Shown: positions 1-64,000 of the stretch, one piece after another
Layout: each line of letters starts with the position of its first letter
Position numbering within the stretch: the stretch's first letter is position 1
Assembly: GCF_006538365.1 (NCBI RefSeq)
Contig: NZ_BJKN01000002.1
Coordinates: forward strand, 882,411 to 946,410
Reading direction: 5' to 3'
Origin: Moorella sp. E308F
GTDB lineage: Bacteria > Bacillota > DSM-521 > Neomoorellales > Neomoorellaceae
Length of the DNA stretch: 64,000 nucleotides
Notes under the pieces: generated by a model
The model's input: only the letters and a program-made list of their open reading frames with translations
Told to the model about the DNA's origin: nothing
The model's database searches: none
Translations under genes and position numbers: made by a program

Positions 1-62
1 TGGGAATAAGGACCAATAGCTGCCGGTGCCCCATCAGTTGCAATAACATTTTTGAGCGACAA
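1..62 (-). CDS. ridA: RidA-family protein, N-terminal fragment at window edge
   Basis: Only the first 20 codons are inside the window. Reading the minus strand from TTG at 62, the translation is MSLKNVIATDGAPAAIGPYS, which carries the conserved RidA/YjgF N-terminal signature (APAAIGPYS). RidA proteins are small trimeric enzymes that deaminate reactive enamine/imine intermediates formed by PLP enzymes. An in-frame TAG lies directly before the TTG, so the TTG must be the start; an AAGGATG ribosome-binding site lies about ten bases upstream. The gene is transcribed away from the lyase operon. The catalytic arginine region lies outside the window. Confidence 0.8.
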   Translation of the reverse strand, partial: MSLKNVIATDGAPAAIGPYS

Positions 63-125
63 CTAAACATCATCCTTTCAAGTTTGCCTAATATATCCTT
101 TGGTTGGTAATTATTATTCGCCATT

Positions 126-154
126 ACTATAAATTTTCCTGCTGCATCTTACAA
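126..154 (-). promoter_or_regulatory. Candidate sigma-A promoter for the ridA-like gene
   Basis: On the minus strand TTGTAA (149-154) and TATAGT (126-131) are separated by exactly 17 bases, a plausible -35/-10 pair. The -35 box is one arm of an AT-rich inverted repeat, TTACAA (149-154) and TTGTAA (160-165), so it could also be a repressor site. Confidence 0.45.
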
Positions 155-207
155 TTTTTTTGTAATACTTGCTTGTTTTTTATGGGGATCTACTATTAAA
201 TTTTGCC

Positions 208-236
208 TTGACACTATTAACAGAAGGTTGTACAAT
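208..236 (+). promoter_or_regulatory. Sigma-A promoter of the UxaA-family lyase operon
   Basis: A perfect -35 TTGACA (208-213) and a -10 TACAAT (231-236) are separated by 17 bases, giving a predicted start near 243. This leaves a leader of about 75 bases before the GTG at 320. Confidence 0.75.
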
Positions 237-241
237 AAATG

Positions 242-252
242 TGGTCCTACCA
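242..252 (+). promoter_or_regulatory. Palindromic operator resembling a GntR/FadR site
   Basis: TGGTCCTACCA (242-252) sits inside the longer palindrome GTGGT-N3-ACCAC (241-253), exactly at the predicted transcription start. TGGT-N3-ACCA is the typical recognition form of FadR-subfamily GntR repressors, which often control sugar-acid and carboxylate catabolism. No GntR gene is in the window, so the regulator is inferred. Confidence 0.5.
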
Positions 253-319
253 CAGACCTCATACTTTATGCCTTCCAGATGAGTCCTTTTCTTACATTTC
301 CGGAGAGGGGGAACCTGAA

Positions 320-598
320 GTGGAAAAATTTTTTGTCCATGACAAGCGGGATACCGTTGGTGTGGCCGTGGCCGATATCCAGGCCGGCGAGACGGTTAGC
401 GGATGGGTGATGGAAGACAACTCCATCATTACCGTAAAGGCCTTGAGCGACATCAAACTCGGCCACAAGATTGCCCTTAAGGACATCGCCAATGGTGAAA
501 CGGTAATCAAGTACGGCGAACCAATCGGCAAAACCGTAGCCCCCATTGCCAAAGGCGAACATGTCCACGTCCATAATTTAAAAACTGCGAGGTGGTAA
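320..598 (+). CDS. UxaA-family lyase small subunit (SAF domain), SuyA-like
   Basis: A 92-aa protein consisting essentially of one SAF domain, the small subunit of two-part altronate dehydratase or sulfolactate sulfo-lyase enzymes. I chose GTG at 320 because GGAGAGGGGG lies seven to eight bases upstream; the upstream ATG at 239 has no such site and would begin in the promoter-proximal leader. The family motif region [14 protein letters not shown] and the C-terminal [19 protein letters not shown] are intact. It is followed directly by the large subunit. The exact substrate (2R-sulfolactate, altronate or a related hydroxy acid) cannot be fixed from sequence alone. Confidence 0.75.
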
Positions 599-600
599 AA

Positions 601-1761
601 ATGACCGGGACCAAATTCATGGGCTACCGCCGGGAAAACGGTAGCGTCGGCGTCCGCAACCGGGTAGTTATTCTTCCCTTAGATGACCTTTCCAATGCTG
701 CCGCCGAAGGTGTAGCCAAACTCATTGACGGCACCATCGCCCTGCCCCACCCCTATGGCCGCCTCCAATTCGGCGAAGACCTGGAACTCTTCTTCCGCAC
801 CTTAATCGGCACCGGCTCCAACCCCAATGTGGCGGCCTGCATCGTCATCGGAATTGAACCCAACTGGACCAACCGCGTGGTGGAAGGCATCGCCAAAACC
901 GGGAAACCCGTGGCCGGCTTTGCCATTGAGCGCTACGGCGACCTGAAGGTCATTGAAATGGCTTCCCGCAAGGCTATCGAATTTGTCCAGTATGCTACCG
1001 AATTGCAAAAAGAGGAATGCGATATCTCCGAACTGGTCGTCAGCATCAAGTGCGGCGAGTCCGACACCACCTCTGGATTAGCCTCCAATCCTTCCATAGG
1101 TAACGCTGTCGATCGCCTGATCGATATGGGTGCCACCGTCCTCTTCGGCGAGACTTCCGAGCTTACCGGTGGCGAGCACCTGGTAGCCGCCCGTTGCGCC
1201 ACCCCGGAGATCCGGGAACAGTTCATGCAGAGCTTTAAATCCTACAGCGACTTTATTATTTCCCAGGGCGTCGATCTCTGCGGCTCCCAGCCTACAGAAG
1301 GCAATATCGCCGGCGGCCTGACTACCATCGAAGAAAAGGCCCTCGGTAACATCCAGAAAATCGGCAAGCGGGCCCTGATCCAGGGTGTCCTCCAGCCCGC
1401 CGAAGCCCCCAAAGGTAAGGGTTTGTGGTACATGGAGACCTCTTCTGCCGGCGCTGAAGCCGTGACCCTTTTTGCTGCCGGCGGCTCGGTCCTGCACTTC
1501 TTCACCACCGGCCAAGGCAACATTGTCGGCAATCCCATCATCCCGGTAATCAAGATATCGGCCAACCCGGTAACGGTCAGTACCATGAGCGAGCACATTG
1601 ACGTCGACCTGACAGGCCTGCTGCGCCGGGAAATGGACCTGGACGGTGCCGGCACCGCCATCCTGGATATGTTTATCCGTACCCTGAACGGCCGTTATAC
1701 CTGCGCCGAGGCCCTGAACCACAAGGAATTTATCCTCACCAAACTTTACCGCAGCGCTTAA
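601..1761 (+). CDS. UxaA-family lyase large subunit, (2R)-sulfolactate sulfo-lyase beta-like
   Basis: A 386-aa large subunit of the altronate dehydratase/SuyB family. The start [19 protein letters not shown] and the central [26 protein letters not shown] and [17 protein letters not shown] segments match the family, and the overall pattern ([31 protein letters not shown]) resembles SuyB more than classical UxaA. SuyAB cleaves sulfolactate to pyruvate and sulfite. ATG 601 is preferred to GTG 592 because GAGGTGG ends five bases before it. It is translationally close to the SAF subunit. It differs clearly from the UxaA remnant at 39.5-40.4 kb, so the two are not recent duplicates. Confidence 0.65.
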
Positions 1762-1820
1762 TATTATAGTATCCTTACCTGACGGCCGATGGCCGGCGGT
1801 ATCATGGTAAAAATAATAAT

Positions 1821-1868
1821 TGGGAGACGAAAAGCGATTGGCATTCGCTCCAGTCTCCCACTTTTTTA
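1821..1868 (+). terminator. Bidirectional rho-independent terminator
   Basis: TGGGAGAC (1821-1828) pairs with GTCTCCCA (1853-1860), with an additional inner AAGCGA/TTCGCT pairing. On the plus strand it is followed by CTTTTTTAT, ending the lyase operon. On the minus strand it is followed by an AT-rich tract, ending the sigF operon. Confidence 0.75.
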
Positions 1869-1872
1869 TGTT

Positions 1873-2679
1873 TCACCCATTTTCTTTATCTGCCGGCGAC
1901 GCCCCTTTGTTTCCCTCCGCCTGCAACAGTTCCCTGACTTTTTGCAAGGCCTGGCGCTCGATGCGGGAAATCTGCACTTGCGACAATCCCATACGGGCTG
2001 CCACTTCGGCCTGGGTTTTATCCTGGAAAAAACGCATGACCAGGACCCGCCGGTGTTTCTCCGGAATCTTTCGCAGCACTTCTTTTATAGCAATTTTATC
2101 CAGCCATGCTGTCTCTTCCCCTTCCTCTGTAGCCAGTTGGTCCAAAACGTAAATTGGATCGCCGTCATCCTGGTAAATGGTATCGTGGATGGACCCCGGC
2201 ATCTGTACGGCTTCCAGGGCGGCTACTATTTCCTCCCGGGAAAGATCCATAGCTTCGGCTATTTCGCTAATAGATGGTTCCCGGCCCAGTTTTTTGGCCA
2301 TTTCCTCACGGGTACGGTTGACCTTGAAAGCTGTCTCCTTTAGAGAACGACTTACTTTAACGGTGCTATCATCGCGCAAAAACCGTCTGATTTCCCCTAA
2401 AATCATAGGAACGGCATAGGTGGAAAACCGCACCTGGTAGCTCAGGTCGAATTTGTCAATGGCTTTGATCAGGCCAATGGTGCCGATCTGGAACAGGTCC
2501 TCCAGCTCATAGTTGCGATGTTCAAAGCGCTGGACCAGGTTGAAAACCAGCTTGAGGTTGCAATTAATCAACCGCTCCCGGGCTTCTTTATCCCCCGCCT
2601 TGGCCCGGCGTAACAGCTCTTCTGTTTCAGCCTCAGACAGGAGGGGAAAGCGGGGCAGGTTCATTTCCGACAAGCGCAC
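1873..2679 (-). CDS. sigF: Sporulation sigma factor SigF
   Basis: A 268-aa sigma-70 family protein. Region 2 contains ELEDLFQIGTIGLIKAIDKF and FSTYAVPMILGEIRRFLRD, and the C-terminal region 4 has the helix-turn-helix KTQAEVAARMGLSQVQISRIE. Position after spoIIAA and spoIIAB identifies it as SigF rather than the close paralog SigG. SigF is the first forespore-specific sigma factor and is held inactive by SpoIIAB until septation. The start is GTG at 2679 with GGGGTGG upstream. It is the last gene of the spoIIA operon before the terminator at 1821-1868. The extra C-terminal tail (EGNKGASPADKENG) is short and polar. Confidence 0.95.
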   Translation of the reverse strand: MRLSEMNLPRFPLLSEAETEELLRRAKAGDKEARERLINCNLKLVFNLVQRFEHRNYELEDLFQIGTIGLIKAIDKFDLSYQVRFSTYAVPMILGEIRRFLRDDSTVKVSRSLKETAFKVNRTREEMAKKLGREPSISEIAEAMDLSREEIVAALEAVQMPGSIHDTIYQDDGDPIYVLDQLATEEGEETAWLDKIAIKEVLRKIPEKHRRVLVMRFFQDKTQAEVAARMGLSQVQISRIERQALQKVRELLQAEGNKGASPADKENG

Positions 2680-2697
2680 TTTAAATCGCCACCCCGG

Positions 2698-3144
2698 TTA
2701 CTTTCCAGCCTCTCCTTTGAAGGCTTTAAACATCTTCACCCGCGTCCCCCGGTTGACCTCCGAGGTCACTTCCAGGTCATCCATGAAGGATTGCATAAAG
2801 GCGAAGCCCAGCCCCATCCTTTCGGGATCAGTGGAGTAGGCCGGTTGCATGGCCGTGGCCACATCGGGAATACCGCAGCCTTTATCCTCCACGGTAATTA
2901 CCAGCCCCGCTGCCGTGCGCTCCACGGCCACCCGTACTATACCCCGGGGTTCTCCTCGATAACCGTGGATGATGGCATTGGACACCGCTTCGGAAACCGC
3001 AACTTTAATCTCTTCCAGTTCATTCAAGGTCATATCTACCTGGGCGGCAAAGGTGGCAACCGCCACCCTGGCCAGCCCGACATTTTCCGGCAGGCTTAAA
3101 AACTCAAGGGCCATGCTGTTTTTAACTTGCGCCTCACCAGCCAT
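2698..3144 (-). CDS. spoIIAB: Anti-sigma F factor SpoIIAB
   Basis: A 148-aa GHKL-type kinase and anti-sigma factor. The N box (EAVSNAIIHGY), G1 box (EDKGCGI) and G2 box (MGLGFAFMQSFMD) of the ATP fold are visible. It binds SigF and phosphorylates SpoIIAA. Its ATG overlaps the spoIIAA stop (TGATG), indicating translational coupling and near-equimolar synthesis of the switch proteins. Confidence 0.95.
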   Translation of the reverse strand: MAGEAQVKNSMALEFLSLPENVGLARVAVATFAAQVDMTLNELEEIKVAVSEAVSNAIIHGYRGEPRGIVRVAVERTAAGLVITVEDKGCGIPDVATAMQPAYSTDPERMGLGFAFMQSFMDDLEVTSEVNRGTRVKMFKAFKGEAGK

Positions 3145-3482
3145 CAGTCAACCCCTCCCGCAGTTTCTGGCCCATCGGGATGGATGGTCATAATTTTACT
3201 AAGGCCGGATATTTCCAGCAACCGCCTTACCTGGGGCTGGGGCCGGCAAATGACCACCCTGCCTCCCTGCTTCTTTAAATCCCGGTAACGGCCCAGGATT
3301 ACCCCCAGCCCTGAACTATCCATAAAGGTAACTCCTTCCAGATCCAGCAGCAATACTTCTGGGCGGGCGTGATCCAGGCTGGCTTCCAGTTCCCGGCGCA
3401 AAGCGTCGGCGCTTTCCAGGTCAACTTCTCCCTTGACCCGCGCCCAGAGTTCTTTACCTTCCATGCTAAAAAATACCTGCAA
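3144..3482 (-). CDS. spoIIAA: Anti-anti-sigma factor SpoIIAA
   Basis: A 112-aa STAS-domain protein. The phosphorylatable serine lies in TFMDSSGLGVILGRY (about residues 52-66). Dephospho-SpoIIAA captures SpoIIAB and frees SigF; the SpoIIE phosphatase is not in this window. The start is TTG at 3482 with GAGGGGG about eight bases upstream; an internal ATG at 3464 is possible but has a weaker site. Confidence 0.93.
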   Translation of the reverse strand: MQVFFSMEGKELWARVKGEVDLESADALRRELEASLDHARPEVLLLDLEGVTFMDSSGLGVILGRYRDLKKQGGRVVICRPQPQVRRLLEISGLSKIMTIHPDGPETAGGVD

Positions 3483-3517
3483 AGGAAAAACCCCCTCGTT
3501 ACGATCTCCGAAGGGGT

Positions 3518-3547
3518 TAATTCGCTCTTCACCGGCTTTCTTCCTGC
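3518..3547 (-). promoter_or_regulatory. Sigma-H-like promoter of the spoIIA operon
   Basis: On the minus strand GCAGGAAGA (3539-3547) and AGCGAATTA (3518-3526) are separated by 12 bases. The sigma-H consensus is RNAGGAWWW, 11-12 bases, RNNGAATWW; the -10 matches fully and the -35 at seven or more positions. It lies between dacF and spoIIAA, as the known spoIIA promoter does in Bacillus. Confidence 0.7.
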
Positions 3548-3562
3548 TAAATAATGGTAAAA

Positions 3563-4798
3563 TTATTGTCGAATGGTGAAAACGGCCCGGATTGCCCTGG
3601 TAATCTCCTGGCCCAGGGATGCCCTGGCTACCCCTTCGCCGGTCACCAGGTCGACGTGGTCGATCTCTTTACCATCCCTGAAGACCGTCACCTGGCCGAC
3701 CTTCTGACCCTCATTAACGGGAGCATTTAAAAGCGGCGGTAAATCTACCCTGGCAGTTACCTTTTCGGCCTTGCCCCGGATGCGGCTAACCCGCGCCCCA
3801 ACTTTAGCCGTGGTGACGGCTTTGACCTGTTCCACTCGGCCCTTGCCTACCGGTACGGTGGCTACTACCTGGCCGGGGCCATAGAGCTGCTGGAAGGCCC
3901 ACTGTTTATAGGCCCAGTTATAAAGCTTCATGGAATCGGTGAAATTGCCCCGGGGGGTTTCCACGCCCATAACTACGGCGATTAAACGCAGGCCATCCCT
4001 TTCGACCGTTGATACCAGGTTCAAGCCGGCGGCATCGGTAAAGCCGGTTTTAAAGCCGTCGGTACCCGGGTACCAGTAAAGCATTTTATTTGTATTGTCC
4101 AGGATGGACAATGGTTCCCGGCGGAAGGTGTAACGTTTGATAGAGGTCCACTCCCTGATTTTGGGGTACTTCAAGGCATAACGGGCAATAACAGCCATAT
4201 CGTAGGCGGAAGTATAGTTTTGCTCATCATGGAGGCCATGGCAGTTGGCAAAATGAGTATTTTTCAAGCCCAGTTCTTTGGCCTTAGCATTCATCATGGC
4301 CACAAAGGCTTCCTCCGAGCCGGCCAGGTGTTCGGCCACGGCCACTGCCGCGTCGTTGGCCGAAGCCACGGCGATGGCAATGAGCATCTGCTCAAGGGGG
4401 AAAGTCTCCCCCGCAGCCAGGAAGACTTCCGAACCGCCAAAACTTTCAGCCCGCTCGCTGGTCTGCACCGGTTCATCCAACCTGGCCTGGCCATTGGCCA
4501 CCATGTCCATGGCTACTATCATAGTCATCAGCTTGGTCATGCTGGCCGGGTAGTAACGGGCATGGGCATTCTTCTCCCAGAGGACCTCCCCCGTCTGGGG
4601 GTCCATAAGGATGGCCCCTTTGGCGTTCAGGGTCAGGCTTGCTGCTGCTTGGTTGCCTGCAGCAGCCTGCGCCGGTTGTGCATCCGCCGGCAGGGCCCCG
4701 GCCGCGTCTGTTGGCCCCGAACTTGCAGCCAGCAGTAACCCTGGAAGCAAGCACAGTCCCAGGATGACCGCCAGTAGTAGAACTCCTGTTTTACGCAC
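3563..4798 (-). CDS. dacF: D-alanyl-D-alanine carboxypeptidase DacF (PBP5 family)
   Basis: A 411-aa secreted penicillin-binding protein. It has an N-terminal signal peptide (residues 1-25), the catalytic SMTK tetrad (SxxK, about residue 85), the SAN triad (VASANDAAVAVAE) and KTG (DGFKTGFTDAAG), followed by a C-terminal beta domain. The enzyme trims the terminal D-Ala from peptidoglycan stem peptides. It lies directly upstream of spoIIAA as in Bacillus, where dacF is a forespore gene for spore cortex/germ-wall modification. GTG 4798 is chosen for the GAGGAGGG site upstream. Confidence 0.93.
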   Translation of the reverse strand: MRKTGVLLLAVILGLCLLPGLLLAASSGPTDAAGALPADAQPAQAAAGNQAAASLTLNAKGAILMDPQTGEVLWEKNAHARYYPASMTKLMTMIVAMDMVANGQARLDEPVQTSERAESFGGSEVFLAAGETFPLEQMLIAIAVASANDAAVAVAEHLAGSEEAFVAMMNAKAKELGLKNTHFANCHGLHDEQNYTSAYDMAVIARYALKYPKIREWTSIKRYTFRREPLSILDNTNKMLYWYPGTDGFKTGFTDAAGLNLVSTVERDGLRLIAVVMGVETPRGNFTDSMKLYNWAYKQWAFQQLYGPGQVVATVPVGKGRVEQVKAVTTAKVGARVSRIRGKAEKVTARVDLPPLLNAPVNEGQKVGQVTVFRDGKEIDHVDLVTGEGVARASLGQEITRAIRAVFTIRQ

Positions 4799-4870
4799 CC
4801 CACCGCCCTCCTCGCCAGGCTTGTTCTCTTTTAACTTATATTAGCGAGAGGGGGAAAATATGAGCATTTA

Positions 4871-6037
4871 TTACATCAATATAGAAGCAAAACTCTCCCC
4901 GGCCAGGTTATAGGGGACATCCAAAAGATCGGCAACAGTAGCCCCCAGGTCGGCAAAGGTAGGGCGCACGCCAATATTTACTGGCCTGATTTGCCTCCCA
5001 CAAACCAGAAGGGGGACATACTCCCGGGAGTGATCGGTGCTGGGGGTGGTGGGGTCGCAACCGTGGTCGGCGGTAAGCACCAGGACATCATTCTCGTTTA
5101 ACGCCTCGAGCAACTCCGGCAGGCGCCGGTCAAAGGCCTCCAGGGCGGCAGCATAGCCGGCCACGTCGTTGCGGTGGCCATAGCGCATATCAAAATCCAC
5201 CAGGTTGGTGAAGATAAGGCCGCGGCCGCCTTCTCGCATAAAGTTACACGTCTGATCGACGCCGTCCATATTATCATGGGTATGAATCCAGCGGCTGATG
5301 CCCCGGCCGGCAAAGATATCTTTTATTTTACCGACCGCCATGACCTGGAGGCCGGCGCTTATGACGGCATCCAGCAGTGTAGGCCGGGGCGGCTCCAGGG
5401 AAAAATCCTGGCGCCGGTCCGTACGAATGAAATGCCCCGGTTCCCCGACAAAGGGCCGGGCAATTACCCGGCCTACCGCGTGTTCACCCGTCAGCAGTTG
5501 CCGGGCAATTTTACAGTAACGGTAGAGTTCCTGGACGGGGATAACGTCTTCATGGGCTGCTATCTGGAAGACACTGTCGGCCGAGGTGTAAACAATGGGG
5601 TAACCGGTGCGCATATGTTCGACGCCCAATTCCTCAATAATAACCGTACCGGAGGCCGGTTTGTTGCCCAGGACCTTGCGGCCGATGGCCTTTTCAAAGG
5701 GCTCGATGATCTCTGGGGGGAAGCCGTGGGGATAAAGAGGGAAGGGACGCTCTAAAATCAGGCCGGCCAGCTCCCAGTGACCGCTGGTAGTATCCTTACC
5801 GGCCGTCCGGGAAGCCATTTTTCCATAGGCGGCTGCAGGTGCGGCTACCGGGGCAATGCCCTTGAGGGGAATAATATTGCCCAGTCCCAGCCGGGCCATA
5901 TTCGGCAGGTGCAGGTCCACCGTAGCGGCGATATTCCCCAGGGTATTGCTGCCCTCGTCGCCAAATTTTCCGGCATCTGGCAGTTCACCTACACCAACGC
6001 TGTCGAGAACGATGATTATAACGCGATCGATGGCCAT
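4871..6037 (-). CDS. deoB: Phosphopentomutase DeoB
   Basis: A 388-aa enzyme of the alkaline phosphatase superfamily that interconverts (deoxy)ribose-1-phosphate and -5-phosphate. Metal-binding motifs are visible: [11 protein letters not shown] near the N-terminus, [10 protein letters not shown] around the active threonine, [11 protein letters not shown], and [24 protein letters not shown] place the start at ATG 6037 ([13 protein letters not shown]) because TGGAGG lies upstream; a GTG at 6067 would overlap the xerD stop. It follows xerD closely, as in many Bacilli and Clostridia. Confidence 0.93.
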
Positions 6038-6063
6038 TGCAGCTATTGCCTCCATAAATGTTC

Positions 6064-6951
6064 TCACGCCCGCGGGTGGGTCCGGTCGTACACCTCGCGA
6101 ATCTTTTTCCTGGTAAGATGGGTGTAAATCTGGGTTGTACCAATATCGGCATGGCCCAAAAGCTCCTGGACTGAACGCAGGTCAGCGCCATTTTCCAGCA
6201 GGTGGGTGGCAAAGGAATGGCGCAAGGTATGGGGCGTAATTTCCTTTTTCAAGTTGGCCGCCCGGGCATATCCTTTAAGAATTTTCCAGCAGCCCTGGCG
6301 GGAAAGGCGCCGACCGTGCTGGTTGACAAAAAGGGCCGGCTCCATCTTCTTTTTGATTAGTTTCCCCCGCCCGTTCTCCAAGTATGTCCGCACGTGAAAA
6401 CAGGCCACCTGGCCCATGGGAACCACCCTTTCCCGCGACCCCTTGCCCAGGCAGCGGATAAATTCCCCCTCCAGGTTGACCTGGTCCACATTGAGGGCCA
6501 CCAGTTCCGAGACCCGCAGGCCTGTGGCATAAAGCAATTCCAGCATGGCCTTATCCCTTAAACCCGCAGGCGTATCCGGGCGCGGCTGGCTGAGGAGCCT
6601 CTCAACTTCATCCACTGTCAATACCTGGGGTAGTTTTTTTATTTGCCGCGGGGATTCCAAGTTGGCCGTAGGATCGCTATCCACCAGGCGTTCCCTTAAT
6701 AAAAAGTGGTAAAAGGATTTTAAGGCAGCCAGGTGCTGGGAAATCGTCGCCGGTGACCGGCCTTCCTGCTGCAATTTCACCAGGTAGGCTACCAGTAAGC
6801 CATGATTAACCTCGCGCAAAGATTTTACCTTGCTATTTTCCAGGTACTGCAAAAATTGTTGCAGGTCACTGTTATAGGAAGCCAGGGTATTTTCCGCCAG
6901 TCCCCTTTCTACCACCAGATAGTAAAGGAATTCATCCACCAGCTCACGCAC
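6064..6951 (-). CDS. xerD: Site-specific tyrosine recombinase XerD
   Basis: A 295-aa tyrosine recombinase with the N-terminal SAM-like domain and the C-terminal catalytic domain. It shows [13 protein letters not shown] (first catalytic Arg), [20 protein letters not shown] (H-x-x-R), [15 protein letters not shown] (His/Trp position and catalytic Tyr). The full length and neighbouring deoB indicate the housekeeping recombinase that resolves chromosome dimers at dif, not an integrase. The start is GTG at 6951. It is separated from upstream genes by the terminator at 7036-7060. Confidence 0.93.
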
Positions 6952-7035
6952 GGCGCACCACCATTCCCCTTAAGTTTACCAGATTATTTCCACATGTACA
7001 GGTAAAAGTCCTCCATCGTCACCAAAAAAAGCCAT

Positions 7036-7060
7036 AAAAAACCCGCCTGCTAAAGGCGGA
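7036..7060 (-). terminator. Rho-independent terminator upstream of xerD
   Basis: On the minus strand CCGCCT and AGGCGG (7043-7059) form a stem with a short loop, followed by GTTTTTTA. It ends the spoIIM/small-protein unit. Confidence 0.85.
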
Positions 7061-7072
7061 TCTTTCTACCAC

Positions 7073-7315
7073 TTATTCACCCCGGTAAAAGCTCCTTAAT
7101 TTCTCTAATAATCCCTCCAGGTGGGCTGCTTCCCCTGCCGCTGGGGCAGCAGCCGGCTGATCCTGCTGCCGGACGGCAGCCGGGGTGTTGCTTTGCCCTG
7201 CCAGGTTGGACCGGCCACTGCCTACCATCTGGCCCAGCAAGACAGCGGCCACCAGTATAGCTGCCAGCAGCCAGACAAGCTTTTGCCGCCATTTACTAAT
7301 GGTAACAACAATCAT
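7073..7315 (-). CDS. Small single-pass membrane protein, unknown
   Basis: An 80-aa protein with one N-terminal transmembrane segment (about residues 13-32, LVWLLAAILVAAVLLGQMVG), a Ala/Pro/Gln-rich linker, and a charged C-terminus (LEGLLEKLRSFYRGE). A purine-rich AGGGGATAGGGG-like site precedes the ATG. It lies 20 bases after spoIIM and before a terminator, so it is probably cotranscribed with spoIIM. I do not recognise a family. Confidence 0.65.
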   Translation of the reverse strand: MIVVTISKWRQKLVWLLAAILVAAVLLGQMVGSGRSNLAGQSNTPAAVRQQDQPAAAPAAGEAAHLEGLLEKLRSFYRGE

Positions 7316-7334
7316 CCCCTATCCCTCCAAACTT

Positions 7335-7949
7335 TTAAAAATAATTGAGTACCACCCTGACAAAAACCGGCGCGAGATATGCCTCCACCAGGCCCCCGCC
7401 CGCTACCAGCAGCGTGACCAGCAGCATAAAAATGGAATAGTTTAAAAATCGCGGTAAAATGCCCCTTTCATTAAAGCTTCGCCCGTGCATTAAACTGGTA
7501 GAAAAGGAAATGCCCAGCATAGCCGCCACAAATAAGGCCGGAATCTGGATAAGGTTAGGTGGCATGATGGCCATCAGCGACAGGGCCACACCATGGATGG
7601 CTTTCTGCTGCACCAAAAAACCGACAGTGAAACCAAGGATAAAGCCCTTTAAGAAGACAACGACAATAATCAAAGGTATGCCAATTACCGTTAAGCCCAA
7701 AAACCATACCAGACCGATCTCTTTAAGGGCATTGATAATGGCCTGTTGAACGACTTTATACCCGCTTATATCGCTGCTGTTAAATTGCTGCAAGAGGTTA
7801 TCCAGGTAGGCGGCCAGCTGGAGCACCTGCTGTTCCTCGAGGAAGTAAAGGGTAACTGTTCCGGCAATAATTCCTCCCAGGAAAAAGAAAAATATGACCA
7901 GATATAAGCCCAGGTTGTCCCTGATGTGCCTGGCAAGGGCCCTTTCCAC
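7335..7949 (-). CDS. spoIIM: Stage II sporulation protein M
   Basis: A 204-aa polytopic membrane protein of the SpoIIM family, with an N-terminal membrane anchor (LGLYLVIFFFFLGGIIAG) and further hydrophobic segments around residues 75-110, 115-145 and 180-200. SpoIIM acts with SpoIID and SpoIIP in septal peptidoglycan hydrolysis during forespore engulfment. GTG 7949 follows a GGGAATGAG site. The location beside xerD is conserved in spore formers. Confidence 0.9.
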   Translation of the reverse strand: MERALARHIRDNLGLYLVIFFFFLGGIIAGTVTLYFLEEQQVLQLAAYLDNLLQQFNSSDISGYKVVQQAIINALKEIGLVWFLGLTVIGIPLIIVVVFLKGFILGFTVGFLVQQKAIHGVALSLMAIMPPNLIQIPALFVAAMLGISFSTSLMHGRSFNERGILPRFLNYSIFMLLVTLLVAGGGLVEAYLAPVFVRVVLNYF

Positions 7950-8014
7950 CTCATTCCCTCCCCGGCCGCTCAGTCAAATATCATCCCCTAGATAGTTATG
8001 CCGCCTGGGGATAT

Positions 8015-8551
8015 TTATGCCTGCAAAGTACGGGCGGCGGCCAGCAAACCGGCAATACTCTTGGCATCCTGGATAGTACCCTTAAAGATCTCGGCCACGG
8101 CGGCAGCCAGAGGTAGCCGTACCACTTCCAGAAATTCATCGGCATCAGCTTCTTCCCGGTGAGGTTCGAGGCCGGTGGCCATAAAAAGGTACATGATTTC
8201 ATTGGAAAAGCCCGGTGTTGAATAGAAGGTTAAAAGCAGCTGCCATTCGGCAGCTTGGAGGCCTACTTCCTCCGCCAGCTCTCTCCGGGCGCAATTTACC
8301 GGTTCTTCCCCGGCATCAAGTTTGCCGGCGGGGATCTCCAGTGTTATCCGGCCAATAGGGTAACGGTACTGGCGAACAAGATAAACGTTTTTTTCTTTAT
8401 CGAGAGCGATAATTGCTACAGCGCCCGGGTGTTCAACAACTTCGCGGCTGGCTTCATTGCCATCGGGTAGCCGCACCCGGTCCCGGCGCAAATTCAATAT
8501 ACGTCCTTCATAAATGCGCTCAGAACTCAGCAGCACTTCGGTAAGATCCAT
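8015..8551 (-). CDS. nudF: NUDIX hydrolase, ADP-ribose pyrophosphatase type
   Basis: A 178-aa NUDIX protein. The Nudix box GKLDAGEEPVNCARRELAEEVGL fits G-x5-E-x7-R-E-x2-E-E-x-G. A proline about 15 residues further on is not clear, but the overall domain (GRILNLRRDRVRLPDG, REVVEHPGAVAIIALD, VRQYRYPIG) matches ADP-ribose/ADP-sugar pyrophosphatases. ATG 8551 is chosen because GGAGGGAG lies upstream. It follows spo0A behind a hairpin terminator. Confidence 0.85.
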   Translation of the reverse strand: MDLTEVLLSSERIYEGRILNLRRDRVRLPDGNEASREVVEHPGAVAIIALDKEKNVYLVRQYRYPIGRITLEIPAGKLDAGEEPVNCARRELAEEVGLQAAEWQLLLTFYSTPGFSNEIMYLFMATGLEPHREEADADEFLEVVRLPLAAAVAEIFKGTIQDAKSIAGLLAAARTLQA

Positions 8552-8567
8552 ATTTCGTTCTCCCTCC

Positions 8568-8600
8568 AAAAAAAGATAAGAAACTGGCATTACGCCAGTT
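8568..8600 (-). terminator. Rho-independent terminator after spo0A
   Basis: On the minus strand AACTGGC-GTAAT-GCCAGTT (8582-8600) is followed by TCTTATCTTTTTTT. The T-run ends directly at the NUDIX ribosome-binding site, so any read-through would be limited. Confidence 0.8.
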
Positions 8601-8618
8601 CCCCTGACCTCCCGTATA

Positions 8619-9392
8619 TCAGTTTGTCTTGGCGCCTATTCTTAGTTTATCTGCTATCATGGCAATAAATTCCGAGTTGGTCGGTTTGCCCCGTTCTACG
8701 TTAATAGTATAACCAAAGAACTTATTCATCATCTCCACGTTGCCTCGGTCCCAGGCCAGCTCGATGGCATGGCGGATGGCGCGTTCTACCCGGCTGGGCG
8801 TGGTCATAAATTTCCTCGCCACCAGGGGGTAAAGCTCTTTTGTCACCGCGCCCAAGAGGCTCACGTCGTCGATTACCATCAGGATGGCTTCACGTAAGTA
8901 TTGATAACCCTTAATGTGAGCCGGGACCCCCATCTGATGGATAATCTTGGTTACTTCAACATCCATATTGCGACCGCTGCGATTTAACTGGGCCGGTGGC
9001 GCGGGCAAGGAGTATCCGTTGGCCAGTTGCCGTAAACGGTTGCCCAGCACTTCCAGGTCAAAGGGTTTAAGTATGTAATAATCAGCCCCCAGCTCCATGG
9101 AACGCAAGGTCGTGCTCTCCTGGCCCAAAGCCGTAAGGATTACTATTTTCGGCCGCGGTTCGTAGTTTAAATCATTGAGCCGTTCCAGGACACCGATACC
9201 GTCAAGATGCGGCATAATAATATCTAGAATTACAACGTCCGGCTCTTGCTCCTGGATAAGCTGCAGGGTTTCATGGCCATTATGGGCTATCCCTGACAAA
9301 ACAAAATCCTGCTGCCTGTTAAAAAATTCCTCAAGTACTTCACAAAATTCCCGATTATCATCGGCGATTAATACCTTTATGGGGTCTTTCAT
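8619..9392 (-). CDS. spo0A: Sporulation master regulator Spo0A
   Basis: A 257-aa response regulator. The receiver domain has the acidic pocket (IADDN), phospho-acceptor Asp in [12 protein letters not shown], Thr in ILTALGQ and Lys in ILKPFD. The Spo0A-specific C-terminal DNA-binding domain includes [32 protein letters not shown] and [15 protein letters not shown]. It is the phosphorelay output that starts sporulation. It is downstream of spoIVB, the conserved spoIVB-spo0A arrangement. Confidence 0.97.
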
Positions 9393-9440
9393 TGTATTTC
9401 ATCCCGCCTCCTAAAGACCCGTGTCATTTTAGTCGAGATA

Positions 9441-9470
9441 GTTTTCGACGCCGATAAGGGATAATCCTTC
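9441..9470 (-). promoter_or_regulatory. Sigma-H-like promoter of spo0A with a near 0A-box
   Basis: On the minus strand GAAGGATTA (9462-9470) fits the sigma-H -35 consensus, and GTCGAAAAC (9441-9449) fits most of the -10, with 12 bases between. The -10 region also contains CGTCGAA (9444-9450), one mismatch from the TGTCGAA 0A-box, consistent with autoregulation. Confidence 0.55.
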
Positions 9471-9498
9471 CAATCGCATAAAGAGGCAAAACTTTTGG

Positions 9499-10827
9499 TT
9501 ATCCAACATCATTTTCCATTATATGTAATTTCCCAGGGGATTCGACGACAGTTCCCCTGGTCGGTGAGACAAGATCTGTTTCCTGCAGCATCCATTCGGC
9601 CAGCACTCCATACCCCCTGGTAGGATCGTTAATAAACACATGGGTCACAGCTCCCACCAGTTGCCCATCCTGGATAATGGGACTGCCGCTCATACCCTGG
9701 ATAATTCCCCCTGTTAAGGCCAGTAGCCGGGGATCGGTTATCCGTAAAATAAGCCCTCTACCACTGGCTCGCTGGTGGAGCATTACCCGTTCAATTTCCA
9801 CCTGAAACCTTTCTACCTTCTCTCCCTCAACTACTGTTAAGATTTCGGCGGGTCCCGGGCGCACCGTCTCCGCCAGGGCAACCGGCAAAGGTGAGGTAAA
9901 ATAGCCCGGAATATTACCCGTTATTGTCCCAAATATGCCAACTGTGGTATTTTTCTTGATTATGCCGCTAAAACTGCTGTTTTCCAGAAAAACACCTATT
10001 TTTTCCCCGGGCTGGCCCCGTCTCCCCTGATGGATCCCCTGGATGGCGGCCGCGACAATCCGGCCACCGCTGATATTCATTCCCGTCTGGCCGTCACCGG
10101 TAACGATATGCCCTAAAGCGCCGAAGACACTCTTGTCCCGGTCATAAAAGGTTAACGTCCCCACACCGGCGGTACTGTCCCGGACAAAGATGCCGATCCG
10201 GTAACGCCCCGTCTCCCGGCAGTACAGGGGCTGGATATTTAAGCTAAACAAATGCTCATCCCTTCTGACCGTTAGCCTTAAAGAGCGCTTGGCACGGCCG
10301 GCAGCATCGATCAAGGATGCCACTTCCTGATCACTGCTAACCTTCTGGCCATCAATGGCTACGATGGTATCACCCGTTTCCAGGCCGGCCTGCCGCGCCG
10401 GGTAAAGCTTGTTGCCCTGGTTGTCCGTTACGGCTGCCTGGCCCACGACCATTACCCCTTCTGTTTTGAGCAGGACGCCAATGGCCTGGCCGCCTGGAAA
10501 AACACTGACCGGCTGGACCATCTGCACGGTAATATTTTTTAAGGGAATAAGACCAAATAATTTTAATTGGAGCTGCCACCAGCCCGGGCGACCCTGGCTG
10601 GCCGTACTGATTTCATCCAGGCTGTTAACCTGCACTTCTACCTGCCGGGCCAGGCCCGGCGGTAGTTCCCAGTTTAGCTTAAAAGGCGCCGCCGTTGACA
10701 GGCGCAGCATCTGGGGCAGACTAAAAAACCCGCGTACCGGCGGGAGCATTCCTCCATACAATAACAATGCCGCCAGCACCAGGCCGAAAACCTGGCGCCC
10801 CAGGCGTTTCAAGGGCACCACCCCCAT
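9499..10827 (-). CDS. spoIVB: SpoIVB serine peptidase
   Basis: A 442-aa protein with an N-terminal membrane anchor (about residues 10-30), a PDZ domain (about 105-190; RQAGLETGDTIVAIDGQKV) and the S55-type peptidase domain. Catalytic candidates are His in GALGHIVTGD and Ser in IIQGMSGSPIIQDG. SpoIVB is secreted from the forespore and triggers pro-sigma-K processing. The annotated ATG 10827 lacks a good ribosome-binding site; TTG 10812, preceded by GGGGGTGG, may be the true start and would shorten it by five residues. Confidence 0.93.
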   Translation of the reverse strand: MGVVPLKRLGRQVFGLVLAALLLYGGMLPPVRGFFSLPQMLRLSTAAPFKLNWELPPGLARQVEVQVNSLDEISTASQGRPGWWQLQLKLFGLIPLKNITVQMVQPVSVFPGGQAIGVLLKTEGVMVVGQAAVTDNQGNKLYPARQAGLETGDTIVAIDGQKVSSDQEVASLIDAAGRAKRSLRLTVRRDEHLFSLNIQPLYCRETGRYRIGIFVRDSTAGVGTLTFYDRDKSVFGALGHIVTGDGQTGMNISGGRIVAAAIQGIHQGRRGQPGEKIGVFLENSSFSGIIKKNTTVGIFGTITGNIPGYFTSPLPVALAETVRPGPAEILTVVEGEKVERFQVEIERVMLHQRASGRGLILRITDPRLLALTGGIIQGMSGSPIIQDGQLVGAVTHVFINDPTRGYGVLAEWMLQETDLVSPTRGTVVESPGKLHIMENDVG

Positions 10828-10856
10828 TCAGGGATTTTATTTTTGCTTTCTAAACA

Positions 10857-10886
10857 TAAAATAACCTCAGGCCGTCGCTTTTATGC
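10857..10886 (-). promoter_or_regulatory. Candidate forespore (sigma-F/G) promoter of spoIVB
   Basis: On the minus strand GCATA (10882-10886) and GGTTATTTTA (10857-10866) are separated by 15 bases. The sigma-F consensus is GYATA, 15-16 bases, GGNNANANTR. A 7-bp inverted repeat CCTCAGG (10865-10871)/CCTGAGG (10899-10905) overlaps it. Confidence 0.45.
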
Positions 10887-10976
10887 TGTTAAAAACGTCC
10901 TGAGGAGGAGATATAGCCTGCATTAGGAAGCGTTCAGGTGCTAATTTATGATTTTTAAATGTCAATAACATAAATT

Positions 10977-12653
10977 TCAATTTTTGGCCTGCGACTGTTC
11001 TAAAAGGGCGGCCGCATGCTCCCTGGCAATCGGGCTTGTTTCCCCGGATAACAACCGGGCCAGTTCTTCCACCCTGGCCTCACCCGTTAATTTTTCAACT
11101 CTGGTAAAGGTACGCCCACCCTGGACAACCTTACTAACCCGGTAATGCTGCCCGGCAACACCGGCCAGTTGCGCCGAGTGAGTAATGCAGAGAACCTGGT
11201 GGCGCCGGCCAATGGCCGCCAAAGTTCTGGCCACCGCGCGGGCGGCAGCACCGCCCACCCCGGCATCAATTTCGTCAAAAATCAAAGTTGGCACTGCATC
11301 AACATCAGCTAAGATACTCTTGCAGGCCAGCATTACCCGCGCCATTTCCCCGCCTGAGGCAATCTGAGCCAGGGGACGGCTCCCTTCCCCGGGGTTGGGT
11401 TGGAAGAGAAAAGTTACCGTATCCATCCCTGCGGGTCCCGGCAGGGACGCTTCCGTGCAGGCTATTGTTACCCGGGCCGCAGGCATGGCCAGGTCATGCA
11501 ATACAGCGGTTATCTCCGCAGCCAATTTTTGCGCTGCCTTCAAGCGCTGCCGGCGTAACCGCAGGGCTGCTTCCCGGTACTTGGTTTCAGCGGCAGCTAT
11601 TTCTTTTTCCATGGCCGCCACTCTGGCTGCCCTTTGCTCCAGGCCCTCCAAAGCTGTTGCCGTCTCCGCCTGATAGCGCAGGATGGCCGGAATATCGTTC
11701 CCGTATTTACGCTTTAAGTTTTTAATCAATTCCAAGCGTTCCTCAATTTCTTTTAATCTTTGCGGGTTATAGTCCAGCTCTTCCCCGTAACGGCGGATAC
11801 CGCGGGCTACCTCTTCCACCTGGGCGGCGGCAGCTTCCAGTAAATTTTGCCAGGGTTTAAGGCCAGCATCGATGCCAGCCATGGTATCCAGAATTGCCGC
11901 TGCCTGGCTGATGCGGTCATAGGCCGCCCTGCCTTCTTCCCCAAAAAGGGCAGCGTAAACTGCAACAGCCCCTTCAGCCAGCCTGGCCGCATTATTTAGG
12001 ATCTCCCGTTCCCGGAGTAATTCTTCATCTTCACCCGGTCTTAAATTAGCGGCAGATATTTCCTTTAGCTGGTAAGTTAACAGGTCACGCTGCCGTTCCC
12101 TTGCCGCCGCGTCGCCACCGAGTTCTTCTAGCTCATTTTGTAAATTCTGCCATTTTGTGTAAAGTTCTTTAACTTGCGCCCTCAGTTCCATTAAACCCGC
12201 CACACCGTCAAGCAGGTCCGTCTGAGAGGCGGGCCTGAGAATTGACTGGTAAGCGTGCTGGCCGTGGATATCGACCAGCATCTGGCCAATTCTCTGGTAC
12301 ATACTTAAAGTGAGACTGCGGCCGTTAACGCGGCAGCTATGCCGGCCGCTGCGGCTGATTTCCCGGCTGAGCAAAAGGGTCCCGTCGGCCTCAACTGGGA
12401 CACCAAATTCGGCCAGGACTTCTTCCAGTCCAGGTATGCCGGCGGTCTGAAAAAGCCCGCGCACCAGGGCCCGTTCGGCACCGGAACGGATATACTCCGC
12501 TGAAGCCCGCGCCCCCACCAGAAGCCCCACGGCATCGACAATGATGGACTTTCCGGCGCCGGTTTCGCCAGTGAGGACCGTTAGCCCGGGTTCCAGGTCC
12601 AGCTGCAGGGATTCGATCAGGGCAAAATTTTCGATTTGCAGTTCCTGGAGCAT
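10977..12653 (-). CDS. recN: DNA repair protein RecN
   Basis: A 558-aa SMC-like ATPase. It has the Walker A LTGETGAGKSIIVDAVGLL near the N-terminus, a long coiled-coil middle (about 150-380), the ABC signature LAQIASGGEMARVMLACK and Walker B PTLIFDEIDAGVGG near the C-terminus. RecN organises DNA ends during double-strand break repair. ATG 12653 is chosen for its AAGGGTGAGG site inside the argR stop region. The nadK-argR-recN-spoIVB-spo0A order is conserved in spore formers. Confidence 0.95.
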   Translation of the reverse strand: MLQELQIENFALIESLQLDLEPGLTVLTGETGAGKSIIVDAVGLLVGARASAEYIRSGAERALVRGLFQTAGIPGLEEVLAEFGVPVEADGTLLLSREISRSGRHSCRVNGRSLTLSMYQRIGQMLVDIHGQHAYQSILRPASQTDLLDGVAGLMELRAQVKELYTKWQNLQNELEELGGDAAARERQRDLLTYQLKEISAANLRPGEDEELLREREILNNAARLAEGAVAVYAALFGEEGRAAYDRISQAAAILDTMAGIDAGLKPWQNLLEAAAAQVEEVARGIRRYGEELDYNPQRLKEIEERLELIKNLKRKYGNDIPAILRYQAETATALEGLEQRAARVAAMEKEIAAAETKYREAALRLRRQRLKAAQKLAAEITAVLHDLAMPAARVTIACTEASLPGPAGMDTVTFLFQPNPGEGSRPLAQIASGGEMARVMLACKSILADVDAVPTLIFDEIDAGVGGAAARAVARTLAAIGRRHQVLCITHSAQLAGVAGQHYRVSKVVQGGRTFTRVEKLTGEARVEELARLLSGETSPIAREHAAALLEQSQAKN

Positions 12654-12657
12654 GGCC

Positions 12658-13116
12658 TCACCCTTCCCTGAGCTCATCAAAGCGCTTTAAAACCGCAGCC
12701 ACGGCTTCTTTGGGTTTAACAATGACCAGGATGGTATCATCCCCGGCTACCGTTCCTATAATCTCCGGCCAGGCCACGTTATCCAGGCAGGAGGCAACGG
12801 CATGGGCCGTCCCCGGCAGGGTGCGGATTAAAATCAAGTTTTCACTGTCGTCTACCTTAACCACAGAATCTTGAAAGAGGCGCTGCAAGCGGCCATAGAC
12901 GTTGACCGGGGGCTGTCCCGGCGGTGCGGCGTAGCGATAGAGATTCTCCCCCGCCGGCACTTTAACCAGGCCCAGTTCTTTAATATCTCTGGAAACGGTA
13001 GCCTGAGTCACCTTAAGCCCGTGCTTGTTGAGTTCCCGGGCCAGCTGTTCCTGGGTAGTTACCGGGGTCCTGGCTATGATTTCCAGAATCAGCTGCTGGC
13101 GCCTGGCTTTCGTCAT
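12658..13116 (-). CDS. argR: Arginine repressor ArgR/AhrC
   Basis: A 152-aa regulator with an N-terminal winged helix (ITARTPVTTQEQLARELNKHG-like segment and VTQATVSRDIKELGLVK) and a C-terminal arginine-binding/hexamerisation domain (GTVAGDDTILVIVK). It controls arginine biosynthesis and catabolism. ATG 13116 has an AAGGGGGGAG site. The first 104 bases are also read in another frame by the end of nadK. No arginine genes or obvious ARG boxes are near. Confidence 0.93.
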   Translation of the reverse strand: MTKARRQQLILEIIARTPVTTQEQLARELNKHGLKVTQATVSRDIKELGLVKVPAGENLYRYAAPPGQPPVNVYGRLQRLFQDSVVKVDDSENLILIRTLPGTAHAVASCLDNVAWPEIIGTVAGDDTILVIVKPKEAVAAVLKRFDELREG

Positions 13117-13972
13117 ACTGCCGGCTCCCCCCTTCCCGCAATTTCTCCCGTACCAGGCTGTAAAAGGTGTTATTTTTTAAACGTATCAGGCGCGTAGGTA
13201 CTTCCGCTCGCGTCACGGTAACGACGTCCCCGTTCTCCAGGCGCCATCCCTGCTGGCCGTCAACAGTTAGCATGACTTCCGCTCCCTGGGCATGGACATG
13301 GACCCTGATCTGCTGTTCCGCCGGTACAACCAGGGGCCGGCTATAAAGGGTATGGGGACAGATGGGCGTTAATATCATCACCTGCAGCTGCGGTGATACC
13401 AGGGGGCCGCCGGCCGACAGGGAATAAGCCGTTGAACCCGTAGGTGAGGAGATAATGAGGCCGTCAGCCGGATAAGTGTCCAGGTAGGCCGGGCCGATAT
13501 AAACCTCCAGGCGGAGCATGCGGGAAAAAGCGCCCTTGGTAATTACAACATCATTTAAGGCCTGGCAGTGGAGGGCCTGGTCCGGTCGCCTGACGGCACC
13601 CTGGAGCATCATCCGCTCTTCCAGGCGGTAACCACCGGCCAGGAGCTTATCAAGGGCGGGATAAAGTTCAGCCAGCTCAATTTCTGTTAAAAAACCCAGG
13701 TGACCCAGGTTGACGCCGAGAATGGGCGTAGCGGCACCGGCAACTATTCGCGCCGCCCGCAGGAGGGTGCCGTCACCACCTAGAGCTAAAAGGCAATCGG
13801 CACCTGCCAGCTCTTTTTCCGGCACGCCCTTTTCCGGGCAGCCCAGGGCGGCAGCTTTGCTGGTGGATACCAGTACCCTCACACCGCGGTCTTCCAGGTA
13901 GGCCATGATTTCCAGGGCTACTTCCTTTACCCTCGGCTTATCCAGGTTGGCCACCATACCAATCTGCTGCAA
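13013..13972 (-). CDS. nadK: NAD kinase
   Basis: A 319-aa NAD kinase that makes NADP from NAD. Family motifs are LLALGGDGTLLRAAR (GGDG), GVNLGHLGFLTE, LNDVVI and SSPTGSTAYSLSAGGPLVSP. The conserved domain ends near FYSLVREKLREGG (about residue 280). The remaining ~39 residues are low-complexity, and most of this tail is encoded within the first 104 bases of argR in another frame, which is longer than the usual few-base operon overlap. TTG 13972 has a GAGGGAG site. Confidence 0.9.
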   Translation of the reverse strand: MQQIGMVANLDKPRVKEVALEIMAYLEDRGVRVLVSTSKAAALGCPEKGVPEKELAGADCLLALGGDGTLLRAARIVAGAATPILGVNLGHLGFLTEIELAELYPALDKLLAGGYRLEERMMLQGAVRRPDQALHCQALNDVVITKGAFSRMLRLEVYIGPAYLDTYPADGLIISSPTGSTAYSLSAGGPLVSPQLQVMILTPICPHTLYSRPLVVPAEQQIRVHVHAQGAEVMLTVDGQQGWRLENGDVVTVTRAEVPTRLIRLKNNTFYSLVREKLREGGSRQYDESQAPAADSGNHSQDPGNYPGTAGPGTQQARA

Positions 13973-13992
13973 TTGACTCCCTCACTTCAAAC

Positions 13993-14802
13993 CTAATGCA
14001 CTTCCTGATGGGCTGCAGCTACTACCTGTTCAATCAGGTGCTGCCAGTCTGCTGGTGCCAGGCCCTGGCCTTTTAAACCCAGCCAGAGGAGGAATTCCAG
14101 GTTACCTTCCGGGCCGCTGATGGGTGACCAGGTCAACCCATATATTTTTAAACCCAACCCGGTTACCGCGTTCATTACTTCTTTTAAAACCTCCATGTGG
14201 ACGACTGGGTCGCGCACAACCCCTTTTTTACCGACCCGGCCCGGGCCGGCTTCAAACTGGGGCTTGACCAAGGCAATAATCTCCCCCTCCGGTTTAAGGC
14301 AGCGGCGGACGGCCGGCAGGACTTTCGCCAGGGAAATGAAGGCTACATCTATAGTGGCCACATCAACCGGCTCCCCCAGCTTATCCCGTTCCAGGTAACG
14401 GGCGTTGGTTCTTTCCAGGACAATTACCCGCGGATCCTGGCGTAGCGACCAGGCCAGCTGGCCGTAACCGACATCAACGGCATAGACCCGGGCGGCGCCG
14501 TGTTTAAGGGCACAGTCGGTAAAGCCTCCGGTGGACGCGCCCACGTCCAGGATTACTTTATGGTGCAAATCAATATTAAAAACCTTTAAGGCCTTCTCCA
14601 GCTTTAAGCCGCCGCGGCTGACGTAAGGCAGGGGCCGGCCGGTAAGGCGTATCGCCGCATCAACCGGGACCCTCTCCCCGGGCTTGTCTACCGGGATATT
14701 GTTGACCAGCACCTCACCAGCCATAATAGCTGCCCGTGCCTGCTGGCGGCTGCCAAACAGTCCCCGCTGTATCAGCAGGACGTCCAGTCGTTGCCTAGCC
14801 AC
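13993..14802 (-). CDS. tlyA: TlyA-family rRNA 2'-O-methyltransferase/hemolysin homolog
   Basis: A 269-aa protein with an N-terminal S4 RNA-binding domain ([22 protein letters not shown]) and an FtsJ-like Rossmann methyltransferase domain ([17 protein letters not shown], the SAM site; then [11 protein letters not shown]). Homologs methylate rRNA ribose; the haemolysin name is historical. GTG 14802 overlaps the dxs end by eight bases, so it is translationally coupled. The dxs-tlyA-nadK-argR order is common in Clostridia. Confidence 0.9.
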
Positions 14803-16717
14803 CGGAAATCTCCCTGGTACCCAATTTACGCCTGGTAAACATCGACTCTCCCTCCAACACCTGCTGGACGGCCTTGACGATCCCCGCCGGCGTCAAACCT
14901 AAGTGTTCCCGTAACACGGCCGCTTTACCCTGGGGGACAAACTGGTCCTTGATCCCCAGGCATTGCACCCTCGTCCTCACCATATCTCTGGCAGCCAGCA
15001 ATTCCAGGACGGCGCTGCCAAAACCGCCGGCCAGGACGTGTTCCTCAACCGTCACCAGGCAGCCGGTTTTACCGGCCCAGCTGAGAATTAAATCCGCATC
15101 CAGGGGTTTAACAAAGCGCGGGTTGATGACTGCCGCTTCAATACCCCGGGCGGCCAGTTCTTCCGCTGCGGCAAGGGCGGCGTAAACCAGGGGCCCGAGG
15201 GCCAGGATGGCTACATCCCTGCCCTGACGCAGGACCTCCCCCTTGCCGATAGGCAGGGGCTGGGCTACACCGGTTAACGGTACACCCACGCCGGCACCCC
15301 GTGGATAACGTAAGGCTGCCGGGCCGTGGTGCTGGATAGCTGTAACTAGCATGTGCCGCAGCTCCTGCTCGTCTTTGGGAGCCATGATTACCATACTCGG
15401 GATACTGCGTAGCAGGGCCAGGTCAAAGAGGCCCTGGTGAGTTTCTCCATCTTCGCCCACCAGACCGGCCCGGTCAATGGCCAGGACTACCGGTAGTTCC
15501 ATTAAAGCAATGTCATGGATTACCTGGTCTATGGCCCGTTGCAAAAAGGTAGAGTAAATGGCCACTACCGGTTTTAATCCCGCAGCCGCCAGGCCGGCGG
15601 CCATGGTCAGGGCATGTTGCTCGGCAATGCCGACATCAAAAAAGCGTCTGGGGAAGCGCCGGGCAAAAGGAATGAGCCCGGTACCGTCGGGCATGGCCGC
15701 CGTTATGGCTACCAGGCGGTTGTTTTTCTCCCCCTGGCGTACCAGCTCAGCGCCAAAGACGGAGGTAAAAGTCGGCGGTCCCCCGGTAGTTACAGGTTCA
15801 CCTGTTTCCGGGTCGAAGGGGCCAACGCCATGGAAGCGGCCGGGATGGGTCTCAGCAGGATGATAACCTTTGCCTTTGGTGGTAATCACATGGACCAGGA
15901 CCGGCCCACGGGTAACCCGGGCGCGTTGCAGTACTTCTTTAAGCCGGGTTATGCTGTGGCCTTCGATGGGACCCAGGTACGTGAAGCCCAGTTCCTCAAA
16001 AAGCATTCCCGGAACAACCAGGTATTTAAAGCTATCTTTAATCCGGTCAATTATCTTTAAAACCCGGGGACCAAAATGGGGCAGGCGGTTGAGGAGGTTT
16101 TCCAGCTCTTCCTTGCCCCGGGAATACATGGGATCCGTCCGCAGGCGAGAAAGGTAGGCTGCCATGCCCCCTACAGGGCTGGAGATAGACATTTCATTAT
16201 CATTCAGCACCACAATCAGGCTGGTTTTCAGATGACCGGCATGATTCATGGCCTCAAAGGCCATACCGCCCGTCAGGGCACCATCGCCAATAACCGCTAC
16301 TACCTGGTAATCCTCACCCTTTAAATCCCTGGCCAGGGCAAAGCCTAAGGCAGCGGAAATAGAGGTGCTGCTATGACCAGTATCAAAAGCATCATAGGGG
16401 CTTTCGGCTCGCTTGGGAAAGCCGCTCAAGCCCCCGAACTGGCGTAAAGTGCTGAACTGGGAACGCCGGCCGGTAAGCATCTTGTGCACATAGCACTGGT
16501 GGCCCACGTCCCAGATGATTTTATCCCGGGGTAAGTCGAAAACGCTGTGCAGGGCTAGAGTCAGCTCTACTACCCCCAGGTTGGGCGCCAGGTGGCCGCC
16601 AGTGCGGGCCACCGTCCGGACCAGTTCCCTGCGTATTTCCGCGGCCAGCATCTCGAGTTCCACGTTATTCAACTTTTTCACATCAGCCGGTTCGTTAATT
16701 TTATCCAGCAGGTTCAT
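14795..16717 (-). CDS. dxs: 1-deoxy-D-xylulose-5-phosphate synthase
   Basis: A 640-aa thiamine diphosphate enzyme that condenses pyruvate and glyceraldehyde-3-phosphate in the first step of the MEP isoprenoid pathway. Visible signatures are [16 protein letters not shown], the TPP motif [18 protein letters not shown]...[23 protein letters not shown] and [18 protein letters not shown]. Length is normal. The start overlaps the stop of oapA by four bases (ATGA), so it belongs to the same operon as oapA, OLE RNA and ispA. Confidence 0.96.
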
Positions 16718-17301
16718 GGCCGCCGTCCTTTCTGGGGTACATAGTTAAAGGGGCGCCACCCGGTTAATTTTTCCACGCCGTACAACAGCCGGCCTACAAA
16801 AAATATTATATCATTGGCCTGGCGCAGGGCAAATCCCTTGCCCAGGGCTTTACCCCCCACAGTCACAGCCGAAATAATGGCCGTCATAATAGTACTGACC
16901 AGCAGGTCTTCCGCTCCATGCTGTCCTGCCAGGCGCAAGATAATTACCGCCCCAACCGCACCGCTCAAGGTGCTGCAGACATCCCCCACCACGTCGGTGG
17001 CGAAGCTGGCCACCCGTTCGGCGTTGCGCAGTAAACCCAGGGCCTGGCGGGCGCCGGGGATCTTTTTGGCCGCCCGGGCATGCAGGGGTACTTCACTGGC
17101 CGCCGCCGTGGCTACGCCAACAATATCAAAGGCAATACCCGCCACGATAATTAACAGCAACAGGGTAAAGGTTAAAATTATTGAAGTTATTCTACCCAGA
17201 AACACCTGGGAACCATAGCCTACAGCCAGGGCTATAAAAAAAGTTCCTCCGCCCATAGTCAGGGCATTTTTCCAGGAGGAACGACCTTGTGATCTGGCCA
17301 A
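16714..17301 (-). CDS. oapA: OLE-associated membrane protein OapA
   Basis: A 195-aa integral membrane protein with hydrophobic segments near the N-terminus ([41 protein letters not shown]), then a positively charged cytoplasmic stretch ([20 protein letters not shown]) and further segments ([29 protein letters not shown]). Its place between OLE RNA and dxs is the diagnostic context for OapA, which binds OLE RNA and brings it to the membrane. I chose TTG 17301 (GGAGG, somewhat far, 12 bases); ATG 17256 would give 180 aa. Upstream reading frame to 17484 is OLE RNA, not protein. Confidence 0.8.
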
Positions 17302-17343
17302 ATGTGTTTTCTGCCTCCATGAAGGATAAGGATTATGTAATCC

Positions 17344-17949
17344 TGGTGGGTGGCAGCTGGCCGGATAAATGTTATGGCTTAGGTCCAGTAGGTTTTCCCG
17401 GCACCCTACCACGCGTCGCCGCAATGGCGGTTTCCCTTTAAAGGGTGCCCTGCGCCGTCGCCGGAGGCAGGACTGGATTACCACTTAGCGCATACTTTAA
17501 TCCCCGGCCAGCCTTACCGGTGGTAAACAGTCTAGGAGTTTTCCTCGACAAGCCCCGCCATCTTCTAGCCTCTTTTGCAGTAGTGGTTTCCGCTATAGTC
17601 AAGAGGTCTTCGGCGAAGACCTTGACAGGCGCTTAACACCCGCATCCACCACTACCGCTCAAGGCAGGCTACGCTGCAGCCAGCACCCTCCGTACCGACT
17701 GCAGGTTTCTACCCCAGGCCATAGTAGTTGTTCCTGCCGCAGGAACTTTCCCACGCACCTGGGTCTCCACGGAGGGAGGGTCCACGCCTACATGCCATTG
17801 TAGATCGCCCCCCCTCCTTAACTCCCAGTACCAACCCCCGACTGGGCGTCGACAGCCAGCACCAGGAACTTCATCGGTGTGCCCTTGACGGATTTTTAGG
17901 CCCGTCTTCAAAGATGGTGGTCTTGACTAGAATACTGCGCCACCCACCA
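17344..17949 (-). ncRNA. ole: OLE RNA (ornate, large, extremophilic)
   Basis: An ~606-nt gene-free, GC-rich, strongly structured region between ispA and oapA. Its two ends can pair perfectly over 11 bp: on the plus strand GCCACCCACCA (17939-17949) and TGGTGGGTGGC (17344-17354). Inside are perfect hairpins at 17604-17622 (AGGTCTTC-GGC-GAAGACCT, extended by TCAAG/CTTGA) and 17730-17746 (GTTCCTG-CCG-CAGGAAC). Length, position in the ispA-dxs operon and the downstream membrane protein match OLE RNA, known in extremophilic Firmicutes including Moorella and forming a membrane ribonucleoprotein involved in stress responses. I identify it by context and structure, not by a covariance search. Confidence 0.85.
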
Positions 17950-17985
17950 ATAGGCTAAGCAAAAATTTTTCTGCTGGTAGGATGT

Positions 17986-18014
17986 ATTATAAGGTATTTG
18001 TCCTTAAACAGCAA
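17986..18014 (-). promoter_or_regulatory. Sigma-A promoter in front of OLE RNA
   Basis: On the minus strand TTGCTG (18009-18014) and a perfect TATAAT (17986-17991) are spaced by 17 bases. The predicted start, near 17979, lies about 30 bases before the terminal pairing arm of OLE RNA. It would allow OLE/oapA/dxs expression independent of the upstream operon. Confidence 0.6.
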
Positions 18015-18056
18015 GCACCACGGCCAGAAGCCCCCGGTGGCCTTAAGCCGTCTATA

Positions 18057-18077
18057 GTGCTGGCCGGCAGCCAGCAC
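18057..18077 (-). other. Strong hairpin between ispA and OLE RNA
   Basis: GTGCTGGC and GCCAGCAC pair perfectly over eight bases with a five-base loop. It has no T-run on either side, so it is more likely an RNA-processing or stabilising structure, or a weak attenuator, than a classic terminator. The rest of 18015-18126 has no gene. Confidence 0.5.
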
Positions 18078-18126
18078 CGGTATGCCTTTCCTCCCTTTCG
18101 CGGACACCTTTATGCTTGGCGTATGA

Positions 18127-19020
18127 CTATCCCTGTCGGTTAAGAACGTAACCGGCGAGGAGGAATAAAGGTTCGGCAGCCGGCCCCAGCGAACGGGCTA
18201 AACTTTGCGCCTCGGTACAGAGTTCGCCGGCTATCTCCCGTGCCTTCTCTAGACCTAAGCAGGCCGGGTAGGTTGCCTTGCCCCGGGCTGCATCCATCCC
18301 GCCTTTTTTACCCATGCGAGTAAAATCGCCCTCAATATCGAGAATGTCGTCGGTTATCTGGAAGGCCAGTCCCAGGTTTTCGCCATAGCGCGTTAATATC
18401 GCCAGCTGCTCCTCTCCGGCGCCACTTAAAATGCCGCCCAGGCGCAGGCAGGCGCGGATGAGGCTACCAGTCTTGTGGGTGTGGATGTAATTAACTGTTT
18501 CCAAGGTCGCCGGCCGGCCCTCGGCCTCCATGTCCACCACCTGACCGCCAATCATCCCCTGGCTGCCGGCGGCGGCGGCCAGCTCGCCGATGGCCTGGAG
18601 AACTTTCACCGCCGGGATGCCGTCGGGCACCTGGCTCAAAACGGCAAAGGCCTGGGTGAGGAGGGCATCCCCGGCCAGCAAGGCAATGGCCTCACCGAAA
18701 ACTTTATGGCAGGTGGGCCGGCCGCGGCGAAAATCGTCATTATCCATGGCCGGCAGGTCATCGTGGATGAGGGAATAGGTATGGATAAGCTCCACCGCGC
18801 AGGCGGCCGGCAGCAGTGGTTCCGGGGGGCCGCCTACAGCCTCACCCGCAGCCAAAACCAGGATAGGCCTTAGCCTCTTCCCCCCGGCGAAAAGACTGTA
18901 GCGCATGGCCTGGTGAACGGCCGGGGGATAATTATCTGCCGGCGGCAGGCTCTTTTCCAGGGCTTCCTGGACCATTTGTTGGCGGGAAGCTAGATAACTT
19001 TCAAGCTCCGTAACCCCCAC
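18127..19020 (-). CDS. ispA: Farnesyl/geranyl diphosphate synthase
   Basis: A 297-aa short-chain prenyl transferase. The first Asp-rich motif is HDDLPAMDNDDFRRG (about residues 84-98) and the second is FQITDDILDIEGD (about 225). GGKRLRP marks the substrate-binding lysine/arginines. It extends DMAPP/GPP with IPP. GTG 19020 overlaps the xseB end by 20 bases. It is operonic with xseA/xseB and, through OLE RNA, with dxs. Confidence 0.93.
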   Translation of the reverse strand: MGVTELESYLASRQQMVQEALEKSLPPADNYPPAVHQAMRYSLFAGGKRLRPILVLAAGEAVGGPPEPLLPAACAVELIHTYSLIHDDLPAMDNDDFRRGRPTCHKVFGEAIALLAGDALLTQAFAVLSQVPDGIPAVKVLQAIGELAAAAGSQGMIGGQVVDMEAEGRPATLETVNYIHTHKTGSLIRACLRLGGILSGAGEEQLAILTRYGENLGLAFQITDDILDIEGDFTRMGKKGGMDAARGKATYPACLGLEKAREIAGELCTEAQSLARSLGPAAEPLFLLAGYVLNRQG

Positions 19021-19252
19021 CCCCGGATATAGAGATTTCCTTTAGTACAACTTCGCCTTCCTGGACCAGAAGGGCCTGGAGTTTACCCTCGACTTCCTGC
19101 AGGCGCTGCCGGCACAGGCGTACCAGCCTGATCCCTTCCTGGTAATAGGCCAGGGAATCTTCCAGGGTCAGGCCTTCTCCTTCCAGAGCCCGGACGATAC
19201 CCTCCAGTTTCTGCAAAGCCTCTTCGAATTTAAGCTGTTCGCCTTCAGGCAT
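19001..19252 (-). CDS. xseB: Exodeoxyribonuclease VII small subunit
   Basis: An 83-aa protein of the XseB family: the core KFEEALQKLEGIVRALEGEGLTLEDSLAYYQEGIRLVRLCRQRL forms the helical hairpin. ATG 19252 is preferred over the upstream frame start because GGGAGG lies just before it. It partners with XseA to degrade single-stranded DNA. Confidence 0.9.
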   Translation of the reverse strand: MPEGEQLKFEEALQKLEGIVRALEGEGLTLEDSLAYYQEGIRLVRLCRQRLQEVEGKLQALLVQEGEVVLKEISISGGGGYGA

Positions 19253-19277
19253 GCTTTGGTTCCTCCCAAACGATACA

Positions 19278-20489
19278 TTAGCCACCGTCCACATCCTCTA
19301 CCTGGCACTGGAGGCGACCCTGGCTTAAGACTACTTCCACCCTTTCCCCAGGAGCCACCTCCAGGCTGTGCCGGATGGGGGGGCCACCGCCGGGACGACG
19401 GCAGATGGCATAGCCGCGGCTCAAGATGGTCAAGGGGCTGGCGGCCTCCAGGCGGGACGTTAACAGTTGCAGGGCCTGTTCCCTGGCCCCGGCATGGCGC
19501 TGCCAGGCAGCCAGCAGGCGCTGTTCCAGCCCGTCCAGGTATTGCTGGCGATAATACAGTTCCTGCTGGGGCCGGGCCATGCCCCGGCTTTTAACCAGGC
19601 GTTCAAGCCTTGCTTGCGCCATCTGCAGGCGGTGCTCCATTCCCCGCCGGGCACGGGTAGCCAGGATATTCAGGCGCTCTTCCAGCTCTTTTTTTACCGG
19701 GACGGCCAGCTCGGCGGCCGCCGAAGGGGTTGGTGCCCGTCGGTCGGCTACCCGGTCGGCCAGGGTGAGGTCCGTCTCGTGCCCAACGGCAGCAATAACC
19801 GGCACCGGGCAGCCATAGATGGCCCGAGCGACGATTTCGGTATTGAAGGCACTCAAGTCCTCCGCCGAGCCGCCGCCGCGGCCGATGATAATCACGTCTA
19901 CCCCGCCCAGTTTGCCCAAAAGTTCCAGGGCCCGGGCCAATTCAAAGGGAGCAGTATCCCCCTGAACGGTAGCAGGGGCCAGCACCAGGTCAATACCGGG
20001 AAAGCGCCGCCGGCTGACGGTAACCATATCCCGCAGGGCGGCACCGCTCGGTGAGGTCACCAGGCCCACCCGGCGCGGCAGGAGGGGCAAGGGACGTTTG
20101 CGTTCGGCGGCAAAAAGGCCTTCCCTTTCCAGGCGGGCCGCCAGCTCCTGAAGGGCAAGAGTAGCCATACCCATTCCGGCCGGATAGATTTCGGCCACAT
20201 AAAGCTGGTAGACGCCGTCCCGGGGATAAATGGCTATGTGACCCCTGGCTATTACCTCCAAACCGTCCTGGAGCGACAAACTCAAGCTCCGGCTGCGGCC
20301 TTGGAACATAACACAGCGCAAAGCAGCCACCTGGTCCTTCAAGGTAAAATAGAGGTGACCCGATACCGGGCGGCGCAAGTTGGAGATCTCCCCCTTGACC
20401 CAGACGTTGGCCAGGCGGCCGTCATTGCCTATCAGGCGCTGCAAATAGGCGGTGAGTTCCCTCACCGCCAGAACCCGCTGCCCGGACAC
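19278..20489 (-). CDS. xseA: Exodeoxyribonuclease VII large subunit
   Basis: A 403-aa nuclease subunit. The N-terminal OB fold includes VWVKGEISNLRRPVSGHLYFTLKD; the catalytic domain includes PRRVGLVTSPSGAALRDM, IIIGRGGGSAEDLSAFN and AVGHETDLTLADRVADRRAPTPSAAAE; a long coiled coil follows. GTG 20489 shares one base with the folD stop (TAGTG). Confidence 0.94.
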   Translation of the reverse strand: MSGQRVLAVRELTAYLQRLIGNDGRLANVWVKGEISNLRRPVSGHLYFTLKDQVAALRCVMFQGRSRSLSLSLQDGLEVIARGHIAIYPRDGVYQLYVAEIYPAGMGMATLALQELAARLEREGLFAAERKRPLPLLPRRVGLVTSPSGAALRDMVTVSRRRFPGIDLVLAPATVQGDTAPFELARALELLGKLGGVDVIIIGRGGGSAEDLSAFNTEIVARAIYGCPVPVIAAVGHETDLTLADRVADRRAPTPSAAAELAVPVKKELEERLNILATRARRGMEHRLQMAQARLERLVKSRGMARPQQELYYRQQYLDGLEQRLLAAWQRHAGAREQALQLLTSRLEAASPLTILSRGYAICRRPGGGPPIRHSLEVAPGERVEVVLSQGRLQCQVEDVDGG

Positions 20490-21331
20490 TAGCGCCGGGC
20501 CGCCTCGACTGTATTTTTCAGCAGCATGGCAATGGTCATGGGACCAACTCCCCCGGGCACAGGGGTAATCCAGCTGGCTTTTTGCGCGGCGCTCTCAAAG
20601 TGGACATCCCCTACCAGCTTTTTCTCGCCTACGCGGTTGATGCCTACATCGATGACTACCGCGCCCTCCTTGATCATGTCGCCGGTGATCATCTCCGGCT
20701 TGCCTACGGCAGCCACCAGGATGTCGGCCTGGCGGCATTCCTCGGCCAGGTTTCTGGTGCGGGAGTGGCAGATGGTTACCGTGGCGTGACGGGCTAAAAG
20801 CATCATGGCCATGGGTTTGCCGACGATATTGCTGCGGCCAACGACGACTGCTTTTTTACCTTTGGGATCAATCCCGGCCTTATCCAGGAGGACCATGCAG
20901 CCATGGGGCGTGCAGGGATAAAAGCACTTGTCGCCAATAACCAGGTTGCCGACGTTGGCCGGGCTGAAACCGTCGACATCCTTTTCCAGGGCGATGGTGT
21001 CGATGACGGTTTTTTCGTCAATATGATCGGGCAGTGGAAGCTGAACCAGGATGCCGTGGAGGCGCGGATCATTATTGAGCTGTTTGATTAAGTCCAGGAG
21101 CTGGGGTTGGGTGGTTTCCGCCGGCAGGCGGTGGACTTCCGAGTAGATGCCGACTTCTTCGCAGGCGCGGTGCTTGTTGCGGACATACACCTGGGAAGCC
21201 GGGTCGTCGCCGACCAGGACGACGGCCAAACCGGGAGTAATCCCCTGCTCTTTCAACCTGGCTACTTCCTGCTTGACTTCTTCCCGTACTGCGGCGGCAA
21301 TCTGCTTGCCGTCCAAGATTTGGGCTGGCAT
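20489..21331 (-). CDS. folD: Methylene-THF dehydrogenase/cyclohydrolase FolD
   Basis: A 280-aa bifunctional enzyme that interconverts methylene-, methenyl- and formyl-tetrahydrofolate, part of the methyl branch of the Wood-Ljungdahl pathway in acetogens. Motifs include [16 protein letters not shown] (catalytic Lys), [23 protein letters not shown] and [19 protein letters not shown] 21331 has an AAGGAGG site; the frame upstream to 21412 is non-conserved leader. Confidence 0.94.
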
Positions 21332-21691
21332 GGCACTAGACCTCCTTAAAATACTCACTCCCAGGCTGGCATTGTCGCGCTCGCTCCCTGGCCCTTGTGG
21401 AGCGCCCAGCACTCAATTCGTTTGTAATAGGTGTCTCTTCGCGAACAAAACCTTTGCGAGTTGAGTGCTGGGTCAGCCTCTAGCTCGGGCGGAGTTCCCG
21501 GCCTATTCGGCATCCTTGCCTTTAGAATCCGGCCGCAGGCCTCGCTGTCCTCGGCCCCGCTTATCATCCCTCGGCTTCGCCCGGGCCGCTTCGCCACTCG
21601 GTAAAAGCTCGCTCGCTTCCGACAAATGCCAGCCCGGCATTTTATGCCCTCTGGTGGCGGCTCACCACCATGGGTGCCTCCTCCGAAAAAC
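21332..21691. repeat. Gene-free, dyad-rich spacer between nfnB and folD
   Basis: About 360 bases without a convincing gene. It holds a perfect 12-bp inverted repeat, CCCAGCACTCAA (21405-21416) and TTGAGTGCTGGG (21461-21472), around a 44-base loop; a GC-rich tract with repeated CGAGCGAG/GCGAAGC-like units (about 21480-21610); and a hairpin AAATGCC-GGGCT-GGCATTT near 21630 that may end the nfn transcript. The 80-codon frame here has no protein-like features. A mobile palindromic repeat or folD leader is possible. Confidence 0.5.
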
Positions 21692-23083
21692 TCATTTCTC
21701 CCGCAAATACTTGTCTATGGCCCGAGCGGCGGCTTTGCCGGCTCCCATGGCCAGGATTACCGTTGCCGCCCCGGTGACGATGTCGCCGCCGGCAAAGACG
21801 CCCTTCCTCGAAGTGGCGCCGGTAGCCTCGTCGGCGGCGATAGTACCTTTGCGGGTAAGTTCCAGGCCCGGCGTGGTCCTTAAGACCAGAGGGTTGGGGC
21901 CCTGGCCGATAGCCATAACCACTGTATCTACTTCCACGTCATACTCAGAACCCGGGATGGGCACCGGCCGCCGGCGGCCGGAGGCATCCGGCTCGCCCAG
22001 TTCAAAGCGCTGGCAGGTCATGCCCTTCACCACACCCCGGTCGTCACCGTAGATTTTCACCGGGCTGGTAAGAAGGTGGAACTTGACCCCTTCTTCTTCG
22101 GCGTGCTCTACTTCTTCCTTGCGGGCCGGCATTTCGGCTGCCGAGCGGCGGTAAACAATATAAGATTCTTCTGCTCCCAGCCGCAGGGCAGTACGGGCCG
22201 CATCCATGGCCACGTTGCCGGCGCCGATAACAGCCACTCGCCTGCCCACCTTGATGGGGGTGGCATAGCGGGGGAATAGATAGGCCTTCATCAGGTTGGT
22301 CCGGGTGAGGAATTCATTGGCCGAGTAAACGCCTAGAAGGTTTTCCCCGGGTATCCCCATGAAGTGGGGCAACCCGGCCCCAGTGCCGATAAAGACGGCA
22401 TCGTAGCCGCTGGCGAGGAGTTCGTCCACGGTGGTAACCTTGCCGACCACGGCATTGGTCCGGATTTCTACTCCAAGCCGGCGGATGGAGTCGATTTCCT
22501 GCTGGACGATCTTTTTCGGCAGGCGGAATTCAGGAATGCCATACATCAGTACGCCCCCGGGCACATGGAGGGCTTCAAAGACCGTTACCTGGTGTCCCAT
22601 CCGGGCCAGGTCGGCCGCGGCGGTCAAACCGGCGGGACCGGAACCGATTACTGCTACCTTAAAGCCAGTGGCCGGGGCCTTGCGTACGGCTGCTGCCTCG
22701 CCCTTAGCCATCTGGTAATCAGCGACAAAACGTTCCAGGCGGCCGATGGCTACCGGCTCATGCTTCTTGCCCACGGTACAGTATTTTTCGCACTGGTTTT
22801 CCTGGGGACAGACTCGCCCGCAAATGGCCGGCAGGTTGTTTTTTTCTTTGATTTTGGCAATAGCCCCGTCAAAATCTTTTTCCTTTATCAAGCTGATAAA
22901 AGCGGGTATGTCCACCTCGACCGGACATCCCTGGCGGCAGGGAGCCTTTTTACACTGGAGGCAGCGTTCTGCTTCGGCCAGGGCCATTTCTTCGGTATAG
23001 CCCAGAGCTACTTCATTGAAGTTGTGGATACGCTCCTGCGGGTCCTGAGAAGGCATGGGAGTTTTTCTGGGAATTAATGGCAT
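21692..23083 (-). CDS. nfnB: Electron-bifurcating transhydrogenase subunit NfnB
   Basis: A 463-aa flavoprotein of the glutamate synthase small-subunit type. The N-terminal cysteines CLQCKKAPCRQGCPVEVDIP and CGRVCPQENQCEKYC bind two [4Fe-4S] clusters; FAD and NADPH Rossmann motifs are VAVIGSGPAGLTAAADLARMG and RVAVIGAGNVAMDAA. With NfnA it couples reduction of NADP by ferredoxin and by NADH, a reaction established in Moorella thermoacetica. There is no glutamate synthase large subunit nearby, which favours Nfn. It overlaps nfnA by ten bases. Confidence 0.92.
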   Translation of the reverse strand: MPLIPRKTPMPSQDPQERIHNFNEVALGYTEEMALAEAERCLQCKKAPCRQGCPVEVDIPAFISLIKEKDFDGAIAKIKEKNNLPAICGRVCPQENQCEKYCTVGKKHEPVAIGRLERFVADYQMAKGEAAAVRKAPATGFKVAVIGSGPAGLTAAADLARMGHQVTVFEALHVPGGVLMYGIPEFRLPKKIVQQEIDSIRRLGVEIRTNAVVGKVTTVDELLASGYDAVFIGTGAGLPHFMGIPGENLLGVYSANEFLTRTNLMKAYLFPRYATPIKVGRRVAVIGAGNVAMDAARTALRLGAEESYIVYRRSAAEMPARKEEVEHAEEEGVKFHLLTSPVKIYGDDRGVVKGMTCQRFELGEPDASGRRRPVPIPGSEYDVEVDTVVMAIGQGPNPLVLRTTPGLELTRKGTIAADEATGATSRKGVFAGGDIVTGAATVILAMGAGKAAARAIDKYLREK

Positions 23084-23919
23084 CCGCAGCCACCCCCCTC
23101 GTGGAACTTGATAATCCTTTCCTCTTCTTCTCTATACATGTTCATCCGCCGCAGAGCCAGCTGCCAGTCCACCTGGTGCCCGTCAAATTCCGGCCCGTCG
23201 ACGCAGGCAAATTTGGTCTCCCCGCCGACGCTGACCCGGCAGGCGCCGCACATACCGGTACCGTCCACCATAATGGGATTCATACTGACAATGGTGGGTA
23301 CGCCAAAGGGCCTGGTAGTTTCCGCCACAGCCCGCATCATGACCACCGGGCCGATACCCCAGACCCGAGCTACATTGCCCCGTTCTTCCAATACCTGCTT
23401 TAAGAGGTCCGTTACAAAGCCGTGGTGGCCGTAGCTGCCGTCATCGGTGGCCACCAGCAGTTCGCTGGAAACGGCACGCATTTTCTCTTCCCAGATAAGC
23501 AGTTCCTTTGTCCGGGCGCCTATAATAGAAATTACTTCGTTGCCAGCTTCCTTTAAGGCGCGGGCTATGGGATAAACCGGGGCAACGCCGACGCCGCCGC
23601 CCACACAAACAACCCGGCCGTAATTTTCAATCTCCGAGGGCTGCCCCAGGGGACCGACAAAGTCAGCCAGGGCATCTCCTGCCTCCATGGTTCCCAGGCG
23701 CCTGGTTGTATAACCCACTTCCTGGAAGATAGTGGTAATGGTACCCCGGCTGCGATCAAAATCGGCGATCGTTAAAGGAATGCGTTCCCCCTCTTCGTCT
23801 ATCCGGAGAATAATAAATTGTCCGGCCCGGGCTTTGGCAGCCACTTCCGGAGCTTCAATTTCCATCAGCTTGATAACCGGCGACATGACTTCTTTCCGTA
23901 CAATACGGTACACGGGCAT
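23074..23919 (-). CDS. nfnA: Electron-bifurcating transhydrogenase subunit NfnA
   Basis: A 281-aa ferredoxin-NADP reductase-like subunit. It shows the FAD site (GERIPLTIAD), the NAD site (VCVGGGVGVAPVYPIARAL) and a C-terminal [2Fe-2S] cluster pattern (DGTGMCGACRVSV...FACVDGPEFDGH, ending HEGGGCGCH). This is the subunit that binds NAD(H). ATG 23919 follows GGGGGTAGGGG. It is the first gene of the nfnAB unit, divergent from the MFS gene. Confidence 0.92.
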   Translation of the reverse strand: MPVYRIVRKEVMSPVIKLMEIEAPEVAAKARAGQFIILRIDEEGERIPLTIADFDRSRGTITTIFQEVGYTTRRLGTMEAGDALADFVGPLGQPSEIENYGRVVCVGGGVGVAPVYPIARALKEAGNEVISIIGARTKELLIWEEKMRAVSSELLVATDDGSYGHHGFVTDLLKQVLEERGNVARVWGIGPVVMMRAVAETTRPFGVPTIVSMNPIMVDGTGMCGACRVSVGGETKFACVDGPEFDGHQVDWQLALRRMNMYREEEERIIKFHEGGGCGCH

Positions 23920-24011
23920 CCCCTACCCCCTATATGTTGAGCTATCAAAAACTAGTACAGAATAACCTTAATTATATTCGCTGTTAAAACCCATATTCCT
24001 GCTAATGATCC

Positions 24012-24040
24012 TTGACCACTTTCCTTGCAGGGTTTAAGAT
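24012..24040 (+). promoter_or_regulatory. Sigma-A promoter of the MFS exporter
   Basis: TTGACC (24012-24017) and TAAGAT (24035-24040) are separated by 17 bases, 25 bases before the GTG start. Confidence 0.6.
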
Positions 24041-24065
24041 ATGATGAGACTGGAGGTTTAAAGAA

Positions 24066-25238
24066 GTGCGAAAACGTATTCTTTACCTGCTAAGCCTGGG
24101 ACACCTGGTTACCGATGTCAACCAGGGCCTGCTGCCCATCTTTCTGTCGGTATATAAAGAACAGGCTGCCCTGACCTTTACGGCCGCCAGCATCATTCCC
24201 GCCCTATCTACTATCAGTTCTTCCGTGATCCAGCCCCTTTTCGGTTACCTGTCGGACCGGTACCAGCTGCGCTGGCTCTTACCCGCCGGCTGCCTTTTAG
24301 CCGGCCTGGGTATGGCTGCCTTCGGCTTGGTACCCAACTACTACTTACTTACAGCCATAGTCTTTGTCAGCGGCCTTGGGGTAGCCGCCTACCACCCGGA
24401 AGCTTCCAAGTCGGCCCATTACATCAGCGGCCCCATGCAGGCTAGTTCCATGGCCGTCTTTTCCGTAGGCGGCAACCTGGGTTTCGGCCTGGGACCAATA
24501 ATCGCCTCCCTAATCCTCAGCCACGGCGGTTTAAAATCCTCCTGGCTGGTTATCTTTCCTACGGCCCTTACCGTGGCTCTACTGGTCCATACCATGCCGG
24601 CTATTGGCCGCACCATGACCGCCGGCCAGCGGGTAGCTGCTGCCGGTCAGAAGGGAGAAAAGTATAGCAGGACTTCCCTGGCGGCCATTACTCTCCTGGT
24701 CCTGGTAGTCATCTTGCGTTCCTGGCTGCATACCGGCTTAACCTACTATATCCCCTTCTACTATCAGCATTACCTCCATGGCGATGCCGCCCTGGCCAGC
24801 ACAATGCTTTCCATATTTCTTATAGCCGGCGCCGTGGGTACCCTGGTAGGTGGCCGCCTGGCCGACTACTGGGGGACCAAAAAAATGATCCTCGCCTCCA
24901 TGCTGGCCCTTATACCCCTGGTCTTGGCCTTCCCTTACGTCAAGGGATACTGGGTGGCCATATTGCTGGCCTTAAGCGGCTTTTTTGTAGTTTCAACCTT
25001 CGCCCCGGCCATTGTCCTTGCTCAATCCTTGATGCCCCGGCACATTGGGATGGCCTCCGGACTGATGATGGGTTTTGCCATTGGTACCGGCGGCCTGGGC
25101 CTTATCCTGCTGGGCGGCATTGCCGACGCCCGAGGCGTCCCTTTTGTCATCCATCTCCTGGCCATTATTCCGGCCCTGGCTGCCGCCATGACCCTCCCTC
25201 TGCCGGATCGCCGTCGGCACCCGGCCCGCATGCACTAA
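24066..25238 (+). CDS. MFS transporter, fosmidomycin-resistance (Fsr) family
   Basis: A 390-aa, 12-helix major facilitator. The N-terminus LLSLGHLVTDVNQGLLPIFL and the loop FGYLSDRY resemble Fsr exporters; residues SGLGVAAYHPEASKSAHYISG are also typical of this family. GTG 24066 follows TGGAGGTTTAAAGAA. Fosmidomycin targets the MEP pathway, whose first gene is nearby, but the real substrate is unknown. The last 74 bases overlap the end of the convergent TsaD-like gene. Confidence 0.85.
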   Translation: MRKRILYLLSLGHLVTDVNQGLLPIFLSVYKEQAALTFTAASIIPALSTISSSVIQPLFGYLSDRYQLRWLLPAGCLLAGLGMAAFGLVPNYYLLTAIVFVSGLGVAAYHPEASKSAHYISGPMQASSMAVFSVGGNLGFGLGPIIASLILSHGGLKSSWLVIFPTALTVALLVHTMPAIGRTMTAGQRVAAAGQKGEKYSRTSLAAITLLVLVVILRSWLHTGLTYYIPFYYQHYLHGDAALASTMLSIFLIAGAVGTLVGGRLADYWGTKKMILASMLALIPLVLAFPYVKGYWVAILLALSGFFVVSTFAPAIVLAQSLMPRHIGMASGLMMGFAIGTGGLGLILLGGIADARGVPFVIHLLAIIPALAAAMTLPLPDRRRHPARMH

Positions 25239-26190
25239 AAACCCCATCCCGGCCCAGGAGGGCTACGCCGATGGCATTGTCGGTGCTGTGCTGAGAGTCG
25301 GCAAAATAAAGGCGTGCCCCTACGGCGCGGTGTTCCAGGCGGCGGCGCAGCCGACTGCGCAGGTAGGTATTGGCCGCCACCCCGCCGACGATTAAAATTT
25401 CTTTAATGCCGGTTTCACCAACAGCGGCCCGGAGAACTCGCTCCAGGGTATTGGCAATGCACTGTTCCACCGCCCGGGCCACGGCCGCCGGGGAAGCACC
25501 GGCGGCCAGCAGTCGTTCTGCCTGGCTGGCCGGCCCGGAAAAACTAAAATTATATCCCCGCACGGCTGAGGTCAGCCGGACCTTCTCACCCTTTTCCTCT
25601 CCGGCTTCGCGGGCCAGCAATTCTAGCTGCGGGCCGGCAGGAAACTTCAGGCCCATTAGCACCCCGACCCTGTCCACCAGCTGCCCGGCATGAAGATCCA
25701 GGGTGCCTCCAAGTTTGCTGATATTAAAACCGCCGCGTTTCCTGCTGACCTTGAGGATTTCGGAAGTCCCTCCCGACAGGTGGACGGCCAGGAAGGGACC
25801 GCCCGGCTGCCAGCCTGCCGACCACAGGCCAGCGGCTAGATGCCCTTCCTGGTGGGTTGTGGCCAGGAAGGGCACCTGCAATGCCGCTGCCAATACGCGG
25901 CCCTGCCCGGCGGCCACGGTAAAAACCGGCATATAGGAGCCTTCCACAGGCCGGGGTCTGGTAGCTGCTGCCACGCCTTTGAGCCTGGTTGCCGGCACGT
26001 CGGCAAAGGCTGATGCCAGCAGTTCCGGTAAGATCTGGACATGATGAAAAACCGCCGTTCCCTGCTGCAGTCCCCTTTCTCCCGCGGGTACCGGTAGCAG
26101 GCGGCGGTGGGCAGTAAGCACTTCGCCGTCAACGCTGACGATGGCTACTGAACAGGTATAGGCACTGGTATCGATGCCGAGAATGGCCAT
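25165..26190 (-). CDS. TsaD/Kae1-family paralog (M22-like)
   Basis: A 341-aa ASKHA-fold protein of the Kae1/TsaD superfamily. The N-terminal phosphate-1 region ILGIDTSAYTCSVAIV, the metal motif THQEGHLAAG (H-x3-H) and HLSGGTSEIL are present, and IVGGVAANTYLRSRL is the C-terminal nucleotide motif. It is divergent from standard TsaD (shorter spacing and altered flanks), so it is more likely a second family member found in Clostridia than the t6A synthase itself. The true tsaD should lie elsewhere. Its 3' end runs 74 bases into the MFS gene on the opposite strand. Confidence 0.75.
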   Translation of the reverse strand: MAILGIDTSAYTCSVAIVSVDGEVLTAHRRLLPVPAGERGLQQGTAVFHHVQILPELLASAFADVPATRLKGVAAATRPRPVEGSYMPVFTVAAGQGRVLAAALQVPFLATTHQEGHLAAGLWSAGWQPGGPFLAVHLSGGTSEILKVSRKRGGFNISKLGGTLDLHAGQLVDRVGVLMGLKFPAGPQLELLAREAGEEKGEKVRLTSAVRGYNFSFSGPASQAERLLAAGASPAAVARAVEQCIANTLERVLRAAVGETGIKEILIVGGVAANTYLRSRLRRRLEHRAVGARLYFADSQHSTDNAIGVALLGRDGVFSACGPGADGDPAEGGSWRQPGPE

Positions 26191-26193
26191 CAG

Positions 26194-26598
26194 CTATCTC
26201 CCTAACTCCTTGCGGGCGCTGTCCAGCAAGCCGTTGACAAACTTGCCGGCTTCTTCGTTATTAAAGGTTTTGGCCAGTTCAATGGCTTCATTTATTATAA
26301 CGCTTACCGGCGTATCCGGGTAATATTTCATTTCATACAAAGCCATCCTAAGAATATTGCGGTCGACGGCCGCCAGGCGTTCCAGGCGCCAGCCCACGGC
26401 ATACTTGCTAATGATAGCGTCAAGTTCCTGCCGGGCTGTGACCGTCCCCATTACCAGTTCCCGGACAAAGGCTGCTGCCTGGGGTGAAAGTTGCTCTTCA
26501 GCTAAAACTTCTTCCACCGCCCTTTCCGGGGCCATACGGCCCAGGTCAATGGCAAACAGAGCCTGCAGGGCTTTTGTCCTGGCTGCTCGTCTACTCAA
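26194..26598 (-). CDS. nusB: Transcription antitermination factor NusB
   Basis: A 134-aa all-helical NusB. Typical segments are [16 protein letters not shown] at the start and [14 protein letters not shown]...[30 protein letters not shown] at the end. It acts with NusE in rRNA antitermination. It starts at TTG 26598 and sits directly behind the envelope-stress module. Confidence 0.94.
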
Positions 26599-26614
26599 AG
26601 TACGCTATTCCCCC

Positions 26615-26842
26615 TTACCAGCGACGACCAAAGAAACGTTGCCAGAGGTCCTCCCATCCCCGGCCCTGATCAAGGCGACGGCCGATAACATAGCCCAGCG
26701 CTACACAAAGGCCGATGAAAAAGGCCTTCCCAAAGCCCCAGATGGCAGTTAAAATCCCAAAAATAAGGCCCAGGGTGACGCCGATTAGCTTACCACGGTG
26801 TTCCCGCCAGAGATAGCCTAGCAAATCGAAAATATTTTCCAC
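26615..26842 (-). CDS. DUF2273 small membrane protein
   Basis: A 75-aa protein with two hydrophobic segments (about residues 19-35 and 39-55) matching the DUF2273 pattern (HRGKLIGVTLGLIFGI, GYVIGRRLD). DUF2273 genes accompany amaP and Asp23 genes, as here, suggesting a shared envelope-stress complex. Confidence 0.8.
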   Translation of the reverse strand: MENIFDLLGYLWREHRGKLIGVTLGLIFGILTAIWGFGKAFFIGLCVALGYVIGRRLDQGRGWEDLWQRFFGRRW

Positions 26843-26855
26843 GCCTTCTTCTCCC

Positions 26856-27398
26856 CTATTCTACCCGGCGCAGGCCTTCCTGGTAAATACCGTTCACCCG
26901 CACCTGGACCTCCGGCACTTCCAGGCCGGCTGTAGCAACAATATATTCATAGACTTGTTGCTGGAGTGCTGCTGCTAATTCCGGTAGATTGCGGTCGGGG
27001 CTGACGGTAATATTGAGCTTCACTGCCAGCCCTTCCGGGAGGACTCTGAGGGTGGGCCGCACTTCTCGTACTCCTTTTACCTGGCGGGCGGCCCTGTTGA
27101 CCAGGTTTTCCAGGGCCGGCAGGGCAATGCTGGCCGTACCAAGGTCGGTAGATTTAATAACCGCCTGCTCTTCCTTCGCTGCTGCCGGGCGCACACTGGC
27201 CAGAAAGAAACGCAAGGCCAGCAAGAAAAATACGGCGGCTATCAGACCGGCTATGAAGCGGTAGTCCGTACGTAATAGGCTTAGTTCAAAAAGGTCCAGG
27301 GGTACTGTCCAGCCGGCGATTACCGCCAGGGTAACCAGGGAAAGGGCCGCCACCAGTAAAGCAAAAAGGGCCAGTATGGCCCGGTCCAGCATTGACAA
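26856..27398 (-). CDS. amaP: Alkaline shock response membrane anchor AmaP
   Basis: A 180-aa protein with two N-terminal transmembrane helices (about residues 5-28 and 47-68) and a cytoplasmic Asp23-like C-terminal region (VNRAARQVKGVREVRPTLRV, EYIVATAGLEVPEVQVRVNGI). AmaP anchors Asp23 at the membrane in Staphylococcus. TTG 27398 follows GGAGGG. It lies between the Asp23 and DUF2273 genes. Confidence 0.85.
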   Translation of the reverse strand: MSMLDRAILALFALLVAALSLVTLAVIAGWTVPLDLFELSLLRTDYRFIAGLIAAVFFLLALRFFLASVRPAAAKEEQAVIKSTDLGTASIALPALENLVNRAARQVKGVREVRPTLRVLPEGLAVKLNITVSPDRNLPELAAALQQQVYEYIVATAGLEVPEVQVRVNGIYQEGLRRVE

Positions 27399-27410
27399 GT
27401 CACTACCCTC

Positions 27411-27809
27411 CTACCGGACCCGGGTGGTTTCTTCTTCTTTCTCTTCCTGGGGAAATACTACGCCCTGGACGTGAACATTTACTTCTACCACCCGTAAGCC
27501 TGTCATTGATTCAATAGCCCTTTTAACATTCTCCTGTACCCGGATGGCTACATCAGGAATACGAACGCCGAAGTTAACCACTATGTACAGGTCAACCGCA
27601 GCTTCCTTTTCTCCTACTTCTACCTTAACGCCCTTACTTAGATTCTTCCGGCCTAAAAGTTCGGCAATACCGCCGGCAATGCCGCCGCTCATGCCGGCTA
27701 CTCCTTCGATTTCCGTGGCGGCCAGGCCGGCAATGATGGCTACCACTTCGTTGGTAATTTTTATAGTGCCGAGATCGGTTCGGGCCTGTTGTTCTAAAGC
27801 ATTATCCAC
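27411..27809 (-). CDS. Asp23/Gls24 family envelope stress protein
   Basis: A 132-aa Asp23 family protein: LGTIKITNEVVAIIAGLAATEIEGVAGM at the N-terminus and VRIPDVAIRVQENVKRAIESMTGL are the family signatures. It ends with a charged tail. I prefer GTG 27809, since GGAGGT lies seven bases before it; GTG 27824 is also in frame. It is first in an operon with amaP, the DUF2273 gene, nusB and probably the TsaD-like gene. Confidence 0.88.
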   Translation of the reverse strand: MDNALEQQARTDLGTIKITNEVVAIIAGLAATEIEGVAGMSGGIAGGIAELLGRKNLSKGVKVEVGEKEAAVDLYIVVNFGVRIPDVAIRVQENVKRAIESMTGLRVVEVNVHVQGVVFPQEEKEEETTRVR

Positions 27810-27834
27810 TGCATCCACCTCCACCTTTTTCTAT

Positions 27835-27863
27835 ATTATACCAGAGGCCGGCAGCCATCACAA
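27835..27863 (-). promoter_or_regulatory. Sigma-A promoter of the Asp23 operon
   Basis: On the minus strand TTGTGA (27858-27863) and a perfect TATAAT (27835-27840), preceded by TGG, are spaced 17 bases, with the start of transcription just before the GTG starts. Confidence 0.75.
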
Positions 27864-27971
27864 CTGCTTACGGCGAAAATTACTCGTTATCCCTGAAGCA
27901 AAGCCGGCCAGATTTTTATGGTTTGACCCGGCTGGCGCAGCAGCCCTGGCGAAGTAGAAACGCCAGTAACT

Positions 27972-29318
27972 TTACCCCGCCAGCAAGCGGCGCTGGATAA
28001 AGTTGGTGTAGATCTCGCCCCGCCGGAAAAAGGCGTTGGCCAGAATCTGCTGGTGGAAAGGAATAGTTGTCGGCACCCCTTCAATTACCATTTCTTTTAG
28101 AGCTCCAGCCATGCGGTTGATGGCCCCTTCCCGGTCCGGCGCCCAGGCAATGACCTTGGCAATCAAAGAATCATAAAAAGGGGGAATAAAGTAACCACTG
28201 TACACAGCGCTGTCCACCCGGATGCCAAAGCCTCCCGGTACATGGTAACGCTCAATGCGCCCCGGGGCCGGCCGGAAATTATGGTTGGGATCTTCGGCAT
28301 TAATCCGGCACTCAATGGCATGCCCCCGTATCTGGACATCCTCCTGGCGGATGCTTAAAGGTTCCCCTGCTGCTATCCTGATCTGTTCCTGGACCAGGTC
28401 GATCCCGGTAACCGCCTCGGTCACCGGGTGTTCCACCTGAATGCGGGTATTCATTTCAATGAAATAATAGCGGCCATGCTTATCCAACAGGAATTCTACC
28501 GTACCGGTGCTGTAATAATCGACGGCCCTGGCGGCCTTTAAGGCGACTTCTCCCATTTCCCGCCGCAGTTCCGGTGTCAGGGCTACCGAAGGGGCTTCTT
28601 CCAGGATCTTCTGATTGCGCCGCTGCAGGGAACAGTCGCGCTCCCCAAGGTGAATGAGGTTCCCCTCGGTATCACCTAATATTTGGAATTCGATATGACG
28701 GGGTTCTTCAATATATTTCTCCAGGTAAACCTGGGAATCGCCGAAAGCAGCTTCGGCTTCCCGCTGGGCGGTCTGGATGGCCTGGCGCAACTCCCGGGGG
28801 CCCTGGGCCACCCGCATGCCGCGGCCACCGCCGCCGGCTGACGCTTTAATTAAAACAGGGTAACCAATTTCTTTGGCTATAGCCAGGGCGGCATCCAGAT
28901 CCTTGACAACCCCTTCTGAACCTGGTACTACCGGCACCCCGGCAGCAATCATGGTGGCCCGGGCCGTGGCCTTGGCGCCCATGAGCTGCATGGAACGCGG
29001 TGAAGGGCCGATAAAGGTGATCCCTGCCGTGGCGCACATCTCGGCAAAATAGGGGTTTTCTGCCAGAAAGCCATAACCAGGATGAATGGCATCAGCACCG
29101 CTCATCTGGGCAGCAGCAATAATGCTGGGAATATGCAGGTAACTGCGGTTGGCCGGCGCCGGCCCGATACAGACGGCTTTGTCAGCCAGCCTGGTATGCA
29201 GGGCTCCCCGGTCGGCCTCAGAATAGACGGCTACTGTTTCGATATCCATTTCACGGCAGGCGCGGATAATCCGCACCGCAATCTCGCCGCGATTGGCAAT
29301 GAGAACTCGTTTAAACAT
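27972..29318 (-). CDS. accC: Biotin carboxylase AccC/PycA-type
   Basis: A 448-aa biotin carboxylase: ATP-grasp motifs [14 protein letters not shown] and the catalytic region [18 protein letters not shown] are present, as is the C-terminal domain [19 protein letters not shown]. It carboxylates biotin on a carrier protein using ATP and bicarbonate. It sits just downstream of a fused carboxyltransferase-carrier gene, so it is likely the carboxylase of a two-gene pyruvate carboxylase (or related) enzyme; an acetyl-CoA carboxylase role is possible but accA/accD are not here. Confidence 0.93.
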
Positions 29319-29389
29319 CTCCTATCCTCCGAAAAAAGCATACTTCTTAGCGGCAGTTTATGTTTCTACACCGCCCAGCATATTTGTTT

Positions 29390-31243
29390 CTACTCTTTCT
29401 TTAAATGGAACAGCACCTGGCCGTATTCCACCGGCTGGCCGTTCTCGGCCAGGATCTTGACAACCTGGCCGGCGGTTTCGGCCGTCAACTCGTTCATCAG
29501 CTTCATAGCTTCTATTATACACAGGGTCTGCCCCGGTTTAACCCTCGTACCGACTTCAACGAAAGGCGGCGCGTCCGGGGCCGGCGCCCGGTAAAAAGTA
29601 CCTACCATGGGTGCCCGGACTTCGATAATATCCTCGGCTGGCTGGACTGGCGGTATGTCCACCCGGGCACGAGGCTCATCGTTCGGGGTTACCTGGACTA
29701 CAGGGGCCGGGCCGGTGCTCCCCCCCCGGTCACTGCCACGGCGGATCATGATTTTGACCCCTTCGCTTTCCAGGTTAAGTTCGGTAATACCTGTTTCTTC
29801 TAAGGCTTTAATGAGCTGGGTGATGTCCTTGAGATCCATTCTCTTTGTACCTCCTGCCTCGGCCTTACCCCCGGCCTGGGGTTTTAAAGTGCGACGGCCC
29901 GGCTGCAACCGCCCGGCACGGCGATCCTCAAAAAATTTCCGGGCCACCTGGGGAAACAACGCGTAGCTGATGACATCTTCTTCACTCTGGGCCAGATCGC
30001 CGATTTCCTGCCGGGCTTCTTCCAGGCGCGGCGGCAGGACATCCGCCGGCCGCCCCTGGATGGGTTCTTCATCCCCGATGATCAACCGGCGAATTTCTTC
30101 ACTTATAGGAACCGGCGGCCGGCCGTAGAGGCCGCGAACGTAGTTTTTAACTTCCCCGGGCACAATCTTGTAACGCTGGCCCAGCAGGACGTTGAGCACC
30201 GCCTGGGTGCCGACAATCTGGCTGGTAGGCGTTACCAGGGGCGGGTAACCCAGGTCGGCCCGTACCCGCGGGATTTCGGCCAGGACTTCATTGATGCGGT
30301 CAGCCGCCTTTTGCTCCTTTAGCTGGCTTACCAGATTGGAAATCATGCCGCCGGGGACCTGGTGCTGGAAGACCCACATATCGGTAATGCGGGTTACGCC
30401 GCGCTCATAACCCAGCTCCCGGCGCAGGTCGTCGAAATAACGGGCAATCTCAAAGAGGAGGTTCAAGTCCAGCCCGGTATCGTAAGGCGTCCCGGCCAGC
30501 GCCCGCACCACCGTCTCTACCGGTGGCTGGGAAGCACCGAAGGCCAGGGGGACCGAGGCCGTATCAACCACATCCACCCCCGCCCGGGCGGCCTCTAAGT
30601 AGGCACCTACGGCCAGGCCGCCGATATAGTGGCTGTGGAGCTGGACGGGGATGTGGAGCTTTTCTTTAAAGAGCTTTACTAGCTCATAGGCCTCAAAGGG
30701 AGCAAGAAGGCCGGCCATATCCTTGATGCAGATGGAGTCCACGCCCATGCTCTCCAGTTCCAGGGCTGTCTGCAAGTAGTGCTCGATGGTATGGACCGGG
30801 CTGATGGTGTAAACCACCGTCCCCTGGACGTGGGCGCCTTCCTTTTTGGCGGCTTCAATAGGAACTTCCATGTTGCGCAGATCATTCAGGGCATCGAAAA
30901 TACGGATAATATCAATGCCGTTGGCCACCGCCCTGGCAATAAAGGCCCGCACCACATCGTCGGGGTACAGCTGGTAACCTACCAGGGACTGGGCCCTGAG
31001 AAGCATCTGCAGGGGTGTTTTCCGGGCATATTTTTTTAAGGTCCGCAGGCGTTCCCAGGGGTCTTCGTCCAGGAAGCGCATGCAGACATCAAAAGTGGCG
31101 CCGCCCCAGACCTCCAGGGAATGGTAACCGACGCTGTCAATTTTTTCAATGATGGGCAGCATGTCAGCCGTGGTCATGCGCGTGGCCCAGAGGCTCTGGT
31201 GACCGTCACGCAGGGTGGTGTCGGTGATCTTTAGCTGGCTCAA
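29390..31243 (-). CDS. 5S-type carboxyltransferase fused to biotin carrier (OadA/PycB-BCCP)
   Basis: A 617-aa fusion. Residues ~1-290 form the pyruvate/oxaloacetate carboxyltransferase barrel ([17 protein letters not shown], metal ligands in TLRDGHQS and LHSHYIGG), ~290-460 the OadA C-terminal region, and 469-617 a complete AccB-like carrier with the lipoyl-type domain [11 protein letters not shown] and biotin lysine in EAMKLMNE. With accC it should act as pyruvate carboxylase or a sodium-independent decarboxylase-like enzyme. TTG 31243 is chosen for GGAGGAGAG upstream. A full AGGAGGT and ATG lie inside at 29839. Confidence 0.85.
29839..29856 (-). promoter_or_regulatory. Internal Shine-Dalgarno and ATG for a separate BCCP
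   Basis: Within the fused gene, on the minus strand, AGGAGGT is followed nine bases later by an in-frame ATG whose product would begin [17 protein letters not shown], the canonical AccB N-terminus. Translation from here would give a 149-aa stand-alone carrier, the usual AccB length. Confidence 0.6.
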
Positions 31244-31346
31244 AACGGCTCTCCTCCATATAGGGAAGCTAGGCTCCCTAAACATATTTATCTCTTGGCC
31301 GGCGGCGTTTACGACCACTATGGGTGGTCCTTGCGGCTATAGAAAA

Positions 31347-31368
31347 GCTCTGGTGTAATAACCAGAGC
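31347..31368 (-). terminator. Hairpin, weak terminator or leader element
   Basis: GCTCTGG (31347-31353) pairs with CCAGAGC (31362-31368). On the minus strand it is followed by TTTTC, about 100 bases before the carboxyltransferase TTG. The rest of 31244-31607 shows no convincing gene. Confidence 0.4.
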
Positions 31369-31607
31369 GGTGCTTGTCTTTTTATTCAACCGCCTTGCCT
31401 TATTATATAAACACGAGCCGGGCGGTGCAATATTTCTTAATGCAAGTATACAATATATTTGCCTTAAACCATTGAGCCCTTAATTTTCACGGCTTACGGG
31501 AATCATTTCTTTAAGAGTTGCAAACATTTGCAAACCCACCTGCTGAAAATGCTTCAACCCCTTCCTTAGCAGGAAAGCAGCCCACTCCCTGCCCCTAAAA
31601 GCCGGAG

Positions 31608-31639
31608 CCCCGGGGAGAGCTTTTATGCTCCTCCCGGGG
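31608..31639 (-). terminator. GC-rich terminator-like hairpin after the GGDEF gene
   Basis: CCCCGGGGAGAGC (31608-31620) and GCTCCTCCCGGGG (31627-31639) pair at 11 of 13 positions with a TTTTAT loop, 43 bases after the diguanylate cyclase stop. The following T content is low, so termination strength is uncertain. Confidence 0.5.
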
Positions 31640-31681
31640 GCCAACAATGATTTTGCGCTGGCCATTTGCTGCCGGATTACT

Positions 31682-33292
31682 TTACTGGCAGGCGCATACA
31701 CAGTTCCGGCCGTTTTCTTTGGCTCTGTATAGCATACTGTCTACTCTCTGGATGATGGTCTCCACAGTGTCACCAGAACAATATCCGGTCACTCCGAAGC
31801 TGGCCGTCACGTGCCCCACACCCGGGATCTCCATCTGACTCAACCGGTGGCGAAGTTCTTCCGCCAGACTGGCGGCCCCTGCCGCGGTCGTGTCGGGCAA
31901 AAGGATCACAAATTCTTCCCCGCCCCAGCGGGCAAGGCAATCTGTCTTGCGCAACCTCTCCTTAAAGGCGGTCACCAGGCTCTTAAGAACCCGATCGCCG
32001 GCGGCGTGTCCGAAACGGTCGTTAATACTCTTAAAGTGATCCAGATCAAACATGATCAGGGCTAAGGAATGCTCCGTCCGCTGCTTACGCTCAATTTCTC
32101 TTTCCAGCATTTCTAAAAAATAACGGCGGTTGTAAGCGCCGGTCAGGGGGTCGGTGATGGAGAGGCGGTAAAGCTCTTCCTCCAGGTATTTGCGTTCGGA
32201 AATGTCTATAAAGGTTTCCACCAGTTTCTCCCCGCTGTCCGTCCGCAAGCGTTTTACCGTCTTAAGCACGAGGATCTCCCTCCCGTCCTTCCGGCGCAAA
32301 AGCCGTTCGGAGCGATCGATCTCTTCATTCGACGTAGTAATAGGGCATTTCCCTGCGGATTGCGGGAAAAATTCCCAGCAGGATCTGCCTGCGATCTCTT
32401 CGGGTGCGGCTCCGATCATGGCCGCCGCTTCCAGATTGGCCTCCTCGATGCGGTGGGATGCGGGGTCGATGATAAAGATCCCGACAGGCAGGGCGGCCAG
32501 GAGCGATTGCAGAAACTCTCCCTGCTGCCTCAGCTTTTCTTCCATTTTCCTGTGTTCTGTCAAATCCAATATAAAGGCCACGCCTATGCCGTCTTTCCCA
32601 TGGCCGAAGAGCTGCAGGTGCGCTTCCACCGGGTAGAGGGAACCGTCTTTCCGGCGGTGTATAGTGTCAAATACGATCTTTTCTTTTTCACCCTGCTGTA
32701 AAGGAGCCAGAAGGGCTCTGAAGCTCTCCCCGTCAAATTCCGGCATTAGATGCAGGATGTTCATGTCCAGGAGTTCTTCTTCGGTATAGCCAAGGTTCTC
32801 CCTGGCCCCCCGGTTGACTGCCAGGAACTTTAACGTGCCGGGATGAAAGATATAGACCTCCGTCAAGGACCCCTCGACTATCCTGCGGTACATTTGCGCC
32901 AGAGAGAGGGCTTCATGGAGCTTCAGGGCCATCTCTACGGTGGACACCAGCACGTGTTCCGGGGCGCCCTTCAGAACATACCCGTAGCGCGTGACCGAAC
33001 GGACTTGCTCTACAGCCTCCCGGGTAGAGATGGCGGTGAGAAATACTATGGGGATGTCTTTAACCTGCTGAATCCGTCTGGAGAGCGTCGTTCCGTCCAT
33101 CCCTTCTCCCAGGTCAATGTCCATCAGAATGAGGTCGGGACATTCCGGACCGGATGCTTTTTTCAGGGTCTCTTCTGCGGTGAGGGCAATTTCAATCATA
33201 TACCCGTGCCTGCTGAGGATATCCGCTGCTATCTGGGCCTGAAGCCTGCTGTCCTCCACTATGAGTATTTTCTTCCCTGGAACCGTGTCCAT
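31682..33292 (-). CDS. REC-PAS-PAS-GGDEF diguanylate cyclase
   Basis: A 536-aa cyclic-di-GMP synthase. A receiver domain (about 8-125; ILIVEDSRL, phospho-Asp in LILMDIDLGEG, Lys in YVLKGAP) is followed by two PAS domains (about 135-250 and 265-370) and a GGDEF domain with active site GGEEF in DCLARWGGEEFVILLPD. An RxxD inhibitory site (RKTD) lies five residues before it, so product feedback is expected. ATG 33292 has a GGAGGTAG site; the frame upstream to 33466 looks non-coding. It is downstream of the HD-GYP gene, giving synthesis and breakdown enzymes side by side. Confidence 0.88.
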   Translation of the reverse strand: MDTVPGKKILIVEDSRLQAQIAADILSRHGYMIEIALTAEETLKKASGPECPDLILMDIDLGEGMDGTTLSRRIQQVKDIPIVFLTAISTREAVEQVRSVTRYGYVLKGAPEHVLVSTVEMALKLHEALSLAQMYRRIVEGSLTEVYIFHPGTLKFLAVNRGARENLGYTEEELLDMNILHLMPEFDGESFRALLAPLQQGEKEKIVFDTIHRRKDGSLYPVEAHLQLFGHGKDGIGVAFILDLTEHRKMEEKLRQQGEFLQSLLAALPVGIFIIDPASHRIEEANLEAAAMIGAAPEEIAGRSCWEFFPQSAGKCPITTSNEEIDRSERLLRRKDGREILVLKTVKRLRTDSGEKLVETFIDISERKYLEEELYRLSITDPLTGAYNRRYFLEMLEREIERKQRTEHSLALIMFDLDHFKSINDRFGHAAGDRVLKSLVTAFKERLRKTDCLARWGGEEFVILLPDTTAAGAASLAEELRHRLSQMEIPGVGHVTASFGVTGYCSGDTVETIIQRVDSMLYRAKENGRNCVCACQ

Positions 33293-33481
33293 CAGTCTAC
33301 CTCCAAGTAAAAAGCCGCTTGCTGCTCGATTATTAACAGGAAGGGCCACCTTCAACCTTGCGGCTTGGGGCCCAAATGGAGTGCCCCTTAGTTGCTCTAT
33401 ACTCATTATACAGTTGCCCTCGCATCTTTCTATATGCTGATCAATTTGGCAACGCTCCAAGAACACAGCTCATTGGGGGGA

Positions 33482-35734
33482 CTATTGTTTGTTACCGCCG
33501 CGGTTGCACGTGGCGTTGTCCAGTATATGCCATCCCGCCTGCTTATCCAGAACGGTCGTTGCCCTCCCCGCCATGTATGACCCGGCTCTGGTCAGAGCGG
33601 CCGCCTCAGTAAAAAAAGTATTTCGCCAAGCAAAGCTATCAGGGTGCCCCCCCCCCCCCGTTATAGCAATATTTTCCATTTCCTCTTGCGGAATCCGTAA
33701 AAATGCCTCTACCACCCGGGGGTCAAACTGCCGGCCTGCACACCGTTTCAATTCCTCATATGCCTCCTGCGGGGTAAATGCTTCCCTGTATGGCCTGGCA
33801 GAGGTCATGGCGTCGTAGGCATCGGCCACACGAATAATGCGCGCCAGAAGCGGGATCTCCTCTCTTGATAGGCCAGCCGGATAACCCCCGCCCCCATAGT
33901 CTTCGTGATGGTGCCGTACGGCTGCAATGACCGCCGCTGGGAACCGGGCCGGTTCCAGGATCCTGGCTCCTACTTCAGGATGACCCTGCATCTCTTTTCT
34001 TTCTTCCGGGGTGAGGGGGCCCGGTTTAAGAAGAATGTCCTCTTGTATGCCAATTTTGCCCAGGTCGTGTAACAGGCCGGCCATATAAACATGTTCCTCC
34101 TCTTCAGCACCAAGTCCCAGCATACGGGCGCAGGAGCGTGCCCATTTAGCTACCCGGATGGAATGCCCCCTCGTGTATACGTCCTTGGCCTCCAATGCCG
34201 CTGCCAGCGCCTGTACGGTACTCAGGTAGTACTCCCGCAGCGAGGAGTAAAGGCGGGCGTTTTCCAGCGCCAGCCCGACTTGAGCTGCAACGGTACCCAG
34301 GTACTCAACTTCTTCTTCCGACCAGCGGCGCGGTACAGGAGAATAAACCTTCAATGTACCCAGTATCTTTCCGCCTGCTTTCACCGGCACCACAATCAGG
34401 GCTCGCATCTCAAGCGCGTAGTAGGGCAGGTACCTGCCAGACCCGTCAGCGGCCAGGTCCTCCACTACCACGGCTTCCCCTTTTTGGAGCACTTCACCCA
34501 GCAAGTTATCCTCCGGCCGAACGCGGGCGACCCTCGCCTGCAACTTCTGGTTCATACCCAGGCTGGCCCTCAGCACCAGCTCGCCGGTATTTTCGTCAAG
34601 CACCCGCAGAGCACACCACCGTGCACCCAGCACGTCCCTTACACTTGCCAGGGCTGATTCAAGCACTAGATCGACATCAAGGTGGCTCGATAACACCTGC
34701 CCTACTTCGATCAGCCGTTCCAGCATTGCTGCCCTTTCCTGCACCTTCCGGAAAAGCCGGGCATTTTCCAGGGCCAGCCCCAGAATGGTGCCCAGGGTGG
34801 TCAAAAAGACGGCTTCCTCTTCGGTGAAGCGTTGCCCCCCTGGCTTGCCTGCTAAGGTGAGTACTCCCATCACCTTGCCGCCAGCTTTAAGAGGTATTGC
34901 AACTGCCGGCAGCTTTTCTTCGGGCGTGCTTTCTCGGGGACGGCTGTCAAAGTGCGCGGCGATAGCTTCCCGCCCAACCGCGGCTATTATTTCCCCTGCA
35001 GGAATAACCCTTAATTTGTTGTCCGGCTCCATGGTAGCTGCTACCTCAAGAGCTGCCGCCCCTGGTTCCGCTTCGCCCAGCATCACCACCGACCCGCTGG
35101 TGGCACCGGTCAATTCCAGCACCGCCTGAAGTCCCTTCCGGGCGGCTTCGGCCACCTGCAGGCTGCCGGAAACTGTTTTGCTGAATTCAAAGAGAGCACT
35201 GAGTTCGTCTGCCTTTTTCTGCTGTTCCTGCTTGGTGTATATCAGCTGGGCCAAAGTTTCCGTTACTGCCCGTATCATCTCCGCCGCTTTCCGCAGCCGT
35301 TCTTCAGACCACAAAGGTACCCCTTGGGCCGCTACCCAGAGCTCTTCCCGGTCTATGCCTGTCTCCCGGGCAAGTTCGGCTACTTCCTCTTCTGTGAGCG
35401 GCTTAAGCGCTACGCTGCCGCCCACCAGTACCGCTACTGTTTTTCCTGCTACCCGGAGGGGTACTGCCACATGTACCAGCCCGGCATGGCAGGTGTCGAG
35501 GACTGCTCTTCCTGCGTCCACGGCAGCCCTGGCAAAGATTACACGTGAAGCCCCACACTTGGTTCTTCCTTCTGGATTAGCATTAAGGAGGGCGCAGAAA
35601 GAGCATAGGTTGGAGGTTTTGGTGAGGAGTTGTCCGTCCGGATAGGTGACCGAAGCTGCCAGCCCCAGGGCCTGGCTCATGCTCTCTTGCAGTCTTTGTA
35701 AGCCGATGTGTTTCAGTTCTTCGTAGTACTGCAT
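33482..35734 (-). CDS. PocR-GAF-GAF-HD-GYP phosphodiesterase with G13 tract
   Basis: A 750-aa sensor-phosphodiesterase. An N-terminal PocR-type ligand domain (cysteines in NLCSFCALLN, TKCGAS and DTCHAGLVHVAVPL), two GAF domains (about 190-345 and 360-520) and an HD-GYP domain (LLHDLGKIGI, HHHEDYGGGGYPAGL) that hydrolyses cyclic-di-GMP. Start ATG 35734 follows GAGAGG. The conserved part ends near residue 690; immediately after it a run of 13 G (33647-33659) encodes GGGG and leads into a non-conserved ~54-aa tail. One more G would give a TGA stop three codons later. Confidence 0.85.
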   Translation of the reverse strand: MQYYEELKHIGLQRLQESMSQALGLAASVTYPDGQLLTKTSNLCSFCALLNANPEGRTKCGASRVIFARAAVDAGRAVLDTCHAGLVHVAVPLRVAGKTVAVLVGGSVALKPLTEEEVAELARETGIDREELWVAAQGVPLWSEERLRKAAEMIRAVTETLAQLIYTKQEQQKKADELSALFEFSKTVSGSLQVAEAARKGLQAVLELTGATSGSVVMLGEAEPGAAALEVAATMEPDNKLRVIPAGEIIAAVGREAIAAHFDSRPRESTPEEKLPAVAIPLKAGGKVMGVLTLAGKPGGQRFTEEEAVFLTTLGTILGLALENARLFRKVQERAAMLERLIEVGQVLSSHLDVDLVLESALASVRDVLGARWCALRVLDENTGELVLRASLGMNQKLQARVARVRPEDNLLGEVLQKGEAVVVEDLAADGSGRYLPYYALEMRALIVVPVKAGGKILGTLKVYSPVPRRWSEEEVEYLGTVAAQVGLALENARLYSSLREYYLSTVQALAAALEAKDVYTRGHSIRVAKWARSCARMLGLGAEEEEHVYMAGLLHDLGKIGIQEDILLKPGPLTPEERKEMQGHPEVGARILEPARFPAAVIAAVRHHHEDYGGGGYPAGLSREEIPLLARIIRVADAYDAMTSARPYREAFTPQEAYEELKRCAGRQFDPRVVEAFLRIPQEEMENIAITGGGGHPDSFAWRNTFFTEAAALTRAGSYMAGRATTVLDKQAGWHILDNATCNRGGNKQ
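33647..33659 (-). repeat. 13-base homopolymeric G tract in the HD-GYP gene
   Basis: A run of 13 C on the plus strand (G on the coding strand) near the 3' end of the coding sequence. Such tracts are prone to slipped-strand length change. Length 13 keeps a 54-aa tail, 14 stops almost at once, and 12 gives another short tail. Confidence 0.9.
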
Positions 35735-35809
35735 TAATTTTCCTCTCTCCATGAAAGGAACCCCATACCTCCTGCTGGGAGTGCTTGCCAAAAAAGGCCT
35801 GCTTGCCGG

Positions 35810-36330
35810 ACCGGTAGTTCAGCAGGACTGTTAAATGCCGGCTCTTCGGCGGCCTTTCTTTCCCTCCTTGTCCGCGTACATCCCTGGCGTCGGCCACTGC
35901 GAGCAGGGCATCTACGTCTTTCCCGTCTGCAGGAAACCGCGCCAGCCCCACCGACAGGCTCAAGGGTATCTCCGCACCAGAAAACCGTATCGCTTGCAGA
36001 TGCTTCTCAAGCCGGGCCCGGAGTGTCTCCAGGCGCGGCCCTTGGGCTGCGCTTCCCTTCCTGGGCCTCTTTAGCACGCTCGCCGCTGAGGTAAAAAAGG
36101 CCCGCTGGTTGTATAACTGGTAAGCGGGTCGCTTTCGGCCTCGCGCTGGTAACGGCATGAAGCCCGGGCCATTTCCATCATCGACTATAGGACTAAAGAG
36201 GTGCCGGTGTTGGAAAGAATAAGTTCGCTCACTATTCTTTTGAGCAAAGGAGAGAAGCGGAAAAACTCTCCCAGTAGGTCCAGGGAAATACCGGCCAGCA
36301 CCAAGGGCAGGCCGATAAAAAGCACTAGTA
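35810..36330 (-). pseudogene. Decayed membrane-bound GGDEF protein
   Basis: Between the HD-GYP gene and the REC gene, fragments of one GGDEF protein are visible in order on the minus strand but in different frames. First comes a hydrophobic N-terminal segment (LFIGLPLVLAGISLDLLGEFF) ending in TAG near 36185. Next, in a different frame, is RYQREAESDPLTS, then after a frame change YNQRAFF. Last is the C-terminal part IPLSLSVGLARFPADGKDVDALLAVAD. The central GGDEF motif region is missing. The stop, frameshifts and deletion show it is inactive. It may share ancestry with the neighbouring REC-GGDEF-like gene. Confidence 0.7.
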
Positions 36331-36405
36331 TAACTTCCCCTTAAGCATAACACTGCCCGTTGACCGGAGGGCTGAGAGCCTGGACTGCGGCATAAGTCCT
36401 GGGAT

Positions 36406-37218
36406 CTACGTGTCAGATGCTTGCTGCTGGGCTGGCGCACCCGGCTCTTTTTTCTCCCAGCTCTCTTTAAGGGCAACTTCGGCGTAGGCGAAAAGCTCTT
36501 CCCCATCCTTCCCGTTGTCGGGATATACCGCAATCCCGTAGCTCCACGTACCAGGCAGGAAACCCTCCAGTTTCGTTGTCACCACCTGCGCGCCTTCTTT
36601 CCCCGTATGAGGGAGAATCAACGCCAGCGTACTCTTGCTGAGCTCTATGACGGTGTCTATCTCGCGCAGGCGCCGCCGCGCCTGCCTGGCGCATTCCCCA
36701 ATCTTTCCCTTGCCCAACCTTTCAGACCGGGCCAGAACCAGGGCTACATTTAGCCCGCCCCTGCTCGCCCGGTTGATCTCATTCCTGAGTACTTTATGCA
36801 GCAGCTCCGCAGGGGCTACTTCTCCCCTGGCGCCAGGTCCTATCAGTTTCTCTACGCGGCGCACCAGCTCCTCGACCGAGTAGGGCTTGCAGAGGTACTC
36901 TACCGCCCCCAGATCTATCGCCTTCTTGACCACGGTGACGTTGCTCTCGACCGTTACCACCATGACCGGAACGTACCGATACTCCGGCAGGCGTTTGAGG
37001 TTCTCCAGCACAGCCAGGCCGTCCATTCCCGGGAGGTGGATGTCGAGAATCACCAGGTCGTACGGTTCTACTTTTCCCCTGGCCTTAACCAGCGCTTCCT
37101 GGCCGCTGGCGGCTTCGTCCACCAGGTAGCCCTTCTCCTCCAGTGTTCTCCTGGAGGAAAACCTGGTGAGGGTAGAGTCTTCCACCAGCAGGATGCTCTT
37201 TTCCGGCAAGGCTAGCAA
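36406..37218 (-). CDS. Response regulator with degenerate GGDEF domain
   Basis: A 270-aa protein. The receiver domain (about 8-125) has LLVEDS, the phospho-Asp in LVILDIHLPGMDG and Lys in YLCKPYS. The remainder has the fold outline of a GGDEF domain (NVALVLARSERLG, LREIDTVIELSKSTLALILPHTG, SYGIAVYPDNGKDGEELFAYAE), but the catalytic GG[DE]EF is replaced by ELSKS, so it should not make cyclic-di-GMP and may be a binding or partner module. TTG 37218 follows AAGGAGGG. It heads the island. Confidence 0.8.
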   Translation of the reverse strand: MLALPEKSILLVEDSTLTRFSSRRTLEEKGYLVDEAASGQEALVKARGKVEPYDLVILDIHLPGMDGLAVLENLKRLPEYRYVPVMVVTVESNVTVVKKAIDLGAVEYLCKPYSVEELVRRVEKLIGPGARGEVAPAELLHKVLRNEINRASRGGLNVALVLARSERLGKGKIGECARQARRRLREIDTVIELSKSTLALILPHTGKEGAQVVTTKLEGFLPGTWSYGIAVYPDNGKDGEELFAYAEVALKESWEKKEPGAPAQQQASDT

Positions 37219-37550
37219 GATTTTCAGCCCTCCTTTCGAGACCGTTTCCGGTCCCGGAATCTATTCTAAATTTATCAAGGGGGTTTTCTCCCTTTTTATC
37301 ACCAGGGACAAAGGCCGGACCGAAATATTTACCCCGGCTTCATCGTCTCAAAGCTATCATATTGCTATGTTTCCGTTCCCGCTAATAAAGTTAGAAATTC
37401 GACGCAAACTACCATTTTCCTCCAAGGTTATCCTATCTTCGCAAAAAAGTTCCTCCGGTCCTGGTAAAGGTTGAAGGCGGCTTTCCGAAAAGTATCCCCT
37501 TGTTCCAGAAGTATGCTATAATCTGCTATTATCAGTGCGTCCTAGCGGCA
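37219..37550. other. Gene-free spacer upstream of the REC gene
   Basis: About 330 bases with moderately AT-rich stretches and no convincing gene. It should hold the promoter of the c-di-GMP island. A short GACCG-GAAA-CGGTC hairpin lies near 37235-37255, just before the response-regulator ribosome-binding site; no recognised riboswitch was seen. Confidence 0.4.
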
Positions 37551-37578
37551 ATAAAAAAGCGGCCCCATCATGGCCGCT
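37551..37578 (-). terminator. Rho-independent terminator after the NlpC/P60 gene
   Basis: On the minus strand AGCGGCC and GGCCGCT (37558-37578) form a stem with a seven-base loop, followed by TTTTTTATT. Confidence 0.85.
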
Positions 37579-37600
37579 CCTCGCTCTCGAATACCCGTTC

Positions 37601-38518
37601 TTACTGCAGGTAACGCCGCGCTCCCAGGTATCCCCTGGCAAATAACGGTTCATCCAGGCGGCTGGATATGACGCCCCGGCCGGAACGGGAATTGATGAAC
37701 TCTCCGTTGCCGGTATAAATACCGACATGGGTGGGCAGGCTCCCCGAACCTTCCGTATTGAAAAAGACCAGGTCGCCCGGTTGCAGTTCCTCCCGGGCCA
37801 CCTGCCGGCCCACCTGGAACTGCATATCAGCATCCCGGGGCAGCCGGACGCCGTTTAAATAATAGGCAATGAAAGTCAGCCCGGAACAGTCGATGCCGTA
37901 AAGGCTGACCCCGCCCCAGAGATAAGGTGCTCCCTGTAAGCGTTCAGCTGTCTTAATTACATCCTCGCCGCTGCGCTTACCTTTCACCTTTCCCCCGGGC
38001 CAGACCTCAACCTCGTTTGCCGGTAGCCAGGCCGTTCCCCGGCCGGGGAGCCAGACCTCCATCCAGCCTTCTCTTTGCCGCAGCAGCGGTAAGTCAGTAG
38101 CCAATAAGGCTTCACCGGTGGCGTCCGCACCTTCCGGCTGCCGGTACAGTAAGGCGCGGGGAACGGTCACAACTGCCAGGTCCCGGGCCGGCGGGGGAGT
38201 GTCCAGGACCACATCCGCTGTTTTCAACCACCCGATATAGCCGTCAGGTACCTGGCCCTGTAACCAATCCCCTTCCTGCTTTAATACCTTTACCTCATCC
38301 CCCAGCAGGGCCTGGGTAACCAATTCCGCCTCCCGGCCGGGGTTGGCCCGGACGTCGGCCACAGGTGTTCGGACATAATAGGAAGTCTGCCGGGCCGGTG
38401 TCGGCGCTGAAGGTTCCCCCGGCAGCGGTAAGCGTACGGCCTTTTTATTCAACGTTATCACCCCTATCATTATTAAAGCTAGAAACAGGAGCAAGAAAAG
38501 AAATAATTGGCGTCGCAA
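37601..38518 (-). CDS. SH3 and NlpC/P60 domain cell-wall hydrolase
   Basis: A 305-aa protein with an N-terminal membrane anchor or signal (residues 1-23), two bacterial SH3-like domains (about 45-105 and 112-170, including VRANPG...GDWLQGQVPDGYIGWL) and an NlpC/P60 domain (about 180-305). The catalytic residues are Cys in GIDCSGLT, His in PTHVGIYTG and the polar third residue in FINSRSG. This resembles dipeptidyl-peptidase VI (YkfC-type) enzymes that cut gamma-D-Glu-diaminoacid bonds in peptidoglycan. TTG 38518 follows AAGG. It is a single-gene unit with its own terminator. Confidence 0.88.
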   Translation of the reverse strand: MRRQLFLFLLLFLALIMIGVITLNKKAVRLPLPGEPSAPTPARQTSYYVRTPVADVRANPGREAELVTQALLGDEVKVLKQEGDWLQGQVPDGYIGWLKTADVVLDTPPPARDLAVVTVPRALLYRQPEGADATGEALLATDLPLLRQREGWMEVWLPGRGTAWLPANEVEVWPGGKVKGKRSGEDVIKTAERLQGAPYLWGGVSLYGIDCSGLTFIAYYLNGVRLPRDADMQFQVGRQVAREELQPGDLVFFNTEGSGSLPTHVGIYTGNGEFINSRSGRGVISSRLDEPLFARGYLGARRYLQ

Positions 38519-38606
38519 TCTAAACCTTCAACTCCCCAACCCGGATTTCTTGCCGGGATTTGTAATGTCTCCGGTTTTTTATCTTGCCACAAAATAAAAT
38601 ATATTA

Positions 38607-38636
38607 TTGAAGTCCTATCCGTATGTATGCTAAAAT
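38607..38636 (+). promoter_or_regulatory. Sigma-A promoter of the cyclophilin-like gene
   Basis: TTGAAG (38607-38612) and TAAAAT (38631-38636) are separated by 18 bases, 35 bases upstream of ATG 38671. Confidence 0.5.
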
Positions 38637-38670
38637 ATGCCTGGAATTTCATTACCGGGGGTTTTTTACC

Positions 38671-39048
38671 ATGCAAATTGCCATTAAATTTGGTGATCTG
38701 ACCGTACTGGCCGAGCTCAACGACAGCGAAACCGCCCGGAAAATTGAGGCGGCCCTGCCCATAAGCAGCCGGGTGAATACCTGGGGCGATGAAATTTATT
38801 TCCCGATTCCCGTAAAGGCCGGGTTGGAAGAAGGAGCCACGGCAGATATGGAAGTAGGTGACATCGCTTACTGGCCGCCGGGCCACGCCTTCTGCCTGTT
38901 CTTCGGGCCTACGCCCGCCAGCATTGATGACAAGCCCCGCGCCGCCAGCCCAGTAAATAAAATCGGACGCATCTTAAGCGATCCCGGGCTGTTAAAAAAA
39001 GTACCCGACGGTGCTAAAGTAGAAATCCGGGCTGCTGGTGCAAGGTAG
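38671..39048 (+). CDS. Cyclophilin-like fold protein (TM1367 type)
   Basis: A 125-aa protein of the cyclophilin-like family: AIKFGDLTVLAELNDSETARKIEAALPI, WGDEIYFPIPVKA, MEVGDIAYWPPGHAFCLFFGPTP and NKIGRIL. Family members share the fold of peptidyl-prolyl isomerases but usually lack the isomerase residues, and their role is unknown. ATG 38671 follows GGGGG. It is a single gene with its own promoter and terminator. Confidence 0.8.
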   Translation: MQIAIKFGDLTVLAELNDSETARKIEAALPISSRVNTWGDEIYFPIPVKAGLEEGATADMEVGDIAYWPPGHAFCLFFGPTPASIDDKPRAASPVNKIGRILSDPGLLKKVPDGAKVEIRAAGAR

Positions 39049-39096
39049 TGAGTTTACAGAAAGGGTTTTTGCGTGCATGCCGCTAACAAAATAAAA

Positions 39097-39130
39097 GCCC
39101 TGCAGGGGTATTGCCGCAGGGCATTTTTAT
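39097..39130 (+). terminator. Rho-independent terminator after the cyclophilin-like gene
   Basis: GCCCTGC (39097-39103) and GCAGGGC (39116-39122) form a stem followed by ATTTTTAT. Confidence 0.85.
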
Positions 39131-39460
39131 GTCAAACCATCGCGGGTATAACAGCTCTTAGTACCTTGAGTACTTACCTAAATCACTTTAGAAGCCATTT
39201 TCACTTCCTGTACAGCTGCACTAACAATCTCTAATGCCCTGTAAAATTCCTGAAGATACATACTCCTGTCCCCCGTCAGAACCTATCCCTATTAACAGTT
39301 TACACCAAAAAACAAGACGCCACAAGGCTCAAAGATCAGGGAGAGGAACTAGCCACCCCCCACCATCCACCTACCCTCTCCGTACCCACTCCGTTTTACG
39401 GACGTTTGGATCATAAAATAAAATTTAACTTGAGAGTAAAGGAGTTCTTTCAAAAGACTT
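39131..39460. other. Gene-free spacer
   Basis: About 330 bases between a terminator and the uxaA remnant. I see no convincing gene, RNA or repeat; a 60-codon frame at 39234-39416 has no protein-like features. Confidence 0.5.
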
Positions 39461-40393
39461 TTAGAGGGTGACCCCGGACTTGAATATAGCGATCTCCCTT
39501 ATACCCAGGGTTTCCGCTTTTGTCGGTTCTCCGGAGGCTACCCGCAAAACCTGCTCCAGTAATTCTCCTGCCAGTTCCGCCATATTCTCACCCTCCAGGA
39601 CCCGGCCGGCGTTAAAATCAAACCACCGGGATTTTTTATAGTAAATGCCAGTGTTGCTGGCGATTTTTATCGTGGGCACGCAGGTGCCCAGGGGTGTACC
39701 CCGGCCGGTGGTGAAAAGGATGATCTGGCAGCCGGCCGCCGCCAGGGCCGTGGAGGATACCAGGTCGTTGCCGGGCGCGCTTAAGAGGTTGAGCCCCTGC
39801 TTCTGGCACCTCTCGCCGTAATCCAGGACGTCTACCACTGCTGCCGTGCCGCCTTTCTGCACGCAGCCGAGGGACTTTTCTTCCAGGGTGGTTATGCCGC
39901 CTTCTTTGTTGCCGGGTGAGGGGTTCTCGTAAACCGGCTGGCCGTGGTCGAGGTAGTATTGCTTCCAGGTGTTGATCAGCTTTACTATCTTTTGAAACAC
40001 CTCTTCATCCACGGCCCGGTCCATGAGGATGGTTTCGGCGCCGAACATTTCCGGTACTTCGGTGAGTACCGCCGTGCCGCCCCCTGCTATTATCCGGTCG
40101 GCTACCAGGCCTGCCAGGGGATTGGCGGTTATGCCGGAAAAGGCGTCGGAACCGCCGCATTTTAACCCTATTTTTAGTTCGGATATTGAGCAGGGCTCGC
40201 GTTTGGAGGTGGCAACATGTTCTGCCAGTTCTTTAAGGAGCCTTAAACCAGCGGTCATTTCGTCTTCTACTTCCTGGGCTACCAGGAATTTAATCCTCCC
40301 GGGGTCTACCTCTCCCAGCACCTGGCGGAAGGCCGGGATATTGTTGTTCTCGCAACCTAAACCCAGGACCAGTACCCCGCCGGCGTTGGGGTG
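39461..40393 (-). pseudogene. 5'-truncated altronate dehydratase (uxaA) remnant
   Basis: About 310 codons of the C-terminal part of a classical UxaA remain. The frame is open from HPNAGGVLVLGLGCENN (just after an in-frame TAA at 40394-40396) through KCGGSDAFSGITANPLAG, TEVPEMFGAE, NKEGGITTLEEKSLGCVQKGG and FTTGRGTPLGTCVPTIKI to the end. The N-terminal part of the catalytic subunit and the SAF domain are missing, and the break falls 19-21 bases from the spoIIIAH stop. No ribosome-binding site is evident for the residual GTG at 40321. It looks like the result of a deletion at the end of the spoIIIA operon. Confidence 0.85.
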
Positions 40394-40411
40394 TTATTTA
40401 ATTAGCGTTAT

Positions 40412-41023
40412 CTACTTCTTATGAATCATACTGATCTGCTCCCGGGGGCGGCCGGTGGAGCGGGAGACCAGGTCGCCGATCTTGTTGGCGTCCTCGTCGC
40501 CGAATTTGTCGGCCATGACAATGACGTTTACGGCATTGGGCTGGATGAACACCGCCGCATCCTTATAACCTTTGGCGACGATGAGCTTTTCCAGCTGCAT
40601 CTCCAGGTCCATCTGCTGGGTCAGTTCCACCAGCCGCTTCTGGGCTTCCTGCTTGCCCTCGCCGCCCGCGTTGGGGTTATCGATAATCTGCTTGAGCAGG
40701 GCGATCTGCTGGCTGCGCTGACGGTCCCTTTCCAGGCGGTACTCGATAAAGAAGGCGGCTCCTCCTTCAGCTTTAGAACTTGCTTCCTTGAGTATATCCT
40801 CTGCCTTAGGTCCACTAACCGTTGCCTGGTCCTTGATTGGCGCCGCCACCTTAGTAGCTCCACCGGTATCCGGCTGGCTGGCCTGCTGGACCGGTCGCTC
40901 CAGGGGTAGATCTATGCCGGCCGGCTTTGTTCCCTGCTGGTCACCCTGGACCAGGTAAGCCAGGACGCCAAAGGTCAGCACCAGGGCAATTATTACTCGT
41001 CCTTTATCACCTATCTTAATCAT
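40412..41023 (-). CDS. spoIIIAH: Stage III sporulation protein AH
   Basis: A 203-aa protein with an N-terminal membrane helix (RVIIALVLTFGVLAYLV) and a C-terminal SpoIIIAH/SpoIIIAG-type ring-building domain (EKLIVAKGYKDAAVFIQPNAVNVIVMADKFGDEDANKI). SpoIIIAH binds SpoIIQ and forms the mother-cell side of the feeding channel. ATG 41023 (MIKIGDKG) follows GGGGAGGGTG; upstream in-frame ATGs lack it. Confidence 0.92.
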   Translation of the reverse strand: MIKIGDKGRVIIALVLTFGVLAYLVQGDQQGTKPAGIDLPLERPVQQASQPDTGGATKVAAPIKDQATVSGPKAEDILKEASSKAEGGAAFFIEYRLERDRQRSQQIALLKQIIDNPNAGGEGKQEAQKRLVELTQQMDLEMQLEKLIVAKGYKDAAVFIQPNAVNVIVMADKFGDEDANKIGDLVSRSTGRPREQISMIHKK

Positions 41024-41073
41024 CTTTTTCACCCTCCCCAATTTTGGCATCTTGATCAAAAGCACAGTCATAG

Positions 41074-41697
41074 TTACTTACTGCTCCCTCCGGTTTCCAT
41101 CGGCAGCACCTGCACCTGGTGTGGTGCCAGGCCCCACAGGGTTTGCACCGCCTGGATGAAACGCGCCCGCACCTGAGGATCATTCGCTCCATCGGCCACT
41201 ACCACTACTCCCAGAACCTCCGGCTGGGTTTCACGAGCTACTACCGGCGCTTCACCGCCATTCATCTGGCCGTTCCTGGCCATGACCAGCTGCGCATCTT
41301 CGTTGCTGTCGGTAGTTACCCTGGTCCCGCCGCTTTGATCCTTCTCTTCCACGCTGTGTTTGCTAGTCCTGGTATTGGTAGCAAACTCCTTTAAGGGGCT
41401 GGTCTTTAAAGATACCCGCACCGCCACCCTGCCGGCACCAGCGATTTGCTCTAATATCTCCTGGAGCTGGACTTCCAGTTCCCTGGCGGTGACCATTAGT
41501 TCCGTCTGCTGCCGGTCCAGTCCGGGTTGGCTGGCTGTTTGCCCTGTCGCCTGTACCCCCTGGTGCTGGATAGAGCTGTTAAGATTACCAATGCTGATAA
41601 AGATGGTCCCCAAAATAAGGGCGCCAGCAGCCAGCCAGAGGTACCAGGGTGGTTTCTGGGGCAAGAAGCGCCAGTCCGGCCACTTATTTTTGTCCAA
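41074..41697 (-). CDS. spoIIIAG: Stage III sporulation protein AG
   Basis: A 207-aa protein with an N-terminal transmembrane helix (about 20-38, LWLAAGALILGTIFISIG) and a ring-building motif domain (RELEVQLQEILEQIAGAGRVAVRVSLKTS, EVLGVVVVADGANDPQVRARFIQAVQTLWGLAPHQVQVLPM). SpoIIIAG forms a large ring in the intermembrane channel. TTG 41697 is preferred because GGGAGG lies upstream. Confidence 0.92.
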   Translation of the reverse strand: MDKNKWPDWRFLPQKPPWYLWLAAGALILGTIFISIGNLNSSIQHQGVQATGQTASQPGLDRQQTELMVTARELEVQLQEILEQIAGAGRVAVRVSLKTSPLKEFATNTRTSKHSVEEKDQSGGTRVTTDSNEDAQLVMARNGQMNGGEAPVVARETQPEVLGVVVVADGANDPQVRARFIQAVQTLWGLAPHQVQVLPMETGGSSK

Positions 41698-41729
41698 TGG
41701 GCAACACCTCCCTGAAAATAAAACCCTTC

Positions 41730-42425
41730 TCACTTCCCATATAGCAGCCGTACTTCGACCTGGCCGGGTTCCAGTCCATAAAAGTGGGTAATCATGGTGA
41801 CAATACGGGATTGAATCTCCTGGACTTCAGCAGCGGTAATTTGGGGCGCAGTTGACGGTAGTCCTTCCTCTTGTCCCGCGATCTGTTCCGGCCTCCCTGG
41901 TAATTGGGTTTCAGGAGGCGCGAGCCATTGAGTGCCAGGCAGGTTGCCGGCAGGCGAAGGTGGTGCATCCCCGCCCCCTTTTGCCGTCTCCGCTCCAGCC
42001 AGGGTGGCCGTGACTACCACCCGGCGAATGGCCCCCAGCCGTTCCTTTTCGCCGGATACGTCCACCAGTACTTCGGCTTGCTTTACGCCAGGTACCAGGG
42101 TGACCAGGGCCTTGATCTGCCCGGCCAGGCGGTTGCGGTAAATTTCCAGGGCTGCCTCGTCATTGGCCCGGGCCATTTCCCGGCCCTGCTGCACCGGGGC
42201 GGCGGCCGCAGGGTCCAGGCGCAGGTCCCAGGCAGCCAGCTCCAGCTCCGGCCCGAAACGCAACCCTTCCGCCAGGGGCGTCAAAATAGCGACCACCACA
42301 AAGAGCCCTAAAACAAGCCGGACGTAACGGGTAATCTTTTTTTCCGGCAAGAGCATTTCCAGGAAGGCCGCCAGCAAGGCAATCAGAGCTACCTGGCGGA
42401 CTATCTCGCCGATTTTAGCTAGCAA
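41730..42425 (-). CDS. spoIIIAF: Stage III sporulation protein AF
   Basis: A 231-aa protein with two N-terminal membrane helices (about 8-26 and 35-51) and a soluble domain with the ring-building pattern (IKALVTLVPGVKQAEVLVDVSG) plus a Pro/Gly-rich insert near residues 150-190. It is between spoIIIAE and spoIIIAG as in all spoIIIA operons. Confidence 0.9.
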   Translation of the reverse strand: MLAKIGEIVRQVALIALLAAFLEMLLPEKKITRYVRLVLGLFVVVAILTPLAEGLRFGPELELAAWDLRLDPAAAAPVQQGREMARANDEAALEIYRNRLAGQIKALVTLVPGVKQAEVLVDVSGEKERLGAIRRVVVTATLAGAETAKGGGDAPPSPAGNLPGTQWLAPPETQLPGRPEQIAGQEEGLPSTAPQITAAEVQEIQSRIVTMITHFYGLEPGQVEVRLLYGK

Positions 42426-42433
42426 TTCCCTGC

Positions 42434-43675
42434 CTACCCCCTTAAAGCTACCGTGATGTTGCCCAGGACGACGATTACGGCTATGGCCAGGAAAAAAATC
42501 AATCCCGTGACCGCCACACAGGCAAAGACCATGGTTAAAGCCCCGCCGATGCCGTCCAGGGCGTCGGCCAGCTGGTCCTCACCGAAGGGCTGGACCACGG
42601 CCGCCGCCACTTTGTAAACAACCACCAGGGAGAGAATTTTTAACATGGGAAAGGCGGCCAGGAAAAAAATAATGATTACTCCTACCAGGCTGACAGCGCT
42701 TTTCAAAAGCAGGGTTGTCCCGGCAACGGTTTCGACGGCATCGGACAGCATGCCGCCGACCACAGGTAAAAAGGCATCAGTGGCAAATTCAATGGCCCGC
42801 AGGCCAACTCCGTCGGCAACTGAACTGGCGATCCCGTAAATTGATAACACACCGGTGAAAACGGTCATCATCAGCCCCAGGGCGGCCATGGCTGCCTGTT
42901 TAAGGAGCCCGGCCATTTTGGACACCTGGAAGCGATCGGCGATCCGGCCGATTACCGTGAGGCAGGCCGTGAGGTACAAGAGAGGAAAGAGAACGTTGTG
43001 CATGAGGGTACCGGTAATGGTTACGGCATAGATCAAAACCGGTTGCAATAGAGTAGAGGCGGTTATACCCCCGGTTGCTGCCAGCAGGGTAATCAAGGCC
43101 GGTAGCAGGGACTGAAAAAAGGATACCATCCGGTCGATGGCTTCCCCGCCGGTACGGACAGCCAGGGTAAAGGAAGTCAGGGCCAGGGTAATCAGGGCCA
43201 GGAAGGCCACTCCCCGGGCCACGGTGCTGATACTTCCCGCACTGAAAGCTGCCTGTAAATTTTGCAGCACAGCGCAGGCTACGGCAAGGATTAAGAGCTG
43301 GCCCAGCAGGGCCCCGCTGGCCAGGAGCTCATGGAAAAGATACTTTAGCAGCCCCCGCCCGACGGCCGCCGGATCCAGGGGCAATTTTCCCTGGCGAAGA
43401 TTGGCCAGGATTTCCTGAAAGCCCAAGCGGGGCAGGTACTGGCCCACTTCCCGGTCCAGCTGGTTAAGGAAAGTATCGATGCCCCCCAGGTTGAGTTTGG
43501 CCATCTGGCGTTCCAGCTGCTCGTCCAGGGTCATGGCAGCCGCCGCTTCTGTTCCTGTGGCCGGTTCCGGATAATAGGCCAGGGCCGAGGGGGCAGTAAG
43601 CCCTGTATATAATCCGTAAAGCCCAATATAAATTAAGACTACCAGCAACTTCCACGCAGTGGTTGCCTGACACAT
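42434..43675 (-). CDS. spoIIIAE: Stage III sporulation protein AE
   Basis: A 413-aa polytopic membrane protein with a signal-like N-terminus, an extracellular region (GGIDTFLNQLDREVGQYLPRL) and about eight membrane segments. It is a core membrane component of the SpoIIIA-SpoIIQ apparatus. ATG 43675 is chosen; an upstream TTG at 43720 is in frame but less likely. Confidence 0.92.
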   Translation of the reverse strand: MCQATTAWKLLVVLIYIGLYGLYTGLTAPSALAYYPEPATGTEAAAAMTLDEQLERQMAKLNLGGIDTFLNQLDREVGQYLPRLGFQEILANLRQGKLPLDPAAVGRGLLKYLFHELLASGALLGQLLILAVACAVLQNLQAAFSAGSISTVARGVAFLALITLALTSFTLAVRTGGEAIDRMVSFFQSLLPALITLLAATGGITASTLLQPVLIYAVTITGTLMHNVLFPLLYLTACLTVIGRIADRFQVSKMAGLLKQAAMAALGLMMTVFTGVLSIYGIASSVADGVGLRAIEFATDAFLPVVGGMLSDAVETVAGTTLLLKSAVSLVGVIIIFFLAAFPMLKILSLVVVYKVAAAVVQPFGEDQLADALDGIGGALTMVFACVAVTGLIFFLAIAVIVVLGNITVALRG

Positions 43676-43753
43676 GAAATCACAACCTTGCTGCTTCTTT
43701 CTATATAAGCCGCCTTGCAACAGGCGCGGCAGGAGCAGGAACCTTTGTCTGCC

Positions 43754-44143
43754 TTACGGCAAGAGGCGAATAATGCTTTCCAGGATCGCAACAATTATGG
43801 GGATGGCCAGGACCATAATCAATACCTTGGCGGCCAGCTCCACCTTGCCGGCAATGGCATTTTCGCCGGCGTCCCGGCAGACCTGGCTGCCAAACTCGGC
43901 CACATAGGCGATGCCAATGATCTTTAAGATGGTATCCAGGTAAAACTGGTTGATACCGGCCCTGGCCGAGAGGTCGGCCAGGACCTTGACCACCGTACCA
44001 ATGCGGTCCAGGAGGAGGAGAAAAATAATTGCTCCTGTCACCAGGCTGATGAGGAGGGCCGTATCGGCGCCCCGGGCCTGGCGCACCATGACAATAATCA
44101 GGGTAGCCGTCAGGGCCAGGCCGACGATCTGGAAAATCTCCAT
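43754..44143 (-). CDS. spoIIIAD: Stage III sporulation protein AD
   Basis: A 129-aa membrane protein with several hydrophobic helices (GLALTATLIIVMV, ALLISLVTGAIIFLLLL, VLIMVLAIPIIVAIL). Its middle segment IGIAYVAEFGSQVCRDAGENAIAGKVELAAK is the conserved family core. Confidence 0.93.
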   Translation of the reverse strand: MEIFQIVGLALTATLIIVMVRQARGADTALLISLVTGAIIFLLLLDRIGTVVKVLADLSARAGINQFYLDTILKIIGIAYVAEFGSQVCRDAGENAIAGKVELAAKVLIMVLAIPIIVAILESIIRLLP

Positions 44144-44158
44144 CCCGGGGCCACCCCT

Positions 44159-44365
44159 TTAATACAGCTGGAAGACAGCCCGTACGGCTTTGAAGAGATC
44201 CATAATCAAGGGAATGACCCAGAGTAAGGCTATAGCCAGGCCGGCCAGCAGGGTCATGTAGGCATATTCGTCCCGCCCGGCCTGTTTCAGGAAAGTATAA
44301 AAAATAGTGATGATAATGGCCAGGGCCGCCAGTTTAAAAATCAGGCTCACATCTACGCCCAGCAT
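44159..44365 (-). CDS. spoIIIAC: Stage III sporulation protein AC
   Basis: A 68-aa protein with two membrane helices and the family core GRDEYAYMTLLAGLAIALLWVIP. ATG 44365 follows GGGAGGGAG; the longer frame upstream is part of spoIIIAB. Confidence 0.93.
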   Translation of the reverse strand: MLGVDVSLIFKLAALAIIITIFYTFLKQAGRDEYAYMTLLAGLAIALLWVIPLIMDLFKAVRAVFQLY

Positions 44366-44385
44366 CTTTTCTCCCTCCCGAAGCT

Positions 44386-44904
44386 TTAATATAGCAACAG
44401 CACCAGGGTTATCCCCAGCAGGAAACCCAGGGTACGCCACATCTTGCCCTGGCGATTGTTTTCTTCGTGGGCTGCCAGCTGCTGCTGCCCCAGGAGCTGG
44501 CGGGTCAGCTCCAGGTTTTTAATCTGGTCGCCGGCACCGGAGTTACCCAGCATAGGACCCAGGGCCTTTAGTATCTCCAGATCCCCGGGCTGCAGGGCCC
44601 CTTTCCGCCCCAGTTCCTCCAGGCCCCTCTGCCAGGCTGCCAGGGCACCGGCGGCAGCGTTTTCTTGCAGCGCCCGGGCCACAGTCTGGAAAAATAAAGC
44701 CACTGGCCCGGCCAGCTGGTTCCCAACCCGGGTGAGAGCCAAGGGGAGGGGGGTAGCCCCATAGATTATTTCCGTCTCTAGCAATTTCAGGCCGGCATTT
44801 AACTGGCGCAGCTGTTCAATCCGGGCGCTAAAACCGCGGGCCTTCTCCAGGCCCAGCAAACCGCAGGTGAGGATTATCAACCCGCCTCCCACCATTTTTA
44901 ACAT
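44386..44904 (-). CDS. spoIIIAB: Stage III sporulation protein AB
   Basis: A 172-aa protein with membrane segments at both ends and a helical middle similar to GspF-like proteins (LNAGLKLLETEIIYGATPLPLALTRVG). It works with the ATPase SpoIIIAA. The start overlaps the spoIIIAA end by seven bases. Confidence 0.92.
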   Translation of the reverse strand: MLKMVGGGLIILTCGLLGLEKARGFSARIEQLRQLNAGLKLLETEIIYGATPLPLALTRVGNQLAGPVALFFQTVARALQENAAAGALAAWQRGLEELGRKGALQPGDLEILKALGPMLGNSGAGDQIKNLELTRQLLGQQQLAAHEENNRQGKMWRTLGFLLGITLVLLLY

Positions 44905-45950
44905 GCCTTGCCCTCCCCCCGCCAGGGACCGCGGCGCAAGGTCCGGCCGTCCCCGCTAAGGAGGAATTCGATGGTCCCCGGTCCCAGGGTACGGCCAAGG
45001 ATTATCAAGCGTTGCCAGAAACCCCGCTCCAGGAGCGGCCTCCAGCCCGGCCGGTGTTTCAACTCTTCCAGGCTGCCGGCATGGACGCTGGCCAGAATTG
45101 TCACCCCGGCATTTAAAATATCCTGTAAAGCCGCCAGTTCCTCCGGGCGGCCAATCTCGTCGGTGGCAATGACCTCCGGCCCCATGGACCGGAGGAGCAT
45201 CAACATCCCGGCCGCCTTGGGGCAACGATCCAGGACGTCCGTCCGGGGGCCGACATCCAGCTGGGGCACCCCCAGCCAGCAGCCGGCAATTTCGGAACGC
45301 TCGTCCACCACGCCTACATTGACCCCGGGAAACTTAAGTTCCCCTATGCCGTTACTGAAAAGACGGATAATATCGCGCAGTAAAGTAGTCTTGCCGCAAC
45401 GCGGCGGTGAAAGAATAAGGGTGTTGAGGGGGCGCCCCTGCTCCAGGAGGTAGGGCATTAACTCCCGGGCACAACCGGGGATACTCCTGGCCAGGCGCAA
45501 ATTAAGGCCGGCAAAATTCTTTAAGGTTTGAACTTCTCCCTGGCGTACCACTGCTTCGCCCACCAGCCCCACCCGGTGGCCGCCCCTCACGGTGATATAC
45601 CCGGAGCGCAATTCTTCCTCCAGGGCATAAAGGGAACTGCGGGTGAGGGCCTGGATGGTCTGGCTGAGATCGTTTTCGCTTACGATATAGGCCAGGTTGG
45701 GTACAGCTGTCAAAGTGCCGCCAGCCTGCACCCAGCCTTCACCGGCACCCCAGCGCACCTGGAGGGGCCGCTCCCGCCGCAGGCGGATTTCTTCCAGGGC
45801 AGCTTTTACCTCCAGGGGCAGGGCAGCCAGGGAAGTAGCGACCGCTGCCGGCAAAAAGGCCAACAACCCGGAGAGCCCCCCTCCCCTGCCTTCCCCGGCC
45901 TGTCCTAAAGGTGGTTTTCCGTCACCCTTGACCAGCCGTACGCTGCCCAT
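44898..45950 (-). CDS. spoIIIAA: Stage III sporulation protein AA, ATPase
   Basis: A 350-aa secretion-type AAA ATPase. Walker A is LILSPPRCGKTTLLRDI, followed by VGVVDERSEIAGC and a Walker B-like VIATDEIGRPEE. It energises the SpoIIIA channel. ATG 45950 follows AGGAGGGAG. First gene of the spoIIIA operon. Confidence 0.94.
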   Translation of the reverse strand: MGSVRLVKGDGKPPLGQAGEGRGGGLSGLLAFLPAAVATSLAALPLEVKAALEEIRLRRERPLQVRWGAGEGWVQAGGTLTAVPNLAYIVSENDLSQTIQALTRSSLYALEEELRSGYITVRGGHRVGLVGEAVVRQGEVQTLKNFAGLNLRLARSIPGCARELMPYLLEQGRPLNTLILSPPRCGKTTLLRDIIRLFSNGIGELKFPGVNVGVVDERSEIAGCWLGVPQLDVGPRTDVLDRCPKAAGMLMLLRSMGPEVIATDEIGRPEELAALQDILNAGVTILASVHAGSLEELKHRPGWRPLLERGFWQRLIILGRTLGPGTIEFLLSGDGRTLRRGPWRGEGKAC

Positions 45951-45973
45951 TTTTCTCCCTCCTGCCATTATGC

Positions 45974-46001
45974 TTATTATGATCCTGGCAATTTTATGCA
46001 A
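45974..46001 (-). promoter_or_regulatory. Possible sigma-E promoter of the spoIIIA operon
   Basis: On the minus strand TTGCATAA (45994-46001) and CATAATAA (45974-45981) are separated by 12 bases and resemble sigma-E boxes (ATA in the -35, CATA at the start of the -10). Spacing is slightly short. Confidence 0.35.
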
Positions 46002-46015
46002 GAGAAAATTCGGGG

Positions 46016-46045
46016 CAAAAAAAATAAGACCCCATCACGGGGTCT
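46016..46045 (-). terminator. Rho-independent terminator before spoIIIAA
   Basis: On the minus strand AGACCCC-GTGAT-GGGGTCT (46027-46045) is followed by TATTTTTTTT. It ends the unit containing the CD1247-type gene. Confidence 0.88.
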
Positions 46046-46067
46046 GATGCTATGATCTTTTTCAGAA

Positions 46068-46550
46068 CTAGATGTCATCGGTGTCGGGAGAGTTTTTCTT
46101 TTCTTCCTCTCGAGCCGTAAGGGAGCTGGTTTCGCCTTCTTCATTGACAAAGACGACCGTCTCACAATTGGGGCAGGTAACTTCCACTACATCCTCATCA
46201 TCCAGGACATCGGCATCAAAGCAAACTATCTCGTGGCATTTCGGGCATTCTACTTCAATGTAGTCGCCCTCTTCCTCGTCTTCGTCGTCCTCGTCATCCT
46301 CGTCGTCATAGTCATCTTCGTCTTCGTCATCATAAACCTCATCTTCTAAATCATAAAGGTCCTCATCGATGCTTTCCAGGTAGTCTTCTAGTTCTTCATA
46401 GTCCTCATGCAGGTCGTGGAGAGCCTCGGCCATTTGCTCCAGGACTTCGACTATTTCCTTAAGGAGGCGGGTTTCCTTGCTCTCGGGGTTTAACTCCATG
46501 CCGTCCACTAACCCCTTCAGGTAGGCAACCTTCTTGCGGACGTCATTCAT
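46068..46550 (-). CDS. CD1247-type acidic protein with zinc ribbon
   Basis: A 160-aa protein. The N-terminal part (VRKKVAYLKGLVDGMELNPESKETRLLKEIVEVLEQMAEALHDL) is a coiled-coil domain like that of clostridial CD1247 proteins. A ~35-residue tract of almost only Asp/Glu/Tyr follows (about 65-97). The C-terminus carries two CxxC pairs (ECPKCHEIVCF and TCPNCETVVF), likely one zinc ribbon. Function is unknown; it lies between efp and spoIIIA in many Clostridia. Confidence 0.85.
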   Translation of the reverse strand: MNDVRKKVAYLKGLVDGMELNPESKETRLLKEIVEVLEQMAEALHDLHEDYEELEDYLESIDEDLYDLEDEVYDDEDEDDYDDEDDEDDEDEEEGDYIEVECPKCHEIVCFDADVLDDEDVVEVTCPNCETVVFVNEEGETSSLTAREEEKKNSPDTDDI

Positions 46551-46608
46551 TGACTACACTCCTTTCCCTTTCTACCTTTTATTATTACCGGCCCTGGCCG
46601 GACTTAAA

Positions 46609-47166
46609 CTAGGCCCGCTCAATATAGGCACCGGTACGGGTATCGATGCGGACGACATCTCCCACCTCGATAAAGAGGGGCACCTGGATTACGGCACCGG
46701 TTTCTAAAACGGCGTTCTTGGAACCGCCGGTGGCTGTATCGCCCTTGATGCCGGGCTCTGTTTCCACAACCTTTAGCTCAACGAAGTTCGGCAACTCGAT
46801 GCCAATGGTTTCCCCCTGATAAAGGAGGACATAAATGTTCATATTGTCTTTTAGATATTTTATCGCGTCATCAAGCTGATCTTTGTGCAGGGATAACTGT
46901 TCGTAGGTTTCTGTATCCATGAAGTAATAGTTTTCGCCGTCATTGTAGAGGTACTGCATCTCGCGCCGGTCAATATGGGCGCGGTTGACTTTTTCCCCGG
47001 CCCGGAAGGTCCGCTCAATTACCGCCCCGGTACGCCTGTTCTTCAGCTTGGTACGGACGAAGGCCGAACCCTTGCCTGGTTTGACATGCATGAATTCAAT
47101 TACCTGGTAAACTTCACCGTCAACCTCAATGGTAAGACCAGTACGGAAATCGTTGGTGGATATCAA
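46609..47166 (-). CDS. efp: Translation elongation factor P
   Basis: A 185-aa EF-P. The tip loop contains [15 protein letters not shown], with the Lys that is modified in other bacteria, and the C-terminal OB folds include [23 protein letters not shown]. It relieves ribosome stalling at proline stretches. TTG 47166 follows AGGAGGTATC. Confidence 0.96.
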
Positions 47167-47203
47167 GCGGGATACCTCCTAGATTGGATGTGGGAATTGA
47201 GAA

Positions 47204-47224
47204 GTGGGAGGTGGGAGGTGGGAT
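47204..47224 (+). repeat. Triple 7-base tandem repeat upstream of efp
   Basis: Three successive copies of GTGGGAG (the last as GTGGGAT) in the efp upstream region. No known function. Confidence 0.6.
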
Positions 47225-47361
47225 TCGCGCTTACAATTTATTAAGCCGGTCTCTGGATGAAAAACCGATGCCCACCTTTTCAAACCTCTCACTAAAAACT
47301 AGCAACCGTTTTGCCCTTTGTCTTCACTGCGCTGTGCCGTAAAATAAACGTATGAGAACCT

Positions 47362-48459
47362 TTATAGCTCAATAAATTCTCTGGGGGCATGGGACAGGAT
47401 GCGAGCACTGTTTTCCTGGACCAGGACCACGTCCTCAATGCGGATGCCGCCCCGTCCGGGCAGGTAAATTCCCGGTTCTACCGTGACCACCATCCCCGGA
47501 GATAGTTTAACCTCGCTCCGGCTGGAAAGGGTGGGACCTTCATGAACAGCCAGTCCCACACCGTGGCCCAGGCCATGGCTGAAATAGGGCCCGTATCCGG
47601 CCGCGGCAATATGTTCCCGGGCTATCGCGTCCACCTCGCGGCCCGTCATCCCGGGACGGATGGCGGCGATAGCCCTCTCCTGGGCTTCCAGGACGACGTG
47701 GTAGAGGTGACGCCATTCCGGGGCCACCGGCGCCAGGGCTACCGTGCGGGTAAGATCGGAGTGGTAGCCCTCATAGACGGCGCCAAAATCCATCACCACC
47801 AGGTCACCCGGCTGCAGTACCCGGCCGGAAGCCACCCCGTGGGGAAGGGCCGCCCGGTGACCGCTGGCGATGATGGTGGTGAAGGATGGCCCGCTGGAGC
47901 CCTGTTTACCCAGGAAATATTCTAACTCCAGGGCTATGTCCCGCTCGCTGACACCTGGACGTAAGATCTGGAGCAGGTGGCGGAAACCGGCATCGGCCAG
48001 GTCAATGGCTTTTTGCAGAAGTTGCACTTCGGCCTCTTCTTTTACCTGCCGCAACCTTTCTACCAGGCCCTTTACGGGTTTCAGCTTGACCGGGCGCGGC
48101 CAGTCTTTGGCCTGCTCCAAAAACTCTTCATAGGTGGCATAGCTGAGGTGCTCTGCTTCAAAGTGGAGTTCTGCTACACCGGCAGCAGCCAGGGTGGCAC
48201 CCAGCTGTTCCCACGGCTTATTGCCCAGGTCCACTACCTCAAAATCCGGCGCTTCCTCCCTGGCCTGTTCAGTAAAGCGGCCGTCGGTTAATATATATTG
48301 CGATGTTGTAGTAATGAGAAGCTGGCCGCTGTCGCCGGTAAAACCGCTCAGGTAGCGGCGGTTTTCTTCCTGGCGTACCCACAGGGCCTTGATACCTTCC
48401 GCCGTCATAAGCCGGCGCAGACGGTCTAACCTTGTGGTCAAAAAAAGCCCGCCCTTCAT
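47362..48459 (-). CDS. pepP: Xaa-Pro aminopeptidase (M24B)
   Basis: A 365-aa metalloaminopeptidase with an N-terminal creatinase-like domain ([26 protein letters not shown]) and a C-terminal pita-bread domain. Metal ligands: two Asp in [18 protein letters not shown], His in [14 protein letters not shown], Glu in VTVEPGIY and Glu in [12 protein letters not shown] 48459 overlaps the aroQ stop (ATGA); TTG 48441 is an alternative. The pepP-efp pairing is common. Confidence 0.93.
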
Positions 48460-48914
48460 TTTTCAGGTTTACCCTCACGCTGCGAGCGCACCAGCTCTAT
48501 GGCAGCTTCCAGTCCCAGGCGGTAGCTTAAAGGCCCAAAACCGCTAATCTGGCCGTCTACCACCGCTGCCGTTACCGTCTGGTGGCGAAATTCCTCGCGG
48601 CGGTAAATGTTGGAGAGGTGAACTTCTACCATCGGGCAATCCAGGGCCGCCAGGGCATCCCGCAGGGCAATGCTGTAATGTCCCAGGGCCCCTGGATTGA
48701 TGACCACGGCGTCTACCCGCCCCCGGGCTTCATGAAGACGGTCAATCAGGGCCCCTTCATGGTTGGACTGGAAAAACTCTATTTCCACCCCGGCGCCGGC
48801 AGCCTGCTCCCTTAAGCCGGCTTCGATATCGGCCAGGGTAGTCCGGCCATAGATTTCCGGCTCCCGGCTGCCCAGGAGGTTTAAATTGGGCCCATTTAAC
48901 ACTAAAATCTTCAT
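48456..48914 (-). CDS. aroQ: Type II 3-dehydroquinate dehydratase
   Basis: A 152-aa enzyme of the shikimate pathway. Signature [20 protein letters not shown] with the catalytic tyrosine, [17 protein letters not shown], and [16 protein letters not shown] with the catalytic His/Arg. Trans-dehydration type, dodecameric family. Confidence 0.95.
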
Positions 48915-48958
48915 GGCTGCTATTTTACCATAATATTGCTCTCTTGGGTAGAGTGTAC

Positions 48959-50311
48959 TTACCCGCTGATGGTCATGCTGGCAATACGCACCGTCGGGGC
49001 ACCGGTGGCGCCAAAAAAGGTGAGGTCGTTGCCTACGGCGTCAATGCCCTCCAGGAGGCCGATGATGTTGCCGGCAATGGCCACGCCCCGGACCGGCCTG
49101 GTCAGCTCGCCATTTTCAATCCAGAGGCCGCTGGCGCCGACGGAAAAATCGCCGGAGATGGGATTGGCCGTATGCATGCCCATGACTTCGGTGACGTAAA
49201 GTCCCCTGGGGATCTCTTTAATAATATCTTCCGGGGTGCGGGAGCCGGCCGCGATATAAAAATTGGTCGTCCCGACTTCCGGTGTTGTCTTGAATGAACC
49301 CCGGGCACCGTTGCCGGTGGATTTTACCCCGTCCCGGGCGGCTGTATAGGTGTTGTGCAGGTAGCATTTAAGGACCCCTTTTTCCACCAGCACCGTGTGC
49401 TGGGTGGGTACTCCCTCGCCGTCAAAGGGGCTGGAGGCAATGCCGTCCGGCCGGCGGCCGTCGTCGATAATATTCACAACCGGTGCCGCCACCTGCTGGC
49501 CCACCCGGCCCCGGAAAAGGGATTTGCCCTTCTGGACGGCATCGGCAGCAAGGGCCGGGGCGATGACCCCCAGGAAGTTGGTGGCTACATAGGGGTCAAA
49601 AACAACGGCCGCCCGCTGGGTATCAACCCTTTTGGCTCCCAGCATGCGCACGGCCCTGGCCGCCCCTTCCCGGCCGATCTTCGCCGGATCGATATTTTTA
49701 TACCGCAAGCTATAGGCCAGGCCGAAACCTGTCTGGCTCTCTTCGTTTTCCACCGCCACCACAAAGGTGCTGGCGCCGCAGTAGGCGGCAAGGTAAGCGG
49801 CTGTTATCCCCTGGGAGTTTACCAGGACAACCAGGTAGCGGGAATCGTTATAGGAACAGCTTTCCGTGATCTTCACCCGCGGGTCATAAGCCCTGGCCTG
49901 GCGTTCAATCTCCCGCACCAGCTCGATCTTTTTTTCCACCGGGGTTGTGGTAATTTCCGGGTCAAAGAGGTCCAGCTGGGGGTAGCCGGGATAGCGGGCC
50001 GGCAGGCAGTTATGCTCATCTGGGGTAGCCATCCGGGCGTTGGCCAGGGCCTGCTCTACGCAAAGCTCAAGGGCCGTGGGGCTGAAATCGGTGGTAAAGG
50101 CAAAACCCACCCGCTGGTCGGCTATGACCCTTAAACCCAGGCCCTGATCCCGGGCCGTAGTCAGGGCCTCGACTTCCTGGTTGCGCACCTCGATGCTTAA
50201 ATTTTCACCGGCACTTATGTAGGCTTCGGCAATAGCCCCTTTTTCGGCCGCCATCTCTACCACCCGCGCCGCCAGGTCAAGGTAGTGTTTTTGTAAAACC
50301 TGGTAATCCAT
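48959..50311 (-). CDS. pmbA: TldD/PmbA-family protein, PmbA-like
   Basis: A 450-aa TldE/PmbA-type protein, the non-catalytic partner in TldD/E metalloproteases ([48 protein letters not shown]). Its ATG overlaps the tldD stop (TGATG), indicating one complex. TldD/E proteases degrade or mature peptides such as microcins and CcdA; the target here is unknown. Confidence 0.9.
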
Positions 50312-51714
50312 CAGCCTTTATCCTCCTCGTCCAGGATGCCGCCAACTACCATCTCAGGAATGCGAATCGTGGGCTGCGCATCTCCAACCGGTACTCCCTG
50401 GCCGTCTTTGCCGCAGGTACCTAAGGAGAAGCCCAGGTCGCTGCCCACCCGGTCGATTATCTTCAGTACCTCGGGGCCGTTGCCGGTGAGGGTGGCCCCC
50501 CTGACGGCCGGGCCAATCTTGCCGTCCTGGATGAGATACCCTTCGGCCACATCAAAAACAAAGTCGCCGTTGGTGGTGTTGACCTGTCCGCCGCCCATGC
50601 GCTTGACCAGCAGGCCGTGCTTGGTTTCCCGCAAAATAGCTTCCGGGTCGTCTTTGCCGGGAGCGATAAAGGTATTGGTCATGCGGGGTATGGGGCGGTC
50701 CTGGTAAGATTCCCGGCGACCGTTGCCGGTAGAACGGCGGTTCTCCTTACGGGCTGTCAGGTAATCATACATATAATCCTTCAGGATGCCGTTTTCGATG
50801 AGCACGGTTTTCTGTCCCGGCATACCTTCGTCGTCAAAACGGTACGAACCGTACTTGCCGGGAATGGTGGGATCGTCAATAACGGTTATCAGGTCGGAAG
50901 CTACTTTCTGCCCCTTCTTGCCGGCGTAAACGGAAAGCTGCTTTTGGACCAGGTCGGCTTCCAGGCCGTGACCGCAGGCTTCGTGAATCATGGTGCCGCC
51001 GGCCTCGCCCGCCATAACCACCGGCATCTTGCCCGCCGGTGCCGGCCTGGCCTCCAGCATCATGACGGCCCGCCGGGCAGCCTGTTGCGCCTTCTCTTCT
51101 GGGTTAACGCTTTCAAAAAGTTCCCACCCCTGGTGCCCGCCGGCCGATTCAAAACCTGTCTGGATAATTTTGCCGTCGGTGGCCACGGCATTGACGACAA
51201 AACGGCAGCGTACCCGCTCGTCATCTACCAGGATGCCGTCGCTGTTGGCAATGGTTACCTCCTGAATAACGTCGCCGTAACCCACCGTAACCTGGGTAAT
51301 GCGCTTATCGACGGCCCGGGCGGCCTCATTGGCCCTTTGCACCAGGGCTACTTTTTCGGCTACCGGCACCTGGTCGGGCCGCTTTTTAATGGTAAATTCC
51401 ACTTGTGCTTGCGGCCGTTTAAAGCTAATTTCCCTGGGCTGGGGCCGGCTTTGCAGGGCTTTACCAACCAGGGTTGCCGTCTGGATGAGGCTCTCCCGGC
51501 CCAGGTCATTGCTGTAACCATAGGCGGTGTTCTCCCCGGCAATGACCCGTATGCCGGCTCCCTGGTCAAGGCCGGATATAACCCGTTCAATCTTATTATC
51601 CTCGCAGCTGATGCTGGTCGTCCGGCGCCGTTCCAGGAAAATTTCTGCAAAATCGCCACCTTCAGCCAGAGCGGCCTCCAGGATGGCCTTCAGATCGGCT
51701 TCACTTAAAAGCAT
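50311..51714 (-). CDS. tldD: TldD metalloprotease
   Basis: A 467-aa catalytic subunit. The zinc motif HExxxH is present in GGTMIHEACGHGLEADLVQ; a Cys near the C-terminus (LGTCGKDGQGVPVGDAQPTIRI) may be the third ligand. It is paired with pmbA. Confidence 0.92.
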   Translation of the reverse strand: MLLSEADLKAILEAALAEGGDFAEIFLERRRTTSISCEDNKIERVISGLDQGAGIRVIAGENTAYGYSNDLGRESLIQTATLVGKALQSRPQPREISFKRPQAQVEFTIKKRPDQVPVAEKVALVQRANEAARAVDKRITQVTVGYGDVIQEVTIANSDGILVDDERVRCRFVVNAVATDGKIIQTGFESAGGHQGWELFESVNPEEKAQQAARRAVMMLEARPAPAGKMPVVMAGEAGGTMIHEACGHGLEADLVQKQLSVYAGKKGQKVASDLITVIDDPTIPGKYGSYRFDDEGMPGQKTVLIENGILKDYMYDYLTARKENRRSTGNGRRESYQDRPIPRMTNTFIAPGKDDPEAILRETKHGLLVKRMGGGQVNTTNGDFVFDVAEGYLIQDGKIGPAVRGATLTGNGPEVLKIIDRVGSDLGFSLGTCGKDGQGVPVGDAQPTIRIPEMVVGGILDEEDKG

Positions 51715-51735
51715 TTACCCACCCTTTCTATATAA

Positions 51736-51763
51736 CTTCTTACTAGTATAATTCAAGGGGCGG
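51736..51763 (-). promoter_or_regulatory. Possible sigma-A promoter of tldD-pmbA
   Basis: On the minus strand a TTGAAT and a TATATA lie 16 bases apart just before the tldD ATG. The match is only moderate. Confidence 0.35.
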
Positions 51764-51776
51764 GAAAATATTCCTG

Positions 51777-53117
51777 CTAATCCTTACGTGAAAAATGGAG
51801 GCTGGCCAGGGTGGCCAGTAATTGATCGTAGTCACCAATACCGCCGGCCTGCCATTCCAGGCTGAAGGTCAGTTGCTGGACGAGGAAGAGGGGTAAATCC
51901 AGGTATTGGGGGTAATCACCCGGCCTGATTTCTCCCTGGTAAAGCTGCCGGCCGTCGGCAAAAATGGTGACTTTAACTTTACCGCTGCTGTTGGCAAAGC
52001 TGTCATCGATACCGATGTATCCCTGGAGGCGTGTGTATTGTTTCTGGAGATCGACCTTTAACTCGGCTTGATTGTGCTCCTTGCTTAGATTTACACCGAC
52101 GCTGCGGGCTAGTTGCATGCCGGCCAGGGCCGCCGGCCGCTCCAGAACATAGAAGGGCCCTACATTGCGCAGCACCCGCAGTTCTTCCAGCCAGACATCC
52201 CTGTTGCCAGCGGGGGGGTCCTTGAAGGCCGGTCCCGCCTCCAGCCGGCCCTTTACCTGGCGGGGGAAGGTATATTGAGGCGCCTGTCCGGCGCCTGCCG
52301 GGGCCGGGAAGACAGGCTCCGGTGGGTTTGTTCCCGGGTTACCCGCAGGTGCCGGGGAGGCAGGAGGAGCAGGTGACAGCTTTACTGGTACCGAACCAGG
52401 AGTTGCAGCCGTAGAGGGGCTGGCCGGACTGCTCCCGGCAGCCTCTCCCTGGCCAGGAGAAGCCCCCGTACCTTTAGCTCTATCCCCGGCAGCAACCGCC
52501 CCCGCCGGGGGCGTGAAACCATCGGCCCGCCCGGCCGGAAAAAGGGCAATAGCTCCAGGGACTGGATTGTCTTCTCCCAGATCGTACAGGTCTATAATAA
52601 AGCTCCCTTCGACTGTTCCAGCGTTTCCCTGGCGCGCAAGGATCTTCAAATTACGGATGGCCGTCAGGGCCGGCAAGGATTCCAGCTGATTTATGTAATC
52701 CTGCAGCGCCGGGTAGGGGCCGCTGACGGTAACTTCATAGGGATAGACCCGGAAGGGGTCTCTCTTTTCCACCGGCAGGGGACGGAAGGCCAGTACCTGG
52801 AGGGACCGGTCCCGGGGCTGGGCCGCCTCCAGGAAGGGTGCTGTACCCCGGAGGGTAAAACCCAGGTGGAGCCTGGTAGCCTCCCATGCGGCCCGGGCCT
52901 GGTCGGCTTTTTGGGCCAGCTCGGCTGCAGATGCTGCCGCCTGCCTGGCGGCAGCCAGGCGCTCCTGGCCTGCCTTGAGCCTTCCCCTGAGCTCCCGGTA
53001 GGCCGGCAACTGCTGCCCTAAAACTACATTATTGAAGAAAATAATCCCTACGACAACGGCCAGCAAAACCAGCAATATTTTTTCCCGGCGGCTGAACTGG
53101 TAGGTACCAAATTTCAT
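51777..53117 (-). CDS. pilO: PilO-like protein with C-terminal NPCBM-like domain
   Basis: A 446-aa inner-membrane pilus assembly protein. Residues ~13-33 form a transmembrane helix, ~40-80 a coiled coil, ~85-180 the PilO ferredoxin-like core (VYPYEVTVSGPYPALQDYINQLESLPALTAI). A Pro/Ala/Gly linker (~195-275) leads to a C-terminal domain (~309-446) with the NPCBM pattern: ARSVGVNLSKEHNQAELKVDL, YTRLQGYIGIDD, KVKVTIFADGRQLYQ, YDQLLATLASLHF. NPCBM domains bind carbohydrates. Ordinary PilO is ~200 aa, so this doubles its length. Confidence 0.8.
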   Translation of the reverse strand: MKFGTYQFSRREKILLVLLAVVVGIIFFNNVVLGQQLPAYRELRGRLKAGQERLAAARQAAASAAELAQKADQARAAWEATRLHLGFTLRGTAPFLEAAQPRDRSLQVLAFRPLPVEKRDPFRVYPYEVTVSGPYPALQDYINQLESLPALTAIRNLKILARQGNAGTVEGSFIIDLYDLGEDNPVPGAIALFPAGRADGFTPPAGAVAAGDRAKGTGASPGQGEAAGSSPASPSTAATPGSVPVKLSPAPPASPAPAGNPGTNPPEPVFPAPAGAGQAPQYTFPRQVKGRLEAGPAFKDPPAGNRDVWLEELRVLRNVGPFYVLERPAALAGMQLARSVGVNLSKEHNQAELKVDLQKQYTRLQGYIGIDDSFANSSGKVKVTIFADGRQLYQGEIRPGDYPQYLDLPLFLVQQLTFSLEWQAGGIGDYDQLLATLASLHFSRKD

Positions 53118-53749
53118 TTACTGTTGCCTTCCCTGCCTGCGTTTATAGAATCCGGGTTTGCTTTTGTTGCATCGCCGGGTGCGGGAACTGCTCTTGCAGT
53201 CTCTGTTTTACCTGTCTCCGCCCGGGCACCTTTAAAGACTGCCTGTATGGTAAAAGCAAGGCTACTGCCATTACCCTTAACTTCCTGGAGATTGACGGCC
53301 TCCCAGAGACCGCTTGCCTGCAGGTTATTTAAATAATTACCGATGGCCTGGAGGGAAGTACTCCCCCCGGCTAGGATTAGTTCTCCTTTGGCTTCGTTTG
53401 CTTCCAGGCGGGTCAGCCAGATCTCCCGCGGCAGGGCATCGTTTATTGCAGCCAGAACCGGCTGCCAGCGCCGCCTTTCCTTTACCAAACGCTGCAGTTC
53501 CCTTTCCTTCTGCTGCCATTCACTAATGGCGCTTTTACTGGCTGTTGCTTGCTGCGCCTGGGGTTCATACTGGGCCAGCTGCGCCTCCACCCCGGCAACG
53601 CGCCTGGCCATCAGCCCCCATTGGATCAGGAATAAAAGATAAAGCGTTAAGAGTAATCCTCCTAAAGCCAGGGCGATAATGGCTCCCTTTGGTAACGACC
53701 GCCTCTGCGGCAGGTACTCCGGGGGCAGTAAATTAATAGCCATACTCAT
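53114..53749 (-). CDS. pilN: Type IV pilus assembly protein PilN
   Basis: A 211-aa protein with the PilN start MSMAINLLPPEYL, one membrane helix (about 22-44) and a periplasmic domain (PREIWLTRLEANEAKGELILAGGSTSLQAIGNYLNNLQASGLWEAV). It overlaps pilM and pilO by a few bases. Confidence 0.9.
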   Translation of the reverse strand: MSMAINLLPPEYLPQRRSLPKGAIIALALGGLLLTLYLLFLIQWGLMARRVAGVEAQLAQYEPQAQQATASKSAISEWQQKERELQRLVKERRRWQPVLAAINDALPREIWLTRLEANEAKGELILAGGSTSLQAIGNYLNNLQASGLWEAVNLQEVKGNGSSLAFTIQAVFKGARAETGKTETARAVPAPGDATKANPDSINAGREGNSK

Positions 53750-54651
53750 ATTTCCCTCTCCCGTAAAGCCAGGCCCATGGCTACGGCCAGGGCCGGGTCT
53801 GGGGACCCATTAAAGCCTGTCCCCGGGCGGCCGATAATTACCGTTACTCCCAGTTCCTCCCGATAGTAATCGACCAGGCCCTCCACCTGCGCTCCCCCTC
53901 CGGTAAGGATGATGCGCTCCGGGTTAAAGATCGTCCCGGCCTGGGAACGGTAAAACTCCAGGGAGCGCCGGATCTCCTGGGCCATTTCGGCCATACGGCT
54001 GCTACCGGTTATACCGGGCTGGCTGAGTTCTCCTGCGCCAATGGCTACTACCCGGCTGAAAAGGGGCCGTCCCTCCCGGGCCAGGACCAGGTTGCTCCAG
54101 CGGCCGCCAATGTCAATGATGACCGTGGCGCCAGCGGCCTCTCCGGCCAGGGCGCGGCAGAGGGCCAGGGGCACAAGGTCGATGGCCACCAGGTCCAGGC
54201 CGGCGGCATGGAAAAGCTGGTATAAGCCCGTCACCTGTTCCCGTGGCGCCGCAGCAAGGAGAACCGGCATCTGGTCGCCGGCCGCATCATTACCGGCATC
54301 CAGGATGGCCCAGTCCACTACCATGTCCCGGGCCCCGGTGGGCAGGTAATTTTCGATTTCATAGGCCATGCCACTTTTGAGTTCCTCGGGGGTCATCCGC
54401 GGCAGGCGTAGGTAGCGGACGATCACCCTTTCCCCGCTGACGGCCGTCACGGCCCGACGACCGCGCCAGCCGGTCCGGGAGGCCGCCTCGGCAACGGCCG
54501 CCACCATGGCCTGAGTATCAGCCAGGCCACCCTGGGGAGTCGGGACGCTGGCCGTCAGCCACTGCCTGCCCTGGTATACGGCCGCCTTGACGGCAGTTGT
54601 ACCGAGGTCGATGCCCAGATAGTGGCGACGTTTCAGGAACGAACAGAACAT
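53746..54651 (-). CDS. pilM: Type IV pilus assembly protein PilM
   Basis: A 301-aa actin-like ATPase: LGIDLGTTAVKAAVYQG (phosphate-1), TVIIDIGGRWSNLVLA and IILTGGGAQVEGLVDYYREELG. It binds PilN at the cytoplasmic face. ATG 54651 follows AGGAG. Confidence 0.92.
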   Translation of the reverse strand: MFCSFLKRRHYLGIDLGTTAVKAAVYQGRQWLTASVPTPQGGLADTQAMVAAVAEAASRTGWRGRRAVTAVSGERVIVRYLRLPRMTPEELKSGMAYEIENYLPTGARDMVVDWAILDAGNDAAGDQMPVLLAAAPREQVTGLYQLFHAAGLDLVAIDLVPLALCRALAGEAAGATVIIDIGGRWSNLVLAREGRPLFSRVVAIGAGELSQPGITGSSRMAEMAQEIRRSLEFYRSQAGTIFNPERIILTGGGAQVEGLVDYYREELGVTVIIGRPGTGFNGSPDPALAVAMGLALREREI

Positions 54652-54734
54652 AAAAATAACTCCTATCTACCTTGCTACAACTGGTGTTATCTTCCTTAGG
54701 AACAGGTTCATCTTTTCTCGCGGGAGGCCTGGAT

Positions 54735-56165
54735 TTATTGCTCCAAAGCTGCCACCCGCCAGGAAAGGATCTGCCAGTTACCCTGATTCAAATAGGGAGC
54801 CAGGGAACCAACAAGGTTCTGATCATAGGTTATGCGGATCTTACCCTTAATTTTATGGTCATTATCTTTATCCTCACCATTACCATTCCCCTGCCCGTTT
54901 CCGTTATTATTATCATTACCCCTTATTTCCTGATTGCTGCCGGAAGTATCATAGCTACCTTCGTCGATTGCACCGACGTACCTGGTTACCAGGCTCCCGT
55001 TAATGGTACTCTCCTGGCCGCGATCATTCTTACTAAAGGTGCCCCCGTCAATAAACATTCCTCCCAGTCTGGTACCACCGGAAATATTTAAATCCCCGCC
55101 GGCAATGAAGGCCCAGGCATTTCCAACGGAAGCAGGTAACAGGCTGGTCTCCAGGGTGATGCTGCCCGAAGCGGCAATAATGGCGATACCATTATAATAA
55201 TACAAGGTGCTATGGTCGTTGCCATTGCTATTGCTATTGTTATTACCATTGTTATTGTTATTGCCATGATCATTGTCATGGCCAGCCGTTATGGTCAGGT
55301 CTCCCTGCCGATAAAGAATCGCCGGAGTCATGCCGGTATTATTAACCATGGCCTGGATTTCCTCAATGGTATATGTATCTTTCCCCAGTGTTAAACCGTT
55401 TGTAAAAGGAGCATCGAGGTTGTCGGGAAAGGATGGGAAAGTTAAGCTGACACCTTCAAACTTGTTGCCGTAGATTTTATCTTTATTATAAATAACTCCA
55501 CCGGCGGTGGCGTCGCCTTTGATGGTTCCCTTAACATAAAGATTCCTGCCAGCTACAGCGTTCCCCTGGAGAGTACCATTCACCGCTAAATTGCCACCAG
55601 CAGCCACATTGATGATATTATCTTCGCCGAAAACAACTTTCAAATTGTTGATATCCCCCAGGGCAAGGATATCCCCTCCGCTAATAATCAATTTGTCTTG
55701 CTTATCCAGGTCACCGGCAGTAGCCAGGGCAAAGGTATACAGGGGTCGGGCCAGGTCAACCTCTACGGCCCGCTGGACACCACCAACCTGGGCCAGGGAG
55801 CGCAGGCGGTAGCTCAATACCTGCTGGCTGATATCTACTCTCTGGATATATCCCTGGACGCCAGTTAAAGATGTTTCCCCCAGCCCCTCCCGCCAGCCGG
55901 GATCTTGGCGTAATCTTGCCAGGGCCAGGTTGATGCCAGCTTCGGACAAATAAGTGGCCTGGATAATCTTAACATCATTCGCCGCGCCCTGGCGCTCCAC
56001 CAGGGAGAGAGAAAGAAGCCCGGCCCCCAGGAGGGAAAGGACCAAGATGGCCAGCAGCACTCCCGGCAGGGCGCTGCCGCGCCGGTGCCAGCACCTCCCC
56101 GGCAACCCCACCCCATCAATTCTTCCCTTGCCTGTAGCTATACTCCGCCGCCAGTTGCCGGCCAA
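54735..56165 (-). CDS. PilX-like protein with beta-helix and Asn-rich inserts
   Basis: A 476-aa protein. The N-terminus carries a prepilin-like hydrophobic stretch (RGSALPGVLLAILVLSLLGAGLLSLSLVERQ, about 29-58), suggesting cleavage after Gly and assembly in the pilus. A long region (about 155-240) of short G-x-N-rich beta-strand repeats follows (IISGGDILALGDI, INVAAGGNLAVNGTLQGNAVAGRNLYVKG). Two Asn/Gly/Asp-rich tracts (about 298-320 and 423-447) are encoded by degenerate AAT/GGT/GAT runs. It looks like a large minor pilin or tip adhesin. Start uncertain. Confidence 0.7.
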   Translation of the reverse strand: MAGNWRRSIATGKGRIDGVGLPGRCWHRRGSALPGVLLAILVLSLLGAGLLSLSLVERQGAANDVKIIQATYLSEAGINLALARLRQDPGWREGLGETSLTGVQGYIQRVDISQQVLSYRLRSLAQVGGVQRAVEVDLARPLYTFALATAGDLDKQDKLIISGGDILALGDINNLKVVFGEDNIINVAAGGNLAVNGTLQGNAVAGRNLYVKGTIKGDATAGGVIYNKDKIYGNKFEGVSLTFPSFPDNLDAPFTNGLTLGKDTYTIEEIQAMVNNTGMTPAILYRQGDLTITAGHDNDHGNNNNNGNNNSNSNGNDHSTLYYYNGIAIIAASGSITLETSLLPASVGNAWAFIAGGDLNISGGTRLGGMFIDGGTFSKNDRGQESTINGSLVTRYVGAIDEGSYDTSGSNQEIRGNDNNNGNGQGNGNGEDKDNDHKIKGKIRITYDQNLVGSLAPYLNQGNWQILSWRVAALEQ

Positions 56166-56220
56166 AGAATATCACCTGCAATAAAAATCTTTACCAGAAT
56201 CTTTACCAGCAAGTTAAATG

Positions 56221-56733
56221 CTAACCTCCGGGGTTCATCACCTTGAGCCGCAGGGCCGCCGCGGTAGTTACGTCAAAGTCCCGTCCTTCGGCGTCCCGGG
56301 TAACCAGGTGGATGGTTACGGTTTTACTGTTTTCCGGCGCCTCTGGACGGTCATAAAAAAATTCCAGGGTCTGCACCCCATAGGCCAGGAGATTATAGCC
56401 GCTGAAGCTTAAAGATCCTTTATTTTTAACAGCCCGCCGGAGATCGCTACCGCTCAGCTCATATTTAAGCTGGTTTCCGGCCGCGTCGGCAATTATAAGG
56501 GTATATCTCCCCGAACCGCTAACCACCTGGCCGGCCGCCTGGATCTCCCTGGTCATCTGCATCAGGGCCACGCGGGCATTCTGCTGGGCATCCATGCGGT
56601 CCCAGCCGCGCTGCCACCATTTTAAACCCGCCTGGAGGATGCTCAAGGAAGCCATAAGGACCAGGACCATCAGGGTGGCGGCAATTACAGTTTCAATTAA
56701 AGTAAGGCCGGCCCGCCGCCACTTCACGGCCAC
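56221..56733 (-). CDS. Minor prepilin
   Basis: A 170-aa prepilin with cleavage site and helix GLTLIETVIAATLMVLVLMASLSI (about residues 9-33; Glu at +5). PulJ/GspJ-like length. It overlaps the next gene upstream by ten bases. Confidence 0.85.
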   Translation of the reverse strand: MAVKWRRAGLTLIETVIAATLMVLVLMASLSILQAGLKWWQRGWDRMDAQQNARVALMQMTREIQAAGQVVSGSGRYTLIIADAAGNQLKYELSGSDLRRAVKNKGSLSFSGYNLLAYGVQTLEFFYDRPEAPENSKTVTIHLVTRDAEGRDFDVTTAAALRLKVMNPGG

Positions 56734-57122
56734 CTGGCAACCAGGGTTGCCAGTTCCACCTGCCCCGCCGGGTCATTCACCGGGCGCACCCGCACCATCA
56801 CTTCCTTCACCTGTAGGACGAGGTCATAATCTGTTATAGTTATCTGGTACTCATATCCCGGCCGACCGGGGTAAGCCTGCCAGGTGCCGCCAGCTCCAGG
56901 CAGGGAGGCCAGGCCATTATAACCAGCTGCCAGGCAGGTTTCCATACGTTCCCGGGCCAGATTCAAAACGATGGTTTCCTGGCCGCCCCTGGTATAACCC
57001 TGGGCGGCGGTGATAAACATACCCAGCATAGGCGCCAGCACAGCCGCCAGCAAGGCTGCTGCCACCAGGACTTCAATCAGGGTTAGACCACGGTTGTTAC
57101 CCGGCCTGCAACACTTTTTCAC
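56724..57122 (-). CDS. Minor prepilin, GspI/PilV-like
   Basis: A 132-aa prepilin: NNRGLTLIEVLVAAALLAAVLAPMLGMF with Glu at +5, then a short domain (LARERMETCLAAGYNGLASLPGAG). GTG start overlapping the gene before it. Confidence 0.85.
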   Translation of the reverse strand: MKKCCRPGNNRGLTLIEVLVAAALLAAVLAPMLGMFITAAQGYTRGGQETIVLNLARERMETCLAAGYNGLASLPGAGGTWQAYPGRPGYEYQITITDYDLVLQVKEVMVRVRPVNDPAGQVELATLVARWP

Positions 57123-57613
57123 GTCGTTTTCCCCGCCTTGACCCGGCCGGTAACCGGCATAATGGTTATATAATACTCCCGGCCATAACGGTCCTTCAGC
57201 ACTATATCTCCGCTATTTACCGGTTCCCCCTCGATCGTAAAGGATATTTCACTACCCAGCCTGGAACCGGCATGCTGTAAACGTAATTCCATAGTTATGC
57301 CCGCGGGAAGTTTGGTTTCCCGGATAATCTCCGTATTTTTTTTCAAGAAATACAGTTCGTTGACGTCGTCAAGGAGGAGCTTCCACTGGCGGTCCTCGCC
57401 GCCCATGGCCCTCTGCTGTACTTCCCGGATATCGCTGACCAGCTGCCAGGCCGCCGTCTGTACCTGCCACCATGCCAGGCTCTTAGCCACTACCGGCAGG
57501 ACCACCGTAGCCAGGAGCCCAGTGATGGCCATGACAGCTACCATTTCTACCAGGGTAAAACCGCCATTTCCCTTTACCGGCCGCCTGGAGCCAGCCTTTA
57601 CTCCCCCTGCCAT
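57119..57613 (-). CDS. Minor prepilin, GspH-like
   Basis: A 164-aa prepilin: GNGGFTLVEMVAVMAITGLLATVVLPVVAKSL with Glu at +5; the later QTAAWQLVSDIREVQQRAM is GspH/FimT-like. ATG 57613 is chosen since the longer frame enters the prepilin peptidase gene. Confidence 0.85.
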   Translation of the reverse strand: MAGGVKAGSRRPVKGNGGFTLVEMVAVMAITGLLATVVLPVVAKSLAWWQVQTAAWQLVSDIREVQQRAMGGEDRQWKLLLDDVNELYFLKKNTEIIRETKLPAGITMELRLQHAGSRLGSEISFTIEGEPVNSGDIVLKDRYGREYYITIMPVTGRVKAGKTT

Positions 57614-57659
57614 GATGACTACTCTCATATTAACAGCTCGCACTTTGCTTGGCCTAATA

Positions 57660-58412
57660 TTATATAAACCTGCCAAGATACCAGTGCAACATTTCCTCGC
57701 CAAAAAACAACGCCAGCAGCCCCCCCATGGCGATAAAAGGCGCGAAAGGAAGAGGGTCCTGCCGCTTTTTCCGGCCGGTGACCAGCAAGCAAACGCCCGC
57801 CAAGCCGCCTGTGACCAGGGAAAGGAAAAGAGCCAGAGATGCCAGGGGCCAGCCGAGGAAAAGCCCTACCATACCTGCAAGCTTGACATCCCCGCCGCCC
57901 ATGCCACCTTTACTTATTACGGCAACCAGCAGCAAAAATCCTGCTGCCGCAACTGCTCCCCATAAAGAAGACCAAAACCCCACATCCCGCGCCAGCAGGC
58001 TTAAAAGAATACCGCCGCAGGCACCGGTCACCACGAGGCGGTCAGGGATCAGGTAGTGCTCCAGATCGATGAAGCTGGCGGCTACCAACACGGCGCTTAG
58101 AAAAAGGTATTTTACCAGGATCCAGGAGAGGCCGAAATTATAAAAAAGGGTGGTAAATACCACGCCTGTGACAAGCTCTACTAAAGGGTATCGAGGGGAA
58201 ATCGGCAGGCGGCAGTAACGGCACCTGCCCCGCAAGAGCAGGTAGCTCAATACGGGTATAAGGTCGTACCAGGCCAGCGCCCGCCCGCAAGCCGGGCAGT
58301 GCGAACGACCCCAGACCACCGTTTCCCCGCGCGGCAGGCGGTAAATGACCACGTTGAGGAAACTACCGATAAAAAGACCCGCTAGGAAGAAAAAAACTTC
58401 AATCCAAAACAT
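57660..58412 (-). CDS. pilD: Prepilin peptidase/methyltransferase PilD
   Basis: A 250-aa membrane protease. Two CxxC pairs (HCPACGRA, CRYCRLPISPRYP) bind zinc, and the catalytic Asp residues lie in SFIDLEHYLIPD and GMGGGDVKLAGMVGLFLG. It removes prepilin leaders before the N-methylated residue. ATG 58412 follows GAAGGGAAAAG. Confidence 0.93.
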   Translation of the reverse strand: MFWIEVFFFLAGLFIGSFLNVVIYRLPRGETVVWGRSHCPACGRALAWYDLIPVLSYLLLRGRCRYCRLPISPRYPLVELVTGVVFTTLFYNFGLSWILVKYLFLSAVLVAASFIDLEHYLIPDRLVVTGACGGILLSLLARDVGFWSSLWGAVAAAGFLLLVAVISKGGMGGGDVKLAGMVGLFLGWPLASLALFLSLVTGGLAGVCLLVTGRKKRQDPLPFAPFIAMGGLLALFFGEEMLHWYLGRFI

Positions 58413-58491
58413 ACTTTTCCCTTCTACCACATTTATGGCAAGCCCAACTACACGACAGACGCCTATTACCCAAACGACAAGCGCGCCGGCG

Positions 58492-59082
58492 CTATAACCC
58501 CTCCATCCAGATGATCACCGAGATGTAGTACGTGCCGTTTTCCTCTCCCACATAGGAGTAACCAACACTCTCCCTGATGCGCCAGTCTACGGCGTCGCGG
58601 ATACCCTGGTCAGGGAAGCCGCCGATAGTAACTACAGCGCATTTGGTGTTGTTAACTGGAATCTGGTTGCCCGCGGCGTCATAGACACTACCGCTGGGTA
58701 TTACACTCTTCCAGTAGCGATAATGGCCGCCCCAGGGCGTGGTGCCGGGCGGCTTCTCCAGGTACGGCCCGTTCCAGCCGGTGCTGCCGTCAGACTTTAC
58801 GAAGTAAAGGAAGCCATATTCGTCTCCTTGGTCGTAGGGGCGATCGTAGGAATCCTGCCCCGCCTTCGGCCAATCACCGGTATCGGCGTAATAGGCATAA
58901 CCGGCCGCCTTTATGGCCCGCACATCGGCGACCACCCGCGATATCTTCGCCTTTTCCACCGCCCTGAAGGCGCTGGGAGCAACGACGGTCGCCAGCACCC
59001 CGATGATGGCGATGACCACCAAAAGCTCTACCAGGGTGAAGCCGCGGCTGTCCCGGCGCACGTCCGGCAAACAGAACATCAA
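58492..59082 (-). CDS. Prepilin (paralog A)
   Basis: A 196-aa prepilin: [39 protein letters not shown], close to the neighbour at 59.3 kb through residue ~60 (YYADTGDWP), then differing. Start TTG 59082 or ATG 59079. Candidate pilus subunit. Confidence 0.88.
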   Translation of the reverse strand: MMFCLPDVRRDSRGFTLVELLVVIAIIGVLATVVAPSAFRAVEKAKISRVVADVRAIKAAGYAYYADTGDWPKAGQDSYDRPYDQGDEYGFLYFVKSDGSTGWNGPYLEKPPGTTPWGGHYRYWKSVIPSGSVYDAAGNQIPVNNTKCAVVTIGGFPDQGIRDAVDWRIRESVGYSYVGEENGTYYISVIIWMEGL

Positions 59083-59173
59083 TGGTTCACATCCTTAACC
59101 GGGAAAAGATGATCCGGTTTCACTACTTCACCCCCGTCGCAACAGGGCGCACAGCTTCCGGCCGGGGCTGTTC

Positions 59174-59201
59174 GCTGCCGGCGCCGGAGGGCGCCGGCAG
59201 C
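59174..59201 (-). other. Perfect 12-bp hairpin between the two prepilins
   Basis: GCTGCCGGCGCC (59174-59185) and GGCGCCGGCAGC (59190-59201) pair perfectly around a four-base loop, with no T-run on the minus strand. It lies between the two prepilin genes, downstream of the first-transcribed one. It may stabilise the upstream mRNA and set subunit ratio. Confidence 0.8.
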
Positions 59202-59248
59202 ACTTAAAAAGCAATACATCTTAAAACTTTAGTGTACTGAGGAGACAC

Positions 59249-59776
59249 TTAGTCTCTGGAAATTAAAATGTGTACTCCATTGTTATCCTGGAGAACCACA
59301 CTATCGCCCAGGTCAGCTAGCAATTTGTCGGAAGCGCTGTCCGGTACACTATCAAGTGTCAAATACCTAGCAGCATCTTCGTTGCCATCTCCGTCCCAAT
59401 CTTTATCTTCGTCATTATTATAGACATAACTTCCGCCCCACGGGTTCTTGCTCGGCCAGCGCTCCAGATAGGGGCCGTTCCAGCCAGTTACGCTTACGCT
59501 AGAACTTGGGCCTACAAAATGGACTATATTATTGTTACTACTTCCTCCAATACCATCTACTGGCCAAACGCCTGTATCGGTATAATAATTCAGCGCTGCC
59601 GCCTTAATCGCCTTGTAGTCCGCTTCGGCGGCCGCCACCTTGCCCTTTTCGATGGCCTTGAAGGCGTTGGGGGCGACGATGGCGGCCAAAATGCCGATAA
59701 TGGCAATAACAACAAGAAGCTCCACCAGGGTGAAACCCCGCTGGTCCCGCGCCTTTTTCAGTCTCTGCCACATCAA
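59249..59776 (-). CDS. Prepilin (paralog B, probable major pilin)
   Basis: A 175-aa prepilin: [61 protein letters not shown]. It lies nearest to pilC and pilT, is transcribed before paralog A, and carries a C-terminal [16 protein letters not shown]. It is the best candidate for the major subunit. Confidence 0.88.
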
Positions 59777-60018
59777 TCAATCAACCTCCCTGATTTTTTT
59801 GCCTGCGCTTTTTACTTTCCTGCTGCCAGCCCGCCGGGGAAACCTACAAGTAAATCACCCCCCTCTTACCCGCATTATTATCCCCGATCTCAAACGCGGC
59901 AGTACGCAGAGTTATCCTTGCACTCCTCGACATGGAACCGCCGGCCAGGGCATTGTCATGAGGGCAGGCTGCTAGGATAGCCACCGGCAAAATGAGAAAA
60001 AAGATACCCCGCGCGCCT

Positions 60019-61227
60019 CTACCTTATGCCGCCCAGCATCTGAAAGTAGGGAAGAAAGACCGAAATTACGATAAGCCCTACTATGCTGCCGAGGCCGACG
60101 ATGAGGACGGGTTCTATCAGTGAAGCCAGGCGGGCCACGACCGCCTCCACCTCCTGCTCATAAAGACCCGCCACTCGTTCGAGCATGGCATCCAGGGCCC
60201 CAGTTTCCTCGCCTACCGTAATCATCTCCACCACCATGGGAGGGAAGACGCCGCTCGCTTCCAGTGGAGTCGCCAGGCTCTGCCCGTCGCGAACGCTTTC
60301 TGCCGCCCGCTCCACCGCGCCGGCCACCACAGCATTGCCCACCGTACGCCGAACTATTTCCAGGGCCAGCAGGACCGGTACACCGCTGTGCAGGAGGGTA
60401 CCCAGGGTGCGGCTGAAACGAGATAGAACCGCCTTATGATGCAGGGGACCGAAAATTGGTAAACGAAGGAATAAACGGTCGACCTGGTAGCGCCCCGCTG
60501 GCCTTTGCTGCCAGCGGTAAAACCCGTAACCGGCGCCGGCCAGGAAAAAGACCAGAAAAGGCCACAAGCGCCGTAACCATTCACTTAGCCCCAGAACCAG
60601 GCGCGTCGGCCAGGGCAGGGGCACCTGCAGGCTGTTCAACATGACCTGGAAGGAAGGCAGGACATAAGTCAGGAGAAAAATAACTACCAGGAGGGCAACC
60701 ATGCTGACTATCGCCGGGTAGGTCAGGGCCGACTTGACCTTTTCCTCTACTTCATGTTCCCGTTCCAGGTGCCCGGCCAGGCGCTCCAGGGTCTCGTCCA
60801 GGGCCCCGCCCAGCTCCCCGGCCTCGACGGTATGGATGAAGATAGGCGGGAAGACCCGGGGCTGCCGTTCCAGCGCCCGGTAAAAGGCCTCCCCGGACTC
60901 CAGGTCCTGGAGAAGCATACCGATACTTTCTCGCAGGGAAGGATTTTCTGCCTGTCGCTGTAAAATATGCAAGGCCGTCACAATCGGCAGGCCAGCCCCC
61001 AGCATGGTCGCCAGCTGGCGGCTGAAGAGGGCCAGGTCGCGACGGGATACCGGCCGCCGGAAAAGGCGCCGCCATTCCCGGGCTGGGGTTACAACCGCCG
61101 GCCGGCAGTAAGTAATAAAAATCCCCTGCCGGCGCAGTTCCCGGATGGCCAGTTCCTGGCTTTCCGCTTCAATTGTCCCGCTAACTGCATTCCCCCTGGC
61201 ATCCCTTCCCCGGTAGGCAAAATTCAT
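60019..61227 (-). CDS. pilC: Type IV pilus inner-membrane platform PilC
   Basis: A 402-aa GspF-family protein with two repeated GspF domains (about 60-185 and 265-390; FSRQLATMLGAGLPIV and FSRTLGTLLHSGVPVLLALEIV) and three membrane helices. ATG 61227 follows GGAGGG; the frame upstream is non-coding. Confidence 0.93.
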   Translation of the reverse strand: MNFAYRGRDARGNAVSGTIEAESQELAIRELRRQGIFITYCRPAVVTPAREWRRLFRRPVSRRDLALFSRQLATMLGAGLPIVTALHILQRQAENPSLRESIGMLLQDLESGEAFYRALERQPRVFPPIFIHTVEAGELGGALDETLERLAGHLEREHEVEEKVKSALTYPAIVSMVALLVVIFLLTYVLPSFQVMLNSLQVPLPWPTRLVLGLSEWLRRLWPFLVFFLAGAGYGFYRWQQRPAGRYQVDRLFLRLPIFGPLHHKAVLSRFSRTLGTLLHSGVPVLLALEIVRRTVGNAVVAGAVERAAESVRDGQSLATPLEASGVFPPMVVEMITVGEETGALDAMLERVAGLYEQEVEAVVARLASLIEPVLIVGLGSIVGLIVISVFLPYFQMLGGIR

Positions 61228-61420
61228 GCTTTCCCTCCAAAATATAAATAGCCACCGGCAACAGGGAAAGATAGAACTCTTCCCCGGCAGCCCGGCGGCC
61301 ATGACAGCGTCTACAGGCCCGTAGCTTTGCGCCCCCGGCTTTCGCCGGGTTTGCCTTGAACGAGGATATATGGACATTTATTCGTCATAAAAAGGCAAAT
61401 TCCTGCTAATCCTGGCGCCG

Positions 61421-62440
61421 TTAACCATTATTTAATTCTCTATCCGCTATCATACCCCTGGTGACCAGCTGCCGCAGAGCCATGTCCATGGTCTGCATGC
61501 CGTAGCGGGCTCCCGTCTGCATGCTGGAAACAATCTGGTGGGTTTTACCCTCGCGGATGAGATTCTTAACAGCCGGGGTAGCAATCAGCACTTCCACGGC
61601 TGCCACCCGGCCCTTCCTGTCGGCCCGCGGTAAAAGCTGCTGGGTGATAACCCCTTCCAGGGTGTCGGCCAGCTGGATGCGGACCTGCCCCTGCTGGTGG
61701 GGCGGGAAAACGTCAATGATCCGGTCAATGCTCTGGATGGCACTGCTGGTATGTAAAGTCGCCAGGACCAGGTGACCCGTTTCCGCGGCCGTGATGGCCG
61801 TGGCAATAGTCTCCAAATCCCGCATCTCGCCGACCAGGATAACATCAGGGTCCTGGCGCAGGGCGGCCCGCAGGGCACTGGCAAAGGAACGGGTATCTGA
61901 ACCCACTTCCCGCTGGTTGACGATGCTACGGCGGTGCTGGTGCAGGTATTCAATGGGGTCTTCCAGGGTAATAATATGGCAGCTGCGTTCCCGGTTGATT
62001 TTATCCACCATGGCCGCCAGAGTGGTGGACTTGCCGCTACCCGTCGGCCCCGTCACCAGGACCAGGCCGTGCTGTCGTTCCGCCAGCTCGGCCACCACCG
62101 GCGGTAATCCCAGGGTTTCCAGGCTGGGTATCTCCCTGGGTATAAGGCGGATGGCTGCGCTAACGCTTCCCCGCTGGTGAAAGACATTCACCCGGAAACG
62201 GCTTACGCCGGGCAGGGAGTAAGCCAGGTCTATTTCTCCCCGCTCTTGCAATACCTCCCACCTCTCGCCCACCATAGGCCGTACCAGGCTGGCTGTCATT
62301 CCGGAATCCAGGGGCTCCCACTGGCGCTGGACTTGGAGTTCGCCGTGGACCCGGAAAACCGGCGGCAGGCCGACAGAGAGATGGACATCGGAGGCCCCGG
62401 CGGCAGCCGCCGCCCGCAGGATGGTTTCAATGTCGAACAT
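61421..62440 (-). CDS. pilT: Twitching/retraction ATPase PilT
   Basis: A 339-aa hexameric ATPase. Walker A VTGPTGSGKSTTLAAMVD, Asp box EDPIEYLH, Walker B DPDVILVGEMRDLET, His box GHLVLATLHTSSA. Start ATG 62440 after GGGAGG. It depolymerises the pilus. Confidence 0.95.
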   Translation of the reverse strand: MFDIETILRAAAAAGASDVHLSVGLPPVFRVHGELQVQRQWEPLDSGMTASLVRPMVGERWEVLQERGEIDLAYSLPGVSRFRVNVFHQRGSVSAAIRLIPREIPSLETLGLPPVVAELAERQHGLVLVTGPTGSGKSTTLAAMVDKINRERSCHIITLEDPIEYLHQHRRSIVNQREVGSDTRSFASALRAALRQDPDVILVGEMRDLETIATAITAAETGHLVLATLHTSSAIQSIDRIIDVFPPHQQGQVRIQLADTLEGVITQQLLPRADRKGRVAAVEVLIATPAVKNLIREGKTHQIVSSMQTGARYGMQTMDMALRQLVTRGMIADRELNNG

Positions 62441-62607
62441 TTTAATCCTCCCGGATAAAGCCAGGATAACAAACGCAAGGATTTTTAATAGCCAACTGCT
62501 ACCAATGTTAATAAACAACGTATAGTGCCGGGCTAACTGCAAAGGGCAGAACTATGAATTCAAGATCAATGGAAGTATATGCCACCCGGGACAGTACAGT
62601 CTGGTCT

Positions 62608-64000
62608 TTACAAACCGCCCAGGGAAACACGCAGGACTTCACTCACCGTGGTAATCCCCTGGCGGACTTTTTCCAAACCGTCCTCGATCAAAGGCACCAT
62701 ACCGGCAGCTACGGCCGCCTCTTTCAGGGCCGTGGCCGGTGCCTTGGCGGTCACCAGGCCGCGGAGTTCTTCATTCATCACCAGCACCTCCTGGATGGCC
62801 GTCCGGCCGGCATAACCGGTAAAGCTGCAGCGCTGGCAACCCCGTCCCCGCCAGAGTTCTTCTACTGCGGGCAGCCAGGTCTTTTCCAAAGACCCCGGCT
62901 CGGGTCGGTAAATCTCCCGGCAGTGGGGGCAGAGCCGGCGCACCAGCCGCTGGGCCACTACGCCGATAAGGGAAGAGTTGACCAGGTAAGGTTCAACGCC
63001 CATATCTAAGAGGCGGGTGACGGCCCCGGCGGCGTCATTGGTATGGAGGGTGCTGAACACCAAATGGCCGGTGGTCGCCGCCCGGACGGCGATATCCGCC
63101 GTTTCCCGGTCGCGAATTTCTCCTACCATAATTATGTCGGGGTCCTGGCGCAAGATAGATCGCAAACCTGAGGCAAAGGTTAGACCGGCCTTGGGATTGA
63201 CCCGTACCTGGTTGATGCCGGGCAGCAGGTATTCTACGGGGTCTTCAATAGTAATGATGTTTTTTTCCGGTGAGCATAAAATGTTAAGGGTGGCATAGAG
63301 GGTTGTCGTCTTACCGCTGCCCGTGGGACCGGTAATGAGGAGCATACCGTAGGAACTGTGGATGAGGCTCGCAAAGCGCTCTTTTATGGCTGGCAAAAAT
63401 CCCAGGTCGTCCAGGGACAGGAGCATGGCCTCCTGGTCCAGCAGGCGCAGGACGATCTTTTCCCCGTAAACCGTGGGCAGGCTGGAAACACGCAGGTCGA
63501 CGTTGCGTTTACCCAGGGTAAATTGAAAACGGCCGTCCTGGGGCAGGCGCTTTTCGGCAATATCCATGCCCGCCATGATCTTGATCCTGGAGATCAGGCT
63601 GCTTAGAACCCCCAGGGGCAGGCGGGTTAACTCCCGCAGCAGGCCATCCACCCGCAGGCGTACGCGTACTTCCCCTTCCTGGGGTTCGATGTGGATATCG
63701 CTGGCCCGCATCTGGATCGCCTGCTGGATAAAGCTGTTAACCAGCCGTACAGCCGGTGCCCCTTCGGTACCGCCGGGACCGGGAGCTTCCAGGGCAGCGG
63801 CGGCCGCCGCCTCGCTCATGCTGGCAGCAGTTTCCTTCTGCCAGAACCTGCTCAAAGCCTCTTCAATTTCCCTTTCAGCAGCTATAGCCGGCATGATCTC
63901 CTTGCCGGTAGCCAGGCGCAGGTCGTCCAGGGCCAGCAGGTTCAGGGGGTCGGCCATGGCTACCAGGAGACGGTTGCCGTCCAGGCGAATGGGGATGGCC
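62608..64000 (-). CDS. pilB: Pilus extension ATPase PilB (5' end beyond window)
   Basis: The frame continues through the right edge; 63958-64000 encodes AIPIRLDGNRLLVA in frame before the ATG at 63957, so the gene is N-terminally incomplete here. It has the MshEN-type N-domain (DPLNLLALDDLRLATGK), Walker A GPTGSGKTTTLYATLN, Walker B DPDIIMVGEIRDRET, and a C4 zinc cluster (LCPHC...GCQRC). It drives pilus polymerisation and begins the pilB-T-C order. Confidence 0.95.
   Translation of the reverse strand, partial: AIPIRLDGNRLLVAMADPLNLLALDDLRLATGKEIMPAIAAEREIEEALSRFWQKETAASMSEAAAAAALEAPGPGGTEGAPAVRLVNSFIQQAIQMRASDIHIEPQEGEVRVRLRVDGLLRELTRLPLGVLSSLISRIKIMAGMDIAEKRLPQDGRFQFTLGKRNVDLRVSSLPTVYGEKIVLRLLDQEAMLLSLDDLGFLPAIKERFASLIHSSYGMLLITGPTGSGKTTTLYATLNILCSPEKNIITIEDPVEYLLPGINQVRVNPKAGLTFASGLRSILRQDPDIIMVGEIRDRETADIAVRAATTGHLVFSTLHTNDAAGAVTRLLDMGVEPYLVNSSLIGVVAQRLVRRLCPHCREIYRPEPGSLEKTWLPAVEELWRGRGCQRCSFTGYAGRTAIQEVLVMNEELRGLVTAKAPATALKEAAVAAGMVPLIEDGLEKVRQGITTVSEVLRVSLGGL

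Follow-up and report, generated by a model that had tools for sequence, protein, structure and literature searches.

Replication slippage at a G13 tract near the 3' end of a PocR-GAF-GAF-HD-GYP gene probably switches a hydrophobic, and probably membrane-binding, tail of the encoded protein on and off. This would be a case of C-terminal phase variation, to which we give a probability of about 0.72 from the comparison of sequences. Among relatives, the position of the tract is conserved, its length is variable, the register of the tail behind it is random, and near-identical copies of the gene differ by one base in the tract. An initial annotation of the window (the whole 64-kb stretch of DNA analysed) had seen here the layout of a phase-variable switch on a c-di-GMP enzyme, a view that the comparison of relatives favours.

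Location of the tract and architecture of the gene

The only run of at least nine identical bases, whatever the base, in the window is a C13 on the + strand, found exactly where the initial annotation had placed its G13. In the 3.06-Mb genome, assembled in 10 contigs, there are three runs of at least 9 G, including this one. The features of the gene are as follows.

33482-35791, - strand: PocR-GAF-GAF-HD-GYP gene as assembled, 769 aa
35243-35701, - strand: PocR sensory domain (Pfam PF10114, E 4.7e-39, residues 31-183)
33713-34207, - strand: HD-GYP (HD_5) domain (Pfam PF13487, E 1.4e-40, residues 529-693)
33647-33659, - strand: G13 tract (C13 on the + strand), proposed slippage site; orthologous runs G6-G20
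33592-33645, - strand: conserved alternative tail TLIALLGEILFLLRRPL with its TGA, open at G12, G15 or G18 only
33636-33641, - strand: TGA TAG double stop, met at once with G14 (short form)
33482-33646, - strand: unconserved 54-aa tail of the assembled G13 form

By our reading, the likelier start of the gene is the ATG at 35752-35750 or that at 35734-35732. Two GAF domains (Pfam) also lie N-terminal to the tract, which begins 18 codons beyond the HD_5 match, towards the 3' end of the ORF and, as the initial annotation had it, just past the conserved HD-GYP domain. The Pfam profile PF13487 scores 139.2 bits on this protein against a cut-off of 27.2, and both LLHDLGKIG and the GYP motif are present. 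The consensus of the latter is HHExxDGxGYP. The window protein and its closest relatives have HHEDYGGGGYP, and a further relative (L104) keeps the D (HHEDYDGGGYP). The protein is a predicted c-di-GMP hydrolase, the activity of which is not certain because G replaces the consensus D in this motif; judging from the motif, the substitution may alter metal binding.

With regard to the neighbourhood, the - strand at 35800-36400 carries a remnant with a broken frame (SVGLARFPADGKDVDALLAVAD), which by eye looks like the last part of a GGDEF domain and lies between the PocR gene and a response-regulator gene (36406-37218). Among named species, Moorella mulderi and M. stamsii are the closest relatives. 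In M. mulderi (L049, 3825-4706), a 293-aa ORF (MSLEQAK...) stands between the HD-GYP and response-regulator genes. The window keeps just a few residues matching it (33300-33480, - strand), so that a deletion is likely. Elsewhere, the window holds a full-length OLE RNA (17334-17959, - strand; Rfam RF01071, 514.9 bits).

Three C-termini set by tract length

Reading the tract in silico at different lengths gives three ends to the protein, in accordance with those announced by the initial annotation. At the assembled G13, four glycines (GGGG) are followed by 54 aa. With G14, GGGGAP is followed by a stop at the third codon, leaving 2 aa beyond the glycines; this would be just another state of the proposed switch. 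With G12 or G15, the 17-aa tail TLIALLGEILFLLRRPL is read and then a stop. Each run length thus gives one of three C-termini, which is one mark of an SSR-mediated C-terminal phase-variable gene. A model of the conserved tail, described below, matches TLIALLGEILFLLRRPL in the window's own genome with an E of 6.9e-11. Comparison of homologues, which the initial annotation had proposed as a check, identifies the 17-aa form (G12/G15) rather than the 54-aa form as the natural C-terminus. At the assembled G13 the conserved frame is missed, and the window is therefore in a tail-OFF state.

Conservation of the run among relatives

Homologues were drawn from the 41 nearest genomes, the class (22 genomes), 398 genomes sampled from the phylum, one family (20 genomes), a second class (113 genomes) and named contigs, and the DNA beyond the HD-GYP domain of each was read in three frames. 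Before counting, duplicates (L049-L055, L134), N-masked loci (L056, L146) and loci in which the end of the HD domain was not found (L145, L148) were left out. A run of G6-G20 occupies the same site in 32 of the 43 distinct loci, representing 29 genomes and at least 11 families, which is not chance. This recurrence at one site in 29 genomes also led us to reject a poly-G read artefact. Among the other loci, three (L090, L142, L143) lie on contigs that stop in or at the tract and lack the tail, and the run is absent both from four loci near the clade (L096, L098, L136, L150) and from four paralogues of about 50-57% identity (L027, L149, L152, L153). Run length differs between close relatives or copies, as phase variation requires, and spans G11-G13 in five genomes of one genus.

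In the four loci near the clade, loss of the run is accompanied by loss or decay of the tail. In L136 (G415), the run is gone, the tail stays locked out of register and its nearly invariant Glu has become Lys, possibly a decay that followed loss of the switch. These four loci, having neither the run nor an intact tail, are what could be invoked for an ordinary neutral C-terminus, in which a dispensable tail decays and the run is a mutational accident. That the run has stayed in place in at least 11 families speaks against this, as does the selection on out-of-register tails documented in the next section, and we consider such an explanation barely credible.

A tail selected in and out of register

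In 29 of the 32 loci, the run is followed by a consensus tail, GGG-TLIALLGEILFLLRR, equalled in none of 200 shuffles in each case. Its form varies with lineage, being TLIALLGEILFLLRR in Moorella, TLLSLLGEILFLFKQVR in Desulfofundulus and TLITLLTEVLCSLAV in G372. The three remaining loci (L139-L141) carry a diverged VATLLFLP-like tail scoring below 20; they are not counted in the 29, and their frames, assigned by eye, are 1, 1 and 0. Searched against 19 genomes, the tail model gave no match below E 1e-3 outside these loci, which led us to reject a mobile module that would also be attached to other genes. Viral contigs gave 0 matches by pattern and none by protein.

Relative to the HD-GYP frame, 8 of the 29 loci carry the tail in register. 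Of the others, 14 have it displaced in one direction and 7 in the opposite one, and all three offsets occur even inside one genus. In M. stamsii the run is G13 and the tail is in register, whereas in M. mulderi the run is G12 and the tail is out of register. When frame labels were placed on a tree of 43 rows, 23 changes were needed, against a mean of 23.9 for shuffled labels; register changes therefore outpace species splits. This scatter decides the case of programmed ribosomal frameshifting in a fixed direction at the G run. Two overlapping frames joined by a slippery run are indeed the setting for such a mechanism, but a constant offset would be expected of it; variation of the offset between relatives was looked for and found (8/14/7), which excludes this explanation but for an extremely small probability.

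Protein-level selection acts on the tail, also where it is out of register. With the caution that pS is close to saturation, pN/pS in the tail frame is 0.37 over the 29 loci and 0.38 over the 21 out-of-register loci. The two remaining sense frames give 0.60-0.62 and 2.2-2.3, and among the antisense frames the lowest value is 0.48-0.51. Permuted columns reached the tail-frame value in none of 1000 trials nor, when the out-of-register loci were thinned to ten, in any of 2000. Furthermore, codons of the tail frame vary least at their second position and most at their third, whether or not the tail is in register (L136 is included in this entropy count and excluded from the 29 used for pN/pS). A tail that is selected and yet unreadable in most sampled genomes must be read in some cells or transcripts. 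An immediate stop in the other frame was seen in 27 of the 29 loci, where 22.5 would be expected (p 0.016, without correction for kinship); we do not claim selection for this stop, which is mostly a by-product of the amino acids of the tail.

Change of tract length in DNA

Direct evidence of length change comes from a genome assembled in one contig (G311), where a PAS-GGDEF-GAF-GAF-HD-GYP gene (the PAS-GGDEF part named by eye from the translation) is present in two copies. Over 2923 bp, flanks included, 4 mismatches and 2 one-base gaps separate them. One of the gaps falls in the run (G15 versus G14) and puts the tail in register in one copy; the other lies inside the tail of the in-register copy and alters its end. 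A third paralogue in this genome has G20. The register is also altered by indels outside the run, as illustrated upstream of it by TATAACG in the window and TATACG in M. mulderi.

These observations bear on the explanation that the initial annotation had held to be the main alternative, namely an error of sequencing or assembly, the true length being always in register (here, G12 or G15). Long G runs are difficult to sequence, three contigs (those of L090, L142 and L143) break off in or at the tract, and in three genomes (G048, G306, G372) tail fragments begin at contig ends. However, length error predicts that short runs are read correctly, and all seven loci with runs of at most 9 G are out of register, which speaks against it. 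So are 6 of the 10 loci whose genomes are assembled in no more than two contigs, and the one-base differences upstream of the run shift the register as well. As a general account, length error is thus largely refuted by the short runs and by the one- and two-contig genomes, and we judge it very unlikely. Some of the seven loci with short runs may be frozen OFF. In two of them, L097 and L144, the run is G6, and the tails are still recognisable, though such runs would slip little.

A different possibility, and the main rival of our reading, places slippage on the G run in transcription (RNA polymerase) or translation (ribosome). Every cell would then contain a mixture of all three C-termini irrespective of its DNA length, with the tract fixing the ratio of the forms rather than a heritable state. 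Slippage at this level would account equally for a random register combined with a selected tail, and poly-G of 8-20 would be a plausible slippage run. On the other hand, the one-base difference between 99.8% identical copies indicates that the DNA length itself is fast-moving, the scatter of register among close species points likewise to fast change in DNA, and poly-G is listed among phase-variation repeats in the available part of the GeneTack study (PMC3711429). We regard slippage at the RNA level, and with it a ratio-setting role of the tract, as rather unlikely, though more probable than the other alternatives.

Properties of the tail and proposed mechanism

Across 14 residues, the tail is hydrophobic (GRAVY 1.4-2.2) with a hydrophobic moment of 0.41-0.54, and basic residues usually follow the hydrophobic stretch. 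These features suggest a short membrane-binding helix rather than a full span, a role proposed from composition. AlphaFold models the tail as a helix at low confidence, with pLDDT values of 49.6 for the full in-register M. stamsii protein and 58.4 for its HD-GYP part with the tail.

The G tract, we propose, acts as a simple-sequence contingency site of long standing, the length of which would be reset by slippage in replication, a mechanism that we infer for living populations. This length would determine whether the protein ends in the conserved hydrophobic helical tail (Gly linker and TLIALLGEILFLLRR), at once, or in an unconserved extension, the catalytic domain being produced in each of the three states. 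The tail would most likely change the site or the partners of the enzyme, membrane targeting being our first guess, and cells of a single clone would then vary in their control of c-di-GMP. In practical terms, the annotated C-termini of these proteins hinge on an unstable run and are not to be trusted, and the conserved tail offers a direct handle for testing what the switch does.

Long G runs near c-di-GMP riboswitches

Runs of at least 9 G are rare: the 12 genomes counted have between 1 and 17 each. In eight genomes, 8 of 55 such runs are located within 700 bp of a c-di-GMP-I aptamer compared with 0.16 expected, a contrast for which a Poisson value overstates the case because some of the eight are orthologous. 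Several of these riboswitch-side runs belong to unannotated small ORFs composed of a start codon, 4-17 codons, G12-G23 and a conserved frame, IICLxCKYLE or YNYHNPRLLEINLLYILFLL, which is found in and out of register. One of them (L189; relatives L167, L184, L176, L169, L170, L171 and L188) is in the window's genome, at G000:C1:784280 (G000:C1:782500-786000, run at 1781-1794), about 243 bp before an aptamer. The third run of this genome is putative, a C15 adjoining the start of a contig, within its first 40 bases (L190, G000:C4:1-3500). The window itself contains a c-di-GMP-I-GGC riboswitch aptamer at 61282-61364 on the - strand (Rfam RF03167, 73.9 bits).

It is conceivable, at somewhat less than even odds, that the ancient PocR-HD-GYP tail switch and the riboswitch-side small ORFs with G12-G23 form a lineage-wide poly-G contingency system acting on c-di-GMP. 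If so, clonal cells would differ heritably in both making and reading this second messenger, and a repeat-driven second-messenger switch would operate in environmental anaerobes, which have no host to evade.

Comparison with known systems

Phase variation has been described mostly for surface structures and in host-associated bacteria. The switch proposed here would place a base repeat on an intracellular signalling enzyme of apparently free-living anaerobes, where c-di-GMP bet-hedging could be studied without a host. In Streptococcus agalactiae, repeats reportedly control cell-wall anchor motifs (work attributed to Janulczyk, 2010), a similar arrangement in that the repeat governs attachment of a C-terminal anchoring motif; the proteins there are surface proteins with a wall anchor, whereas here a signalling enzyme would acquire a possible membrane-binding helix. 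Our searches of the PMC literature brought up no earlier account of a repeat switch for Moorella, for PocR or HD-GYP genes or for any c-di-GMP enzyme, nor of one that several families share together with its tail.

Stochastic switching of a c-di-GMP phosphodiesterase has a precedent in a Clostridia-like Gram-positive, Clostridioides difficile, where PdcB is phase-varied by promoter inversion (PMC9286219; reviewed in PMC11868660). According to the available portions of these sources, it is the expression level of PdcB that is switched, whereas here a base run changes the end of the protein. The same 2025 review mentions, in its available part, an epigenetic case of phosphodiesterase phase variation in E. 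coli (PMC11868660). With regard to the repeat, the pili of Bifidobacterium breve offer a G11-G12 run, the heterogeneity of which was measured by deep sequencing (PMC9187656). There too, the length of a G run joins or splits two reading frames, but the product is a surface pilus, the run lies between the signal peptide and anchor ORFs and, in the text available from that report, no enzyme tail is involved.

The closest parallels in form are the homopolymer-mediated C-terminal phase variation named in Helicobacter canadensis (PMC2823697) and the candidates for C-terminal phase variation listed in Neisseria gonorrhoeae (PMC5320596). In these, as in the present gene, a homopolymer near the 3' end gives three C-termini and the body of the protein is always made. 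As far as the accessible parts of both papers extend, the sets are candidate lists from a single species each and concern other gene products. The present case differs in that it concerns one signalling gene, which has retained both the run and a conserved tail in at least 11 families, with measurable selection on the tail while it is out of register.

Follow-up and report, generated by a model that had tools for sequence, protein, structure and literature searches.

A predicted CBM51 domain fused to PilO in Moorella and its separately encoded counterpart at pilMNO loci of Bacillota without a secretin

How do monoderm bacteria that lack a secretin hold a retracting pilus and guide it through the cell wall? 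The question is raised by a type IVa pilus locus in the 64,000-nucleotide stretch of Moorella sp. E308F DNA analysed here (the window), where the last pil gene encodes a PilO that runs on past its usual end: canonical PilO stops after its core, whereas the Moorella protein adds a 100-residue linker, a short motif and a CBM51 domain. Monoderm PilO proteins have been described as much larger than PilN, and a role in wall translocation or anchoring, with the extra C-terminal part as the possible anchor, was proposed for them and called entirely speculative (Pelicic, 2019; PMC6916266). Here we ask what the added domain is, where it came from and what it may do.

The fused PilO and its predicted fold

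The pil genes run along the minus strand of the window in the order pilB, pilT, pilC, pilins, prepilin peptidase, minor pilins, pilM, pilN and, last, pilO (Table 1). The ATG of the fusion gene overlaps the pilN stop, and its 446 codons contain no internal stop. Its product has the hallmarks of type IVa PilO (PF04350), namely a place in a type IVa pilus locus downstream of pilM-pilN, a single N-terminal transmembrane helix, a coiled coil and a ferredoxin-like core. The Pfam match to PilO lies just above threshold (aa 103-176, E=1.2e-4, 22.6 bits against a cut-off of 22), and in the AF2 model the core aligns with P. aeruginosa PilO (2rjz) at Z 13.3 and an rmsd of 1.6 A over 90 residues (VIA-align). 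After pilO come a TldD/TldE-like pair and then aroQ-, pepP- and efp-like genes (window 48959-51714), an order retained near pil loci in many genomes.

Table 1. Features of the fused PilO and of its pilus locus, in window coordinates.
Feature	Position	Strand	Basis
pilO-CBM51 fusion gene, 446 aa	51777..53117	-	open frame; Pfam PilO + NPCBM
NPCBM/CBM51 domain, aa 302-446	51780..52214	-	PF08305; fold match to 7jrm
YTFPRQ, aa 282-287, relic of the Y-x-F-P-x-[RK] C-terminal motif of unfused PilO	52257..52274	-	motif comparison
Disordered Ala/Pro/Gly-rich linker, aa 182-280, containing GRxDxF at aa 196-201	52278..52574	-	pLDDT < 50 over 181-280; composition
PilO ferredoxin-like core, aa 91-181	52575..52847	-	VIA-align to P. 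aeruginosa PilO 2rjz
N-terminal membrane helix + coiled coil, aa 10-84	52866..53090	-	AF2 secondary structure H10-84
pilN	53114..53749	-	PF05137 E=4.7e-9
pilM	53746..54651	-	PF11104 E=1.1e-24
PilX_N-like minor pilin, weak match	54735..56165	-	PF14341 E=0.007, below cut-off
Prepilin peptidase (PilD-like)	57660..58430	-	CPxC motifs, repeated in relatives; NCBIfam match only weak
pilC platform protein	60019..61377	-	NCBIfam GspF/PilC, E to 1e-122, below equivalog cut-offs
pilT retraction ATPase	61421..62542	-	TIGR01420 E=7.6e-147, above cut-off
pilB extension ATPase	62608..63957	-	GspE/PilB models E to 3e-176, below equivalog cut-offs

The initial annotation had read an NPCBM-like domain at the C-terminus of this PilO and expected structure prediction to return a jelly-roll, and both expectations were borne out. 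Pfam NPCBM (PF08305) matches aa 348-427 with E=2.3e-11 and 44.3 bits against a gathering cut-off of 23.9, and the predicted domain adopts the CBM51 jelly-roll fold, aligning with 7jrm at Z 16.6 and 2.1 A over 132 residues, the best unrelated fold reaching Z ~10.5. The model, like the others used here, was built on 8-10 sequences; its pLDDT is ~90 across most of the domain, falls below 50 in the linker and rises again from residue 281, where the YTFP motif starts. The resemblance is recognizable at the level of profile and fold, since phmmer of the single domain against the PDB gave E=0.96 only and an alignment profile was required to reach E 4.7e-7. Of the motifs that had first suggested the domain, GYIGIDD and FADGRQLYQ are both in the sequence, and the third, given as D-x2-L-x2-A-L, was misquoted, the residues being DQLLATLA (D-x2-L-x2-L-A); the domain lies where it was first placed (51777-52193) and is slightly larger, at about aa 302-446. 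We considered whether NPCBM copies are simply common in such genomes and rejected this, as the PilO fusion is the single NPCBM match in its own genome. That the domain binds carbohydrate is a prediction from its fold and family: the modules of C. perfringens GH95 and ZmpB that it resembles (2vmh, 7jrm) are, like other solved CBM51s, parts of glycan-degrading enzymes or glycopeptidases, whereas the subfamily described here has invariant residues of its own, is confined to pilMNO loci and shares 12-20% identity with them.

A partner gene after pilO and the history of the fusion

In three genomes of the same class (G004, G020, G021), the CBM51 domain sits not on PilO but on the gene that follows it. 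A search of an even draw of 398 Bacillota genomes, a sample of the phylum, with a profile of the domain (A1) matched strongly in 33 genomes (E 5e-35 or better), which a clear gap separates from six weak ones (E 1.9e-14 or worse). In 33/33 of the strong matches the domain is part of PilO or encoded directly after pilO, pilM and pilN lie upstream in every case where the contig is long enough to show them, and the position in or directly after pilO holds as well for 9/9 named loci. The CBM51 domains at pilMNO loci are a distinct subfamily, the most conserved residues of which (RNVGPF, E352, GxxD, YP, GDY) are family-specific. We rejected the idea that NPCBM domains go with pil genes in general, as the six weak-scoring genomes carry mostly long multidomain NPCBM proteins and, among short NPCBM proteins outside the subfamily, the three inspected (L102, L103, L104) have no pilMNO nearby. 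Since the domain occurs in only ~33 of the ~250 PilN-bearing genomes in the draw (about 13%, a rough figure because Pfam detection of PilN, positive in 249/398, is incomplete), it is no general solution to crossing the wall.

The separate gene, which we call X, is present in 21 unfused loci, each time directly after pilO, the position of PilP. It encodes a putatively secreted protein of ~235-285 aa (411 in L049), in which a Cu_amine_oxidN1 domain (PF07833) follows a signal-like, hydrophobic N-terminus and precedes the CBM51 domain (PF08305). In the predicted model of an unfused X the CBM51 domain aligns with 7jrm at Z 18.2 and 2.0 A over 134 residues; model confidence is low in the Cu_amine_oxidN1 half. 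The fused forms are without Cu_amine_oxidN1, and that part is therefore dispensable. The Moorella genome has 15 Cu_amine_oxidN1 matches, so the domain lost from X on fusion is abundant in other proteins.

The unfused PilOs that accompany X share a short tail motif. Y-x-F-P, mostly as YxFPx[RK], stands in the last 25 residues of 21/21 of them and of 0/40 PilOs sampled from loci of other PilN-bearing genomes, a contrast for which Fisher's test gives p=8e-17, which is overstated because the rows are phylogenetically related. The one exception is a PilO of the same class from a locus that lacks X (L032); its ending, YVWPK, may be a relic of the motif. Among fused PilOs, Y-x-[FL]-P is found at the junction of linker and CBM51 domain in 12/12 examined, with Y282 and P285 invariant (alignment A2), and because the motif persists there without Cu_amine_oxidN1, comparison of these sequences suggests that it functions together with the CBM51 domain. 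A further motif, GR-x-[DN]-x-F, lies shortly past the PilO core (window 52509-52532, aa 196-203) in fused and in many unfused PilOs and is possibly a second docking site; similar GxxDPF endings were seen in PilOs without X.

Fused homologues were found in eight Moorella species-level genomes (our own included), four genomes of other genera in the family and two of Thermosediminibacter type, the closest named relatives found being M. mulderi and M. stamsii, with 86-87% identity across the domain. Exceptions among the Moorella relatives are one pil locus without the CBM51 domain and another genome without a PilN match; we also observed that in a divergent pil locus of the same genus that has no CBM51 domain (L034:13447-14922, G014), PilM and PilN are apparently one 491-aa ORF. 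By crude Nei-Gojobori estimates against three Moorella relatives, dN/dS in the CBM51 domain is 0.15-0.18, close to that of the PilO core (0.11-0.18) and below that of the linker (0.29-0.34), and the domain is under purifying selection. Chance similarity or a frame artefact was rejected on the Pfam score, on these low values and on the recurrence of the fused form in 12 or more further species-level genomes.

The initial annotation did not see that the fusion stems from a two-gene arrangement that is widespread, and this tells more about the gene: the pilO-X pair is ancestral and the fused PilO is the derived state. The simplest history is an in-frame fusion in which the pilO stop and the signal peptide and Cu_amine_oxidN1 domain of X were lost and the tail motif was retained. 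In a tree of PilM+PilN the fused forms make one clade (79/57; 77% of bootstraps) with the unfused G004 near its base, and Thermosediminibacter stands beside the genomes of L029-L031 (99/99), a grouping that disfavours an independent fusion in that lineage; the CBM51 tree alone asks for two changes, without firm support. The history is best read as a single fusion in the Moorella family and a later transfer to Thermosediminibacter.

The PilP position, wall anchoring and its rivals

The secretin-less envelope assumed in the initial annotation agrees with our search, in which secretin (PF00263) was absent from the Moorella genome itself, from its whole class (0/22 genomes positive) and from the other X-bearing genomes searched (0/20, making 0/42 in total), and present in 6/14 control genomes. 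Conversely, all 13 Bacillota genomes with a PilP-like gene after pilO have a secretin, and a larger PilQ-like gene mostly comes next where the contig extends. X, which follows pilO where secretin is absent, thus takes the PilP slot in genomes without the partner to which PilP connects; it is like PilP in gene position, but with no PF00263 match in the 42 genomes it does not coexist with a PilQ secretin. Inspection of the N-termini of unfused X proteins revealed no lipobox Cys, and a domain scan found no LysM in the fused and unfused proteins that it covered. In a secretin-bearing genome (G141), a 622-aa ORF (L118:1255-3123) starts as PilO, ends like the PilP-type proteins of other loci (...EFVLELGG) and lies directly before the secretin gene; PilO and PilP are probably fused in it, which gives a parallel where a secretin is present.

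As the gene after pilO makes the same domain in many secretin-less relatives, the domain may fasten the pilus machine to the wall, and we judge it reasonably probable from the genomic pattern that X, free or fused, tethers the PilMNO ring to wall glycans in place of the PilP-secretin connection. The genomic evidence fits the earlier suggestion that the PilMNO complex is tied to wall glycans and makes it more likely. The fused PilO comprises three parts, the usual membrane helix and core that pair with PilN, a flexible linker of ~100 residues and the CBM51 domain, and its tail would extend through the wall; by our estimate a flexible stretch of ~100 residues could reach across some 30 nm at full extension. 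The YxFPx[RK] motif would dock X, in trans where X is a separate protein and in cis where the two are fused, and the CBM51 domain, given its fold and family, would bind a wall or surface glycan. Held in this way, it would keep the PilMNO/PilC ring in place and give the retraction force purchase on the wall, the job of PilP-PilQ/TsaP in diderms. We advance more tentatively the broader proposal that X is an unnamed core type IV pilus component of secretin-less Bacillota, a wall anchor replacing PilP-PilQ-TsaP that docks on the conserved C-terminal YxFPx[RK] tail of PilO and, with its CBM51 domain, holds the PilMNO ring to wall glycan.

CBM51-like jelly rolls can bind proteins. The main rival to wall anchoring, which we consider unlikely, is a protein-protein module whose binding to PilN, PilC, a minor pilin or the pilus itself stabilizes the assembly ring or gates it, without a part for glycan. 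The family-specific nature of the most conserved residues would suit such a module, as would matches of the jelly roll to non-sugar domains at Z 8-10, and diderm PilP stabilizes PilN/PilO through protein contacts (PMC6916266); against it, CBM51 matches stand far above other folds (Z 14-18 against ~10.5), and methyl-galactose and GlcNAc are among the ligands in solved CBM51 structures. We give very little credence to a surface-displayed adhesin that binds external polysaccharide or host or substrate glycans: the linker is long and the CBM51 domains of known enzymes bind environmental glycans (from the titles of the PDB matches), but in every genome found the domain is tied to the basal machine rather than to a pilin, and its sequence is well conserved among distant taxa of different habitats. 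That the domain is a spent one carried along by accident in Moorella is scarcely credible, for although fusion of neighbouring genes is common and the fused forms are without Cu_amine_oxidN1, this reading is already disfavoured by selection on the domain near that on the PilO core, by persistence of the fused form from Moorella to Thermosediminibacter and by the strict pilO-X linkage.

Precedents and meaning

The idea of a PilO that binds the wall is not new; what seems to be new is its CBM51 form, together with partner gene X and the tail motif. We found no literature joining NPCBM or Cu_amine_oxidN1 domains with PilO in a search outside which most subscription journals lie. In the chloroflexotal Litorilinea aerophila, a PilO with a LysM domain is proposed by its describers to bind peptidoglycan directly (PMC13319060, 2026). 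That protein is likewise a PilO with an extra domain expected to contact the wall, but the domain is LysM and not CBM51, the gene adjoins an archaellum locus, PilM is absent and the fusion is known from three genomes only (PMC13319060). It is nonetheless a close precedent, and the CBM51 form is therefore a variant rather than a new kind. The enlarged PilO of Streptococcus sanguinis (PilH) is another monoderm case, extended at its C-terminus by a large additional region with a proposed role as wall anchor (PMC4832360, PMC6916266); no relation of that region to NPCBM is reported. In diderms, TsaP has a peptidoglycan-binding role (cited in PMC13319060), and TsaP and PilP/PilQ (cited in PMC13319060 and PMC6916266) resemble the proposed anchor in their proposed role of linking an inner-membrane ring to a rigid layer of the envelope, X occupying the PilP gene slot; X differs from them in having no LysM, secretin or lipobox and, judged by its CBM51 domain, probably in its fold.

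Other loci in our draw show different additions around pilO. One secretin-less genome (G072) encodes, downstream of pilO, a secreted Cu_amine_oxidN1 + Big_14 (Ig-like) protein (L112:3192-3968), which may be an alternative X that ends in another domain. Three PilOs of 406-436 aa (L122:1257-2477, L140:3701-4951, L143:3671-4981) have an extra C-terminal region with no Pfam match and similar endings of the KPRxNVxxxxGxVxxxx type, and these regions are candidates for further wall-facing domains. Three genomes have a second pilM-like gene after pilO (L115:2569-3762, L119:2464-3552, L137:2551-3639).

For the question of how monoderms secure a retracting pilus, the extra part of PilO in Moorella is a recognizable carbohydrate-binding fold, and in other genera it has a defined partner gene. 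A short tail motif predicts the partnership of pilO with X, and the fold, the partner gene and the motif are all directly testable.
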